NCBI GenBank assembly: GCA_903862415.1
Contig: CAIOYD010000010.1
Location: 37,209 to 101,208, forward strand
Direction: 5' to 3'
Length of the DNA stretch: 64,000 bases
Source: an uncultured Oxalobacteraceae bacterium
Lineage (GTDB): Bacteria; Pseudomonadota; Gammaproteobacteria; Burkholderiales; Burkholderiaceae_D
In this document: positions 1 through 64,000 of the stretch, one piece after another
How the letters are laid out: each line of letters opens with the position of its first letter
Position numbering within the stretch: position 1 is the stretch's first letter
The notes under the pieces: generated by a model
Seen by the model: the letters and a program-made list of their open reading frames with translations, nothing else
Database searches by the model: none
Told to the model about the DNA's origin: nothing
Made by a program: the position numbers and the translations under genes

Positions 1-6
1 CGGGTA

Positions 7-2832
7 TTGGAATATCTGAATCAGGTACAGTCGCGCCTGCCGCCGCAAGCCAAAACCGCACTCGGGCCAGATGCCACCGGAGTCGGTTGGATTTATGAAT
101 ATGCCTTGGTGGATCGCAGTGGCAGTATGGATTTGTCGCAACTGCGCAGCTATCAGGACTGGTTTCTCAAGTACGAATTAAAAACCGTGCTCAATGTGGC
201 TGAAGTCGCCAGCATCGGCGGCATGGTACGTCAATATCAGATCGTGCTCGATCCGGACAAACTGCGCGCCTTCAATATCGCGCACAGCAAAGTGATCGCC
301 GCCATTCAACAGGCCAATCAGGAAACTGGCGGTTCAGTGCTGGAGCTAAGCGAAGCCGAATATATGGTGCGGGTGTCCGGCTTTTTGCATTCGCTGGAGG
401 ATTTTCGTCAGATACCGCTCGTCACCAATGCCGCTGGCGTGTCGGTGCGGCTCGGTGATGTGGCACGCGTGCAGGTTGGCCCGGAAATGCGTCGCGGGAT
501 TGCTGATCTGAATGGCGAAGGGGAAGTTGCCGGTGGCGTGATCATTATGCGTTCCGGCAAAAATGCGCTGGAAACGATTAACGCGGTCAAAGCCAAACTG
601 GCGCAACTCAAAAGCAGTTTGCCAGCGGGCGTGGACATTGTCACCACTTATGACCGCTCAGGTCTGATTAATCGTGCCACCGCCAATCTGGAACAAAAAC
701 TGCTGGAAGAATTTGTGGTGGTGGCGCTTGTGTGCGCCCTGTTTCTGTTTCATGTGCGTTCGGCACTGGTGGCCATTATTTCGCTGCCGCTGGGAATACT
801 GGCGGCCTATATCGTGATGTATTATCAGGGCGTGAATGCGAATATCATGTCGCTCGGCGGCATCGCCATTGCCATCGGCGCGATGGTCGATGCAGCAGTG
901 GTGATGATAGAAAATGCCCACAAACATATCGAACGCTGGCATCACACTCATCCACAACAAACCCTGCGCGGTCAGGAACACTGGCAGGTGATCGGCAATG
1001 CCGCTGCCGAAGTCGGTCCGGCGCTGTTTATTTCACTGTTGATTATCGTGTTGTCCTTCATTCCGGTGTTCACGCTGGAAGCGCAGGAAGGCAAACTGTT
1101 TGCACCGCTGGCATTTACCAAAACCTATGCTATGGCGGCCGCGGCATTGCTGGCGGTGACACTGATTCCGATACTCATGGGGTACCTGATACGAGGCCGG
1201 ATACCGACTGAACAGCGCAATCCGCTGAATCGTTTTTTTATTGCCATCTACCGTCCGGCGCTGGAATGGGTGTTGCTCTTCCCCAAAACCACCCTGACAG
1301 CGGCAGCGCTGATCGCACTGGTCACCCTATGGCCGATGTCGCAGCTGGGAGGTGAATTTATGCCACCGCTCGATGAAGGTGATCTGCTGTATATGCCCTC
1401 CGCCCTACCGGGCATCAGTGCCGCCAAAGTCACACAGTTACTGCAACAGACTGACCGGCTGATCAAATCCGTGCCGGAAGTGGCCACCGTGTTTGGCAAA
1501 GCCGGACGGGCAGAAACAGCCACCGATCCGGCACCACTGGAGATGCTGGAAACCATTATCCAGTTCAAACCACGTGAGCAGTGGCGCGCTGGCATGACCA
1601 GCGACAAGCTCATCAGTGAACTCGACCGTATCGTGCAGGTACCGGGCGTATCGAATGTCTGGGTGCCACCGATCCGCAACCGGATTGATATGCTGGCCAC
1701 CGGCATCAAAAGTCCGGTAGGCATCAAGGTGTCGGGAAGCCAGCTGCAGGAAATTGACCGCCTGACGGCGCAAATCGAGCAGGCAGTCAGACAGGTTCCG
1801 GGCGTGAGTTCTGCTCTGGCTGAACGGATTAATGGCGGGCGCTATATTGATGTGCAGATCGATCGCGATGCCGCTGCCCGCTATGGATTGAATATCGCCG
1901 AGGTGCAAAGCATTATTTCGGCTGCCGTTGGAGGCGACAATATCGGCGAAACGGTCGAAGGCTTGCAGCGCTTCCCCATCAATGTGCGCTATCCGCGCGA
2001 ACAGCGCGATTCGATAGAAAAATTGCGCCAGTTGCCGATCCTGACTGCGGGTGGTGCGCAAATCAGCCTGGGAGATATCACCCGCATCCAGATCACCGAT
2101 GGCCCGGCCATGATCAAAAGTGAAAATGCCCGCCTCTCAGGCTGGGTGTATGTCGATATCCGCGGCCGTGATCTGACTACCGTGGTGCAGGCCATGCAAC
2201 AACGGGTGGCGCAGGAAGTTCAGTTACCCGCAGGGTATGCAATTTCCTGGGCCGGTCAGTTTGAATATCTGCAGCGCGCCAGCCAGAAACTGCAACTGGT
2301 GGTGCCTGTCACCCTGCTCATTATCTTTGCCCTGCTGCTGGTGATTTTCCGGCGCATGGATGAAGCACTGCTGATCATGCTCACCATGCCGCTGGCACTG
2401 GCTGGCGGATTCTGGTTATTATTTTTACTCAACCATCATCTGTCGGTTGCCAGCGGTATCGGCTTTATTGCCCTCGCCGGTGTGGCAGCCGAATTTGGCG
2501 TGGTGATGCTGCTGTATCTGAAACATGCCTGGGAACAGCGTCTGATGGAGGGTAAAACCAGTGAGGCCGATTTGCTGGCCGCCATCCGCGAAGGTGCGGT
2601 GTTGCGCGTGCGCCCCAAAGCCATGACGGTAGCGGTGATTCTGGGTGGATTGATTCCGATTATGCTCGGCCATGGGACCGGTTCGGATGTGATGCAGCGT
2701 ATCGCTGCACCTATGCTCGGCGGCATGATCAGCGCGCCGCTGCTATCCATGTTTGTGGTGCCGGCACTGTTTTTACTGTTGCGCCGACGATCACTTGACC
2801 AGCGCCTTGATGGTGGGCCAGGCGCGGCGTGA
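7..2832 (+). CDS. CusA/CzcA-family heavy-metal RND efflux pump inner-membrane subunit (5' end outside window)
   Basis: 941 aa ORF open at window edge; RND features such as [43 protein letters not shown] and the C-terminal TM repeat. Confidence 0.93.
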
Positions 2833-3585
2833 AATTGGCAAGGGGGCTTTACAGTCGCGCAAAATGGCTTGCCAGGCTTCGGTCATTTTGCCGCTCTGTT
2901 CATCAAGTTCCATGCCACGCTCGACACCCGTCAAGGCCAGACGGGCAATGAGGGTGTTGCGGTGGATACGCACAAACACGGCCGGCATTTCCGACTCAAT
3001 CGCCTGCAGGGCTTCTTCAATCAGATAGCTTTGGTTGACGGTGTACAGCGTGAGGTATTTTTGTTCCGCCTTGATGTAGATAACATCTTTGACCGGCACG
3101 AGTAAAATCCGCCCGCGCTCGAGCACGGAAAAATACTGGCGTTGACTTGCGTTCAACTGTACTGAAAGCTGGTGTGTCAATTCCGCCGTGCTGTCTGTGT
3201 TTAGTTTTTCCCGCACACTGACGGCACGCAACAGCGCTTCCTGCAGTCGCTGTGCACGCACCGGTTTGAGCAGATAATCAAACGCCTGCACTTCAAACGC
3301 CTGCAGCGCATACATATCGTGTGCGGACACAAAAATCACCATTGGTGGCAGCGGCATATTCTGCAACAGATGACGGGCAAATTCGATTCCACCTAGTCCG
3401 GGCATCTGCACATCGAGCAAAACAATATCCGGACTGCAGGCCATGATTGCATCAAGCGCATCCTGAGCCCCCGCCGCTTCACCGACGATCTCATTGGGAC
3501 AGGTGGCGGCAATATCCGAGAGCAGCATGCGCATACGCGCGCGCGCCGGGGTTTCATCATCGAGTAAGAAAATTTTCGCTGTCAT
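2791..3585 (-). CDS. LytTR-family response regulator (AlgR-like)
   Basis: Receiver domain ([34 protein letters not shown]) followed by a LytTR DNA-binding domain. Confidence 0.92.
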
Positions 3586-3618
3586 GGCGCGTCAACTGAA
3601 GTCATCGAAAGGAGTGAA

Positions 3619-4740
3619 TTAATCATGGCGGCGCTGAAACTGACGTCGTTCCATTTGCGGATTGAAGGGCTGCGCGGCGGGATTTTTTTGGAACGGAAAA
3701 CTGAGTTTAACCTGAAACAGCCCACCCACCACGGCCGCATCAAAACTGGCTTCCACATCGTACAGCAGTGAGAGCCGTTCACGGATATTATCGAGCGCCA
3801 TATGATTACCCTTGGATTGATGATCGCCGTGATACGGATTTTCAATCACGATATCAATATGCTCCGAATGGCGCGCCAACTGAATCGTAATCAGCGCCGT
3901 CTCCTGCGATGGTTCGACACCATGGTGCACGGCATTTTCTATCAACGGCTGCAACAACAGACTGGCGATCTGGGTTTCGCGGATCTGGGTTTCAGTGAAG
4001 TTGGTGATTTCCCATTCGACCTTCATGCGCTCACCCAGTCGGATTTTTTCTATCGACAAATACTGACGGCACAGACTGATTTCTTCCGCCAGAGTCGACA
4101 TATCACGGGTGTCGCGCATCAAAACCCGGAACAGGTCAGCCAGATCTTCGAGCGCGGTTTCGGCCCGCAGGGGCTCGGTGCGGATCAGTGACAGCACCGC
4201 ATTCATGCTGTTAAACAAAAAATGCGGCCGGATTCGTGCCTGCAGTGCTTGCAATTTGGCGGCATTGAGCGCCGGAGAAAAGGCGCGGCTGCGAAGTTCA
4301 AAATAATGCTGGAACAGTAAGCCAAACATGGCCGACAGGATCGCCATCTGCAGCGACGTGGTCGGTAAAACCAAGCCGTCGAACCATTCCTGGGTAAGAA
4401 CAAACTCGGCTAAGGCCATGGAAATCAGTGCTGGCATCAAGCCGCACAGGGAACGTTGCCAAATTCGCGGAAAACTCTGCACCAGAGCTACTTTTCTCAT
4501 GCCACAGAGCAGTAATAACGATAGAATACTGATCGATTCAATTAACATCGCCGAATCAATAAATTCGACGATGGCACCGGTGGTATCTTTGCTTTTCATC
4601 CAGAAGCCAAAAAAGACCGCCAGGTTGGTCGTCAGCAACACGCGATAAATGACCCCGATATTGCAGCAATCCGGGATGACAGAAGCTACCGCCGAGGGCG
4701 AAGCAGTCACTATGGCTGACCTCAGGTGCTTTATAATCAT
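3619..4740 (-). CDS. LytS/AlgZ-type sensor histidine kinase (His_kinase domain)
   Basis: RIRPHFLFNSMNAVLSLIR phosphoacceptor motif and HATPase motifs (LIENAVHHGVEPS, DNIRERLSLLY); adjacent to the LytTR regulator. Start codon uncertain. Confidence 0.9.
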   Translation of the reverse strand: MIIKHLRSAIVTASPSAVASVIPDCCNIGVIYRVLLTTNLAVFFGFWMKSKDTTGAIVEFIDSAMLIESISILSLLLLCGMRKVALVQSFPRIWQRSLCGLMPALISMALAEFVLTQEWFDGLVLPTTSLQMAILSAMFGLLFQHYFELRSRAFSPALNAAKLQALQARIRPHFLFNSMNAVLSLIRTEPLRAETALEDLADLFRVLMRDTRDMSTLAEEISLCRQYLSIEKIRLGERMKVEWEITNFTETQIRETQIASLLLQPLIENAVHHGVEPSQETALITIQLARHSEHIDIVIENPYHGDHQSKGNHMALDNIRERLSLLYDVEASFDAAVVGGLFQVKLSFPFQKNPAAQPFNPQMERRQFQRRHD

Positions 4741-4772
4741 TCCAATTCCATAAAAATACTTAGGTTTTCAAG

Positions 4773-6164
4773 ATGACATCACAATTTTCCAAAAAGGACC
4801 AGGCCTGGTCAGCGCGCTTCTCTGAACCGGTGTCCGATCTGGTCAAACGCTATACCGCTTCGGTCTTTTTTGACAAACGTCTGGCTCAGGTGGATATTCA
4901 GGGTTCGCTGGCCCATGCTGAAATGCTTTGCTTTAAAGAAATCATTACTCAGACAGATTATGCCGAAATTGTGCGCGGGATGGCACAAATTTCATCCGAG
5001 ATCGCCGCCGGCAGCTTTATCTGGCAGCTTGATCTGGAAGATGTACACCTCAATATTGAAAAACGCCTGACCGAAATCGTCGGCGATGCCGGCAAACGTT
5101 TGCATACCGGCCGTTCGCGCAATGATCAGGTCGCCACCGATATCCGCCTGTATCTGCGCGGTGCCATCGATGACATTCTGGGTCTGCTGAGCGAATTCCG
5201 CCTGGCGCTGCTGAATCTGGCCGAACAGCAGGCCGACACCATCATGCCGGGTTTCACCCACATGCAGGTGGCGCAACCGATCACTTTTGGGCATCACATG
5301 CTGGCGTATGTGGAAATGTTTGGCCGCGACGCCGAACGCATGCTTGATTGCCGCAAGCGTGTCAACCGCCTGCCTCTGGGCGCAGCAGCGCTGGCAGGCA
5401 CCACCTTCCCTATTGACCGTGAACGCGTGGCCGCCGCACTAGGTTTTGACGGCGTATGCCGCAATTCGCTCGATGCCGTTTCGGACCGCGATTTTGCAAT
5501 TGAATTCTGCGCCGCTGCCGCCCTGATCATGACGCATATTTCGCGCATGTCAGAAGAACTGGTGATCTGGATGAGCCCGCGCATCGGTTTTATCGACATC
5601 GCTGACCGCTTTTGCACCGGTTCTTCGATCATGCCGCAAAAGAAAAATCCCGACGTACCGGAACTGGCGCGCGGCAAAACCGGTCGCGTCAACGGCCATT
5701 TAATCGCCCTGCTGACCTTAATGAAAGGCCAGCCGCTGGCCTACAACAAAGACAATCAGGAAGACAAGGAACCGTTGTTTGACACCGTCGACACCCTCAC
5801 CGACACCCTGCGCATTTTTGCCGACATGGCCACCGGCATCAGCGTCAAACCTGCCGCCATGCGCGCCGCAGCTCTGCAGGGTTATGCCACCGCCACCGAT
5901 CTGGCTGACTATCTGGTCAAAAAAGGCTTACCCTTCCGCGACGCCCACGAAGCCGTTGCCCATGCCGTCAAAACCTGCGTCCGGCGCGAATGCGATCTGA
6001 GCGACCTGACACTGGATGAATTGCGCAGCTTTTCCAGCCTGATCGAGGATGATATTTATGAAGTCTTAACCCTGGAAGGCTCCGTGGCCGCCCGCGACCA
6101 TATCGGCGGTACGGCACCAAATCAGGTGCGGGCAGCGATTGCTCGGTTGCGGGGGGATATCTAG
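4773..6164 (+). CDS. argH: Argininosuccinate lyase
   Basis: [24 protein letters not shown] signature, [12 protein letters not shown]; 463 aa. Confidence 0.97.
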
Positions 6165-6171
6165 GCCGCTG

Positions 6172-6915
6172 TTAGGATTTAATCCCCGAGCCCACCGGCA
6201 ATTCAGCAAACCAGTTGATAAACCGTTCCACATTGGCGCCCTGATAAATCGCACCATGCTGGGGGCAAAGCATGTCGATTTTCATTTTGCTCGCTCGCGC
6301 ACACCAGTCGAGTTTGGCTTCGTTCGAACCCATCCAGCGACGGTGAAAACCTTCGGCATAATGAATGTGACGATCAAAATCGGTGACGATTAATTCATCC
6401 TCGCCCGCTGGCAGCAATGCGGCGCCGATGTCGCCGGAAAACAGGATCGCGGCGCTGGCATCATATAAATTGAAATTGCCGGAAGAATGTAAATAGTGCG
6501 CTGGCATGGCGAACAGCTTGAGATTGCCGAGAAAAATATCCGCGCCTTCATCGGGTATCGACATAAAAGTATCGGCCTTGCCGCCGAAATGCGGAATAAA
6601 CGACGCCCACAACCAGCTCAGATGACAGCGCAATTCCGGATTAAAATCCAGCCACAGCGCCAGCGATGAAATGATGTCCGGGTCCTGATGCGAAGCGAAT
6701 AAGGCGGTGATGTTGCGTGGATCGTATTTGGCGCTGATGGCAGAAAACACGGCGGCAAAAATTTCCATTCCGCCGGGATCGGTTAATAAGGATTGTTCGC
6801 CATTACTGATGAGATATTCGTTGGTGTCGATCAGATACTCCGGCTTGTCCGGATCGCGTGTCACCACCGCCCATTGATGGGGACCGTGTTGGTAAATGAT
6901 TTCGATTTTTTTCAT
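6172..6915 (-). CDS. Metallo-beta-lactamase-fold diiron protein, ODP (oxygen-binding diiron protein) type
   Basis: MBL fold with SHQDPD, PAHYLHSSGNF, SGDIG and CPQHG motifs; HxxD-type metal site of the FprA/ODP group; no flavodoxin domain. Confidence 0.8.
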   Translation of the reverse strand: MKKIEIIYQHGPHQWAVVTRDPDKPEYLIDTNEYLISNGEQSLLTDPGGMEIFAAVFSAISAKYDPRNITALFASHQDPDIISSLALWLDFNPELRCHLSWLWASFIPHFGGKADTFMSIPDEGADIFLGNLKLFAMPAHYLHSSGNFNLYDASAAILFSGDIGAALLPAGEDELIVTDFDRHIHYAEGFHRRWMGSNEAKLDWCARASKMKIDMLCPQHGAIYQGANVERFINWFAELPVGSGIKS

Positions 6916-6916
6916 G

Positions 6917-7510
6917 TTATTGATTAAAGGTGTGATTAAGCGACTTTAAACCCGTCACGGTTTGACTCATGATTTCTTCAATGCTGACCACGATAGTGCG
7001 CATTTCTTCCAGCATGCTGGTGCCGTAAGCTGCTTCAATGCGGCCATTATTGGACAGCATCGCGCCGGTGCGACACAGGGTCAGTGCGCGGCGGATTTCA
7101 TGCGCCAGTGCATGCCGGTCAGCTTCAGCTTCGATCAGGGTTTGCTGGTACGCCAGACGTTTGGATTCCACTCTGGTGTGAATCAGACTGTGGGCCTGGT
7201 CGCTTTTTTTCTCAGTGGCTTCGAGCAGTCGCAGATTTCTGGCCAGTTTGAGTAACGCGGCGATGCGGTGTACAAAGCGATAAATCAACTTACCGAGGAT
7301 GGCCATTTCTTTTTCCACTTCCAGACCGAAAGTGCGCAACTCAAGCGCCACCACATGAAATCCGGCTGATTGGGTTCCAGCCCGCTTGGCCACGAGCACC
7401 GCATTCACCGCCACCAGATCAATCCGGCAGGCGGTATCAATGACTTGTTTGAGAATTTCATTGATGGAAATGGCCCCATCCAGATTGAAAGCAGGACTCG
7501 ATTCATTCAT
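6917..7510 (-). CDS. Soluble mini methyl-accepting-chemotaxis-like protein (signalling hairpin tip only)
   Basis: RIDLVAVNAVLVAKRAGTQSAGFHVVALELRTFG resembles the MCP tip ([29 protein letters not shown]); 197 aa, no TM segment, HAMP or ligand-binding domain visible. Confidence 0.7.
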   Translation of the reverse strand: MNESSPAFNLDGAISINEILKQVIDTACRIDLVAVNAVLVAKRAGTQSAGFHVVALELRTFGLEVEKEMAILGKLIYRFVHRIAALLKLARNLRLLEATEKKSDQAHSLIHTRVESKRLAYQQTLIEAEADRHALAHEIRRALTLCRTGAMLSNNGRIEAAYGTSMLEEMRTIVVSIEEIMSQTVTGLKSLNHTFNQ

Positions 7511-7700
7511 GGCACATGCTCGCTTGAGTGAAAATACATACAGAACAGAATAGGGGAAAATTTCCCATATTCAAATATATGTAGTCAAACGGGAGGAAAT
7601 TGTTGATTCAGATCAACATAAATGCAGTCATCGTGAAAAAATGGCATTTTCATTGCCGCGATTACACCTGAATCTGACAATGAAGGTACCCCCACTCCCC

Positions 7701-8828
7701 CTAATAACTACTCACCGCCTCAGGAACCCCGCCTTTAAAACGATAAATCGTCACCGCGGATTGTTGCAGATCGTGGTTGGCATCAAAGGCATAACTGCCG
7801 GCGACGCCTTTGTACTGGATTTTTTCCAGCACCGGCAGATACTTTGACGGCTCGATCGAATTTGCCGCCTTCATGGCTGCAGCCACCAGCATCATGCCGT
7901 CGTAGAAAGAAGCGGCATAGGTTTCGGCCGGACGGTTGTACTGTTTCTGATAGCTGTCGGCAAAACTCTTGCCTGAGGCCAGTTTATCTAACATGGCACC
8001 GCCCTGAGTGCAGACTACCTGATCGCTGATGGCATCCCCTGCCAGTCGGCCCATTTCAGGTGCGCAGATACCATCACCACCAAGCAGCATGACATTCAGA
8101 CCGAGTTGCTTCATCTGGCGCAACATCGGGCCGCCCTGAGGGGAATAACCACCGTAAAAAATGGCTTGCGGTTTTTTGGCTTTGATCGACGTCAGGATGG
8201 CATTGAAATCGGTGGCTTTGTCGTTGGTGTATTCGTTGGCCAGAATTTGCATGCCGTTGGCTTTGGCGAGTTTGGCGAATTCCAGCGCAAGTCCCTGACC
8301 GTAGGCAGTGCGGTCATCGATGATGGCCACTTTGGTTAATTTCAATTCTTTAGCTGCATACAGCGCCATTTTGCCACCGAGCTGGGTATCGCTGGCCGCT
8401 ACGCGGAAGACTGAACGAAAGCCCTGCAAAGTGATTTTCGGGTTCGAAGCTACGCTGGCCATGACGATGCTGGCATTGTTATAGATGCGCGAAGCAGGAA
8501 TAGTCACACCGGAATTGTAAGGACCGATCACAGCTTTGACATTCATGTCGACCAACTTTTGTGCAACGGCGACACCGGCGCGCGGATCACCCTGATCATC
8601 TTCCATGACGGCTTCAAACTGGATTTTTTTTCCGCCGATAACCAGATGTTGACTGTTGAGCTGGGAAATGGCCATGCTCAGCCCCCCCTGATTATCCCGC
8701 CCTGCTGCGGCCTGTGCACCAGTCAGCGGACTGCTGAAACCGATTTTAACCTGCTGAGTTTCTTCCGACTGGGACAACAGCGGATACGCTGCCAAGAATA
8801 ATAATGCGATTTTAATGTGAGTAAACAT
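7701..8828 (-). CDS. Branched-chain amino acid ABC transporter substrate-binding protein (LivK-like)
   Basis: Signal-peptide-like N-terminus MFTHIKIALLFLAAYPLL then VKIGFSSPLTGAQAAAGRDNQGG; start placed at 8828 because the longer ORF (to 8975) reads through repeat DNA and the neighbouring gene. Confidence 0.9.
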   Translation of the reverse strand: MFTHIKIALLFLAAYPLLSQSEETQQVKIGFSSPLTGAQAAAGRDNQGGLSMAISQLNSQHLVIGGKKIQFEAVMEDDQGDPRAGVAVAQKLVDMNVKAVIGPYNSGVTIPASRIYNNASIVMASVASNPKITLQGFRSVFRVAASDTQLGGKMALYAAKELKLTKVAIIDDRTAYGQGLALEFAKLAKANGMQILANEYTNDKATDFNAILTSIKAKKPQAIFYGGYSPQGGPMLRQMKQLGLNVMLLGGDGICAPEMGRLAGDAISDQVVCTQGGAMLDKLASGKSFADSYQKQYNRPAETYAASFYDGMMLVAAAMKAANSIEPSKYLPVLEKIQYKGVAGSYAFDANHDLQQSAVTIYRFKGGVPEAVSSY

Positions 8829-8842
8829 GATTGCCTTTGATG

Positions 8843-8862
8843 TTAGCGCAGCGTAATACACC
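8843..8862 (+). repeat. Half REP-like palindrome (TTAGCGCAGCGTAATACACC)
   Basis: Matches the 3' half of the complete copy at 40324-40353; its last 12 bases are an exact inverted match to 8885-8896. Confidence 0.7.
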
Positions 8863-8884
8863 ATTAACAGTGAATCCGCCACTT

Positions 8885-8918
8885 GGTGTATTACGCCCTG
8901 CGGGCTAATACACCCTAC
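8885..8918 (-). repeat. GTAG-headed REP-like palindrome (reverse orientation)
   Basis: Reverse complement GTAGGGTGTATTAGCCCGCAGGGCGTAATACACC: GTAG head, GGTGTATTA/TAATACACC stem, extra GCCC/GGGC inner stem. Confidence 0.8.
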
Positions 8919-8922
8919 CTTT

Positions 8923-10215
8923 TCAAGAGTTCGCCAAAAAATAATCTTCGAGTGTATCCTGCAAGCCAAGTTCAATCGCTGCTTCGACTTTTTTCATTAG
9001 TCGCGCATCGGACTGGGATTCAAACAGAAATAGCCGGTAGACCTGAGAGAGTGGAATATAGCTCGGATTGACCAGCATGACCCACCACTCGGAACCGACC
9101 ACGGGGGTGGATTTTTTGCACACCACTTCATCGGACAGCAAGCGTCCAACCAGTCCGGCCTGTCCCATTTGTGTGAGCAGGGTTTCGATTTCATCAAACC
9201 CCAGACGGGTTTTTTGACGAATTTCCCAACTCGACACACCGGCCTGATTGGATTTCACCCGCGCCGCAAACAACACTTCGAGCAAACTCATGGCATCAAT
9301 AAAACGACTGCCGGGCTTGTGTTGATGCCACCAGCGCTCATATTTGACCACCGGCAAAGAAGCGGCAATCACCGCGCCGAGCAGGGTAATAAACCACGAG
9401 GTATAGATCCAGATCAGAAAAATCGGCACCACCGCCAGCGCGCCATACAACACCGTGTAAGTGGGAATATGCACCACAAAGGCGGCAAAAATGCGTTTGG
9501 CAATTTCAAACAGAATACCTGCTACCAACCCACCCCAGGCGGCATCGTGCCAGTCGATGCGGCGGTTGGGTACAGCCATATACAGCAAGCCAAAAGCACA
9601 GGTGGTAAAAATAATCGACGCCGCGGTATACAAGGCTTTACTGCCTGGGATGGCTCCGACCACATCCGAGGTGGCAGCAAACAAATACGAGGTGACCGAG
9701 AGCGAAATGCCGATGAGCAAAGGAGCCAGTGTCGTCAGCGCCCAATACACCATCATGCGCTTGATCAGCGGGCGTTTTTGCCTGACGTGCCAGATTTGAT
9801 TAAACACTCGTTCGATGGTGCCCAGCATGGCCACGGAAGTCACCACCAGCGCGACCGCTCCATAGGCAGATAATCGGGTTGCCTTGGAAGCGAACTGGGT
9901 CAGGTAACCAAGTATATTGCTGGCAATCGCCTTGGGCATGAGGCTTTGAATGAAATACGCTTCGAGCGAGGCCCGGAAGGTGGCAAACAAGGGGAACACG
10001 GTGAAAATGGCCAACGCAATGGTGAGCATCGGCACCAGTGCCAGAACCGTGGTAAAGGTCAGACTGCCGGCCACCTGAGCCAGTTGTCCATCAGCCAGAC
10101 GACGCAGCGCAAAGCGCAGCAGGCTGCGGATCTGGGTCAGACGCCAGCCAAACAGGCGGCGGTTTTTCAGGCTGTTTTTAAATTGCTGATAGCGCGTCAT
10201 CGCGTGAGGGATCAA
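8923..10215 (-). CDS. YihY/BrkB-family inner membrane protein
   Basis: Multi-TM protein with QVAGSLTFTTVLALVPMLTIALAIFTVFP and AVVPIFLIWIYTSWFITLLGAVIAASLP. Confidence 0.9.
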   Translation of the reverse strand: MIPHAMTRYQQFKNSLKNRRLFGWRLTQIRSLLRFALRRLADGQLAQVAGSLTFTTVLALVPMLTIALAIFTVFPLFATFRASLEAYFIQSLMPKAIASNILGYLTQFASKATRLSAYGAVALVVTSVAMLGTIERVFNQIWHVRQKRPLIKRMMVYWALTTLAPLLIGISLSVTSYLFAATSDVVGAIPGSKALYTAASIIFTTCAFGLLYMAVPNRRIDWHDAAWGGLVAGILFEIAKRIFAAFVVHIPTYTVLYGALAVVPIFLIWIYTSWFITLLGAVIAASLPVVKYERWWHQHKPGSRFIDAMSLLEVLFAARVKSNQAGVSSWEIRQKTRLGFDEIETLLTQMGQAGLVGRLLSDEVVCKKSTPVVGSEWWVMLVNPSYIPLSQVYRLFLFESQSDARLMKKVEAAIELGLQDTLEDYFLANS

Positions 10216-10679
10216 AGAAAACGATCCAGTATTTTACGTCCATGTTTGTTCAGTTTGGTTGGCTGGCGAATTAAAAAATTGATGCCGTGATTATCGGTGA
10301 TGAGCAAACTGTCACCGATGCGGCGGATATCTTCTTCGACCCGCAAGACAAACTCGGTCGCACCCCGGTCTGTGGTCACCGACCAGGTACAGGGGGTGGC
10401 AAAGCTGGAGACCCCGATAATCTGTTCAATTTCGGGTACAAATTCGCGCCCGGATAATTCATCGAGCACCAGTTCACGCACCGACGCCGGCAAATCCAGC
10501 AGACGCTCGATCCAGGCCACCTCGCGTCCATCCTGGCTCACCAGAGCAATGCCATTGTCGGGCGTCTGAATCGGAAACGCCCGCACCGGCATCACACCTT
10601 CGTAGGTTTCTCCAGCAGTGGTCAGGATCAGTTTGCCGAAGGCATTGCGACTGAGTTCAAAAGAAGTGGTTTGCATCAT
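10212..10679 (-). CDS. DUF1854-family protein, cyanophycin-associated type
   Basis: 155 aa; VMPVRAFPIQTPDNGIALVSQDGREVAWIERLLDLP pattern; overlaps the start of yihY and the stop of the ABC transporter gene. Confidence 0.8.
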   Translation of the reverse strand: MMQTTSFELSRNAFGKLILTTAGETYEGVMPVRAFPIQTPDNGIALVSQDGREVAWIERLLDLPASVRELVLDELSGREFVPEIEQIIGVSSFATPCTWSVTTDRGATEFVLRVEEDIRRIGDSLLITDNHGINFLIRQPTKLNKHGRKILDRFL

Positions 10680-12946
10680 TCACCTTCACTGGATTCAATT
10701 AAGACGGCCGCATTCCGGGCTTGCGCCTGATACAGGCGATAGTAAGCGCCCTGCTGTGCCATGAGCACATCGTGCTTGCCTTCTTCCACCACCACGCCGC
10801 GATCCATGACCACGAGCCGGTCGGCTTTATTTAAGGTCGACAGTCGGTGGGCAATCGCGATTGTAGTCCGGCCTTTAACCAGATTATCCAGCGCTTTCTG
10901 AATTTCTTTTTCAGTTTCCGAATCCACCGAGGACGTGGCTTCATCCAGAATCAAAATCTTTGGATCGATCAGCAAGGCACGGGCAATCGAGATACGCTGG
11001 CGTTCACCACCAGACAAGCCCTGACCGCGTTCGCCGACCATGGAGTCGTAACCCTGAGGCAGGCGCAGAATAAATTCATGCGCATGTGCTGCACGGGCTG
11101 CATCCATGATTTCATCACGCGAGGCGTGTGGTTTTCCGTAGGCGATATTATCAGCAATGGTGCCAAAAAACAGGAACGGCTCTTGCAATACCAGACCGAT
11201 ATTGCGACGATAATCGGAGATGGCAAACGAACGGATATCGACGCCATCGAGCAAAATCGCACCCTCGGCAACATCGTAAAAACGGCAGATCAAATTCACC
11301 AGCGTGCTTTTACCGGAACCGCTGTGACCGACCAGACCGATCATTTCACCCGGTTTGATATTGATCGAAATGCCACGATTCACTGCACGATTGCCATAGC
11401 GGAAACCGACTTCACGCAATTCGATATGGCCTTCGACCTTGGTAATTTTGACCGGATTGGCAGGCTCAGGGACGCTCGAGACATGGTCGAGAATATCGAA
11501 CACCCGCTTGGCGGCCGAGGCCGATTTTTGCGTCACTGAAACGATACGACTCATGGAATCGAGTCGTCCATAAAAACGCCCCATCAACGCCACAAACGAT
11601 AACAGCATACCGGAAGTGATTACACCGCGGGAAATCTGCCAGATACCAAACGCCCAGACGATCAGCATACCGATATCGGTAAGCAGCGACACGGTCGGAG
11701 AAAACAGCGCCCAGACTTTATTCAGACGGTCGTTGACCACCAGATTGTGGCGGTTGGCTTCATAAAACCGATTGGCTTCGCGCTGTTCCTGGGCAAACGC
11801 CTTAACTACACGGATACCGGGAATGGTGTCGGCCAGCACGTTGGTGACTTCGCCCCAGACGCGGTCGATTTTTTCAAAACCGTTACGCAAACGGTCGCGC
11901 ACGATATGAATCATCCAGGCAATAAACGGCAGCGGTGCCAGTGTGACCAGTGCCAGCATGGCATTTTGGCGCACCAGAAACACGGAAATCATCACCAGCA
12001 TGATGACGTCAGTAGCAAAATCGAGCAGGTGCAGTGACAAAAACACACAGATCCGATCAGTGCCGCTGCCGATACGCGACATCAGATCGCCGGTGCGTTT
12101 ACCGCCAAAATATTCCAGTGACAGCCGCATTAAGTGTTCATACGTGGCCGTGCGCAAATCCGAACCGATACGCTCCGACACCAGCGCCAGAATATAGGTT
12201 TTGAGCCAGTTCAGCAGCCAGGCCAGCAGTGCCGAGCCCAGCAATCCACCCAGATACAGCGACACTACATACGGATCGATGTGTTTGGTGGTTTGATAAG
12301 GAATGAGTACATTATCCAAAATCGGGCCGGTCAGATACGGCGGCACCAGACCGGCGGCGGTTCCCAGCAGTGTCAGAATAAAGCCGATAAACAGCTGCAA
12401 CTGATACGGCCGGGCAAAACGCCACAGGCGAAACAGTGTACGCGTCGAAGGTGGGGTATGTATCACCTTGGCACAGATCGGGCACTCATCCTGATCCGGC
12501 TCCAGCGGCGCCTTGCAGCTCGGGCAAATCAGCTGATCGGGTTCAACTACCGGCAAACCGCTGAGCTGGCTGTTTTGAAACAGATTGAATTGATCCACAA
12601 ACCGGGTTGCCAGCAAATTCTGGTTCAGGGTAAACCGCCACGAGGCCAGCAAACCGGTAGCATCGACCAATTCCAGATGACCGATCCCGGCGTGATCATG
12701 ATGTTGCAACCGTAAATCCGTGCGGTAATCCCAGCTCTGCCATTGGGTTTCCCCCGGAGCCTGAGTCAACAAACGTGTTTCCGTCGCGACGATGATTCCC
12801 TTTCGGAAATTTAATCGCGCATCCAGGTCAACCTCCAGCACGGTCAGTGCGTTCTCACCTGCGGTGAGTTGTTTTGCAATGATGTCACGCCAACCGGAAG
12901 GCAGGCTGGTTAAGGCAAATTCATCAGCAACTTGTTTCATTGTCAT
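10676..12946 (-). CDS. ABC transporter, fused permease/ATP-binding protein, cyanophycin-associated type
   Basis: Walker A GLVGHSGSGKST, signature LSGGERQRISIARALL, Walker B ILILDEATSSVD; CPSCKAPLEPDQDECPIC Zn-ribbon-like segment in the N-terminal region. Confidence 0.93.
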   Translation of the reverse strand: MTMKQVADEFALTSLPSGWRDIIAKQLTAGENALTVLEVDLDARLNFRKGIIVATETRLLTQAPGETQWQSWDYRTDLRLQHHDHAGIGHLELVDATGLLASWRFTLNQNLLATRFVDQFNLFQNSQLSGLPVVEPDQLICPSCKAPLEPDQDECPICAKVIHTPPSTRTLFRLWRFARPYQLQLFIGFILTLLGTAAGLVPPYLTGPILDNVLIPYQTTKHIDPYVVSLYLGGLLGSALLAWLLNWLKTYILALVSERIGSDLRTATYEHLMRLSLEYFGGKRTGDLMSRIGSGTDRICVFLSLHLLDFATDVIMLVMISVFLVRQNAMLALVTLAPLPFIAWMIHIVRDRLRNGFEKIDRVWGEVTNVLADTIPGIRVVKAFAQEQREANRFYEANRHNLVVNDRLNKVWALFSPTVSLLTDIGMLIVWAFGIWQISRGVITSGMLLSFVALMGRFYGRLDSMSRIVSVTQKSASAAKRVFDILDHVSSVPEPANPVKITKVEGHIELREVGFRYGNRAVNRGISINIKPGEMIGLVGHSGSGKSTLVNLICRFYDVAEGAILLDGVDIRSFAISDYRRNIGLVLQEPFLFFGTIADNIAYGKPHASRDEIMDAARAAHAHEFILRLPQGYDSMVGERGQGLSGGERQRISIARALLIDPKILILDEATSSVDSETEKEIQKALDNLVKGRTTIAIAHRLSTLNKADRLVVMDRGVVVEEGKHDVLMAQQGAYYRLYQAQARNAAVLIESSEGE

Positions 12947-13310
12947 TATTATGATTGCTCCGGAGTGTCAGCGTCAGATGTAGCTACGTAAGACGTGACG
13001 AATAAAAATCAGGCAGAAAATCCGTATTCATTGCGAGCAGTTTAGCTAGTAGCTCAATATCAGCAAGTTTAGAGGCTATAAACGTAGCGCTAAAGTAGCA
13101 ATTTACGGTATTCTATTGGATTAGATTACTCGGTGGAAAGTTACTTCAATGCTCGAAAGAATTTTTCGAGAGTATACAATAAGAGTCACGACAGAGATAC
13201 AAACAATGGATGACTGGTAAATTTATCCTTGTAACTGAATGAAACTTACCTGAAAAATTGAAATAACTAAAAACTGGGATATACCCCACATGTTGGTGAA
13301 AATAAAATAA

Positions 13311-15497
13311 ATGACGACTAAGAGAGATCTCAAATTTACCCGCGTGACCCATTTGCGCGGACCTAACATCTGGACTTATCGCCCGGTCATTGAAGTCTGG
13401 GTTGATATTGGTGATTTAGAACAGTTTCCCTCCAATACCCTGCCGGGATTGACTGACCGACTCACGAGCTGGCTCCCGAGCCTCATCGAACACCGATGCG
13501 GTGTCGGTGAGCGCGGCGGCTTTGTCGAGCGTCTGCATGAAGGTACCTGGGCAGCCCATATACTGGAACATATTGTACTGGAATTGCAAAATCTGGCCGG
13601 CATGCGTACCGGATTCGGCAAAACCCGTAAGGCTGCCGAGCCCAGTCTGTACAAAATGGCATTTCGCACCCGCCAGGAACAGGTTGGCCGTGCCGCCCTG
13701 GCTGCCGGACGTGAATTATTGCTCGCCGCCATAGAAAACACCCCCTACGACGTCAGCGCCACGGTGACTGAATTGCGCGAATTGTCCGATTCACTCTGTC
13801 TTGGCCCATCAACTGCCCACATAGTCGATGCTGGCACGAACCGGACTATTCCGTGGATGCGCCTGAATGACGGCAATCTGGTGCAACTCGGCTTTGGTAA
13901 AAACCAGCGTCGTATCTGGACGGCAGAAACCGATCAGACCAGCGCGATTGCCGAAGGCATCTCTTCGGATAAAGATTTAACCAAGTCACTGCTCAAATCC
14001 TGTGGCGTCCCGGTTCCGGAAGGCACACTGGTACACAGCGCCGAAGAAGCCTGGGAAGCCGCACAGGATATCGGCCTGCCAGTGGTACTCAAACCGTATG
14101 ACGGCAACCATGGCCGTGGCGTGTCGCTGGATTTGAAAACCGAAGCCGATGTTGTCGCCGCGTTCAAACTGGCAGACCGTAAAGGTGACGGCAGTGCCGT
14201 GATTGTGGAACAATTTATCGCCGGCAATGAACATCGGGTGCTGGTCGTGGGCAAAAAAGTCGTTGCAGTGGCTGCCGGTGAAGCTGCCTGGGTCACCGGT
14301 GACGGCAAATCCAACATTATTGAACTCGTAGACGACCAGATCAATTCCGATCCGCGTCGCGGCACTACCGAAGAATTCCCTCTGAATGCGCTCGGACCGC
14401 AAAATGGCGCCGAAATCATTCTGGAATTGGAACGTCAGGGTTTTACTGCCTATGACATTCCACCCAAGGGACATCCGGTGCTGATTCAGCGCAATGGCAA
14501 TGTCGCCTTTGATGTCACCGATGACATTCATCCCAGCATCGCTGCTATGGCCACACTGGCCGCACGCGTAGTAGGTCTGGATGTGGCCGGAGTCGATCTG
14601 GTGGTGGAAGATATTTCCAAACCACTGAGCTCGCAACGTGGCGCGGTCATTGAAGTCAATGCCGGTCCGGGCTTGCTGTCGCATCTAAAACCTGCCAGCG
14701 GCAAACCACGCGATATCGGTACTGCGATTATTGACCATTTATTCCCCAATCAAGTCAATGGCCGCATCCCCATCGTCGGTGTTGCCGGTTCCAGTGGATC
14801 AACCCTGATTTCCCGTCTGATCGCCCACCTGCTGCATGTCAGCGGTAAACATGTCGGTCTGGCCTGCAGCAATGGCCTGTTTCTGGATCAGCGTCAGATC
14901 GATGTCAAAAACGGCCTCAACTGGGATGCCGGACAACGGTTACTCATCAATCGCTCGATTGAAGCGGCCGTCTTTGAAACCAGCAACCGCATGATATTGA
15001 CCGAAGGTCTGGTGTACGATAAATGCGCTGTCGGCGTAGTCACGGAAATCGATGAAGCCGCCGCGATCAAAGAACTGGCCGAATTTTATATCACCGATGC
15101 CGACAAAGTTGTCAATGTCGTGCGCACTCAGGTCGATGTTATTTTACCCGGCGGTCATGCAGTGCTCAACGCCGACCATCCACGTATCATCGAACTCGCG
15201 GCTATGTGTGACGGCGAAGTCATTTTCTTCAGCGCCAATGCCAGCCTGCCAGCGATCACCACGCATCGTGCCCAAGGTGGGCGGGTAGTATTTTTGCGCA
15301 ATAACAGCATCGTACTGGCTGCCGGCGCCGAAGAATCCGCACTGTTACCACTGTCCTCACTGAAACCGACTAAAGCAGCACAACCGGTGAATGTCATGGC
15401 GGCCGTAGCAGCGGCCTGGGCCCTGAACATTTCGCCGGAATTAATTGAAGCAGGACTGAGGACTTTTGAATCAACGCCGAAAAAATCCCCTTATTAA
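13311..15497 (+). CDS. CphA' - cyanophycin synthetase-like protein with degenerate, shortened Mur-ligase part
   Basis: Colinear with downstream cphA through the ATP-grasp region (VPEGTLVHSAEEAWEAAQDIGLPVVLKPYDGNHGRGV); Walker A replaced (GVAGSSGSTLIS); ends ~130 aa earlier. Confidence 0.9.
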   Translation: MTTKRDLKFTRVTHLRGPNIWTYRPVIEVWVDIGDLEQFPSNTLPGLTDRLTSWLPSLIEHRCGVGERGGFVERLHEGTWAAHILEHIVLELQNLAGMRTGFGKTRKAAEPSLYKMAFRTRQEQVGRAALAAGRELLLAAIENTPYDVSATVTELRELSDSLCLGPSTAHIVDAGTNRTIPWMRLNDGNLVQLGFGKNQRRIWTAETDQTSAIAEGISSDKDLTKSLLKSCGVPVPEGTLVHSAEEAWEAAQDIGLPVVLKPYDGNHGRGVSLDLKTEADVVAAFKLADRKGDGSAVIVEQFIAGNEHRVLVVGKKVVAVAAGEAAWVTGDGKSNIIELVDDQINSDPRRGTTEEFPLNALGPQNGAEIILELERQGFTAYDIPPKGHPVLIQRNGNVAFDVTDDIHPSIAAMATLAARVVGLDVAGVDLVVEDISKPLSSQRGAVIEVNAGPGLLSHLKPASGKPRDIGTAIIDHLFPNQVNGRIPIVGVAGSSGSTLISRLIAHLLHVSGKHVGLACSNGLFLDQRQIDVKNGLNWDAGQRLLINRSIEAAVFETSNRMILTEGLVYDKCAVGVVTEIDEAAAIKELAEFYITDADKVVNVVRTQVDVILPGGHAVLNADHPRIIELAAMCDGEVIFFSANASLPAITTHRAQGGRVVFLRNNSIVLAAGAEESALLPLSSLKPTKAAQPVNVMAAVAAAWALNISPELIEAGLRTFESTPKKSPY

Positions 15498-15508
15498 AAT
15501 AATATAAC

Positions 15509-15531
15509 GATCCCGCCTCAATCGCGGGATC
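15509..15531 (+). terminator. Hairpin after cphA'
   Basis: GATCCCGC-CTCAATC-GCGGGATC followed by TGTTTTG; only a weak T tract. Confidence 0.5.
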
Positions 15532-15567
15532 TGTTTTGCCAGATCAAAGACCTTAGGAAGCTATTTT

Positions 15568-18138
15568 ATGGAAGTTTCACGTATCAGAGCATTGCGCGGC
15601 CCGAATTTATGGAGCCATCACACTGCCATCGAAGCCATAGTCACATGCGGTAACAACGAATTAAATATCGTCAATCTTCCCGATTTTGAAACCCGTCTGC
15701 GGACACGGTTTCCGGCCTTAAGCGCCTTGCAGCCTACCGGTTATCATGACGCGATTCCGGTCGCCCATGTATTTGAACATGTCGCCCTCGGTCTGCAGGC
15801 CAGTGCCGGTTGTCCGGTGACCTTCAGCCGCAGCACCCAGACGCTTGAACCGGGCGTGTTTCAGGTGGTGGTGGAATATACCGAAGAAGCGGTTGGCCGA
15901 CTGGCCTTTGAACTGGCAGAAAAACTCTGCCTGTCCGCCATGCAGGACAGTTTTTTTGATCTCGACAGTGCACTCGATGACTTGCGTCAACTCGATGAAG
16001 ATGTGCGCTTAGGCCCGTCAACCGGCTCGATCGTACAGGCCGCCGTGGCCCGCAATATTCCCTTCCGACGCCTCACCGATGGCAGTCTGGTGATGTTTGG
16101 CTGGGGCAGTAAACAGCGCCGGATTCAGGCCGCCGAAATGGATTGCACCAGCGCGATTGCCGAAGCCATCGCTCAGGATAAAGAACTGACCAAAAAATTA
16201 CTCAACGCCGCCGGTGTGCCGGTTCCGATGGGACGTTCAGTTGACAGCGCCATCGATGGCTGGCTGGCAGCACTCGATGTTGGCCTGCCGGTGGTCGTCA
16301 AACCGAAAGATGGCAATCAGGGTAAAGGGGTGACGGTCAACATCACCACACGCGAACAACTCGAAGCCGCCTATGTATCGGCGAGCGAATTCAGCGACAA
16401 CGTACTGGTTGAACGTTATTTACCCGGCAGCGATTATCGCCTGCTCGTTATCGGCAATAAACTGATCGCCGCCGCCCGCCGTGATCCGCCACAAGTCGTC
16501 GGCGATGGTGTGAAAACCGTGCGCCAACTGGTTGACCAGGTCAATCTCGATCCCAAACGCGGCTCCGGCCATGCCACTTCACTGACTAAAATCCGCTTTG
16601 ACGATATCGCTCTGGCCAGTCTGGCTACGCAGGGCTTTAACGCCGAATCCGTTCCGACCAAAGGTCGTCGCGTGCATTTGCGCAATAACGCCAATCTGTC
16701 CACCGGCGGCTCGGCCACCGATGTCACCGATGATGTGCATCCGGAAGTCGCTTCACGCGCCGTGGCAGCCGCGCAAATGGTGGGTCTGGATATCTGCGGC
16801 GTCGATCTGGTGTGCGACAGCGTATTAAAACCGATAGAAGAACAAAACGGCGGCATCGTTGAAGTCAATGCCGCTCCGGGATTGCGCATGCATATCTCCC
16901 CTTCCTTCGGCAAAGGCCGTCAGGTTGGTGAAGCCATTGTGTCAACCATGTTTGAAGACGGCAATGATGGTCGCATTCCGATTGTGGCCGTCACCGGCAC
17001 CAACGGCAAAACCACCACTGTGCGCCTGATTGCGCACCTGCTGACCGCCTCCGGTCTGCGTACCGGCATGACCAATACCGACGGCGTATATATCGAAGGA
17101 CAGCGCATCGACAGCGGCGACTGCAGCGGACCGCGCAGCGCGCGCAATGTGTTGCTGCATCCGGATGTGGATGCCGCCGTGTTTGAAACTGCCCGTGGTG
17201 GCGTACTGCGTGAAGGTCTGGCGTTTGATCGCTGCCAGGTGGCCGTGATCACCAACATCGGCACCGGGGATCATCTCGGCCTGAACTACATCACCAGTCT
17301 GGAAGATCTGGCCGTATTGAAACGCGTGATCGTGCAGAATGTCGCCGACAGCGGCGTGGCCGTACTCAATGCTGCAGATCCTATCGTCGCCAGCATGGCG
17401 GCCAATTGTCTGGGTAAAGTAACCTTTTTTGCCGCTGACCGGCGTGAAGCCATCATGGCCACGCACCGCGCTCAGGGCAATCGGGTAGTGTATGTCGAGA
17501 ACAACATGGTCGTCGCAGAAGAAGGCGACTTCAAGCACAGCATCAGTCTTCAGAACGTACCGATTACCCACGGTGGCAAGATAGCCTTCCAGGTCGAAAA
17601 TGTCATGGCTTCGGTGGCTGCGGCCTGGGGCACAGGCATTCGCTGGGAAGCCATTGAAGCCGGTTTAAAAACCTTTGCCAATGACACCGACAATGCACCC
17701 GGCCGGTTTAATTTATTTTCTTATCGCGGCGCCACCCTGATCGCTGATTATGGCCACAATCCGGATGCGATTCTGGCGCTCGTGAATGCAGTGGAAACCA
17801 TGCCGGCCAAACGCCGCTCCGTCGTGATCAGTGGCGCAGGTGACCGGCGAGATCAGGATATCCGGCAGCAAACTGAAATTCTGGGTGCCGCTTTTGATGA
17901 AGTGATTCTGTATCAGGATCAATGTCAGCGTGGTCGTGCCGATGGCGAAGTGGTTGCCCTGCTGCGTTCCGGCCTGAAAAATGCCAAACGCACCAGTGCC
18001 ATCCAGGAAATTCAGGGTGAATTTGTCGCCATCGATACCGCACTCGGACTGCTTTCCGAAGGCGATTTATGCCTGATTCTGGTCGATCAGGTCGAAGAAG
18101 CCTTAGCACACATTGCCAAACGGGTACAGGAAGGCTAA
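15568..18138 (+). CDS. cphA: Cyanophycin synthetase
   Basis: N-terminal domain, ATP-grasp (LPVVVKPKDGNQGKGV) and Mur-ligase (VAVTGTNGKTTTVRLIAHLL, ATLIADYGHNPDAI) domains; 856 aa. Confidence 0.96.
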   Translation: MEVSRIRALRGPNLWSHHTAIEAIVTCGNNELNIVNLPDFETRLRTRFPALSALQPTGYHDAIPVAHVFEHVALGLQASAGCPVTFSRSTQTLEPGVFQVVVEYTEEAVGRLAFELAEKLCLSAMQDSFFDLDSALDDLRQLDEDVRLGPSTGSIVQAAVARNIPFRRLTDGSLVMFGWGSKQRRIQAAEMDCTSAIAEAIAQDKELTKKLLNAAGVPVPMGRSVDSAIDGWLAALDVGLPVVVKPKDGNQGKGVTVNITTREQLEAAYVSASEFSDNVLVERYLPGSDYRLLVIGNKLIAAARRDPPQVVGDGVKTVRQLVDQVNLDPKRGSGHATSLTKIRFDDIALASLATQGFNAESVPTKGRRVHLRNNANLSTGGSATDVTDDVHPEVASRAVAAAQMVGLDICGVDLVCDSVLKPIEEQNGGIVEVNAAPGLRMHISPSFGKGRQVGEAIVSTMFEDGNDGRIPIVAVTGTNGKTTTVRLIAHLLTASGLRTGMTNTDGVYIEGQRIDSGDCSGPRSARNVLLHPDVDAAVFETARGGVLREGLAFDRCQVAVITNIGTGDHLGLNYITSLEDLAVLKRVIVQNVADSGVAVLNAADPIVASMAANCLGKVTFFAADRREAIMATHRAQGNRVVYVENNMVVAEEGDFKHSISLQNVPITHGGKIAFQVENVMASVAAAWGTGIRWEAIEAGLKTFANDTDNAPGRFNLFSYRGATLIADYGHNPDAILALVNAVETMPAKRRSVVISGAGDRRDQDIRQQTEILGAAFDEVILYQDQCQRGRADGEVVALLRSGLKNAKRTSAIQEIQGEFVAIDTALGLLSEGDLCLILVDQVEEALAHIAKRVQEG

Positions 18139-18143
18139 AACAG

Positions 18144-18170
18144 CACCGGGTTGATTTCATCAACCCGGTG
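18144..18170 (+). terminator. Strong perfect hairpin after cphA
   Basis: CACCGGGTTGAT-TTC-ATCAACCCGGTG, 12 bp perfect stem 5 bp after the stop codon; no T tract. Confidence 0.55.
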
Positions 18171-18236
18171 GGTCGCATAAGACACGCTAAACTCCCCTCT
18201 TCTATTCAATGCCTGACAAAATTACTCAAGTTTGTT

Positions 18237-18261
18237 ATACTTGAGTAATTCAGTAGGTAAT
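18237..18261 (+). promoter_or_regulatory. Candidate IscR type-1 binding site upstream of iscR
   Basis: ATACTTGAGTAATTCAGTAGGTAAT; 21/25 positions fit the E. coli type-1 consensus ATASYYGACTRWWWYAGTCRRSTAT by hand count. Confidence 0.65.
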
Positions 18262-18321
18262 TACCACCATAGCGCAACATGTGGGAACCTGCTCAGACCT
18301 GTATCTCCACGGAGCCTAGCG

Positions 18322-18789
18322 ATGCGACTCACCACCAAAGGACGTTTTGCTGTAACAGCAATGATCGATCTGGCACTGCGCCAGGCCGATGGCCCGGTTA
18401 CGCTGGCCGGTATCAGTGCGCGGCAAGAAATATCGTTATCGTATTTAGAGCAATTATTCAGTAAATTACGTCGTCATGAAATCGTTGAATCCGTGCGCGG
18501 TCCCGGTGGCGGCTACAATTTAAGTCGTGCTGCCAAGAGCGTGAGCGTGGCACAAATTATCAAAGCGGTTGATGAACCCATCGATGCCACCCAGTGCGGC
18601 GGCAAAGAAAATTGCCATAGTAGCAATCATGCTGGTGGTGCCCGCTGTATGACGCATGAACTCTGGTCCACACTCAATGCTAAAATGGTGGATTATTTAG
18701 ACTCGGTCTCCCTGCAGGATTTAGTCAATCAACAAACCGTGTCAGCTGAAAAAGTCATCGTGCTACATCCGCAGTCACAGGTAGCTTAA
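18322..18789 (+). CDS. iscR: Rrf2-family Fe-S cluster regulator IscR
   Basis: [20 protein letters not shown] start; [21 protein letters not shown] cysteine cluster; first gene of the isc operon. Confidence 0.95.
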
Positions 18790-18799
18790 CTGGAATTTT

Positions 18800-20053
18800 A
18801 TGAATAACCCGATCAAAACCAATTTACTCGACAGCGCCAACGCGCCCCACTTTCCGATTTACATGGATTATTCGGCCACCACGCCTATCGATCCGCGCGT
18901 CGCTGACAAAATGATTCCGTATTTGCGCGAGCAATTTGGCAATCCCTCTTCCCGCAGCCATGTGTATGGCTGGAATGCCGAGCAGGCGGTCGAAGAAGCC
19001 CGTGGACAGGTAGCCGCTCTGATCGGTGCTGATCCGCGTGAAATCGTCTGGACTTCAGGCACAACTGAAAGTAACAATCTGGCTCTCAAAGGTGCGGCAC
19101 AGTTTTATAAAACCCGCGGCAAACACATCATCACCGTCAAAACCGAACACAAAGCTGTGCTTGATACCGTGCGCGAACTGGAACGTCAGGGTTTTGAAGC
19201 AACCTATCTGCAACCGCAAGAAGATGGCTTGATCACAGTTGAACAATTAGCTGCTGCCGTGCGCCCGGACACGATTTTAGTTTCCGTGATGTGGGTCAAC
19301 AATGAAATCGGCGTGATTCAGCCAATCGCTGAAATCGGTGAATTCTGCCGCTCAAAAAACATTATTTTTCATTGCGATGCAGCCCAGGCTACCGGTCGGG
19401 TAGAGATCGACATGGAAACCGTCAAGGTCGATTTGCTCTCACTCACTGCCCATAAAACCTATGGTCCCAAAGGTGTCGGTGCGCTGTATGTGCGCCGCAA
19501 GCCACGCATTCGCATTGAAGCGCAGATGCACGGTGGCGGCCATGAACGCGGCATGCGTTCCGGCACACTGGCCACGCATCAGATCGTCGGCATGGGCGAA
19601 GCTTTCCGGATCGCCAAAGAAGAAATGGCCGCAGAAAATCAGCGCATCCTGGCGCTGCGTGACCGTCTGGCCAAAGGTTTGCAGGAAATCGAAGAAGTGT
19701 ATATCAATGGCGATCTGGCGCACCGCGTACCGCACAACCTGAATGTCAGCTTTAATTATGTCGAAGGCGAGTCGCTCATCATGGCGATCAAAGATATCGC
19801 GGTTTCGTCCGGTTCAGCCTGTACGTCGGCCAGTCTGGAGCCATCCTATGTATTGCGCGCTCTGGGTCGCAGTGACGAACTGGCCCACAGCTCGATCCGG
19901 TTTACCCTCGGCCGCTTTACCACAGAACAAGATATCGACTTCACCATCGCCCTCATGAAAGAAAAAGTCGCTAAACTGCGCGAACTCTCACCGTTGTGGG
20001 ACATGTACAAGGACGGCGTTGATATTTCATCCATCCAGTGGGCGGCGCACTAA
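18800..20053 (+). CDS. iscS: Cysteine desulfurase IscS
   Basis: [65 protein letters not shown]. Confidence 0.97.
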
Positions 20054-20104
20054 TCTCACCTTTATATTAAGCTCAGGAATACCTGAGCACACCGGAGAAA
20101 CATC

Positions 20105-20491
20105 ATGGCATATTCTGAAAAAGTAATGGATCACTACGAAAATCCGCGCAATGTCGGCGCGTTCGAAAAAGGTGATGACACTGTCGGTACCGGCATGGTC
20201 GGTGCACCCGCCTGCGGCGACGTCATGAAACTGCAGATCAAGGTCAACGCTGACGGCATTATCGAAGATGCCAAATTCAAAACCTACGGTTGCGGCTCGG
20301 CGATTGCGTCTTCTTCGCTGGTGACCGAATGGGTCAAAGGGAAAACCCTGGATCAGGCACTCGACATCAAAAATACCCAGATTGCCGAAGAACTGGCGCT
20401 ACCGCCAGTAAAAATTCACTGTTCGATTCTGGCTGAAGATGCCATCAAGGCTGCTGTGCTGGATTACAAAACCAAACACGCAGGCGTTTAA
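20105..20491 (+). CDS. iscU: Fe-S cluster assembly scaffold IscU
   Basis: [50 protein letters not shown]. Confidence 0.97.
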
Positions 20492-20493
20492 TC

Positions 20494-20817
20494 ATGGCCA
20501 TCACCCTGACTGAAAAAGCCGCCCGGCATGTTTCGCGCTACATGGAGCGCCGTGGCAAAGGAATCGGTCTGCGCTTTGGCGTGCGCACCACCGGCTGTTC
20601 TGGCATGGCTTACAAACTCGAATACGTCGATGAAGTCGCGCCCGATGACGAGGTGTTTGAATCGTTTGGCGTAAAAGTGTTTGTCGACCCGAAAAGTCTG
20701 ACTTACATCGATGGTACCGAGCTTGATTTTGCCCGCGAAGGTCTCAACGAAGGATTCAAGTTTCATAATCCTAACGTCAAAGATGAATGCGGCTGCGGTG
20801 AAAGCTTCCGGATTTAA
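20494..20817 (+). CDS. iscA: Fe-S cluster assembly protein IscA
   Basis: [25 protein letters not shown]. Confidence 0.96.
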
Positions 20818-20822
20818 AACGC

Positions 20823-21326
20823 ATGCAAAATCATTTTGATCTGTTCGGACTGACGCCGCAATTTGATCTCGATCTGGCGCAACTTGAGCGCGCCTTTCGG
20901 GAAGTGCAGACGCAGGTGCATCCCGACAAATTTGTCAGTGCCGGCAGTGCCGAACAGCGCGTAGCGATGCAATGGGCCACACGTGCCAACGAAGCCTATC
21001 AGACCTTAAAAAATCCGCTCAAACGTGCCAGTTATCTGTGTGAACTGCATGGCATCGGTCTGGAAGCCGAATCGAATACCGCCATGCCGACGGCATTTTT
21101 AATGCAACAAATGGAATGGCGCGAACAACTCGACGAGGCTCGTGGCGAGCATGCCGCCTTACTGCAACTGGAAGAACAAATCGACCGGGCCCGCGCGGCG
21201 CAGCTGCAGCAGATAGGCCAGCAATTCACCCTGACTGCTTATCCGCAGGCAGCGCAATTGATCCGGCAACTGATGTTTTTAGAAAAATTCGCTGACGATG
21301 TCGATCACGCACTCGACGCGCATTGA
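20823..21326 (+). CDS. hscB: Co-chaperone HscB
   Basis: J-domain VHPDKF; gene order. Confidence 0.95.
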   Translation: MQNHFDLFGLTPQFDLDLAQLERAFREVQTQVHPDKFVSAGSAEQRVAMQWATRANEAYQTLKNPLKRASYLCELHGIGLEAESNTAMPTAFLMQQMEWREQLDEARGEHAALLQLEEQIDRARAAQLQQIGQQFTLTAYPQAAQLIRQLMFLEKFADDVDHALDAH

Positions 21327-21358
21327 ACTTGGTTCACCCATAAATAAAGAAAATTTTC

Positions 21359-23221
21359 ATGGCATTATTGCAAATTTCAGAACCGGGCATGTCGACGGCT
21401 CCGCACCAACACCGTCTGGCCGTTGGCATTGATCTGGGCACCACCAATTCGCTGGTGGCCACGGTGCGCAACAGTGTTCCTGAAATTCTCAGCGACGATG
21501 AAGGCCATAGCCTGCTGCCATCGATCGTGCGCTATCTCGCCAATGGTCATGCCCATATCGGTTACAAGGCGCAGGCAGCACAAACCACCGACCCGAAAAA
21601 CACCATCCTGTCGGTCAAGCGTTTCATGGGGCGCGGCTTAAAAGATATCGCCTACGCTGAAAACCTGCCCTACGATTTTCTCGACACCCCCGGCATGGTA
21701 CAGATTCAGACGGTGGCCGGAATTAAAAGTCCGGTAGAAATTTCTGCCCAGATTCTCGCCACCCTGCGCCAGCGCGCCGAAGATTCACTGGGTGACGAAC
21801 TCGTTGGCGCGGTCATTACCGTACCCGCCTACTTTGATGATGCCCAGCGTCAGGCCACCAAGGATGCCGCCAAGCTGGCCGGTTTAAATGTCTTGCGGCT
21901 GTTGAATGAACCCACTGCGGCAGCGATTGCCTATGGCCTGGACAATGGCTCCGAAGGTATTTACGCCGTCTATGATCTGGGTGGCGGCACGTTTGATATT
22001 TCGATTTTAAAAATGAGTAAGGGTGTCTTTGAAGTGCTGGCCACTGGTGGCGATTCGGCGCTCGGTGGCGACGACTTTGATCACCGGCTGCTGTGCTGGA
22101 TCAGCGAACAGGCCAAACTGGCACCGCTGTCCGACGCGGACACGCGCATTCTGATGGTCAAGTCACGCGAAGTCAAAGAACTGCTGTCGAACAAGGCAGA
22201 AACCCGCATCGAAGCCGCACTCGGCTCCGGTGAACGGGTCAACCTGACCATCACAGCCGAACAGTTTGCTGACATGACTCAGCATCTGGTACACAAAACC
22301 ATACAGCCGTGCAAAAAAGCGCTGCGCGACGCCGCACTGCAAATCGAAGATATCGATGGCGTGGTGCTGGTTGGCGGCGCGACCCGCATGCCACAGATAC
22401 GCAAAGCCGTGGGCAATTTTTTCCAGTCGACCCCGCTGTCCAATCTGGACCCGGACAAAGTTGTCGCCTTAGGTGCGGCCATTCAGGCCAATCTGCTGGC
22501 CGGCAATCGCGCTTCCGGCGACGACTGGTTATTACTGGATGTAATTCCACTATCCCTGGGCATCGAAACCATGGGTGGGCTGGCCGAAAAAGTCATTCCA
22601 CGCAACTCCACCATTCCCTGCGCCCGGGCGCAGGAATTTACCACCTTTAAAGACGGTCAGACTGCACTGGCCATCCACGTGGTTCAGGGCGAGCGCGAAC
22701 TGGTCAGCGCCTGCCGTTCACTGGCCCGGTTTGAATTGCGCGGCATCCCGCCCATGGCCGCTGGTGCTGCCCGCATCCGCATTACTTATCAGGTCGATGC
22801 CGACGGTCTGCTATCGGTTTCTGCGCGCGAATTACGCTCGAATGTCGAAACCTCGATCACGGTCAAACCGTCTTATGGACTCGAAGACGCCGACATTACC
22901 CGCATGCTGCAGGAATCGAATGCCACCGCCGCAGCCGACATGCAGTTACGCGCCTTAAAAGAACAACAGGTTGAAGCGCAGCGCATTGTACTGGCCACGC
23001 AATCAGCACTCGCGGGCGACAGCGACTTACTCAGTGAAACTGAACGGACTGAGATTCTGTCACTCATTGCCAATGTTGAAGCCCGTGCGCTGGGCGAAGA
23101 TCGCGCTGCAGTGGAACAGGCGGTAGCGGCGCTGTCGGCCGGTACCGAAGAATTTGCTGCCCGCCGCATGGATAAAAATGTCCGCACTGCCCTGACCGGC
23201 AAAAAACTCGACCAAATTTAA
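21359..23221 (+). CDS. hscA: Fe-S assembly Hsp70 chaperone HscA
   Basis: [27 protein letters not shown]; isc context. Confidence 0.96.
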
Positions 23222-23251
23222 CGCCAAGCAGCCTAACTCAAAGAAGCCACC

Positions 23252-23590
23252 ATGTCCCAGATTATTGTTTTACCACACCAACAACTTTGCCCGGATGGTG
23301 CGGTGCTGGAAGCCGCCGAAGGCAGTTCCTTATGTGAAGTGCTGCTCGATAATAACATTGCCATCGAACACGCCTGTGAAATGTCTTGTGCCTGTACCAC
23401 TTGCCACGTGATCGTGCGTGAAGGCTTTGACAGTCTGAATCCATCGACAGAAAATGAAGAAGATTTACTTGATGCCGCCTGGGGGTTGGAAGCCACGTCG
23501 CGCCTGTCCTGTCAGGTAAAAATCAGCGCACAAAAAATAATCATTGAAATTCCTAAATACACCATTAACCATGCACGGGAAAATCACTGA
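23252..23590 (+). CDS. fdx: ISC-type 2Fe-2S ferredoxin
   Basis: CEMSCACTTCHVIV and C-terminal SRLSCQV. Confidence 0.96.
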   Translation: MSQIIVLPHQQLCPDGAVLEAAEGSSLCEVLLDNNIAIEHACEMSCACTTCHVIVREGFDSLNPSTENEEDLLDAAWGLEATSRLSCQVKISAQKIIIEIPKYTINHARENH

Positions 23591-23626
23591 ACAGGGAGCG
23601 AATTATGTCGACCATATGATCGAGGT

Positions 23627-25900
23627 TTATATATTTGTTTGTTCCTCCAAAACAGCCATTAATGATTCCATATCGCCTTTCATAATGAAAGTCAGATAAT
23701 CCGGAATGGCCGTCTGGTGTATGTTGTCCCCTGAGAGCAGGAACAAACTCTCAAAACCCAAGGCATGCAGTTGTTCAGCTATCTGGGTTCCTTTGAGGGC
23801 ATCCCAGGCGAAATGTTGATCGAGCATGATTTTGGCCTGCCTGGAATAGCGATGCGCTTTGGCCAGAAATTCATTCGGCTTGTGATAGAAATCTACCTGC
23901 TTTCCATAAGTCAGCATGCGAAAGCCATCGAGCAAGTCCTGATCATCATCTACAAAAACGATTTCCGTATTCAACAGTACGTCGTCCTGACTACCGCCAT
24001 CATTCAACGCACACACGTTTACCGCAACCTCAGTGGCTAATTGCTTGGGCAATACTTTTATGCCAGCCGCTCTGGCTTGCTGTTGCACCCGCTTATTGGC
24101 GTAATGACTGGTCACCAGAATCGCGCGCTGCATCTCGGTTTGCTGAATCACGTCCAGACCAGTCAGATTTTGTTTAAGTAATTCATAATCCGCCAGCAAA
24201 AACACCTGCTGTTTTTGCTCCGGACTGAGGCCGGAAATAAAATCAATTGCTTCCCGGCCCAGTTCCAGATGCTTAATGGTCAGCTGCGGATACACTTTGC
24301 AGATTTTTTCCAAACGCAAATCCCAGGCATGTTGTATGGAACTGTCGTCATCCAAAATCACTACCGTATCATGATCAAACAGTTCCACACTGTCAGCTAT
24401 CCAGTCGAGTGCAGGTGCGAGCGGGAAGGACAGCGTAATTTCCGCACCGGCATCCGGGCGGGAACGAATATCCAACTTGCCGTGATTATGCTTCAGCGTT
24501 TCCCGGACCTGAGTCATCTCTAAGCCATGCCCATCAGCTTTACCCTGAGTCACCACCAACTGATCAAGAATTTTTTGTCGCACTTCCGGACTCATGCCTT
24601 TGCCATCATCCATCACCTTAATGTGCACCTCATTGTTATCCGTATACAGGCACAGGGAAATATTTCCTTCCCGACTTTCAAGGGCGTCAACAGAATTATT
24701 AATCAGATTGGACAGCATGCGCCCAAACGCGCCCGGTTGAATAAGTATCCAGGAAAATTCACTGCCATGAACGAAAGCCGTGTCGAATTTGATCGGCAGA
24801 TCGGCGTACTGGTATTTTTTTTCCGTCAGCAATTCCAACAGCAGCGGTGCGACCAACAGAGTTTCTGGCACGTCAGCCACTGACGCAGGCTGCACTAATT
24901 TTTTGTAATCGTGCAGCAAATTATTGGCAATATCATTGATTCTGACAGCAGCTTCGCGGATGGCGATGCGCTGTTTTTCCGGGATGCCGTCGCATACTTT
25001 AGTCAAAATTGACAGCGTGGTCAGCGGGGAACGGATATCGTGGGCAACCTGATCAACACTGGCACGGAATTTTTCCTGCTCCTGAGCAAAGACTTGCTGG
25101 GTTTCAAATTCCAGCCGTAATTGTTGCGCTTCTTTTTCTGCGGTAATATCGAGTGAAGCACCGATGGTGCCGATAATCCTGCCATCATCATCGTATAAGG
25201 GTGCAATCACGGCCTTGAAATATTTCACTTCCCTGGTGGTGATATCTTCAATGGCTTCTTCACCAAAAAATGGCTGACCGCTGCGTACCACTTCGCTGTG
25301 ATGGCGCATGATGTTGCGTGCCATTGTTTCGGGATAAATATCCAGCGGTGTTTTTTTAAACAATTCATCTTTGCTAAATTGCGCTCCTATATTTCTCAAC
25401 GTGGGACTGTTAGCTCCGATAAATTTTTGACTTGTATCAAACCAATACACTGATATCGGCAAAAGCTCGGCCACCATTTTTAAATGGTTTAATACACGTT
25501 CATAATTTAAATATTCAACGGTAATTTTCTCACGTGTGATATCCGTGGAAATTCCAGCCGTGCCAATAATTTCACCACTATCATCGCGCAAAGGCCAAAT
25601 TGTGGCCGTGTAATATTGAACCGCGCCAGTGATCCTGTTTTTAATAGTTTCTTCAAAAGTCAACGTTGTGCCTTTAAGCATGACTTCTTTGTGATGCGAC
25701 AGAATCTCATGCGCAAAAGTATGGGGATATAAATCATAGCAAGTTTTCCCAATGACATCTGCCTGCGATTTGACGCCAATTTCAGCGAGTGTCAAATCAT
25801 TTGCACCCAACCAAATATGGTTAACATCCAACCAGTAAAAAGGCACAGCCACATTTCTTGCAGTGATGGCCAGCTCAGTTAATACAGATTTTGCAGTCAT
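23627..25900 (-). CDS. PAS-PAS hybrid sensor histidine kinase with two C-terminal receiver-like domains
   Basis: Two PAS/PAC repeats, VAHDIRSPLTTLSIL H-box, HATPase motifs (NLINNSVDALES, DDGKGMS), then VVILDDDSSIQ and VFVDDDQDLLDG receiver starts. Confidence 0.87.
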   Translation of the reverse strand: MTAKSVLTELAITARNVAVPFYWLDVNHIWLGANDLTLAEIGVKSQADVIGKTCYDLYPHTFAHEILSHHKEVMLKGTTLTFEETIKNRITGAVQYYTATIWPLRDDSGEIIGTAGISTDITREKITVEYLNYERVLNHLKMVAELLPISVYWFDTSQKFIGANSPTLRNIGAQFSKDELFKKTPLDIYPETMARNIMRHHSEVVRSGQPFFGEEAIEDITTREVKYFKAVIAPLYDDDGRIIGTIGASLDITAEKEAQQLRLEFETQQVFAQEQEKFRASVDQVAHDIRSPLTTLSILTKVCDGIPEKQRIAIREAAVRINDIANNLLHDYKKLVQPASVADVPETLLVAPLLLELLTEKKYQYADLPIKFDTAFVHGSEFSWILIQPGAFGRMLSNLINNSVDALESREGNISLCLYTDNNEVHIKVMDDGKGMSPEVRQKILDQLVVTQGKADGHGLEMTQVRETLKHNHGKLDIRSRPDAGAEITLSFPLAPALDWIADSVELFDHDTVVILDDDSSIQHAWDLRLEKICKVYPQLTIKHLELGREAIDFISGLSPEQKQQVFLLADYELLKQNLTGLDVIQQTEMQRAILVTSHYANKRVQQQARAAGIKVLPKQLATEVAVNVCALNDGGSQDDVLLNTEIVFVDDDQDLLDGFRMLTYGKQVDFYHKPNEFLAKAHRYSRQAKIMLDQHFAWDALKGTQIAEQLHALGFESLFLLSGDNIHQTAIPDYLTFIMKGDMESLMAVLEEQTNI

Positions 25901-26084
25901 GTTAATTTTCCTTTCTTTGTATTACTTAATATAAGCATTACCTGGTTGATCCGTAATTAATGGTCTGTAAAATTTCAATTACTGAAAATGGCCACTGATT
26001 TTCTTAGCCTCGTTTGGATAGCGATGACCGGTGAAAGTTCCGGATTTTTCAGCCAGATTTAATAAAGTAAAGTATGGTTATGCT

Positions 26085-28967
26085 TCATCCACGATAGCCA
26101 TAAACGATAACCTCGTCATCATTACGGGAAATATATTCCAGACTCCGGTCAGGCAAGCGACGCACCAGATCGCCGGTTCTGTACAGCGTGTGGTTGTAGC
26201 CGCGTTTTTTTTCTGAGCGTCGCTGAAAGGGATTGGGAATAAAACGTTCAGCGGTCAGCCCGGATTGGTTTAAATAGCCGCGCGCCAATCTGTCGCCACC
26301 GATGAGCAATTCGCCGACAGCTCCGTTGGGCAGCAGCGATAATTGGCTATCCACGATATAACTGCATTGTTGGGGCAACATTTGTCCGATACAGGAACAG
26401 TCGCCCAATGCCGCCGGATTTATTTTTTTAAATGTGGAAACTATCGTCACTTCGGTAATACCGAACATATTAATTAATTGCGGCTTATCTCGATAGTTAC
26501 TTGAAAACCAGGGATTAAGGAGCGCAAAATTGAGCTTTTCACCACCAAATATAATGTAACGTAACTGACTTAAGCGTTGGCTGTGGTTTTTTAAAATAAT
26601 TTCGCTTAACTGATAAAAAGCCGACGGCGTTTGATTCAGCACAGTCACCCCCGCGGTGTAACATAAACTCTGCAACTCTTCAAAATCCCTGAGCTGCTGT
26701 GCGTTGGGAATCACCAGCCTGCCGCCATACAATAACGCACCCCACATTTCCCAGACTGAAAAATCAAACACATAGGAATGAAATAACAACCACACATCCT
26801 GATCATTAAAATCATAAACAGCTTCGCTGGCCTTAAACAGGCTGGCCACGTTATGCTGGGTTTGCAGTACCCCCTTGGGCTGACCGGTGGTGCCACTGGT
26901 GTAAATCACATAGGCTAAATGATGACTCGCTGGCGGTGTGGTTAAATTGGTTTCCGCTTCGCGGCCGAGTTGTTCCAGCACCTGCGGACTGTCCAGACAC
27001 ACCAGCATAAGGTGTGCTAAAACGGGATTCAATCTGTGCTGATGAACTGCATGCAAAATCACCACTCTGACGGCGGTATCTTCCAGAATATAATGCAGCC
27101 GGTTGTCGGGACAGCGCGGATTGATAGGCACATAAGCTGCCGCACATTTGAGCACCGCCAGAATGGCAATCACCGTGTGCACGCTTTTATCGAGGCACAG
27201 TGCAATCAACTCGTCGGGCTGGATTGAACAAGTCCGGCTAAGGTAATGCGCCAGCTGGTTGGCCTGCTGGTTAATTTCGTGATAGCTCCAGGTGCGGTGT
27301 TCATCCACGATAGCGGTGTGATGGGGATTGTTTTCTACCTGTTGTTCAAATAACTGCGTTATCGATTTTTGGTGTAAGGGGGCGGCAACGGTGCTGTAAC
27401 GCGTCAGCAGATTTTTCCGTGTCCGTGCAGAGAACCAGTTAACGCTGCTGATGGTTGTGTCAGGCTGACGCAGCAATTGCGAAAATAAGTCAATGAATGG
27501 CTCAGGCAGTGGTGGAAATGCTTCATCGGGCTGATGAATTTGCGCATCCATGTCGAGCCGGAAGGCGCACAATTCTGGCGGCACGATCCTGGCCAGTTCG
27601 GGATAACGCAACCAGATATCATTGAGGTAACCCGGTTGTTGTGCCAGCTCGCGGCAATGGGCGCGCACCTGCTGAACCAGTTGAACAAAACTAATGTGTT
27701 CATGCAACGTAAAGGATGCGGGCAAGTCTGACGCCAACAACGGTGGCAGCGCACTTGACGAATGTCGCAGGCAGATCTGCAGCTGGGTCTGGCCTGTCAG
27801 ACGATACAGATACACCAGCCAGGCGCTCAACAACATCAGCGGCAACTGCGCATTGTTATGACACAATTTCAGGCAGCGCGCCTGCAATGCTTTGGGTAGT
27901 GCCTGTACGCTCAGCACGGGCTGTGATCCCGGCGCGGCCCCTGGCAAGGTGGTCGGTTGAAACTGCCGCAGTTTGTCCACCCAACCGGATTCACACAGCG
28001 CAATCTGATCGCTGATGGTTTGCAGTTGCTGCTGTTGTGCGTCGCTGGGCACAGGCAAGAGCACACCGGGTTGAATATGGTATTCCCTGGCCAAAGCAGT
28101 CAGTGTCACAGCCTGGGGAAAGTGGCGACTGAGTTTGGTCAGTAAAAGATTGCCGGTCGTGGTGCAGACTTTCCAGTGGCTGGCGCTGACTTCAATGACG
28201 GTACCCGCTGGGTACAACGAGGGTTCGGTACATTTCTTAAGACCAGCGACGATCAGCAAGTCGTTACCCAGCCCCATTTTTAACTGCGAAAATGGATTGC
28301 GATGCTCGCCATATTGGGTGGCGCGCCACAGCCTTTCGATATCGTCCGCACTGTTATGCCAATTCAGCCAGCCATTACCGGTTGGTTTTTGCGTACGCGA
28401 AAAAAAACTGCGTTGGGAACGATCCTGGGGAATGCGTTGGTAAGAATGATTGAGTAATTCCTCGGCCAGTTCAGTCAACGCCTCGAGGGCATGTTGGGTG
28501 CATTTGACATTCAGGCTGGATACGGTTTCGTCAGGCAAGACTGGAAATGTCACCTGTTTGACGATATCGCCACTATCCACGTTGGGAGCAATGCAGTGCC
28601 AGCTGATGCCATAGGTGGTTTCGTTTTGCAGAATGGCCCAGGCGGTGGAATTGCTGCCTGCATAGCGCGGCAAGGGTGCGTCGTGATAATGCAAGCTCAG
28701 ACAGCCGATGCGTTGCAGTACTTTTGCCGGAATAAGTTGGTCGTTGGAAATGCTGAATAAATAATCGGCCGGGTTATGGTCCCAATCAATATCAGACAAC
28801 GTAGCAACCCAGTTAATTTGCTGTTGCTGCGCCCAGGCCTCGATAGCGCTGGACGTGGAAATAATGGCGTTAATCTGAAAAGATTTAGTCTGTAAAATTT
28901 TGGCGCAGTTAAGTAACAACTGGCCTTGCCCTATCAGATAACAGGTGGGTGTTGTTGAGTTTTTCAT
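26085..28967 (-). CDS. Formyltransferase-adenylation NRPS-like protein, ends inside the A domain
   Basis: N-terminal formyltransferase-like domain (HYHDAPLPRYAGSNSTAWAIL), C-domain-like remnant, A domain (YVIYTSGTTGQPKGV, FGITEVTI, YRTGDLVR); stops at DDEVIVYGYRG, no carrier protein domain. Confidence 0.85.
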   Translation of the reverse strand: MKNSTTPTCYLIGQGQLLLNCAKILQTKSFQINAIISTSSAIEAWAQQQQINWVATLSDIDWDHNPADYLFSISNDQLIPAKVLQRIGCLSLHYHDAPLPRYAGSNSTAWAILQNETTYGISWHCIAPNVDSGDIVKQVTFPVLPDETVSSLNVKCTQHALEALTELAEELLNHSYQRIPQDRSQRSFFSRTQKPTGNGWLNWHNSADDIERLWRATQYGEHRNPFSQLKMGLGNDLLIVAGLKKCTEPSLYPAGTVIEVSASHWKVCTTTGNLLLTKLSRHFPQAVTLTALAREYHIQPGVLLPVPSDAQQQQLQTISDQIALCESGWVDKLRQFQPTTLPGAAPGSQPVLSVQALPKALQARCLKLCHNNAQLPLMLLSAWLVYLYRLTGQTQLQICLRHSSSALPPLLASDLPASFTLHEHISFVQLVQQVRAHCRELAQQPGYLNDIWLRYPELARIVPPELCAFRLDMDAQIHQPDEAFPPLPEPFIDLFSQLLRQPDTTISSVNWFSARTRKNLLTRYSTVAAPLHQKSITQLFEQQVENNPHHTAIVDEHRTWSYHEINQQANQLAHYLSRTCSIQPDELIALCLDKSVHTVIAILAVLKCAAAYVPINPRCPDNRLHYILEDTAVRVVILHAVHQHRLNPVLAHLMLVCLDSPQVLEQLGREAETNLTTPPASHHLAYVIYTSGTTGQPKGVLQTQHNVASLFKASEAVYDFNDQDVWLLFHSYVFDFSVWEMWGALLYGGRLVIPNAQQLRDFEELQSLCYTAGVTVLNQTPSAFYQLSEIILKNHSQRLSQLRYIIFGGEKLNFALLNPWFSSNYRDKPQLINMFGITEVTIVSTFKKINPAALGDCSCIGQMLPQQCSYIVDSQLSLLPNGAVGELLIGGDRLARGYLNQSGLTAERFIPNPFQRRSEKKRGYNHTLYRTGDLVRRLPDRSLEYISRNDDEVIVYGYRG

Positions 28968-29042
28968 GGCAGTAAAGATGGAGGGTTTAAAAGCGGATAA
29001 GGATGATTGTCAATGGTTAAATAAATAACCATAGTTATACAT

Positions 29043-29078
29043 ACGAGAACTTAGCGTAATGATAAGTTCCCGTTTTTT
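29043..29078 (+). terminator. Orphan terminator-like hairpin
   Basis: ACGAGAACTT-11 nt-AAGTTCCCGT (one mismatch) then TTTTTT; no + strand gene immediately upstream. Confidence 0.5.
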
Positions 29079-29411
29079 CTGTCAAATTTAAAAATTCAAA
29101 GCGGAAGGCAAAGACCAATAAAAAAACCGTAGTGATATCAGCAAGGCACCAAAATTTATTGACATAAAAACAGCTATTACTAATCCGTTATTACCCAGAC
29201 GCTCAAATTACAACACTCCGTTTTGCACCCGGCCAGAGCAAAGCCGCAGCGCCCTTATCACACCCGCCTGGCGGCGGAATAAATTTGATTTAACACAATC
29301 AAAGACCCCGGTTCGCGGGTATCATCATGCAGCTGATTAAAAAATCTGCGGCGCATTAAGCGGTGAAAAATCGCGTTTCATCGTTGATGCCCCATCACCC
29401 CCGACCAGGAC

Positions 29412-32393
29412 ATGAACACAATGAACACAACTAACGACGCTTTTCTTTCCAGTAAACATATGGCACCACAAGAAATAACCGCGATTATTCTGCAGGAAAA
29501 ATATTGCAAGAGCGATGAAAAAAGTCAGTTGGATGTGTTACAGCGCGTTGCCCGCGGCTTGGGAAAAGACCAGCAACAGCAAGCCGAATTTTTAGAAACC
29601 TTCCAGACCGGCTTTGTCGGCGGCGGACGGATTATGTCAGCCGGCGGCACCGATATCGGCGCCACCCTGATCAACTGTTTTGTGCAGGAAGTCAACGACT
29701 GCATCTCCAGTACCGACCCACTGGCTCCCGGCATTTATGACGCTCTTAAACAGGCTGCCGAAACCATGCGCCGTGGCGGTGGTGTCGGTTATGATTTTTC
29801 CCGCATTCGTCCTAAAGGTGCTTTAGTCAAAGGCACGCAATCGGTCGCCAGCGGTCCGCTGTCGTACATGTATGTGTTTGATCAATCCTGCTCCACTGTC
29901 GAATCCGCCGGTGCCCGCCGTGGAGCGCAGATGGGCGTGCTGCGTATTGATCATCCGGATATTGAAGCCTTCATTCATGCCAAAGATGGCCTGCAGGTCA
30001 GCGAATTGCCGCTCGACGACACGATGAAAAAATCGCTGCAGGATCTGATGATTAATAATTACAGTTTTGCCGATAAAATGCGTCAGGGCTTTACCAAACT
30101 GCGCAATTTCAATATCAGCGTCGCCGTTACCGATGCCTTTATGGCGGCGGTGGAAGCCGATGGCGACTGGGAACTGATCCATGCGGCCCAGCCGGATGCC
30201 AGTTTCAAACACGCGCGTCAGCGTGAAGATGGCCTGTGGGTCTATCACCAGATCAAAGCGCGTTACCTGTGGAATCAAATCATGGCCAGTACCTATGACC
30301 ATGCGGAACCAGGCGTGCTGTTCATCGACAAAATCAATAACGACAACAATCTGTCGTATTGCGAAAAAATTGAATCGACTAACCCCTGCGGTGAACAACC
30401 TCTGCCAGCCTATGGCTGCTGCGATCTGGGCTCCACCATTTTGCCGCGCTTTGTTAATGATCCATTCACCGACAAAGCCAGCTTTGAATGGGAAAAATTT
30501 GCCAAAGTCGTGCGCGGTGCCGTCCACATTCTGGACCGGGTGCTGGATGTGACTCTGTGGCCGTTGCCGGAACAACAGCATGAAGCCCAGCAAAAACGCC
30601 GTATCGGACTCGGCTACACCGGTCTGGGAGATACCCTGATCATGCTCGGACTGCGTTATGACAGCGATGCCGGACGCGCCATGGCGGCCAAAATTTCCGA
30701 AGCCATGTGCCACGCAGCTTACCGCGCCTCAATCGAACTGGCGCAGCAATTTGGTGCCTTCCCTAAATTTGATGCCGACCAGTATCTGGCCAGCCCGCGC
30801 TTCGCTTCGCGCCTGCCGGATGACATTCAGTCTGACATTCGCCAGTACGGTATCCGCAACAGCCATCTGCTGTCGATCGCACCGACCGGCACCATCAGCA
30901 TGGCCTTTGCCGACAATGCCTCCAACGGCATCGAACCACCGTTTTCCTGGACGTATAACCGTAAAAAACGCGAAAAAGATGGCACTGAAAAAACTATCCG
31001 TGTCGTCGACCATGCCCTGCGGGTATATGAACATCTGCACGGTCAAGTCACTGACTACAGCACCCTGCCGGATTATTTTGTCAGTGCGCTCGACATCTCC
31101 GCCCAGGATCACATGCAGATGTGTGCGGTGGTGGCGCCTTTCGTCGATACCGCGATTTCCAAAACCGTCAACGTTCCGGCAGATTATCCGTTCGATCAGT
31201 TCCAGAATTTGTACACCAGCGCCTGGAAAGCCGGTCTGAAAGGGATCGCCACATTCCGTCCCAACTTTGTGCTCGGCTCGGTGCTGTCGGTCGAGCCGCA
31301 GGTACAGGTCAACATCACTCCGAACGATTTGCAAATCAATGATCCGGATCGGCGCATCAGTTTAAAAGAAGTCCCGCAACCGGCGCTGGCAAGTTTGCGC
31401 TGGCCGGGTCGTCCGCGTATTCCGAGTGGCAATCCCAGCTGGACTTATCTGGTAGAACATCACAAGGGTGATTTTTCGGTCGTCATCGGTCAGGTGGAAA
31501 ATGGCAATGTGCATCCGTTTGAAGTCTGGGTGAATGGTAATGAGCAACCACGGGTATTGGGAGCGATTGCTAAAACGCTGTCGATGGACATGCGCACGGG
31601 CGACCCGCAATGGCTGAAAATGAAACTCGAATCGCTGGCCAAAACCAGTGGTGACGATGGCTTTGAACTCAATCTGGGTGATCAGACCATTTTTGCTCCC
31701 AGCTTAGTCGCCGGTCTGGCCAAAATCATCCAGCGCCGCCTGCAGGATCTGGGCGTGTATGAAACCACGGCCGCGAGCCCGATGATCGATGCACTGTTCT
31801 CCAAAAAAGAACCCAAATCCGGCACCGATGGCACCATGAGCTGGTCGGTTGACATTAAAAACCCCTCCACCGGCGACGATTTGCTGATGATCGTCAAAGA
31901 ATGCCGTCTGCCTAATGGGCGTCTGCAACCGTACTCGGTGTGGCTGGCTGGCGATTATCCCAAAGTCATGGATGGTCTGACTAAACTGCTGTCAATGGAT
32001 ATGCGCGTCATCGACCCGGCCTGGATCGGTGTCAAATTACGCAAACTGCTGACCTTCAGCGAACATCGCGGCGACTTTTTAGCCAAGGTTCCCGGCTCGG
32101 AAAAACAGCAATCCTATCCGTCGACCGTCGCCTACATTGCCACCCTGCTGCTGCACCGCTTCAAATTGCTCGGCATTCTGACTGACGAAGGCCTGCCAGT
32201 AGAACAAATGGGCGTTTTTGACCGAACCCATTTGCAGGAAGTCACGGCAGCACCAGTGGCCAGCGATAAAGTCGCCAAACCGGCCTATGTCAAAACCAAT
32301 AAAAAATGTCCCGAATGTCACACCTATGCCGTGATCAAACGCGACGGCTGTGACTTTTGCACCTTTTGTTCTGCCATCGGCTCCTGCGGTTAA
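29412..32393 (+). CDS. nrdJ: Adenosylcobalamin-dependent (class II) ribonucleotide reductase
   Basis: [42 protein letters not shown]-terminal Cys cluster [28 protein letters not shown]. Confidence 0.95.
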
Positions 32394-32414
32394 TTTCAGC
32401 TGTACTGGCTAAAG

Positions 32415-32457
32415 CCGGGAAAAGTTCGTTCTTTGTGCAAACTTTTCCCGGTTTTTT
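32415..32457 (+). terminator. Rho-independent terminator of nrdJ
   Basis: CCGGGAAAAGTT-13 nt-AACTTTTCCCGG perfect 12 bp stem followed by TTTTTT. Confidence 0.93.
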
Positions 32458-32608
32458 CTTTTTATTTTCACTCAAAAAACTCAGACAAACACCTTAAGAC
32501 ACATCTTGATCTGGTAAATATCGTCAAAGCGGATTACTATGCAAATTCTCAGTAGTAATTTTTCCACAATTCAATTGCTTTAGAGTAAGTTGACTTACGT
32601 TATTTATA

Positions 32609-34234
32609 TTGCTGATGTTAAACAAAACCGTCTTTTCACTCTATCATCGCATTGCCTTCCTGATCCGGGATATTTCCCTGCGCTCAGCGATTATTCTGGC
32701 GGTATTTTTGGGCCTGATCGGCTCAGCCATTTTCCTCATTCCTTACAATATCAACTCGATTGACGCCACCGCGCGCGACAAACAAGTAGATGATCTTCAG
32801 CGTCTGGGGAATATTCTGGCCGTGATTCAAAGTGAACCGTTATGGCAAATCACGCCGGAAATCGCCCGTATTTCCAGCGATGTGGTGTATTCCGACCCGC
32901 GCATTGCCTCCATCGAAGTATTCAGTTACCCGGACCACAAACAGTTTTTGTCGCTCTCACGCAGTGCAACCCAAAAAGGCCCGTTTACCACCATTGCCCG
33001 TTCTATTCATCATGATGAAAAAGTCATCGGTATCGTCGAACTTACCATGGCCGATGATTTACTGATTGCCGAAGAACACACTGCCTTTACCCGCTACGTC
33101 ATCACGGCAATTTTTTCGCTGTTTATCGCCGTGGTACTGATTATCTGGGTCTTGCAAAAACGTCTGGTCGAACCGATCAAACGTCTGCTCAAAGAATCTG
33201 AACGGCTCGCCAATGGACAGCTGACCTATCCGATTGTGCTCAATCGTAGTGATGAGATCGGTAACCTGGCCAAAAGTATGGAAGCTACCCGCCGCGCTCT
33301 GGGACAATTTTTTGCCGAACTCGAAGTCAAAAACAGCCAGCTGACCGATTATTCCAATACGCTTGAATCCAAAGTCAAATTACGCACCTCAGAGCTGGAA
33401 ACCGCGCTGCAAAACATCAATCAGGCGCATCAGGAATTAACTCGTATTGAACGTATGGCTTCGCTCGGATCGATGGTCGCCGGTGTGGCGCATGAACTCA
33501 ATACGCCGATAGGAAACTGTCTGCTGGTGGCCAGCACGCTGGAAGAAGAAGTCAGCAAATTCAATGAGCTGTTTGCGGCCGGGAATATGCGCCGCTCCGA
33601 ACTGTCACAATTTTTGAAATGCGCCACCGATTCCAGCACCCTGTTGCTGCGCGGCTTAAATCAGGCCGCGCATCTGGTGGGCGATTTCAAACAGGTGGCC
33701 GTGGATCAGTCGAGCGTGCACCGGCGTCAGTTTGATTTGCATACCATGCTGTTTGAACTGACTTCCCTGCTCATGCCGGGTTTATCCAAAACGCCATATC
33801 TGTTAGTGCTCGATATCCCGCTGGGAATCCAGCTCGACAGCTTTCCCGGACCGCTGGGACAGGTATTTACCAACCTGATCAATAATTCCGTCACCCACGG
33901 CTTCAATGACCGCGATCACGGCAATATGCGCATTGCCGCGGTGGTCGAAGGTGACCATGTCAACATTACCTTTACCGACGATGGCGTTGGCATTCCGAGT
34001 GAAATTCTGCACCGTATTTATGAGCCGTTTTTCACCACCCGCTTTGGTCGCGGTGGCAGTGGCCTGGGTCTGAGCATTACTTACAATATTGTCACCAATG
34101 TACTCGGTGGTGAAATTCAGGCCGTCAGCGAACCCAATAAGGGTTGCTGCTTTAACATCTCAATTCCACTGATCACACCGACCATGGATGAAAACACTAC
34201 CCAGTCACTGCTCAATTTTACTGTTCAGGATTAA
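32609..34234 (+). CDS. Membrane sensor histidine kinase (HAMP)
   Basis: N-terminal TM, HAMP region (VEPIKRLLKESERLANGQLTYPI), ERMASLGSMVAGVAHELNTPIGN, HATPase C-terminus (RGGSGLGLSITYNIV). Confidence 0.92.
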   Translation: MLMLNKTVFSLYHRIAFLIRDISLRSAIILAVFLGLIGSAIFLIPYNINSIDATARDKQVDDLQRLGNILAVIQSEPLWQITPEIARISSDVVYSDPRIASIEVFSYPDHKQFLSLSRSATQKGPFTTIARSIHHDEKVIGIVELTMADDLLIAEEHTAFTRYVITAIFSLFIAVVLIIWVLQKRLVEPIKRLLKESERLANGQLTYPIVLNRSDEIGNLAKSMEATRRALGQFFAELEVKNSQLTDYSNTLESKVKLRTSELETALQNINQAHQELTRIERMASLGSMVAGVAHELNTPIGNCLLVASTLEEEVSKFNELFAAGNMRRSELSQFLKCATDSSTLLLRGLNQAAHLVGDFKQVAVDQSSVHRRQFDLHTMLFELTSLLMPGLSKTPYLLVLDIPLGIQLDSFPGPLGQVFTNLINNSVTHGFNDRDHGNMRIAAVVEGDHVNITFTDDGVGIPSEILHRIYEPFFTTRFGRGGSGLGLSITYNIVTNVLGGEIQAVSEPNKGCCFNISIPLITPTMDENTTQSLLNFTVQD

Positions 34235-34410
34235 ATCCCTCCCTTCTCACCGAACAAATAAATTCTTTCACCTCAAAATCAGAACAATTGAACGCTTGAA
34301 CGACAAGATTGTCGCTGTACTTGTGCAGGGACATCGTTGCAGTGCAAAGCAGCTCACTCTTCACCTTGTTAATTGTTAATTTTTAATTTTGATTCATAAA
34401 AACGTAATTC

Positions 34411-34439
34411 TTGACAGGAATTCGTTTATAAACGAAAAT
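34411..34439 (+). promoter_or_regulatory. Promoter/operator of TA pair: TTGACA, 17 bp spacer, GAAAAT, with palindrome TTCGTTTATAAACGAA at 34421-34436
   Basis: Consensus -35 and perfect 16 bp palindrome directly upstream of the toxin ORF. Confidence 0.65.
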
Positions 34440-34444
34440 AATCA

Positions 34445-34777
34445 ATGTACGAAATTCGCCACTATTTAACTGCGAACGAGAAGGATGTCTACCTTGACTG
34501 GCTTGGCAAATTACGTGATGTAAAAACAAAAATTGCGATCCATCGACGCGTAACCCGCATTGAGCTTGGTAATTTTGGTGATCATCAATTTTGTCGCGAT
34601 GGAGTATGGGAGTTACGCATTGAGACCGGTGCTGGCTATCGGGTATATTACGCGATCAGTGGTAAAGAAATTATCTTGCTTCTGTGTGGCGGCGACAAGC
34701 GAACACAAAACGCAGATATCGACAAAGCCTGTGGATATTGGCAAGACTGGCAAAGGAGAACAAATAATGAAAGATAG
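34445..34777 (+). CDS. RelE/HigB-type (Gp49-like) toxin of a type II TA system
   Basis: 110 aa; VTRIELGNFGDHQFCRDGVWELRIETGAGYRVYYAI...ILLLCGGDKRTQNADI. Confidence 0.88.
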   Translation: MYEIRHYLTANEKDVYLDWLGKLRDVKTKIAIHRRVTRIELGNFGDHQFCRDGVWELRIETGAGYRVYYAISGKEIILLLCGGDKRTQNADIDKACGYWQDWQRRTNNER

Positions 34778-35078
34778 AGCCCATGATGAAGCAATGGCGG
34801 ACATGTTCCGGAATGATCCTGCTTACGCAATTCAATTAATTAACAGCATTCTTGAAGACGGTGATCAGAGCGAGCTTCTGATCACATTACGTCAAATGAC
34901 GAAAGCCTTTGGGGGTGTGCAAAGCATTGCGCAAACTGCCAACTTGAGTACAACACAGCTATACCGCACCTTATCACCGGAAGGTAATCCTGTACTCAGC
35001 AGCCTGTCTGCCATTCTCAAAGCAATGGGATTGCGCCTCGCTGTACAGTCTGTTCAGGCTACACATGTCCATGCCTGA
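34767..35078 (+). CDS. Cognate HTH antitoxin (addiction module antidote, HigA-like)
   Basis: Overlaps toxin 3' end; strong SD AAAGGAGAA; GGVQSIAQTANLSTTQLYRTLSPEGNPVLSSLSAILKAMGLRL helix-turn-helix. Confidence 0.88.
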   Translation: MKDRAHDEAMADMFRNDPAYAIQLINSILEDGDQSELLITLRQMTKAFGGVQSIAQTANLSTTQLYRTLSPEGNPVLSSLSAILKAMGLRLAVQSVQATHVHA

Positions 35079-35249
35079 AATGCAAAAAAATCCGGCACTC
35101 AGCGCCTTTCGGCGTAGCATTTTACCATCACCAATATCCGCACTGTCATTCACTCTATCCTTAATTTAAAGTGATGCTGTACAATCGCGCATGCTCTGCC
35201 TGATCTGAGCAACACGGTCATTTTACTCAACCTGTTTACCTATCTCCTC

Positions 35250-36044
35250 ATGCAACAATATCTCGACTTAATGCGCCACGTACAGGAACACGGTACAGTA
35301 AAAACCGATCGAACCGGCACCGGTACACGTTCGGTGTTTGGCCATCAGATGCGCTTTGATTTGTCCCAGGGGTTTCCGCTGGTAACCACCAAAAAAGTGC
35401 ACTTGAAATCGATTATTCATGAATTGATCTGGTTTTTGCAGGGTTCGACCAATATCGCTTACCTCAAAGAGCATGGCGTCTCGATCTGGGATGACTGGGC
35501 CGATGCCAATGGCAATCTGGGTCCGGTTTATGGTTACCAGTGGCGCAGTTGGCCGGCACCGGATGGTAGCCATATCGACCAGATCAGCCAGGTGATGGAA
35601 CAAATTAAACACACGCCGGATTCGCGCCGCATGATCGTCTCGGCCTGGAATGTGGCAGACATCCCCAACATGAAACTGCCGCCCTGCCATGCGTTTTTCC
35701 AGTTCTATGTCGCCGATGGCAAACTGTCCTGCCAGCTGTATCAGCGCAGTGCGGACATTTTTCTGGGTGTGCCCTTCAATATCGCCTCTTACGCGCTGCT
35801 GACCCACATGATGGCGCAGCAGGCCGGTTTGCAGGTGGGGGATTTTATCTGGAGCGGTGGTGATTGCCATTTGTATGCCAATCATCTCGAGCAGGTCACT
35901 CTGCAACTCGCACGCGAGCCGTTACCGTTACCTCAACTGCACATCAAACGGCAACCGGCGTCGATTTTTGATTATCAGTTTGATGACTTTGAAGTCCTCA
36001 ACTACCAGTCACATGCTCACATCAAAGCACCTGTGGCCGTTTAA
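35250..36044 (+). CDS. thyA: Thymidylate synthase
   Basis: [53 protein letters not shown]. Confidence 0.98.
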
Positions 36045-36070
36045 CTTTATCTCCCGGAAAAACAACCCGC

Positions 36071-36574
36071 ATGTCTGAACTGACCATTATCGTCGCCTTT
36101 GATGCCAAACGCGGCATCGGCATAAACAACACCCTGCCCTGGCGGCTGCCGGAGGATCTGGCACGTTTTAAACGCATCACCACCGGACACGCGATTATCA
36201 TGGGACGCAAAACCTATGAATCCATCGGCCGGCCCTTACCCAACCGCCGCAACATTGTGCTCACCCGCAATGCAGAATGGCAGCAGGACGGGGTTGAAAT
36301 TGTACATTCACTCCAACAGGCGCAGCAATTATTGCAGCAACAACAGGGTTTCATCATCGGCGGTGCTGACATTTACGCTCAGGCACTGCCTTTATGTCAG
36401 CAATTGCTGGTGACAGAAATTCATCAGGATGTCGCCTGTGATGCTTTTTTTCCAGAAATCAGCAAAATTGACTGGAAAGAAACCGAAAGGACGCAGTATC
36501 ATTCCGCTCAAAATGCGTTTGACTACGCATTTGTGACTTACCAAAAAACCACTCCAGGGGAAAACAATGGCTGA
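36071..36574 (+). CDS. folA: Dihydrofolate reductase
   Basis: GIGINNTLPWRLPEDLARFKRITTGHAIIMGRKTYESIGRPLPNRRNIVLTR. Confidence 0.97.
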   Translation: MSELTIIVAFDAKRGIGINNTLPWRLPEDLARFKRITTGHAIIMGRKTYESIGRPLPNRRNIVLTRNAEWQQDGVEIVHSLQQAQQLLQQQQGFIIGGADIYAQALPLCQQLLVTEIHQDVACDAFFPEISKIDWKETERTQYHSAQNAFDYAFVTYQKTTPGENNG

Positions 36575-37133
36575 AGAATTTGAAGTCCACGGTCCGCACG
36601 ACCACGAATTAGAGCATGCTGCCCATGGCGGCGACAATTTCTCCAGCAAAATCGCGGTAATGACTGCCATCATGGCCACCGCTGGCGCGATCTTTGGTTT
36701 TCAGGCAGGCTCAACTCAGAACGATGCCGCCATGTTTAAAAATGAAGCAGCCATCGTCAAGACCGAAGCGTCTGATCAATGGAATTTTTATCAGTCCAAA
36801 TCCGGCAAACAAAATCTGGCTGAGCTGGCGCTGTATTTACCCGGTGTGAATGTCGAAAAATACCAGGCCGATATCGCGCGCTACAAAACCGAAAAAGAAG
36901 ACATCAAGAAAAAAGCTGAAGAACTCGATGCCGCGTCCAAAGAATGGGAAGAAAAATCCGAGCACATTCTGCATCAACATCATCGCTGGGCACAAGCCAT
37001 GACAGCCTTGCAGGTCGCCATTTCCCTGGCTGCGATCACACTGCTGACGCGCAAAAAATGGATGCAGATTGCTTCCTATTTTGTCGCCGGTATCGGCCTG
37101 ATTTTAGCCAGCTGCGCCTGGTTCCAGATTTAA
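36567..37133 (+). CDS. DUF4337-family membrane protein
   Basis: AVMTAIMATAGAIFGFQAGSTQNDAAMFKNEAA...SDQWNFYQSKSGKQNLAE pattern with C-terminal TM pair. Confidence 0.8.
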   Translation: MAEEFEVHGPHDHELEHAAHGGDNFSSKIAVMTAIMATAGAIFGFQAGSTQNDAAMFKNEAAIVKTEASDQWNFYQSKSGKQNLAELALYLPGVNVEKYQADIARYKTEKEDIKKKAEELDAASKEWEEKSEHILHQHHRWAQAMTALQVAISLAAITLLTRKKWMQIASYFVAGIGLILASCAWFQI

Positions 37134-37157
37134 ATTAACTCCATTGCTTAGCGAATT

Positions 37158-37955
37158 ATGAAAAAATTTTTCTCCCTGCTGGTGTTACTGACCTGTAGCT
37201 TTCAGGCACAGGCACAAACATCTGATTTTGCCGAACTGACTCCGGCACCGTATCTGCAAAAAGACCTGACCGCCGCCCTGGGAATGGGATTAGCTTCACT
37301 TCCGGAATATGCTGACGGCAGCAAGCAATACCTCAAAGCCTTTCCGTTGGTCGACCTGCAATGGAAAAGCGGCGTATTTTTCAGCACCGTGTCCGGTTTT
37401 GGTTACAATTTCTCCAGCAATCCTGCGTGGCAGTATGGCGTGCGTCTGGGAGCCATCACCAATCAGGAACAGTCCAGCCACAATAAAGACGCCGGTCCTG
37501 GCAACACCCCTACCGATCTGGCTCCGGGCATGTTTGCCAACTACTTCTATGATCAGCACATCACCTTGCTGTCTTCAGTCGAAGCCGGTGGCGGTCTCAA
37601 TAAACAACATGACGGCTTTCTGGCCAGTGTCGGCGCACGTTACGTGCATCCGATCGACGCCGGCAACCGCGTGTACGGCATTCTCGGCACCACCTGGGCC
37701 AGCCTGCACTACATGCAAGACTATTACGGCGTCACACCCGCCCAGTCTGCCAGCTACAACTTCCCGGTATACAATGGCCAGGCCGGTCTGCAGAAAGTCA
37801 AACTGACGCTGGGCTGGGATCATGCTATTAACCTGCGCTGGTCTGTCATTACCGGTGTCGCTCTGACCCAACCTCTGGGCGACGCCAAAAACAGCCCGCT
37901 GGTTTCCGGAAAAATACAACACGCCATCTATTCAGCAGCGTACTATCGCTTCTGA
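37158..37955 (+). CDS. MipA/OmpV-family outer membrane protein
   Basis: Signal peptide, beta-barrel pattern, C-terminal IYSAAYYRF ending in aromatic Phe. Confidence 0.85.
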   Translation: MKKFFSLLVLLTCSFQAQAQTSDFAELTPAPYLQKDLTAALGMGLASLPEYADGSKQYLKAFPLVDLQWKSGVFFSTVSGFGYNFSSNPAWQYGVRLGAITNQEQSSHNKDAGPGNTPTDLAPGMFANYFYDQHITLLSSVEAGGGLNKQHDGFLASVGARYVHPIDAGNRVYGILGTTWASLHYMQDYYGVTPAQSASYNFPVYNGQAGLQKVKLTLGWDHAINLRWSVITGVALTQPLGDAKNSPLVSGKIQHAIYSAAYYRF

Positions 37956-38053
37956 GTCTGCTCTGATTTCTCTTTACTGTTTACGTGTTGTCGTTCCACA
38001 AGAACGGCAACGCCAGCATTTTTAGCTTAACTCTCTCAATTCTGGAGATCGCC

Positions 38054-40327
38054 ATGAAATTCCGTTTCCCTATCGTTATCATCGATGAAGACTTCCGTTC
38101 AGAAAATTCCTCTGGATTAGGCATACGTGCACTGGCTCATGCCATGGAAGCGGAAGGAATGGAAATTTTAGGCGTCACCAGCTATGGCGACCTGTCGCAA
38201 TTCGCACAGCAACAGTCGCGCGCCTCCGCCTTTATTTTGTCGATCGACGATGAAGAATTCGGTGGCGGCAGCAGCGAAGAAATTGATTTTGCGCTGACTT
38301 CGCTGCGCGCCTTTGTCGAAGAAATTCGCTACAAAAATGCCGATATCCCAATTTATCTGTACGGTGAAACCCGCACTTCACGTCACATTCCGAATGATAT
38401 TCTGCGCGAATTGCATGGCTTCATCCACATGTTTGAAGATACCCCGGAATTTGTCGCGCGCCATATCATCCGCGAAGCCAAAGCCTATCTGGATGGACTG
38501 GCACCGCCGTTTTTTCGCGCACTGGTTCATTACGCCAACGATGGCTCTTATTCCTGGCATTGCCCGGGACATTCCGGCGGCGTGGCCTTTTTAAAGTCAC
38601 CGATAGGCCAGATGTTCCATCAGTTTTTTGGTGAAAACATGTTGCGGGCCGATGTCTGCAATGCGGTGGAAGAACTCGGACAACTGCTCGACCATACCGG
38701 CCCGGTAGCCGCCTCAGAACGCAATGCTGCACGTATTTTCAATGCCGACCACTGCTACTTCGTCACCAATGGCACTTCGACCTCGAACAAAATGGTCTGG
38801 CACTCGACCGTGGCACCCGGCGACATCGTCGTGGTTGATCGCAACTGCCATAAATCGATTCTGCATTCCATCATCATGACGGGTGCGATTCCGGTTTTCC
38901 TGATGCCAACGCGTAATCACCTCGGCATTATCGGTCCGATCCCGCTGTCCGAATTTACCATGGAAAATATCCAGAAAAAAATTCAGGCCAACCCGTTTGC
39001 CCGCGCCGCCAAAAATCAACAGCCACGTATTCTGACCATCACCCAGTCCACTTACGATGGCGTGATCTACAACGTCGAAACGCTCAAAGAAATGCTCGAT
39101 GGTAAAATTGACACGCTGCATTTTGATGAAGCCTGGCTGCCGCATGCCACTTTCCATCCCTTTTATGAAGACATGCATGCCATCGGCCCGAACCGCCCGC
39201 GCGCCAAAGAATCAATGATCTTCTCGACCCAGTCGACCCACAAACTGCTGGCCGGCCTGTCACAGGCTTCGCAGATTCTGGTGCGCGAATCCGAGAACAA
39301 CAAACTCGACCGCGACCGCTTCAATGAAGCCTATCTGATGCACACCTCAACCTCGCCGCAATATTCGATTATTGCCTCCTGCGATGTCGCTGCCGCCATG
39401 ATGGAAGCTCCCGGGGGCACGGCGCTGGTGGAAGAATCGATTTTTGAAGCACTCGACTTCCGTCGCGCCATGCGCAAGATTGATCAGGAATGGGGACAGG
39501 ACTGGTGGTTCCAGGTCTGGGGACCGGATGATTTATGTGAAGATGGCATTGGCTCGCGAGAAGACTGGATCATCCGTGCCGAAGATAACTGGCATGGTTT
39601 TGGCAATCTTGCGCCCAACTTCAACATGCTCGATCCGATCAAGGCCACCATTATCACTCCCGGCCTGTCACTCGAAGGTCAGTTTGGCGAGACCGGCATT
39701 CCGGCGTCCATCGTCACCAAATACCTGGCTGAGCACGGTGTGATCATTGAAAAATGCGGCCTGTATTCGTTCTTCATCATGTTTACCATCGGTATTACCA
39801 AAGGCCGCTGGAATACCCTGCTGACCGCCCTGCAGCAATTCAAAGACGATTACGATAAAAACCAGCCGATGTGGCGTGTACTGCCGGAGTTTGTCGGCCA
39901 CAACCCGCGTTATGAAAGTGTCGGCCTGCGCGACCTGTGCCAGCAAATCCATCTGGCCTATCAGTCACATGATGTGGCACGCTTAACGACGGAAATGTAT
40001 TTATCCGACATGCAGCCAGCCATGAAGCCTTCCGATGCGTTTGCCAAGATGGCACACCGCGAGATTGAGCGCGTATCAATTGATGAACTTGAAGGCCGCA
40101 TCACCGCCATCCTGCTCACACCTTACCCACCGGGCATCCCGCTGCTCATTCCGGGCGAATGTTTCAACAAAACTATCGTCGATTATCTGAAATTTGCACG
40201 CGATTTCAATCACCGCTTCCCCGGCTTTGATACCGATGTGCATGGACTGGTAACGCGGGTGGAAAATGGCGTGAAAAACTATTACGTTGACTGCGTGCGC
40301 ACAGATTGCAGCGGCGTAGCGTCGTAG
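38054..40327 (+). CDS. Arginine/lysine/ornithine decarboxylase (PLP fold type I, biodegradative type)
   Basis: HCPGHSGGVAFLKSPIG, STQSTHKLLAGLSQASQI (PLP lysine), LTPYPPGIPLLIPGE; start moved to MKFRFPIVIIDED. Confidence 0.95.
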   Translation: MKFRFPIVIIDEDFRSENSSGLGIRALAHAMEAEGMEILGVTSYGDLSQFAQQQSRASAFILSIDDEEFGGGSSEEIDFALTSLRAFVEEIRYKNADIPIYLYGETRTSRHIPNDILRELHGFIHMFEDTPEFVARHIIREAKAYLDGLAPPFFRALVHYANDGSYSWHCPGHSGGVAFLKSPIGQMFHQFFGENMLRADVCNAVEELGQLLDHTGPVAASERNAARIFNADHCYFVTNGTSTSNKMVWHSTVAPGDIVVVDRNCHKSILHSIIMTGAIPVFLMPTRNHLGIIGPIPLSEFTMENIQKKIQANPFARAAKNQQPRILTITQSTYDGVIYNVETLKEMLDGKIDTLHFDEAWLPHATFHPFYEDMHAIGPNRPRAKESMIFSTQSTHKLLAGLSQASQILVRESENNKLDRDRFNEAYLMHTSTSPQYSIIASCDVAAAMMEAPGGTALVEESIFEALDFRRAMRKIDQEWGQDWWFQVWGPDDLCEDGIGSREDWIIRAEDNWHGFGNLAPNFNMLDPIKATIITPGLSLEGQFGETGIPASIVTKYLAEHGVIIEKCGLYSFFIMFTIGITKGRWNTLLTALQQFKDDYDKNQPMWRVLPEFVGHNPRYESVGLRDLCQQIHLAYQSHDVARLTTEMYLSDMQPAMKPSDAFAKMAHREIERVSIDELEGRITAILLTPYPPGIPLLIPGECFNKTIVDYLKFARDFNHRFPGFDTDVHGLVTRVENGVKNYYVDCVRTDCSGVAS

Positions 40328-40353
40328 GGTGTATTAACGTAGCGTAATACACC
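40324..40353 (+). repeat. GTAG-headed REP-like palindrome
   Basis: GTAG + GGTGTATTA-ACGTAGCG-TAATACACC, perfect 9 bp stem; same family as 8885-8918. Confidence 0.8.
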
Positions 40354-40405
40354 AAATGTCGATGTGTGTGGCACCCAACCCTTAACGAGTCCGCCAACAA
40401 CTGAG

Positions 40406-41683
40406 CTAAGCGGCCGCCACCGGACGGAAGAAATAAGCCGCACGTTTTCCCGGCGATAAAAACTCTACAATCTCCGGCGCCAGTTGGTGCGGGTTAAGCG
40501 TTTTCGTCACCGTCACCGAACTATCCTGCTCAAGATCGATCAGTATCGCTTCATTTTTCGGTGTCGCCGGATCGTACACCAGCACGGTTGGCTTTAATGG
40601 CCGTTTGGGATTGACTGCAATCACCATACCGATGATGCCGTTCGAGAGCAGCACTATCGTCCCAGGTGGATATACACCCAGAGAATGCACCAGCGCAGTG
40701 AGCGCCTTGCCATCAAACTTGCTGCGCTGCTGGGCATAAATCAGTGACAGGGCTTCATGCGGGGTATGGGCGCCCACCCCATTGAGCGGATTACAGATTT
40801 CATCAAACGCATCCGCTACAGCGACGACACTGGCCAGTGGCGAAATCTGATTGCCAGATAATTTGGCCGGATAACCAGAACCATCGCTGCGTTCATGATG
40901 CTGCCAGACGACCAGCATGGCTTCGTAAGGCAACTCCAGGCGTTGGCAGATATCAATTCCGTTTTTGCAGTGCTGATGCATGATGATCGCTTCAGCCGCT
41001 GTCAGCGGTTCAACTTTTTCCTTGATGCGGCGTGGAATATCGGTACAGCCGACATCATGGAACACAGCACCCAGACCAATGAGCTTGATTTCTTCGGCAA
41101 AAAATCCCATTTCCTTAGCCAGAATCATCGATAGAATCGCCACATTCAGTGCGTGGGTATAGGCATCACTGCCATTTTTACTGTCGATCATCAGATGTAT
41201 GGCAATCTCGGCTTCCATCATGGCAGAATCGGCGATATCGCCCACCATCTTGCCTGCCTGCTCAGATACTCCGGCAGGGTCAGCAAACATGTTTTGCCAC
41301 ATCAGCTTCAAGGCCCGTAAGGCCATGGCAAACTCGCGCTCACAAGCAAGAATTTTTTCTCCCTGCAACGCCATGCGATCCATCATCTGCAACTTGGCAT
41401 CATTGACTGGCGGACCATCAGTAGCAACGGTAGCGTTAATTTCCAGCGGGGCAGGTGTTGCAAGTGTCACTTCCTCTATGGGGGTGCAATCGCTTTTGTT
41501 TGGGGTATAGCGAATACGCTGCAGACCCAATCCCTGAATTGTGGCAATTTGATCTACTTTTTCGATTTTGAAACTGGAAAACGAAAATGGATGTTTGGTC
41601 CAGTTAAGGTCGAGATGGACATAAATTCCAACCCGCAGCTGATCCGGCTTGATGTAAGCGTCGCGAATTGAGTTGTTTTGCAA
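40406..41683 (-). CDS. HD-GYP domain cyclic-di-GMP phosphodiesterase-like protein with N-terminal DUF3391-like region
   Basis: GAVFHDVGCTDIPRRI, HHERSDGSGYP. Confidence 0.93.
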   Translation of the reverse strand: MQNNSIRDAYIKPDQLRVGIYVHLDLNWTKHPFSFSSFKIEKVDQIATIQGLGLQRIRYTPNKSDCTPIEEVTLATPAPLEINATVATDGPPVNDAKLQMMDRMALQGEKILACEREFAMALRALKLMWQNMFADPAGVSEQAGKMVGDIADSAMMEAEIAIHLMIDSKNGSDAYTHALNVAILSMILAKEMGFFAEEIKLIGLGAVFHDVGCTDIPRRIKEKVEPLTAAEAIIMHQHCKNGIDICQRLELPYEAMLVVWQHHERSDGSGYPAKLSGNQISPLASVVAVADAFDEICNPLNGVGAHTPHEALSLIYAQQRSKFDGKALTALVHSLGVYPPGTIVLLSNGIIGMVIAVNPKRPLKPTVLVYDPATPKNEAILIDLEQDSSVTVTKTLNPHQLAPEIVEFLSPGKRAAYFFRPVAAA

Positions 41684-41994
41684 TTGATCCCCCGTATTCA
41701 GTTATTGGTATCCAGCAGGCTGCACCCGCCAGACACATCCCCTGTCTACCATCGTAGTGCACGTTTGCTGTTTTCAACAGGCAAACACGGCGATTCATAG
41801 CAAAAAAGTCATCCACCTTGAGGGCGACTTTGCTTCCGTTCTCTACATCATGGTTTATTTACGGCAGATTTCTATACCCTAAATAGGGCATTTTGCTGCA
41901 AACAGTAAAAAAAACAGGATGACACCAACCAAACCGTCGAATTCAGCCAACATCACCCTGCAAATCCTTCACAACAAATACATTAAAAGATTAA

Positions 41995-42420
41995 CTAATA
42001 GCTATAAACAATCTTCACACTGCTATCCACCGCCGATTTTTCTATATACCCGATCGCATTCGGGTTTTTGGCTAAAAAATCTTTCACTTCTTTCGACGAC
42101 GCCATTTCTTTTAATGGCTTACCTTTACCGGTAAACACCATTTTGGACCAATAAGCGTGCAATTGCGTGGGCGTTTTTCCCAGTACCTTGGCATCAAACT
42201 CGGTACGCTGCGGTGAGCTTTCTGTCAGATCTATGGCCGTCGCTGGCGACCCACCAGGGAAAAATTCAGACTGTCCCATAAAGAGCTGAGAAACCTCATC
42301 AGAGGACATTTTCGTCACCGGATTTTTTACATTCACCACCACCACCATGGAATCCTCAGCCCAACTCGCCGTTGCAAACAACTGGGTTGAGAGCATCATC
42401 GCCAAAATCATTTTTTTCAT
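41995..42420 (-). CDS. Short PstS-like phosphate ABC transporter substrate-binding-type periplasmic protein
   Basis: Signal peptide; VFTGKGKPLKEMASSKEVKDFLAKNPNAIGYIEKSAV pattern; 141 aa. Confidence 0.8.
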   Translation of the reverse strand: MKKMILAMMLSTQLFATASWAEDSMVVVVNVKNPVTKMSSDEVSQLFMGQSEFFPGGSPATAIDLTESSPQRTEFDAKVLGKTPTQLHAYWSKMVFTGKGKPLKEMASSKEVKDFLAKNPNAIGYIEKSAVDSSVKIVYSY

Positions 42421-42486
42421 TTTTAAACTCCGTCGTTATTTTGATAACTATTTAAGTGCGCATATCCGTTTGCAAAAGTATCACTT

Positions 42487-43728
42487 TTAAAAAACGACGT
42501 CATAGCTGGCACGTAAAATTTTGGCATTTCCGGAAAAGAACGAACCATTGGATAAATCCTGAAATTTATCATATTGAATTTTGAAATCGCTTTTTGTATT
42601 AATGTCATAACGTAAGGTCACACCCCACCCACCGTTAGGAAAATCAATTTGTGGAAAGGCACTGGCGGACTGATAAGTATAATGATCAACAAACTTGGCA
42701 TAATTAACCAGCGGAGTCCAGGCACCATAACGCATCCCTACCCCAACCGAATACGACGGGCTTTTTTCTGTGTATCCATACAAATAATTATTGCGGGTAA
42801 ACTGACCGGCTTCGGATACCACAAACCAATCCTCAAAATCCAGATTGGCGGCTAAACCGACGATAGTAATGCGTTGTGTGGCCAGATTGTCACCGGCATA
42901 ATTTGACCAGGTTGACAGTGTCGTCATGTAATTCGTGTGGATGGTCCAGAAGTCATGCGACATTTCCGCGGCGACTCCGATAATATCCTTCCAGTGGGCA
43001 TTGCCATGCTGTGGGGGATAAGTAATAAACGAAACCTCACCGGCATTTTTAACCCGTTCATCACCGGCATACACTTCGGCATTGGTACTCACACCACCAA
43101 AGACACCTTTGTAATGCAGACTGGCGCCATTATAGTTAGTGACTTCCCAGCCATACACTTCAGCCGGAGTGGAAATCCACGGATACGACACCCCGATATC
43201 CTGAAATTCAGAATAGTAATACAGCGGCAGCCGTTCACGACCGACATGCAAATCCCAGTGGCCATCGATTTTATAATCCATGAACGCATACTGAAATTCC
43301 GGCTTCGGTCCGGTGGCATGGGAAGCCACCTGAACGGTAAACGAAATCGCCTTGTTTAAGGTGTAATCAAGCTGAATGCCGGCATGAGATTCCGGTTCAA
43401 ACGACGCGGTTTTCCGGTACACACCCCCGTTAGCCCAATCGGCAATATAGCAGGGGCAGGGATAATTATCCGGCCCCAGCGTGCCCTCATAAGAGCCGCC
43501 CATGACACGACCACCAATGACAGACAGAAAGCCCTGAATTTTGTAACTGGATTCATTCTCGTCAGACCAGGCAGAACTGGAAACAAACCCCAGCATTAAT
43601 AAGATAAGCAAATATAGCGAACCGGAAAAACCAGTCCGTGTTTGATCAAAAAAAGTGCGCATAGTAGTCTCGCTTATAAACAATGTATGGGAGGATGCCC
43701 GGTAACAAATACAGCTTAGCTTTTTCAT
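42487..43728 (-). CDS. Outer membrane porin-like beta-barrel protein
   Basis: Secreted, alternating beta pattern, ends ILRASYDVVF; DVHVGRERLPLYYYSEFQDIGVSYPW-like segment. Confidence 0.75.
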   Translation of the reverse strand: MKKLSCICYRASSHTLFISETTMRTFFDQTRTGFSGSLYLLILLMLGFVSSSAWSDENESSYKIQGFLSVIGGRVMGGSYEGTLGPDNYPCPCYIADWANGGVYRKTASFEPESHAGIQLDYTLNKAISFTVQVASHATGPKPEFQYAFMDYKIDGHWDLHVGRERLPLYYYSEFQDIGVSYPWISTPAEVYGWEVTNYNGASLHYKGVFGGVSTNAEVYAGDERVKNAGEVSFITYPPQHGNAHWKDIIGVAAEMSHDFWTIHTNYMTTLSTWSNYAGDNLATQRITIVGLAANLDFEDWFVVSEAGQFTRNNYLYGYTEKSPSYSVGVGMRYGAWTPLVNYAKFVDHYTYQSASAFPQIDFPNGGWGVTLRYDINTKSDFKIQYDKFQDLSNGSFFSGNAKILRASYDVVF

Positions 43729-43911
43729 TCAATACCATGGCAAATCATTGTTCAAATTTTTTTATACGGTTTTGTCCTACAAGATACTTTTTTTAGCAAA
43801 AGAAAAAGGGAATTATCGTTAGCCGATTATTTTTACCATCATTGCGACAGCTGGCCAGAAGCAGGAAAGATCGGATTCAGGCTGGGATGCCAGCCTGAAA
43901 TACCACAGTTG

Positions 43912-44286
43912 TTATTTTTTTGCCGCAGCCAGACGCTGGGCATCGATATCGGCCAGACATTCCAGACCTCGTGCGGTGATATGCAAACCATCTGTTTCCT
44001 GAGTCAGGTAGCTTTTTTTACTTAAAAAAGCCAGCACTTCACCAGTCAATGGCATCAAAGGCTGGTTCGATATGGCGCGCAAACCATCAATACATTGCTT
44101 GGAAAACAACGCTGCACGGCCTTCATCGGTTAATTCCAGCTGACCATCTTTGCGATAACTGGCTAATTTAATCCCGCACAGGCGTTTGGCATTGCGATTC
44201 ACACAGGCACTGGGCTTGACCATTTTGCTCAAACGGCTGATTTGTTCCAGCGCGTCAAATTCATCAATACTTAAATCTTTATTCAT
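43912..44286 (-). CDS. Hypothetical protein
   Basis: 124 aa ORF on the same strand as its neighbours; no family recognised. Confidence 0.6.
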   Translation of the reverse strand: MNKDLSIDEFDALEQISRLSKMVKPSACVNRNAKRLCGIKLASYRKDGQLELTDEGRAALFSKQCIDGLRAISNQPLMPLTGEVLAFLSKKSYLTQETDGLHITARGLECLADIDAQRLAAAKK

Positions 44287-44362
44287 TCACATTCCTCTGA
44301 AGGTACCAGACATTCCGTCCGGAAAACGGCAACCTGCCGCACTTAGGCAGCAGACCAGTTTA

Positions 44363-45697
44363 TTAATTGGTGGCGGTCAGCAGAGCTGCCGGAGCATACC
44401 CGACCTGCGTTACGACGGCAGGCATCACCAGCACTCCAGTGCCAGGGGTAATCAGGTACGCAGAAATACTGTTATCGGTTTTATTGGCCACCAACAGCAC
44501 CGTTCCGGAAGGATCAACGCTGACCGCCGCAGGTGCATTGCCTGTTGCCACGACACCAACACTGCTAAGCACAGCACCATTAACAGTAAATGCAGCCACC
44601 GTATTGCTGCCAGAATTGATCGCATAGATCAAATTACTTGCTGGGGAAATCGCCAGTGCAACCGGAGTAATTCCGGCAGTCGATATATCTGTTCCGCTAT
44701 GCGTTAGCGTTCCATTGGCCGGATTAACCGCATAAGCGGAAATTGTGGCAGTCGTGGTATTGAGCACATAAACAAACTGACCATTCGGTGCCGCCACCAT
44801 TGCCCCAGGTGTGCCTGGGGTGCTCGCCGGTGCGCCTGTGCTATTAAGCGCGCCGCTGCTGGCAATGACCGCATAAGAAGAAATCGTATTATCACCACCA
44901 TTGGCAACATACACGTATTCAACCCCGGAATTGGTGAGGGTTGCCATGGCCGCAGGACTATTGCCAGTCTGATAGCTGCCAACCGCGTTGAGGGAGCCCA
45001 ATACTCCGGAGGTATTAATAGAGTAAGCCGCCAGCGAATTATTACCTGCATTGACTACATACACATATTTACTCAAACCATCCACAACAACGGCGACAGG
45101 AGCATTAATATTCGTTGTCACCGCCGGACCGGCAACCGCCAGCAAACCGGTCGTGACGTTACCCAGATAGGCAGAAACACTGTTACTGCCCGCATTGATA
45201 GCATAGGCATAGCGACCCGTAGGTGCGAGCGCCAACGCCACTGGTGTACTGCCAGTGACAGTCAGACTGGCTTCATAGCTCAAGGCACCTGTGGCTTGAT
45301 TGATGGCCAGAGTGGAAATCGTATTCCCTCCCGAATTGGCCACATAGGCAAACTCTGGCGCAGCACAGACCAGAGTAATATTATTCACATTGGCACCTGC
45401 CACCAACCCGGTGCCGTTGCTCAGGGTACAATTTTGCACCGGCATGGATGGTGGAGTCAGTATTGTAACGGCATAACTGGCGTTATTTCCCAGCTGGGAA
45501 GTAAATGTGGCGACACCATTTTTACTCAGGCTCAAGCTGTCAATATTATTGTTTTGCAAAACCAGACCGCTGCCCACCATACCGCTCACCGTGACACTGA
45601 TGCTGTAATACGGTGTGGATTTACCTTTGCACCCGCTGATCAGCAGTACACCGCAGCATGCCACTAACACCAGAGCATTTTTCATACTTAAATTCAT
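44363..45697 (-). CDS. Lipoprotein with seven-repeat (YncE/lactonase-like) beta-propeller
   Basis: Lipobox-like LLISGCKG; seven repeats of the type YVxNxGxNTISAY. Confidence 0.85.
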   Translation of the reverse strand: MNLSMKNALVLVACCGVLLISGCKGKSTPYYSISVTVSGMVGSGLVLQNNNIDSLSLSKNGVATFTSQLGNNASYAVTILTPPSMPVQNCTLSNGTGLVAGANVNNITLVCAAPEFAYVANSGGNTISTLAINQATGALSYEASLTVTGSTPVALALAPTGRYAYAINAGSNSVSAYLGNVTTGLLAVAGPAVTTNINAPVAVVVDGLSKYVYVVNAGNNSLAAYSINTSGVLGSLNAVGSYQTGNSPAAMATLTNSGVEYVYVANGGDNTISSYAVIASSGALNSTGAPASTPGTPGAMVAAPNGQFVYVLNTTTATISAYAVNPANGTLTHSGTDISTAGITPVALAISPASNLIYAINSGSNTVAAFTVNGAVLSSVGVVATGNAPAAVSVDPSGTVLLVANKTDNSISAYLITPGTGVLVMPAVVTQVGYAPAALLTATN

Positions 45698-45973
45698 TGC
45701 CAACCTTTGTTTTGTGTGAGTTTCGTTCTGGACGAGGATTTTAGCTGATATTTGCCACTGGAAATACAAATGACCAGAGTTTTTGTCAACAAACCAACCT
45801 TAACGAGCAATAATAACGAATTAACTCCTTCAGAGCACCGCAAAACCCCAAAAACGACAATCTGAAACAAAATAACCCTGAAAAAGTTTTTTTATAAGCA
45901 ATATTCTTAAAATTTAGCCTTACACTACAGTTTTGGCCACCTTCTCCCGCACCTCTTTTTTACTGACGACACG

Positions 45974-47548
45974 ATGAGACATGAACTACGCATAGGCTTA
46001 CGCGGAAAAATTATTGGCTTGTTTTTTGTTTGCTTCAGTTTAATGACCATGATCGCGGTAACTCTGCTGCAAAGCAATTTGCATCAAAGCTTTAAAGCGA
46101 TCGAAAGCGAAGAAGCCTTAAAGCAAATCAATCAGGTGGCCAACAACTTCACCAATGAATTTGAACGTCTGAATCAAATCAACAGCGACTGGAGCAACTG
46201 GAATGACATGTACAATTTTGTACAGCATCCCACGAGCGCGTTTGCTCAATACCAGCTCAACGCACAGGCCATGCGTACCGTGGGCTTAAAATTCATTACC
46301 GTCGTCAACGCCCGCAATCAAACAATTTTTTTTGATGCCGCCAATTTAAACTCAGGCAAATCCGAGAATGCCCACGCCTTTGAACAAGTAATCGAGCATG
46401 TCAAACAGCGTATACTCCAGCCTATTGCCAATTCCAACACCAATTGCGGCCTCGACAATTCCGACGCCGGCGCGGTCATCGTCTGCTGGCAGGCGATTCA
46501 CAACACCGATCATTCCGGTGAATTTATTGGCACCCTGATTGTCGGTGAAATGCTCGAAGGTGCCGCACTGCAGCGCATTCATGCGCAAAGCAGCATCAAC
46601 TTTAATCTGCTGCCTGTCGGCCATATCAGTACCTACACGCCCAATATCGCCAACTCACCTCTCGACAGCAAAACCATCCAGTTTGAAAGCGAACAGAGCA
46701 ACATCCTCAACGCGCAACTTTCCAGCATAGCAGGACGTCCAATCTTTAATTTACAGGTACATTTTTCGCAAAGCGTCAGTCAGCGTGGCGAAGCCATTAC
46801 CTGGAAAGTCATCTGGGTATTGATGCTGGTAGCCGCACTGACCGGCATTACTCTGCTGATCAGTCTGCATTATCTGCTGATCCGACGGTTGCGCAAACTC
46901 GACATGGATTTAAACAATATCTGGCGCAATGGCCGCTGGGCAGAACGCTTACCCATCAGCCAAAAACGCGATGAACTGTATTATCTGGCCCGCACCATCA
47001 ACCGCATGTTAGCTCTGATCCGCAAACAAATCATCGTGCTGGAATCACTTGCCCATACCGATTCACTGACCAACATCGCTAACCGTCGCGCCTTTGACCA
47101 ACGTCTGGCGCTGGAAATTGCGCAGCACCAGCGCACCCAAAATCCGTTGGCATTAGTACTTATCGACGTGGATTATTTTAAACGCTACAACGATTATTAT
47201 GGCCATCCGGCCGGTGACAAGGTATTGATCGCGATTGCCCGACTACTCAGCGAAGTAGCCAGCCGCCCAACCGATCTGGCCGCCAGAATTGGTGGTGAAG
47301 AATTTGCCATTATCCTGCCCAACACCACGCTCGATGGCAGTCGACACGTGGCAGAAAATATCCGTCAAAAATTAGCTGCGCTCCATCTCGAGCATGCCGA
47401 TTCACCGTTGACCGAATTCATTACCTTAAGTATTGGCATCACCGAAGCCGTCAATACCGATGATCCTTCAGCACTGATACAGCGTGCCGACAAAGCCACC
47501 TATGAAGCCAAACAGGTCGGCAGAAATACCGTGTGCTCGCTGCCGTAA
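45974..47548 (+). CDS. Diguanylate cyclase with N-terminal CHASE4-like periplasmic sensor
   Basis: TM-flanked N-terminal domain with SDWSNWNDMYNFV; GGDEF motif as GGEEF (RIGGEEFAIILPNT); AHTDSLTNIANRRAFD. Confidence 0.93.
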   Translation: MRHELRIGLRGKIIGLFFVCFSLMTMIAVTLLQSNLHQSFKAIESEEALKQINQVANNFTNEFERLNQINSDWSNWNDMYNFVQHPTSAFAQYQLNAQAMRTVGLKFITVVNARNQTIFFDAANLNSGKSENAHAFEQVIEHVKQRILQPIANSNTNCGLDNSDAGAVIVCWQAIHNTDHSGEFIGTLIVGEMLEGAALQRIHAQSSINFNLLPVGHISTYTPNIANSPLDSKTIQFESEQSNILNAQLSSIAGRPIFNLQVHFSQSVSQRGEAITWKVIWVLMLVAALTGITLLISLHYLLIRRLRKLDMDLNNIWRNGRWAERLPISQKRDELYYLARTINRMLALIRKQIIVLESLAHTDSLTNIANRRAFDQRLALEIAQHQRTQNPLALVLIDVDYFKRYNDYYGHPAGDKVLIAIARLLSEVASRPTDLAARIGGEEFAIILPNTTLDGSRHVAENIRQKLAALHLEHADSPLTEFITLSIGITEAVNTDDPSALIQRADKATYEAKQVGRNTVCSLP

Positions 47549-48115
47549 TCAACTCGCATCCTGATCGGCCTGCCACCAGTTCCACAGCATCACAAAACAG
47601 ACCAGCATCAGCAGCCAGCACAACAGCGACAACAATGCTCCGATAGCATGATCGGCATTCAGGCTGTTCCAGCGGGTGAGGATTTCATTCCAGTCATGGA
47701 TACGGTCACCATTGCCAACCAGCGGCAATTCCTGTGCGCGGGCATCAGCCACATAGCGTCCCAGATTGTGTAACGAAGACGCTTCCCAGGCCAGTGCAAA
47801 ACAATAGCCCAGCGCCTGATCGTGACGGGCAAAATGCCAGACAAATACCGGAGGAAACAGGATCTGAAACAGACTGCCGCCATACACCATCATCTGCTCA
47901 CCCAGGAGCATACCGAAGATGGGATGACCGGCTTCATGGATAGTCAGCGTCGCCCAATCCAGCAACGGCACCCAACCATAACTGAGCATGCAATAACTCA
48001 TCCACAACAACAGCAAAGCCAGGGCAGCAATTTCCTGCCTGGCCGGCAGTTTTTCCCAGCAGGCACAGGTCAGGGTACTGCGTAGTGTCTGCCAACGGCC
48101 GCTATCGCTGTTCAT
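47549..48115 (-). CDS. Integral membrane protein with HEAGH motif (M50-like)
   Basis: DWATLTIHEAGHPIFGMLLGEQMMVYGGSLFQILFPPVFVWHF. Confidence 0.65.
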   Translation of the reverse strand: MNSDSGRWQTLRSTLTCACWEKLPARQEIAALALLLLWMSYCMLSYGWVPLLDWATLTIHEAGHPIFGMLLGEQMMVYGGSLFQILFPPVFVWHFARHDQALGYCFALAWEASSLHNLGRYVADARAQELPLVGNGDRIHDWNEILTRWNSLNADHAIGALLSLLCWLLMLVCFVMLWNWWQADQDAS

Positions 48116-48129
48116 CGTTGACCAAATGG

Positions 48130-49440
48130 TTAGCTTAACTGTTCCAGCCGTATTTTGGTGACCTGACCATAGACCGAACTGAGCTGTTCGATTTTTTCGA
48201 TCGCCGCCAGCACATTTTTTTCCTGTGTCTGATGGGTCAGCATAATAATGTCGGTTTTGGTTTCATCCTGCGCCGGTTCTTTTTGCAGCATTGCATCGAT
48301 CGAGATCGTAAAATCAGCCATGATGCGCGTGACATCGGCGAGCACGCCAGTCTGATCTGCCACACTCAGTCGCAAATAATAACTGGTGGTGATTTCCGCC
48401 ATCGGCAGCACCACTTCCTGGCGGATCGAATCTGGCTGGAATGCCATATGGGGCACCCGGTGTTCCGGATCAGCGGTCGCCAGGCGGGTAATGTCGACCA
48501 GATCGGCAATCACTGCTGAAGCTGTCGGTTCAGCACCTGCGCCGCGCCCGTAATACATTGAAGCACCAACCGCATCGCCCTGAACCAGCACCGCATTCAT
48601 CGCACCTTCAACATTGGCAATGAGGCGATTAGAAGGAATGAGCGTCGGATGCACGCGCAATTCAATCCCCTTGGTCGTACGTTTGGCAATGCCCAATAAT
48701 TTAATCCGGTAACCGAGTTGTTCAGCGTAGTTAATATCAATGGCCTGCAACGCGCTGATACCTTCCACATGGGCTTTGTCAAACTGCATCGGAATCCCAA
48801 ACGCAATCGCTGCCATGATGGTGGCCTTATGTGCCGCATCCACTCCTTCAATATCAAACGTCGGATCCGCTTCCGCATATCCCAGCTCCTGTGCCTGTTT
48901 GAGCACAGTGGCAAAATCCAGACCTTTATCGCGCATTTCCGATAAAATAAAATTCGTGGTGCCATTAATGATGCCAGCGACCCACTCAATCCTGTTCGCC
49001 GTCAAGCCTTCACGCAACGCTTTAATGATGGGAATACCACCGGCCACGGCGGCTTCAAACGCCACCATCACACCCTTGTCCTGAGCGGCCCGGAAAATTT
49101 CATTCCCGTGGATCGCCAGCAGCGCCTTGTTGGCCGTCACCACATGCTTGCCGTTGGCAATAGCTGTCAATACCAGCTCTTTGGTGAACTCGGTGCCGCC
49201 CATTAATTCGACCACAATATCGATATCGGGATGATTCACCACCTGCAGGCAATCGGTGACCACCTCGCAGGCACCTGCAACAATGGCCTGTGCCTTGGGC
49301 AGATCACGCACGGCAATCATACTTATTTCAATACCACGACCAGCGCGGCGAATAATTTCCTGCTGATTACGGCGCAATACACGAAAAGTTCCAGCACCCA
49401 CGGTGCCCAGTCCCAACAAGCCTATTTTGATCGGTTTCAT
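48130..49440 (-). CDS. hom: Homoserine dehydrogenase
   Basis: GLLGLGTVGAGTFRVL, ADPTFDIEGVDAAHK, C-terminal ACT domain. Confidence 0.96.
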   Translation of the reverse strand: MKPIKIGLLGLGTVGAGTFRVLRRNQQEIIRRAGRGIEISMIAVRDLPKAQAIVAGACEVVTDCLQVVNHPDIDIVVELMGGTEFTKELVLTAIANGKHVVTANKALLAIHGNEIFRAAQDKGVMVAFEAAVAGGIPIIKALREGLTANRIEWVAGIINGTTNFILSEMRDKGLDFATVLKQAQELGYAEADPTFDIEGVDAAHKATIMAAIAFGIPMQFDKAHVEGISALQAIDINYAEQLGYRIKLLGIAKRTTKGIELRVHPTLIPSNRLIANVEGAMNAVLVQGDAVGASMYYGRGAGAEPTASAVIADLVDITRLATADPEHRVPHMAFQPDSIRQEVVLPMAEITTSYYLRLSVADQTGVLADVTRIMADFTISIDAMLQKEPAQDETKTDIIMLTHQTQEKNVLAAIEKIEQLSSVYGQVTKIRLEQLS

Positions 49441-49544
49441 AATTTAATTAAATCTGTTTTTTTAAAATGGTCTGGCTTTATAACATGAGAAAGACATCCG
49501 CATCACCTGGTAGCGACGGAATGTTATGCACAATTCTTATTAGC

Positions 49545-50780
49545 TTATTCTTTACTGTGCTGCCGACGATAGCCGCTTAAAAAGCGTGCAATCCGGCCTA
49601 TAGCATCGGTCAGCTGATCGGAATTGGGTAAAAACACCAGACGGAAATGATCCGGTGCGACCCAGTTAAAACCGCTGCCCTGGACAATCAGCACTTTTTC
49701 CTGATCGAGTAAATCATAGGCAAAATTCTGATCGTTCGCAATCGGATACATCAACGGGTCGAGCTTGGGAAACATATATAACGCCGCTTTTGGCTTAACG
49801 CAACTCACACCCGGTATAGCGGTGAGCAGCTCATACGCCAGATCGCGCTGCTTCAAAAGCCGACCGCCCGGACCAACGAGCTCCTGTATGCTTTGATAGC
49901 CGCCGAGCGCAGTCTGAATGGCAAACTGACCCGGAGTATTGGCACACAGCCGCATCGAGGCCAGCATATTGAGCCCTTCAATATAATCACGGGCATGACG
50001 CTTTTCACCCGACACCACCATCCAACCGGCGCGATAGCCACAGGAACGGTAGTTTTTCGACAAGCCATTGAGCGTAATGAATAGCACATCATCGGCCAGC
50101 GAAGCAATCGAAGTGTGACTGGCTTCGTCGTACAACATCTTGTCATAAATTTCATCAGCAAAAATAATCAGCTGATGCACCCGTGCGAGCTCGACTATCT
50201 GTTGCAATAACTCGACAGGATAGAGCGTGCCGGTCGGATTATTTGGATTAATAATCACAATCGCGCGTGTGTGCGGATTGATTTTGCGTTTGATATCCTC
50301 GATATCAGGCATCCACTCGGCCGCTTCATCACACAGATAATGCACCGGCGTTCCACCCGACAGACTCACCGCCGCCGTCCAGAGCGGATAATCCGGTGCC
50401 GGCACAAGCACCTCATCGCCTTCATTAAGCAACGCACTCATGCTCATGACGATCAATTCAGAAGCACCGTTACCAATATAAATATCTTCAATGGTCACGC
50501 CACGTATCTGTTTGCTCTGGGTGTAATGCATGATCGCCTTGCGCGGCGCAAACATGCCTTTGGAATCGGTATACCCGGCGGCGTGTGGCATGTTCAAAAT
50601 CATGTCGCGCACAATTTCATCCGGCGGATCAAAATCAAAGGCCGCCAGATTACCGATATTCAGTTTGATGATTTTATGACCATCTTCTTCCAATTGACGG
50701 GCGCGTTCAGGCACAGGTCCACGAATTTCATAACAAATATTGTCTAATTTCTTCGATTTTTGTATCAAACGCACAGCCAT
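49545..50780 (-). CDS. Pyridoxal-phosphate aminotransferase (AlaA/AlaC alanine transaminase type)
   Basis: INPNNPTGTLY, FADEIYDKMLYD, FITLNGLSKNYRSCGYRAGWMV. Confidence 0.93.
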   Translation of the reverse strand: MAVRLIQKSKKLDNICYEIRGPVPERARQLEEDGHKIIKLNIGNLAAFDFDPPDEIVRDMILNMPHAAGYTDSKGMFAPRKAIMHYTQSKQIRGVTIEDIYIGNGASELIVMSMSALLNEGDEVLVPAPDYPLWTAAVSLSGGTPVHYLCDEAAEWMPDIEDIKRKINPHTRAIVIINPNNPTGTLYPVELLQQIVELARVHQLIIFADEIYDKMLYDEASHTSIASLADDVLFITLNGLSKNYRSCGYRAGWMVVSGEKRHARDYIEGLNMLASMRLCANTPGQFAIQTALGGYQSIQELVGPGGRLLKQRDLAYELLTAIPGVSCVKPKAALYMFPKLDPLMYPIANDQNFAYDLLDQEKVLIVQGSGFNWVAPDHFRLVFLPNSDQLTDAIGRIARFLSGYRRQHSKE

Positions 50781-50965
50781 TTCCTTTATTAATCAACATC
50801 AAACAGATCAGGACAGCAAATTGCTGCAATGCAAACGGGCTTTCAATTGTGAACGGGAGATGCCACTAAATCAAGTGATGAATGGAGCAAAACGCAATCT
50901 TTCATCAGAAAAACGCTACAATGCGCTTTTATTCGACCCGAACTGTCCGGTTGAATTGAAATTTC

Positions 50966-51364
50966 ATGGATAAGCCAGAAATGAAGTTACACACTACCCC
51001 AAACCAGCAATACCAGACCGTCACCGGTTATGACCAACACAGCGTGGAAATCAATGCCATCACCTTCAGACACAGTCTGCTGGTGTTGCCAGAATTAGCG
51101 CCCATGCTCTGGCCCGTGACTGACTTTGCCTCACTGAGCGCAGACCACTTTCAAACCATCGCCGCCCATGCGCCCGATGTGGTCATTTTAGGCACCGGCC
51201 ACAAACAGCGCTTTGCCCATCCCGGCCTGACCGCCTGCCTGATCAACCAGCGCATCGGTGTCGAATGCATGGATAGTCAGGCTGCCTGTCGCACCTATAA
51301 CATCCTCATGACCGAAGGCCGCAAAGTTGCCCTGGCCCTGATCATCGATACGGAAACTCCATGA
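50966..51364 (+). CDS. Mth938-like domain protein (DUF498)
   Basis: DVVILGTGHKQRFAHPGLTACLINQRIGVECMDSQAACRTYNILMTEGRKVALAL. Confidence 0.88.
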   Translation: MDKPEMKLHTTPNQQYQTVTGYDQHSVEINAITFRHSLLVLPELAPMLWPVTDFASLSADHFQTIAAHAPDVVILGTGHKQRFAHPGLTACLINQRIGVECMDSQAACRTYNILMTEGRKVALALIIDTETP

Positions 51365-53049
51365 CCCCAATTGGCAAAAGCAGTACAGATAAATTCCCCC
51401 TTTGGTTCTGGATCAGCCTGCTGATCTATCTGGGCATCTGGTTTTACATGATTGGCTCCAGAACACTGGTGCCAACCGATGAAGGCCGTTACGCCGAAAT
51501 GGCGCGTGAAATGGTCGCTACCGGTGACTGGGTGACGCCGCGCCTGAATGGTATCAAGTATTTTGAAAAACCGCCGCTGCAAACCTGGATGAACGCCCTC
51601 ACCTTCGAAGCCTTTGGACTGGGCGAATGGCAGGCACGCTTATGGACCGGACTCTCGGCCCTGTTTGGTATTTTTCTGGTCGGCTACACCGGCACACGCA
51701 TCGCCTCACGTCGCACCGGCATCAGCGCAGCACTGGTGCTGGCGTCGTCCTTCTGGTGGGCCGGGCTGGGCCATGTCAATTCACTCGATATGGGACTCTC
51801 GGGCATGATGACACTGGCACTGTGCGGACTGTTGCTGGCCCAGCGCGATCAGGCCAGCGCCACGGAACAACGCAACGGCATGCTGCTGTGCTGGCTGGGA
51901 ATGGCACTGGCCACACTTTCCAAAGGCCCCATGGGGATCATACTGCCCGGTGCCGTCTTGTTTATCTATACCTTTGCCGCGCGTGACTGGCGCATCTGGC
52001 AGCGTCTGCATCTTATCAAAGGATTGCTGCTGTACTTTGCCGTAACCACCCCCTGGTTTGTGCTGGTATCTCAGGCCAATAGCGAATTTCTCCATTTCTT
52101 CTTCATTCATGAACACTGGGAACGCTTCACCAGCAAAGTCCATCACCGCGATGGTCCGCTGTATTACTTTATCCCGCTGCTCATCGTCGGAATTTTTCCT
52201 TGGCTTGGGCTGCTGCTGCAAAGTCTGTGGCAGGGGGAAAAACAAACTGCGGGCAGCTTTCAACCGGGAAAACTACTGCTGATCTGGGCGCTGTTTATCT
52301 TTTTCTTTTTCAGCATTTCCAGCTCCAAATTACCTTCTTACATTCTGCCGATTTTTCCGGCACTGGCACTGCTCATTGCCATGCATCTGGAGCGCCCGGC
52401 CTATCGCGGCCTGCTGATCAGCAGTGCACTGCTGGGTTTATCCGGACTACTCGGATGCGGCGTATTTCTTTGGTCCGAGCAAATTCCGGCCTTAACCAAA
52501 AATACCTATGAACACGGTTATGTGCTGGCCTACCTGCCCTACATCCTCGCGGCTTCGCTGCTCATGGTGGCTGGCGCCGTAGCTGCCATACGCTATGCCC
52601 GTCAACACCAACAACGCGCCATCTGGATACTGGCATGGGCTGGCTTTATCAGCGGCCAGTTACTCATGCAAGGACACGAGCCCTGGGGACGCTATATCGC
52701 CGGCACTGAACACCTTGCCGCCATACAGTCTGAACTCACGCCCACCATGCCACTGTATGCCGTAGGCCGTTACGAGCAGGCGCTGCCGTTTTATTTGCGC
52801 CACACTACCATCCTGGTGGAACATCCCGACGAGATGGAATTTGGCCTGCAATATGAACCGCAACTTTGGATACCCAAACGCGAAGACTTTATTCAGCAAT
52901 GGCTGCAAGACCAGACCAACGGCGTCACCGCAATGGCCATTATTCATCCGGATATTTATACTGCCCTGGTACATGAAGCCATCCCCATGCGGGTCATCGC
53001 TCAGGATCCACGCCGGGTCATCGTTTCTTCCAATATGCATCCAAAATAA
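51361..53049 (+). CDS. arnT: ArnT-type aminoarabinose/glycosyl transferase (GT83)
   Basis: PTDEGRYAEMAREMVATGDWVTPRLNGIKYFEKPPLQTW; next to arnB/C/A/D. Confidence 0.88.
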   Translation: MTPIGKSSTDKFPLWFWISLLIYLGIWFYMIGSRTLVPTDEGRYAEMAREMVATGDWVTPRLNGIKYFEKPPLQTWMNALTFEAFGLGEWQARLWTGLSALFGIFLVGYTGTRIASRRTGISAALVLASSFWWAGLGHVNSLDMGLSGMMTLALCGLLLAQRDQASATEQRNGMLLCWLGMALATLSKGPMGIILPGAVLFIYTFAARDWRIWQRLHLIKGLLLYFAVTTPWFVLVSQANSEFLHFFFIHEHWERFTSKVHHRDGPLYYFIPLLIVGIFPWLGLLLQSLWQGEKQTAGSFQPGKLLLIWALFIFFFFSISSSKLPSYILPIFPALALLIAMHLERPAYRGLLISSALLGLSGLLGCGVFLWSEQIPALTKNTYEHGYVLAYLPYILAASLLMVAGAVAAIRYARQHQQRAIWILAWAGFISGQLLMQGHEPWGRYIAGTEHLAAIQSELTPTMPLYAVGRYEQALPFYLRHTTILVEHPDEMEFGLQYEPQLWIPKREDFIQQWLQDQTNGVTAMAIIHPDIYTALVHEAIPMRVIAQDPRRVIVSSNMHPK

Positions 53050-53077
53050 ACAATGTGAATTATTTCGAAAGTCATTC

Positions 53078-54211
53078 ATGAATACACCTGCTGCTTTTTT
53101 ACCCTTTTCCCGCCCCGACGTTTCGGAAGCCACCATCACCGAAGTCGGCAACGTCTTGCGTTCAGGCTGGCTGACTTCCGGCCCCAAAGTACAAGCCTTC
53201 GAAGCCGCTCTGTCCACCTATCTTGGCGGACGCATCGTGCGTACCTTTAACTCCGGCACCTGCACCATGGAAATCGCTCTGCGTATCGCCGGCATCGGCC
53301 CCGGCGATGAAGTCATCACCACCCCAATTTCCTGGGTCGCCACCGCCAACGTGATTATTGAAGTCGGTGCCACCCCAGTCTTTGCCGATATCGACCCGAT
53401 CACCCGCAATCTGGATCTGGACAAACTCGAAGCCGCCATCACACCACGCACCAAAGCCATTATTCCCGTTTATTTATCGGGACTACCTATGGATATGGAT
53501 CGTATGTATGCGATTGCCAAAAAATACAACCTGCGCGTCATTGAAGATGCCGCGCAGGCACTCGGCTCACGCTGGAATGGCAAACCCATAGGCTCCTTTG
53601 GTGATTTTGTTTCCTTCAGTTTTCAGGCCAACAAAAACCTCACCACCTCCGAAGGCGGATGCCTGGTCGTCAACAACCAGGAAGAAGCCAGACTGGCTGA
53701 AAAATACCGACTGCAGGGCGTCACCCGTAGCGGCATCGATGGCATCGACGTCGATGTCCTCGGCGGCAAATACAATATGACCGATATCGCCGCCACCCTG
53801 GGCTTGGGACAATTACCACAAATCGACGCCATTGCTGAGCACCGTCGCAGTCTGGCTCAACACTACTTTGACTGTTTTGGCCGTGACTTTGAAAACCTCA
53901 GTGGCGCACAGTTACCGGTGGCCGATATGCACAACAGCAACTGGCACCTGTTCCAGATTATCTTACCCAACACCGTATTGCGCGCCGACTTCATGAAGCA
54001 AATGCTCGAACAGCACAACATCGGCACCGGCTACCATTACTCACCGATCCATTTATTTACCCTGTACCGCGAACGCGGCTTTAAACCCGGCATGTTTCCG
54101 GTCGCCGAGCATATCGGCTACCAGACCGTCACCCTGCCGATGTTTAATACCCTGCAAAAGGAAAGTGTCGCAAGAGTCGTGACTGCGGTAAAATCCTGCC
54201 TTTATTTATAA
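53078..54211 (+). CDS. arnB: UDP-4-amino-4-deoxy-L-arabinose-oxoglutarate aminotransferase
   Basis: DegT/DnrJ/EryC1 family: VIEDAAQALGS, FSFQANKNLTTSEGGCLV; start set at MNTPAAFLPFSRPDV. Confidence 0.92.
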   Translation: MNTPAAFLPFSRPDVSEATITEVGNVLRSGWLTSGPKVQAFEAALSTYLGGRIVRTFNSGTCTMEIALRIAGIGPGDEVITTPISWVATANVIIEVGATPVFADIDPITRNLDLDKLEAAITPRTKAIIPVYLSGLPMDMDRMYAIAKKYNLRVIEDAAQALGSRWNGKPIGSFGDFVSFSFQANKNLTTSEGGCLVVNNQEEARLAEKYRLQGVTRSGIDGIDVDVLGGKYNMTDIAATLGLGQLPQIDAIAEHRRSLAQHYFDCFGRDFENLSGAQLPVADMHNSNWHLFQIILPNTVLRADFMKQMLEQHNIGTGYHYSPIHLFTLYRERGFKPGMFPVAEHIGYQTVTLPMFNTLQKESVARVVTAVKSCLYL

Positions 54212-54297
54212 AATAGTTCTTAAAAGGGTTGGTTGCGGTTTTCAGAACCGCAACTATACTGACACAAAAGTCGACTTACTTCACAATACCGTCATCC

Positions 54298-55242
54298 ATG
54301 AATCCAGAACTTTCCGTTGTCATTCCTATTTATAACGAGCAGGCCGGTTTAGCCCAGTTGTTTGCCCGTCTGTATCCTGCGCTGGACAAACTGGCCACCG
54401 ATGGCATCAGCTATGAAATTATTTTCGTCAACGATGGCAGTCGTGATCAGTCGGCGGTGATCTTATCCGAACAATTCCGCCTGCGACCCGACGTCACCCG
54501 GGTAGTGCTGTTTAACGGTAATTATGGTCAGCACATGGCCATCCTGGCAGGCTTTCAGACATCTCGCGGACAAATTACCGTCACGCTGGACGCCGATCTG
54601 CAAAACCCACCCGAAGAAATTGGAGCCCTGGTTGCCAAAATGCGCGAAGGCTTTGACTATGTCGGCTCTATCCGGCGCAAGCGCCAGGACAGCCTCTGGC
54701 GTACCTGGGCATCCAAAGCCATGAACCGCTTCCGGGAAAAAATTACCGGCATCAAAATTACCGATCAGGGCAATATGCTGCGCGCTTACGGTCGCAATGT
54801 CATCGACCTGATCAATCAGTGCGTTGAAATGAACACCTTCGTTCCGGCGCTGGCCTACACTTTTTCACGTCACCCGACCGAAATCACTGTCGAACACGAA
54901 GAACGTGCCGCCGGCGAATCCAAATATTCCTTATACAGTCTGATCCGTCTCAATTTTGATCTGATGACCGGATTTTCTATCGTGCCACTGCAACTGTTTT
55001 CCATGTTTGGCATGATCCTCTCCGCCGGATCCGGTGCACTGGTTTTACTCCTTCTGGTCCGCCGCTTTATTCTGGGCGCCGAAGCCGAAGGCTTGTTTAC
55101 CCTGTTTGCGATTTCTTTTTTCCTGATGGGCACTATCCTGTTTGGTATTGGATTACTGGGCGAATACATCGGCCGCATCTATCAGCAAGTGCGCGGTCGG
55201 CCGCGTTTTGTGATTCAAACTGTACTGGAACAACATGACTGA
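54298..55242 (+). CDS. arnC: Undecaprenyl-phosphate 4-deoxy-4-formamido-L-arabinose transferase
   Basis: GT2 domain (SVVIPIYNEQAGL, VTLDADLQNPPEEI) with two C-terminal TM segments. Confidence 0.93.
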   Translation: MNPELSVVIPIYNEQAGLAQLFARLYPALDKLATDGISYEIIFVNDGSRDQSAVILSEQFRLRPDVTRVVLFNGNYGQHMAILAGFQTSRGQITVTLDADLQNPPEEIGALVAKMREGFDYVGSIRRKRQDSLWRTWASKAMNRFREKITGIKITDQGNMLRAYGRNVIDLINQCVEMNTFVPALAYTFSRHPTEITVEHEERAAGESKYSLYSLIRLNFDLMTGFSIVPLQLFSMFGMILSAGSGALVLLLLVRRFILGAEAEGLFTLFAISFFLMGTILFGIGLLGEYIGRIYQQVRGRPRFVIQTVLEQHD

Positions 55243-56149
55243 CCCGACCCTGGCCAATCGTGCTGTGGTATTTGCTTATCACAGCGTCGGCGTGCACAGC
55301 ATCAAAGTCTTGCTGGCACGTGGCATTCACATCGAACTCGTCGTCACCCATCTGGATAACCCGAATGAAACCATCTGGTTTGATTCCGTCGCCGACCTGT
55401 GCGCCGAACACAACATTCCGACCCTGTTTGAACCGACAGCAGAAGAATTAATGACCGCAGTCACGCGCATAGCGCCGGATTTCATTTTCAGCTTTTACTA
55501 CCGCAACATGCTGCCCGTCGATCTGCTCGCACTGGCAACCCGTGGTGCCTACAACCTGCACGGCTCTCTGCTGCCAAAATACCGTGGCCGCGTCCCGGTC
55601 AACTGGGCCGTCCTGCATGGCGAAACCGAAACCGGCGTGACATTGCATGAAATGACCCTCAAACCGGATGCCGGCGCCATCATTGCTCAAACCAGCGTGC
55701 CGATTTTACCGGACGACACCGCCCATGACGTCTTCGGCAAGCTCACCGTCGCCTCCGAACAGACCCTGTGGCATGCCATTCCCCAGCTCTTAGCCGGCAC
55801 AGCAGCACGCCTGCCGAATGAATTAGCCCTGGGAAGTTACTTTGGCGGCCGCAAGCCCGAAGACGGCCGTATTAACTGGCAACTAAGCGGACAACAGGTC
55901 TACAACCTGCACCGCGCCGTTGCTCCGCCCTATCCCGGTGCATTTACTGATCAAAATAACCATCGTTTCATTATTAAAAAAGCATGTTTAGTAAATTCCC
56001 CTAAAGCAAATTTGCCGCAAGGCTTGTCAGTAGTGGATAATGTCGTTTTTGGCCAATGCGGAGATGGCCAGGCACTCAAAATCTATGAACTGCTATTCAA
56101 TGGCAATCTGATTACCGCACAACAGTTGCAACAATTAATCCTCCATTGA
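55235..56149 (+). CDS. Formyltransferase, ArnA N-terminal-domain type
   Basis: YNLHGSLLPKYRGRVPVNWAVLHGETETGVTLHEMTLKPDAGAIIAQ. Confidence 0.93.
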   Translation: MTDPTLANRAVVFAYHSVGVHSIKVLLARGIHIELVVTHLDNPNETIWFDSVADLCAEHNIPTLFEPTAEELMTAVTRIAPDFIFSFYYRNMLPVDLLALATRGAYNLHGSLLPKYRGRVPVNWAVLHGETETGVTLHEMTLKPDAGAIIAQTSVPILPDDTAHDVFGKLTVASEQTLWHAIPQLLAGTAARLPNELALGSYFGGRKPEDGRINWQLSGQQVYNLHRAVAPPYPGAFTDQNNHRFIIKKACLVNSPKANLPQGLSVVDNVVFGQCGDGQALKIYELLFNGNLITAQQLQQLILH

Positions 56150-56195
56150 ATTACAGGTTCAGCCCGCAATTCACATTTTAAATAAAGAGTCTTCC

Positions 56196-57239
56196 ATGAA
56201 AAAAGTTCTCATTCTTGGTGTAAATGGTTTTATCGGTCACCATCTGTCCAAACGCATTTTAGAAACCACTGACTGGCACGTCTACGGCATGGACATGCAG
56301 ACTGATCGTATCGGTGACATTCTCAACCACGAACGCATGCACTTTTTTGAAGGCGATATCACCATCAATAAAGACTGGGTTGAATACCACGTTAAAAAAT
56401 GTGACGTCATCCTGCCCTTAGTCGCCATTGCCACACCATCCACTTACGTCAAAAAACCACTGCGCGTTTTTGAACTCGACTTTGAAGCCAACCTGCCTAT
56501 CGTGCGCTCGGCAGCCAAATACGGAAAACATCTGGTATTTCCATCAACCTCTGAAGTCTATGGCATGTGCCATGATGACGAATTTGATCCGGAAGAATCT
56601 GAACTGGTTTGCGGCCCGATCAACAAACCACGCTGGATTTATTCCTGTGCCAAACAATTGATGGATCGCGTGATCTGGGGTTACGGCATGGAAGACAATC
56701 TCAACTTCACCCTGTTCCGTCCATTCAACTGGATCGGTGCCGGACTCGATTCCATCCATACACCAAAAGAAGGCAGCTCACGCGTCGTGACGCAATTCTT
56801 TGGTCATATCGTGCGCGGCGAAAACATCTCCTTAGTTGATGGCGGCCATCAAAAACGTGCCTTCACTTACATCGATGACGGTATCGATGCGCTGATGAAA
56901 ATCATCGCCAATGAAGGCGGCGTAGCCACCGGTAAAATCTACAACATCGGCAACCCGCTGAACAACTTCTCAATCCGCGAATTAGCCACCATGATGCTCG
57001 AACTGGCTGCCCAATATCCGGAATATGCCGAGACAGCCAAACAGGTAAAAATCGTTGAAACCACCTCGGCAGCCTACTACGGCAAAGGTTATCAGGACGT
57101 GAAAAATCGGGTACCAAAAATCACCAATACCCAGGAAGAATTAAACTGGGCACCGCACACCACCATGCCTGACACCATGCGCAATATTTTCGATGCCTAC
57201 CGCAGCCAGGTAGCCGAAGCGCGCGCGCTGATGGATTAA
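56196..57239 (+). CDS. UDP-glucuronate decarboxylase, ArnA C-terminal-domain type
   Basis: VLILGVNGFIGHHLSKRIL, PSTSEVYGMCHDDEFDPEES, YSCAKQLMDRVIW. Confidence 0.94.
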   Translation: MKKVLILGVNGFIGHHLSKRILETTDWHVYGMDMQTDRIGDILNHERMHFFEGDITINKDWVEYHVKKCDVILPLVAIATPSTYVKKPLRVFELDFEANLPIVRSAAKYGKHLVFPSTSEVYGMCHDDEFDPEESELVCGPINKPRWIYSCAKQLMDRVIWGYGMEDNLNFTLFRPFNWIGAGLDSIHTPKEGSSRVVTQFFGHIVRGENISLVDGGHQKRAFTYIDDGIDALMKIIANEGGVATGKIYNIGNPLNNFSIRELATMMLELAAQYPEYAETAKQVKIVETTSAAYYGKGYQDVKNRVPKITNTQEELNWAPHTTMPDTMRNIFDAYRSQVAEARALMD

Positions 57240-57258
57240 TTCGCACTCTGCTCCAAAG

Positions 57259-57285
57259 CAGCGGAAATACCTGCTATTTCCGCTG
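57259..57285 (+). other. Perfect 11 bp hairpin between the ArnA-type dehydrogenase gene and arnD
   Basis: CAGCGGAAATA-CCTGC-TATTTCCGCTG. Confidence 0.75.
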
Positions 57286-57317
57286 ACGTCCTTTCACCCT
57301 GCCTGCTGCCGTCACCC

Positions 57318-58247
57318 ATGCCTACCATTACACTTAAAATTGATGTCGATACTTACCGCGGGAGCCGCGAAGGTACGCCCAATTTAGTGCGTATGCTGAC
57401 CCGCCATCAAGCCCATGCAACTTTTTTATTTTCTCTCGGACCCGACCATACCGGCTGGGCCCTGCGACGCGCCTTCCGGCCTGGCTTTTTTCAAAAAGTT
57501 TCACGCACATCCGTCCTCGAACACTACGGCCTGAAAACCCTGATGTACGGCGTGCTGCTGCCAGCACCTGATATCGGCACCACCTGCGCATCACAACTGC
57601 GCGCAGTTCTGGACGCCGGTTTTGAATGTGGCATACACACCTGGGATCACGTCCTCTGGCAAGACAATGTCAGACACCGTGGGGCTACCTGGACCAAAAA
57701 GCAAATGCAAAAATCAGCTCAGCGTTTCAAGGAAATTTTTGGTGTCGCACCAGCCACCCACGGTGCCGCCGGTTGGCAAATGAACTCTTGGGCCTTTGCC
57801 GAACTCGATCGCCTCGGCATTCGTTACGCATCAGACGGCCGTGCTCAACTCAACGACGATGGCAGCCTGGCCGATCCATCCATCGGCCCCTACTATCTGC
57901 CAGAAAGCAGCTGTATTCAGATGCCAACCACCTTACCGACGCTCGATGAACTGCTCGGCAGAACCATCAACGGCGTGGTGATCGACTTGGATAACATCGC
58001 CCAACACATCTTAAAGTTAACAGAACAACCACGCGACCACGTATTTACCTTGCATGCCGAACTTGAAGGACAAAAACTTGCCCCCATATTCGACAAGTTA
58101 CTCGCAGGTTGGCAGGCACAGGGATACCGCTGTACATCCATGGCCGACTATGCCCAGGCAATTACGCAACAACATACAACCATAGCAACCCGTGCGCTCC
58201 GATGGGCAGAAATACCAGGCCGGTCAGGCGAGCTGATCATGGCCTGA
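57318..58247 (+). CDS. arnD: ArnD-type polysaccharide deacetylase
   Basis: LKIDVDTYRGSREGTPNLVRML, CGIHTWDHVLWQD, AAGWQMN. Confidence 0.93.
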   Translation: MPTITLKIDVDTYRGSREGTPNLVRMLTRHQAHATFLFSLGPDHTGWALRRAFRPGFFQKVSRTSVLEHYGLKTLMYGVLLPAPDIGTTCASQLRAVLDAGFECGIHTWDHVLWQDNVRHRGATWTKKQMQKSAQRFKEIFGVAPATHGAAGWQMNSWAFAELDRLGIRYASDGRAQLNDDGSLADPSIGPYYLPESSCIQMPTTLPTLDELLGRTINGVVIDLDNIAQHILKLTEQPRDHVFTLHAELEGQKLAPIFDKLLAGWQAQGYRCTSMADYAQAITQQHTTIATRALRWAEIPGRSGELIMA

Positions 58248-58308
58248 GCCACTTCAAAAGGCAGCGGCAAGCGAATGACACATCATCCACTACCCATAGG
58301 AGATTACG

Positions 58309-58776
58309 GTGACAGTTAGCCTCAACCACAGCCTGACCAGTTTTTCCGCATCAATGACCGGTGAAAAATCCTTCAACCTGTCTGACTATGAAGGCAAAAC
58401 CCTGGTGCTTTATTTTTACCCCAAAGACAATACCCCCGGCTGTACAACAGAAAGCATCGCCTTCCGCGACTTATATCCACAATTTCAGGCGGCCAACTGC
58501 GTCATATTCGGTCTTAGCCGCGACAGCCTGCGCTCGCATGAAAACTTCAAACAAAAACTCGCTCTTCCCTTTGAACTGATTTCCGATCCGGACGAAACCC
58601 TGTGCCAACTGTTTGATGTCATGAAGATGAAAAATATGTATGGCAAACAGGTGCGCGGAATTGAACGCAGTACATTTGTGATTGACGGCAATAGTAAAAT
58701 AGTGAAAGAATGGCGTGCAGTCAAAGTAAATGGACATGTCAACGACGTACTGGAATTTGTCAGTAACTCACACTAA
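58309..58776 (+). CDS. bcp: Thioredoxin-dependent peroxiredoxin (Bcp type)
   Basis: LVLYFYPKDNTPGCTTESIAFRDLY. Confidence 0.95.
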   Translation: MTVSLNHSLTSFSASMTGEKSFNLSDYEGKTLVLYFYPKDNTPGCTTESIAFRDLYPQFQAANCVIFGLSRDSLRSHENFKQKLALPFELISDPDETLCQLFDVMKMKNMYGKQVRGIERSTFVIDGNSKIVKEWRAVKVNGHVNDVLEFVSNSH

Positions 58777-58869
58777 TTGAAAATTAAAACCACCTACCGA
58801 AGGGCCGTTATTGGAACATCAGCTTCCAGGCGGTCTTTTTCATTTCCATCCGTGTAAATTGGGGTACTA

Positions 58870-60570
58870 ATGCCACTTCCTAAAATGCCAAGCAAACCAG
58901 CCGTAATTTTATCCAAAGAAGATTATCCAAAGGCGAGTGTTAAATCGGCAGCAAAACCCACGGCCAGTCAGGTTGCCAAAACCCCTGCGCGCTCCAAGCC
59001 CGCCGTGTTACTCAAACCAGCCCCGGCAGTCATCCCTGTGGTTGCAGAAAAATCTGCCCGAGCACCAGCAGTACAAGCAAAAGCCGCTGCACCTGCGGCC
59101 AACCCCGTCAGTTCAGCCATCACCCGACATAAATCCGGCACCAGTCGTGCGGCTGATAAAAGTGGCAAAACCAAATTATTTGTGCTCGATACCAACGTTT
59201 TAATGCACGATCCATCATGCCTGTTCCGTTTTGAAGAACATGACATCTATTTGCCGATGATCACCCTCGAAGAACTCGACAATCATAAAAAAGGCATGTC
59301 AGAGGTAGCGCGTAACGCCCGTCAAGTGTCACGCTCACTCGATGCTCTCGTTGGTGACGATGACAAACAGGATATCAGCACAGGCATTCTGTTATCCAAA
59401 CTGGGTAACAAAGAAGCCAAAGGGCATTTACTGTTTCAAACCAAACTGCAAAATATCGATTTACCCCAGGGATTACCAGTAGGTAAAGCCGACAACCAGA
59501 TTCTGGCCGTGGTACGCGCACTCGAACTCGAATACCCCAACCGTCCGGTGGTCTTGGTCTCCAAAGATATCAACATGCGCATTAAAGCGCGTGCTTTAGG
59601 CCTGCCAGCAGAAGATTATTTCAATGATCATGTCATGGAAGATTCAGATCTGCTCTATACCGGCCTGGTACAGCTGCCTCTGGACTTCTGGAACAAACAC
59701 GGCAAAGGGATGGAATCATGGCAGGAAAGCCGCAATGGCGTCAGCACCACCTTTTACCGCGTCACCGGCCCCTTCATTGCCACCCTGTTAGTCAATCAAT
59801 TTGTCTACCTTGAACCCAATAACGGCGAATCCTCGTTCTATGGACAGGTAAGACAAATCAATGGCAAAACCGCGGTGCTGCAAACCCTGCGCGACTTTGG
59901 CAATGCCAAACACAGCGTCTGGGGCGTCACCTCCCGCAACCGTGAACAAAACTTTGCCCTGAACTTATTAATGGATCCGGAATGCGACTTTGTCACCCTC
60001 TTAGGTCAGGCCGGCACAGGTAAGACCTTGCTCGCTCTGGCGGCAGGACTAGCTCAGGTACTCGAAACCAAAACCTACAACGAAATCATCGTCACCCGTG
60101 TCACCGTCCCCGTGGGCGAAGATATCGGCTTTTTACCTGGCACGGAGGAAGAAAAAATGTCGCCATGGATGGGTGCCTTTGACGACAACCTGGAAGTACT
60201 CAATAAGTCTGATAACGATGGCGGAGATTGGGGCCGGGCAGCCACCCAGGACCTGATCCGTTCCAAAATAAAAATCAAATCACTCAACTTTATGCGTGGA
60301 CGAACCTTCGTCAACAAATTCCTGATTATCGACGAAGCCCAGAACTTAACTCCAAAACAAGTTAAAACCCTGGTTACACGTGCCGGTCCCGGAACCAAAA
60401 TTCTTTGTCTGGGCAACATCGCTCAGATCGACACCCCTTACCTGACCGAAGGTTCCAGTGGGCTAACCTATGTAGTTGACCGTTTCAAAGGCTGGGCTCA
60501 CAGCGGCCACATCACACTCGCACGCGGTGAACGTTCACGCCTGGCAGATCACGCCAGCGAGGTTTTGTAA
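58870..60570 (+). CDS. PhoH-family protein with N-terminal PIN domain
   Basis: FVLDTNVLMHDPSCLFRFEEHDIYLP (PIN); LLGQAGTGKTLLALAAGL and FLIIDEAQNLTPKQVKTLVTRAG (PhoH ATPase). Confidence 0.94.
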   Translation: MPLPKMPSKPAVILSKEDYPKASVKSAAKPTASQVAKTPARSKPAVLLKPAPAVIPVVAEKSARAPAVQAKAAAPAANPVSSAITRHKSGTSRAADKSGKTKLFVLDTNVLMHDPSCLFRFEEHDIYLPMITLEELDNHKKGMSEVARNARQVSRSLDALVGDDDKQDISTGILLSKLGNKEAKGHLLFQTKLQNIDLPQGLPVGKADNQILAVVRALELEYPNRPVVLVSKDINMRIKARALGLPAEDYFNDHVMEDSDLLYTGLVQLPLDFWNKHGKGMESWQESRNGVSTTFYRVTGPFIATLLVNQFVYLEPNNGESSFYGQVRQINGKTAVLQTLRDFGNAKHSVWGVTSRNREQNFALNLLMDPECDFVTLLGQAGTGKTLLALAAGLAQVLETKTYNEIIVTRVTVPVGEDIGFLPGTEEEKMSPWMGAFDDNLEVLNKSDNDGGDWGRAATQDLIRSKIKIKSLNFMRGRTFVNKFLIIDEAQNLTPKQVKTLVTRAGPGTKILCLGNIAQIDTPYLTEGSSGLTYVVDRFKGWAHSGHITLARGERSRLADHASEVL

Positions 60571-60593
60571 TTTAACCCTTGCCCGCACTCATG

Positions 60594-60620
60594 AAAACCA
60601 CCGAAATGGTGGTTTTTTTT
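60594..60620 (+). terminator. Rho-independent terminator of phoH
   Basis: AAAACCACC-GAAAT-GGTGGTTTT followed by a T run. Confidence 0.9.
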
Positions 60621-60638
60621 TGGGCATTACCCACAACA

Positions 60639-60680
60639 AAAAAGCAATCCCGGTAAAACTTTCTGCAACACTGCGGGATT
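60639..60680 (-). terminator. Minus-strand terminator-like hairpin
   Basis: On the minus strand AATCCCG-21 nt-CGGGATT followed by GCTTTTTT; only 7 bp stem, long loop. Confidence 0.45.
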
Positions 60681-60683
60681 TCC

Positions 60684-60794
60684 CTAGGGTGACAGTCGAT
60701 CCATTCTGCGTTTATCCTTATCAGCTCGCAGCCAAGCCAGACTGGCATATTTTTTTGCGTCCTTAAAACCATCACCCCCCCAGTCTGAAGTCAT
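60684..60794 (-). CDS. Candidate 36 aa small protein
   Basis: MTSDWGGDGFKDAKKYASLAWLRADKDKRRMDRLSP; AAGG 5 nt upstream of the AGAA-ATG, terminator-like hairpin right after the stop. Confidence 0.35.
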   Translation of the reverse strand: MTSDWGGDGFKDAKKYASLAWLRADKDKRRMDRLSP

Positions 60795-60809
60795 TTCTAC
60801 CTTAACTAG

Positions 60810-60823
60810 CAATATTAATATTG
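60810..60823. promoter_or_regulatory. Perfect 14 bp palindrome CAATATTAATATTG between divergent ORFs
   Basis: Self-complementary; lies in the 36 bp between start codons at 60794 (-) and 60831 (+). Confidence 0.5.
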
Positions 60824-60830
60824 GAACAAA

Positions 60831-62237
60831 ATGAATACTTCCACCACTCCTGACGGAGAACTCAAACGCGGTCTCAGCGAACGTCATATACGCATGATGG
60901 CCATTGGTGCCTGTATCGGCGTTGGACTGTTTTTAGGCTCTGCCAAAGCCATAGAAATGGCCGGCCCAGCGATTTTGCTGGCCTATGTCCTTTGTGGCAT
61001 GGCCATTCTGGTTATTATGCGTGCCCTCGGCGAAATGGCTGTTCATACACCGGTTTCCGGTTCTTTTAGCCGTTACGCAGAAGACTATTTAGGACCGCTG
61101 GCAGGCTATTTAACCGGCTGGAGTTACTGGTTTATGTGGATAATCACCTGCACCACAGAAATTACCGCGGTCGCGATATATATGGGTTACTGGTTTCCCG
61201 ATATACCGCGCTGGATCTGGGCGCTGGCCGCACTAGCGAGCATGGGCAGCGTCAATCTAATTGCCGTCAAAACCTTTGGTGAATTTGAATTCTGGTTTTC
61301 ACTCATTAAAGTCATCAGTATTATTGCCATGATCATCGGCGGCATCGGCATCATTACGATGGGCTTGGGCAACCATGGTGTCGCCATAGGAATTTCCAAT
61401 TTATGGGAACACGGCGGCTTTATGCCCAATGGAATTACCGGCGTACTAATGTCGATGCAAATGGTGCTGTTTGCCTACCTCGGTGTTGAAATGATAGGTG
61501 TCACTGCCGGAGAAGCCGAGAATCCGGAAAAAACAATTCCTCAGGCCACCAATTCCGTATTTTGGCGCGTGGTTATTTTTTATGTTGGTGCCCTGTTCGT
61601 GATTTTGGCGATTTATCCATGGAATCAAATCGGCACACAGGGAAGTCCCTTCGTGATGACTTTTGAGCGTCTGGGCATTAAAACCGCTGCCGGCATTATC
61701 AATTTTGTGGTCATTACAGCCGCACTGTCATCCTGCAATGGCGGCATTTTCAGCACTGGCAGGATGCTCACCATGCTGTCAGTAAATGGCCATGCGCCAA
61801 AATATTTCAGCAAAATATCAAAAAACGGCGTCCCCCACCTCGCATTGCTATCAACGATGGTAATTTTACTATTCGGCGTATTTTTGAACTATTTAATTCC
61901 AGAAAACATCTTTACCCTGCTCACATCAATTGTTACCGTTTGTGGCATCTGGGCTTGGGTAATGATATTACTGGCACAACTTAAATTTAGAAAAAGTCTG
62001 ACGCCAGAAAAAAATGCTCTGCTCAAATACAGAATGAAATTATGGCCGATAAGTTCATATCTGACCTTAGCCTTCCTGACCTTCATTATTATTTTAATGG
62101 CATATCACGAAGAAAGCCGAATTGCTCTCTATGTGGGCGGGGGTTTTTTTTCCTTCCTTATCGCCATTTATTATCTGTATGGATTAACACCCCCAATACC
62201 CATATCAGAGAACAAATCTACAAAAGAAAACAACTGA
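60831..62237 (+). CDS. Amino acid permease (APC family, ProY/CycA/AroP group)
   Basis: LKRGLSERHIRMMAIGACIGVGLFLGSAKAIEMAGPAILLAY; 12 TM pattern. Confidence 0.93.
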   Translation: MNTSTTPDGELKRGLSERHIRMMAIGACIGVGLFLGSAKAIEMAGPAILLAYVLCGMAILVIMRALGEMAVHTPVSGSFSRYAEDYLGPLAGYLTGWSYWFMWIITCTTEITAVAIYMGYWFPDIPRWIWALAALASMGSVNLIAVKTFGEFEFWFSLIKVISIIAMIIGGIGIITMGLGNHGVAIGISNLWEHGGFMPNGITGVLMSMQMVLFAYLGVEMIGVTAGEAENPEKTIPQATNSVFWRVVIFYVGALFVILAIYPWNQIGTQGSPFVMTFERLGIKTAAGIINFVVITAALSSCNGGIFSTGRMLTMLSVNGHAPKYFSKISKNGVPHLALLSTMVILLFGVFLNYLIPENIFTLLTSIVTVCGIWAWVMILLAQLKFRKSLTPEKNALLKYRMKLWPISSYLTLAFLTFIIILMAYHEESRIALYVGGGFFSFLIAIYYLYGLTPPIPISENKSTKENN

Positions 62238-62269
62238 CCAAGAATAGTTTTCCATCGAGCGGTGGAAAA

Positions 62270-62839
62270 CTATTCCTCCCGTGACGATGGCGGAAATAAA
62301 GCATTCCATCCCATCAAACCCAAACCAGTCAGGGTATCCATGTTTTTTTGAAAAATTTCATCGGTATCCGGATACGAATCAACAGCCCGGTCTATGCTTT
62401 CCTCGCGCAATAAATGCAAGGTTGGATAAGGCGAACGATTACTGTAATTTTCAATATCATCAGATTGACTACCGGCAAACTGATATTGCGGATGAAAGCT
62501 GGCGATTTGCAAAATACCATCTGCATTCAACTCTTCGAGCAAGCTATCGGCCACATCTAAAAAATCATTAAAATCCAAAAAATCTGATAACACATACGGA
62601 TGAATCAACAACGTCGTTTCCACCTCAGACATATCCGTTTTTAACAAGAATGAAATTTCACGCAAAAGTTCGGAATGTAATTCACGGGTTGTGCGCGCTT
62701 CACTGACAACATACCGAATTTGTTTTTTCACATGCACTGCTTTGGCAAATGGACACAAATTTAAACCAATAACAGCCTTTTCCAACCAATTCTGGGTTGA
62801 AGACAAAATCTCTGCAGATGAATTCACTGGCATGCTCAC
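62270..62839 (-). CDS. DUF1415-family protein
   Basis: WLEKAVIGLNLCPFAKAV, ETTLLIHPYVLSDFLDFNDFL, IASFHPQYQFA, NRSPYPTLHLLREESIDRAV. Confidence 0.92.
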   Translation of the reverse strand: MSMPVNSSAEILSSTQNWLEKAVIGLNLCPFAKAVHVKKQIRYVVSEARTTRELHSELLREISFLLKTDMSEVETTLLIHPYVLSDFLDFNDFLDVADSLLEELNADGILQIASFHPQYQFAGSQSDDIENYSNRSPYPTLHLLREESIDRAVDSYPDTDEIFQKNMDTLTGLGLMGWNALFPPSSREE

Positions 62840-63038
62840 TCAATTAAAAAATCATGGCAGTAAGTGTACACCTCGATCCAGCTTAAAAAAATAATAAAAT
62901 TCAGTAAAAAAATCTTAAAAAAGAAATCCAACTGAAGCAAACACAGTGAGTCATTTCCCGACAATGTGGAAAGTCCCAATAGATAATTGAACAACAAATC
63001 TGGATACTGAAGATAATCCAACAAATTTTTTCAATTCA

Positions 63039-63605
63039 ATGTCAATTCTCACGACCCCACGTTTACGCCTCGAACCCTACACCGATGCACACCTAGAGGG
63101 ATTACATCTCATCAACAGTAACGAAGAAGTAATGCGGTATATAACAGGAAAACCCGTTTCATATGAAGAGACTAAAGCACACATCGAACTAACCAAAGAA
63201 CTTTGGCGAATCAATGGATACGCATCATGGTGTTTTATTGAAAAAATGACCAATCAAATCATTGGCACAGGAGGAATACAACACCTGGAATTTAATCAGG
63301 AAAATCCACTGGAAATCGGCTGGCGAATTTTACCTTCAAAATGGCATCAGGGATTTGCTACTGAAGCAGCACAATGCATGATGAAGTATGCATTTGATGC
63401 CCGCGGACTTGAAATTTTATATTCAGTATGCCATCCAGACAATATTGGCTCGGAAAAAATAATGCGCCGTCTTGACATGACGTTCAGGGGAATCGAAAAA
63501 TGGTACGATCTCGATACAAAAGCGTACCAGATAACCAAGGAACAATATCAAAAAAATCAGCCGAAACATGATGCAACACTAAAAATGACAGCTGTATCCA
63601 ATTAA
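63039..63605 (+). CDS. GNAT-family N-acetyltransferase (RimJ/RimL-like)
   Basis: TPRLRLEPYTDAHLEGLHLINSNEEVMRYITG, EIGWRILPSKWHQGFATEAA. Confidence 0.9.
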   Translation: MSILTTPRLRLEPYTDAHLEGLHLINSNEEVMRYITGKPVSYEETKAHIELTKELWRINGYASWCFIEKMTNQIIGTGGIQHLEFNQENPLEIGWRILPSKWHQGFATEAAQCMMKYAFDARGLEILYSVCHPDNIGSEKIMRRLDMTFRGIEKWYDLDTKAYQITKEQYQKNQPKHDATLKMTAVSN

Positions 63606-64000
63606 AAATGATCAACCAAAGCCATAACCCGTGAAACATAAGCCTGTGTTTCAGGATAAGGTGGGATGGTATTTTTATACTTCGCCACCGAACCCTCACC
63701 CGAGTTATAGGCAGCAAGGGTAAGCTCAAGATTATCATTAAACAAATCCAGCAATTGTTTAACATACAGTGCTCCAGCACGAACATTTTCCTCCGGCACA
63801 TATAACTGCGTGACACCAAATCGCATTGCCGTAGCAGGAACTAATTGCATCAACCCCAGAGCACCTTTGGCCGAAGTTGCTAAAGGATCATAGGCAGATT
63901 CAACTTGAATAATGGCATGAAGTAATTTCTCATCCACACCAACTTCATCTGCAATTGTTTTAATTAAATTGGAAAATCGGTAGGAATTATTTTTAACCAA
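63602..64000 (-). CDS. Lytic transglycosylase (SLT domain), N-terminus outside window
   Basis: LLHAIIQVESAYDPLATSAKGALGLMQLVPATAMRFGV, AAYNSGEGSV. Confidence 0.92.
   Translation of the reverse strand: MVKNNSYRFSNLIKTIADEVGVDEKLLHAIIQVESAYDPLATSAKGALGLMQLVPATAMRFGVTQLYVPEENVRAGALYVKQLLDLFNDNLELTLAAYNSGEGSVAKYKNTIPPYPETQAYVSRVMALVDHF

Follow-up and report, generated by a model that had tools for sequence, protein, structure and literature searches.

A formylating NRPS gene that ends within motif A8 is probably the remainder of a longer, reductase-terminated synthetase

Does an adenylation (A) domain that breaks off before its hinge belong to a new type of protein, or is it what is left of a longer synthetase? 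The question is raised by a single 960-codon ORF on the minus strand of the window, as we call the whole stretch of 64,000 nucleotides analyzed here from an uncultured Oxalobacteraceae bacterium (Table 1). Pfam placed Formyl_trans_N (PF00551, E 2.5e-13) at the N-terminus, over residues 73–164, and AMP-binding over residues 540–899, spanning positions 1–384 of the 384 in the profile. Motifs A1–A7 are all present in the A core, and with its N-terminal formyltransferase-like (F) domain the ORF resembles an LgrA-type initiation module. As an earlier note on this DNA had read, it closes with LEYISRNDDEVIVYGYRG-stop (also given as ISRNDDEVIVYGYRG-stop), that is, inside A8. Neither an A subdomain with the A10 lysine (by Pfam and three-frame reading of the ORF and of the 184 nt that separate its stop from the PAS kinase gene) nor a carrier protein domain (in the ORF or directly after it) was detected, in agreement with that note. 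All three frames of the 184-nt gap close early and none is like an A subdomain. This rules out a simple downstream frameshift, which the note had rightly doubted, and an internal deletion fits best. A literature search turned up no description of an NRPS naturally truncated at A8.

Table 1 Features of the truncated NRPS locus (window positions)
Feature	Position	Strand	Basis
Truncated NRPS ORF, 960 aa: F – C-lobe (Cx) – A core, terminates within A8	26085..28967	-	ORF reading, Pfam, alignment to C44
F domain, formyltransferase-like, residues 1–250; H93-Y-H95 in place of N-x-H	28218..28967	-	Pfam, F-domain alignments, LgrA alignment
Linker and condensation C-lobe (Cx), residues about 300–530, without HHxxxDG-bearing N-lobe; common to homologous F-NRPSs	27378..28070	-	Pfam profile, F-NRPS alignment
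A core A1–A7 and damaged A8; Thr-like pocket	26088..27380	-	Pfam, motif check, alignments; 54% identity to C44 A2
Thioester-reductase C-terminus relic, LKFYRPLITDQPGNAYIK-stop, out of frame with ORF	25922..25978	-	DNA local score, stop-anchored peptide match
21-nt leader, RBS-like AAGAAAGGAAAATTAAC, like NRPS–kinase leader on contig C48	25901..25921	-	Junction comparison
PAS-PAS-HATPase kinase gene, 757 aa, usual downstream partner of own-genome NRPSs	23627..25900	-	Pfam, comparison of NRPS loci

The gap itself holds a trace of what once followed A8. The last 18 codons and the stop of a thioester reductase lie 21 nt ahead of the kinase start; at the NRPS–kinase junction on contig C48 of the same genome, the equivalent tail, LNFFWPRMTPFQIDAYLK-stop, likewise lies 21 nt ahead. 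Comparison of the relic with this junction gave a DNA local score of 44, whereas 100 shuffles reached at most 30, and the stop-anchored peptide match had P = 0.001 with the C48 tail and P = 0.003 with the tail of a second own-genome NRPS, on contig C44. The reductase tail of an NRPS from another genome (L181) matched weakly on its own (P = 0.23) and picked the same register. A stop codon stands directly upstream of the relic, and the roughly 110–130 nt that separate it from the A8 stop have no counterpart elsewhere in the genome. Because the relic tail sits at the expected place, we infer that the gene once continued into a reductase domain and that its middle was removed by an internal deletion. 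Intact relatives together with leftover downstream sequence at the locus, the signs of an internal-deletion pseudogene, were both found. Thus, with a probability of roughly 80%, the ORF is a decaying pseudogene or encodes a non-functional truncated protein, being the 5′ remainder, by internal deletion, of a formylating, reductase-terminated NRPS.

The relic also bears on whether the enzyme could be split, its A subdomain and carrier being provided in trans by other genes. Free-standing carrier-sized proteins are present in the genome (on contig C71, and two on C50). However, the relic indicates that the gene was formerly continuous, the stop falls inside A8 rather than between domains, and the orphan A subdomain that the earlier note had suggested looking for did not turn up in this genome: all seven hits (7/7) lie inside larger adenylating ORFs. 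A split enzyme is scarcely credible on these grounds. It is also very improbable that the true gene is full length and that the assembly has collapsed or misjoined the missing part. Such errors would be favored by the repetitive nature of NRPS modules in a 78-contig draft, in which the C-A-PCP-R NRPS of C48 begins at the contig edge (its N-terminal part probably sits on the end of C56). Against this, the locus lies inside a 101-kb contig, the sequence spanning the break occurs only once in the assembly, the best own-genome relative is just 54% identical, too low for collapse, and no stray A subdomain is found in the genome.

Full-length homologues, for which the earlier note had proposed a search, support the remnant reading. 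The paralogue on contig C44 (L125:8200–17622) is a 3140-aa protein with the order F-Cx-A-PCP-C-A[E]-PCP-R. Its first 953 residues are collinear with residues 1–959 of the window ORF at 41% identity, its second A domain (A2) is 54% identical to the window A core, and a PAS kinase gene comes next; it differs in that its F motif, NYH, is intact and its A subdomains, carriers and reductase are all there. L181, encoded in the genome of a distant class member (G442), is a complete 1571-aa protein with the order F-Cx-A-Asub-PCP-R, that of the presumed ancestor, and F-Cx-A-PCP-R as in L181 is the likely ancestral layout of the window gene. LgrA, subunit A of linear gramicidin synthetase (PDB 6mfy, 5es5), likewise has an N-terminal F followed by A, and the window A core aligns with it up to LgrA residue 596. 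Unlike the window ORF, LgrA possesses an A subdomain and a PCP, and its A core, from residue 204 on, follows F too closely to leave room for Cx.

The C44 NRPS has a further peculiarity: between A8 and A9, its A2 subdomain houses a condensation-family domain (L125:9943–11475, minus strand) with an epimerization-type motif (HHLIVDVVSW) and a TIGR01720 match below threshold. The nested A-domain activities named in a review are methyltransferase, oxidase, monooxygenase and reductase, the epimerization type not being among them (PMC8949500).

The window ORF does not represent a conserved short architecture, since genuinely stop-ended F-NRPS ORFs with a recognizable A core among the fetched loci have an A subdomain, except for L174 and L132. 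The long ORF of L132 goes out of frame within the A region; L174:2765–5365, in another genome, is an 866-aa F-Cx-A ORF that has an intact F motif (NYHD) and a degenerate A domain and stops ahead of A5. In a separate case, the 1558-aa F-NRPS ORF of L180 (G446), the two matching parts of the A core stand about 420 residues apart. Neither the genus nor about 770 sampled genomes of the order and class yielded an orthologue that stops where this ORF does, a protein scan of genome contigs returned mostly unrelated A domains and no orthologue, and an F-NRPS is absent from all four genus mates.

The short stretch between F and A had been described as condensation-like without an HHxxxDG motif. It is indeed C-like, with the N-lobe that bears this motif missing, and its shortness is not a sign of damage, as homologous F-NRPSs carry the same C-lobe half; Cx is on this account part of the architecture. 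Against the 456 positions of the Condensation profile, the window Cx matches 195–321 and the C44 paralogue 219–325, weakly and under the curated cut-off.

The Asn-His-Asp triad of the F domain is incomplete: Asn is replaced by His93, while His95 and Asp131 (VDSGD) are retained. The window H-Y-H sits opposite N-L-H in the LgrA alignment, and N-[YF]-H occurs in 19 of 19 F domains sampled elsewhere in the order and class as well as in the C44 paralogue, which makes the Asn-to-His change unique to the window ORF. The alignments thus bear out the HxH reading of the earlier note, and also its remark that the ArnA-like formyltransferase elsewhere in the window (55235–56149) keeps NLH. Conserved F columns are broken at 10 of 47 positions, compared with 5 in the paralogue and at most 6 in the 19 references, and unique changes number 15 in the window F domain vs 4 in that of C44 (P = 0.019). 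Judged from these alignments, the window F domain has changed faster than that of the paralogue and lacks one catalytic residue.

Of 61 conserved A-core positions ahead of the stop, 11 are changed, and five of these fall within roughly the final 20 residues; reference A cores average 2.8% changed positions, with a maximum of 19.7%. The body of the core shows no excess of unique changes (24 vs 36 in C44 A2, P = 0.155). Its pocket, read by eye from the alignment as D-F-W-N-I-G-M-I-V, is close to DFWNIGMVHK, which we take to be the Thr code, in keeping with the Thr-type pocket proposed earlier. By alignment and known codes, window A and C44 A2 would be Thr-like and C44 A1 Ser-like. With 10% of residues changed, neutrality predicts about six stops, and the window ORF has none (P(0) = 0.002). 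The F domain is accelerated and the A core is not, a difference that makes the loss look fairly recent. On this scale, either the truncation happened recently or some constraint still acts on the A core.

The second of these possibilities leads to the other branch that the earlier note had left open, a repurposed protein whose A core was kept, without catalysis, for binding or as a scaffold; it might, for instance, sense Thr, ATP or the NRPS product together with the adjacent PAS kinase. A1–A7 remain intact with no rate excess, whereas the damage lies in A8 and in the F active site, and 960 codons are still open; together with the unmatched nucleotides before the relic, the open frame and the unaccelerated A-core body count against a remnant. 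Contig C2 of the same genome encodes an 863-aa C-A NRPS-like ORF (L128:5009–7600) that also terminates at A8; its A3 (SGTTG) and HHxxxD motifs are gone and its A core is degenerate, yet it contains no internal stop. Nevertheless, C2 has no F domain in common with the window ORF, an orthologue with the same end point is missing from the genomes sampled, the relic points to a deletion event, and the relaxed F domain speaks against constraint on the whole protein. Repurposing is consequently unlikely, and we hold it equally doubtful, if not more so, that a carrier-less F-Cx-A-core protein was retained after truncation as a non-catalytic partner of the PAS kinase, the C2 protein being a second NRPS fragment kept up to A8. 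The reductase relic, the intact relatives, the lack of an orphan A subdomain and the faster F domain favor the remnant; repurposing is the weaker of the two branches and keeps some probability, given an A-core body with no surplus of changes.

The surroundings connect the remnant to a recurrent gene pair. Related PAS kinase genes follow three NRPS genes of this genome, in the window, at L125:6611–8140 and at L127:3893–6637; that of C44 is shortened by a stop inside the region of similarity. Three genus mates have this locus, and two of them lack the NRPS–kinase unit: in G001 and G003, fdx adjoins the ribonucleotide reductase gene (311 and about 150 nt apart). In G002, this site is occupied by other genes, including a different kinase. 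The inserts in the gap between fdx and the ribonucleotide reductase gene (window 23591–29411; L186:4508–10915) differ among members of the genus, and comparison of the flanks with the empty sites gave no significant match that would mark an insertion scar.

Based on these data, we propose a plausible history of the locus. The original gene, upstream of the PAS kinase gene, would have encoded a formylating NRPS that ended in a reductase, its layout probably being F-Cx-A(Thr)-PCP-R. An internal deletion, reaching from the end of A8 to the last reductase codons, would then have taken out the A subdomain, the carrier and most of the reductase. The remaining product would be expected to form no acyl-adenylate efficiently, load no carrier and release no product, and its F domain is missing one catalytic residue. 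The apparent A domain without its hinge is best explained as the result of this deletion, and the ORF is most likely a dying duplicate rather than a new protein type. Its biology is ordinary; what it documents is the presence in one lineage, and the later decay, of a reductase-terminated formylating NRPS that has a PAS kinase as its partner. Because the review (PMC8949500) counts just three peptides for which an F domain is known, the intact F-Cx-A-...-R relatives are the more useful leads.
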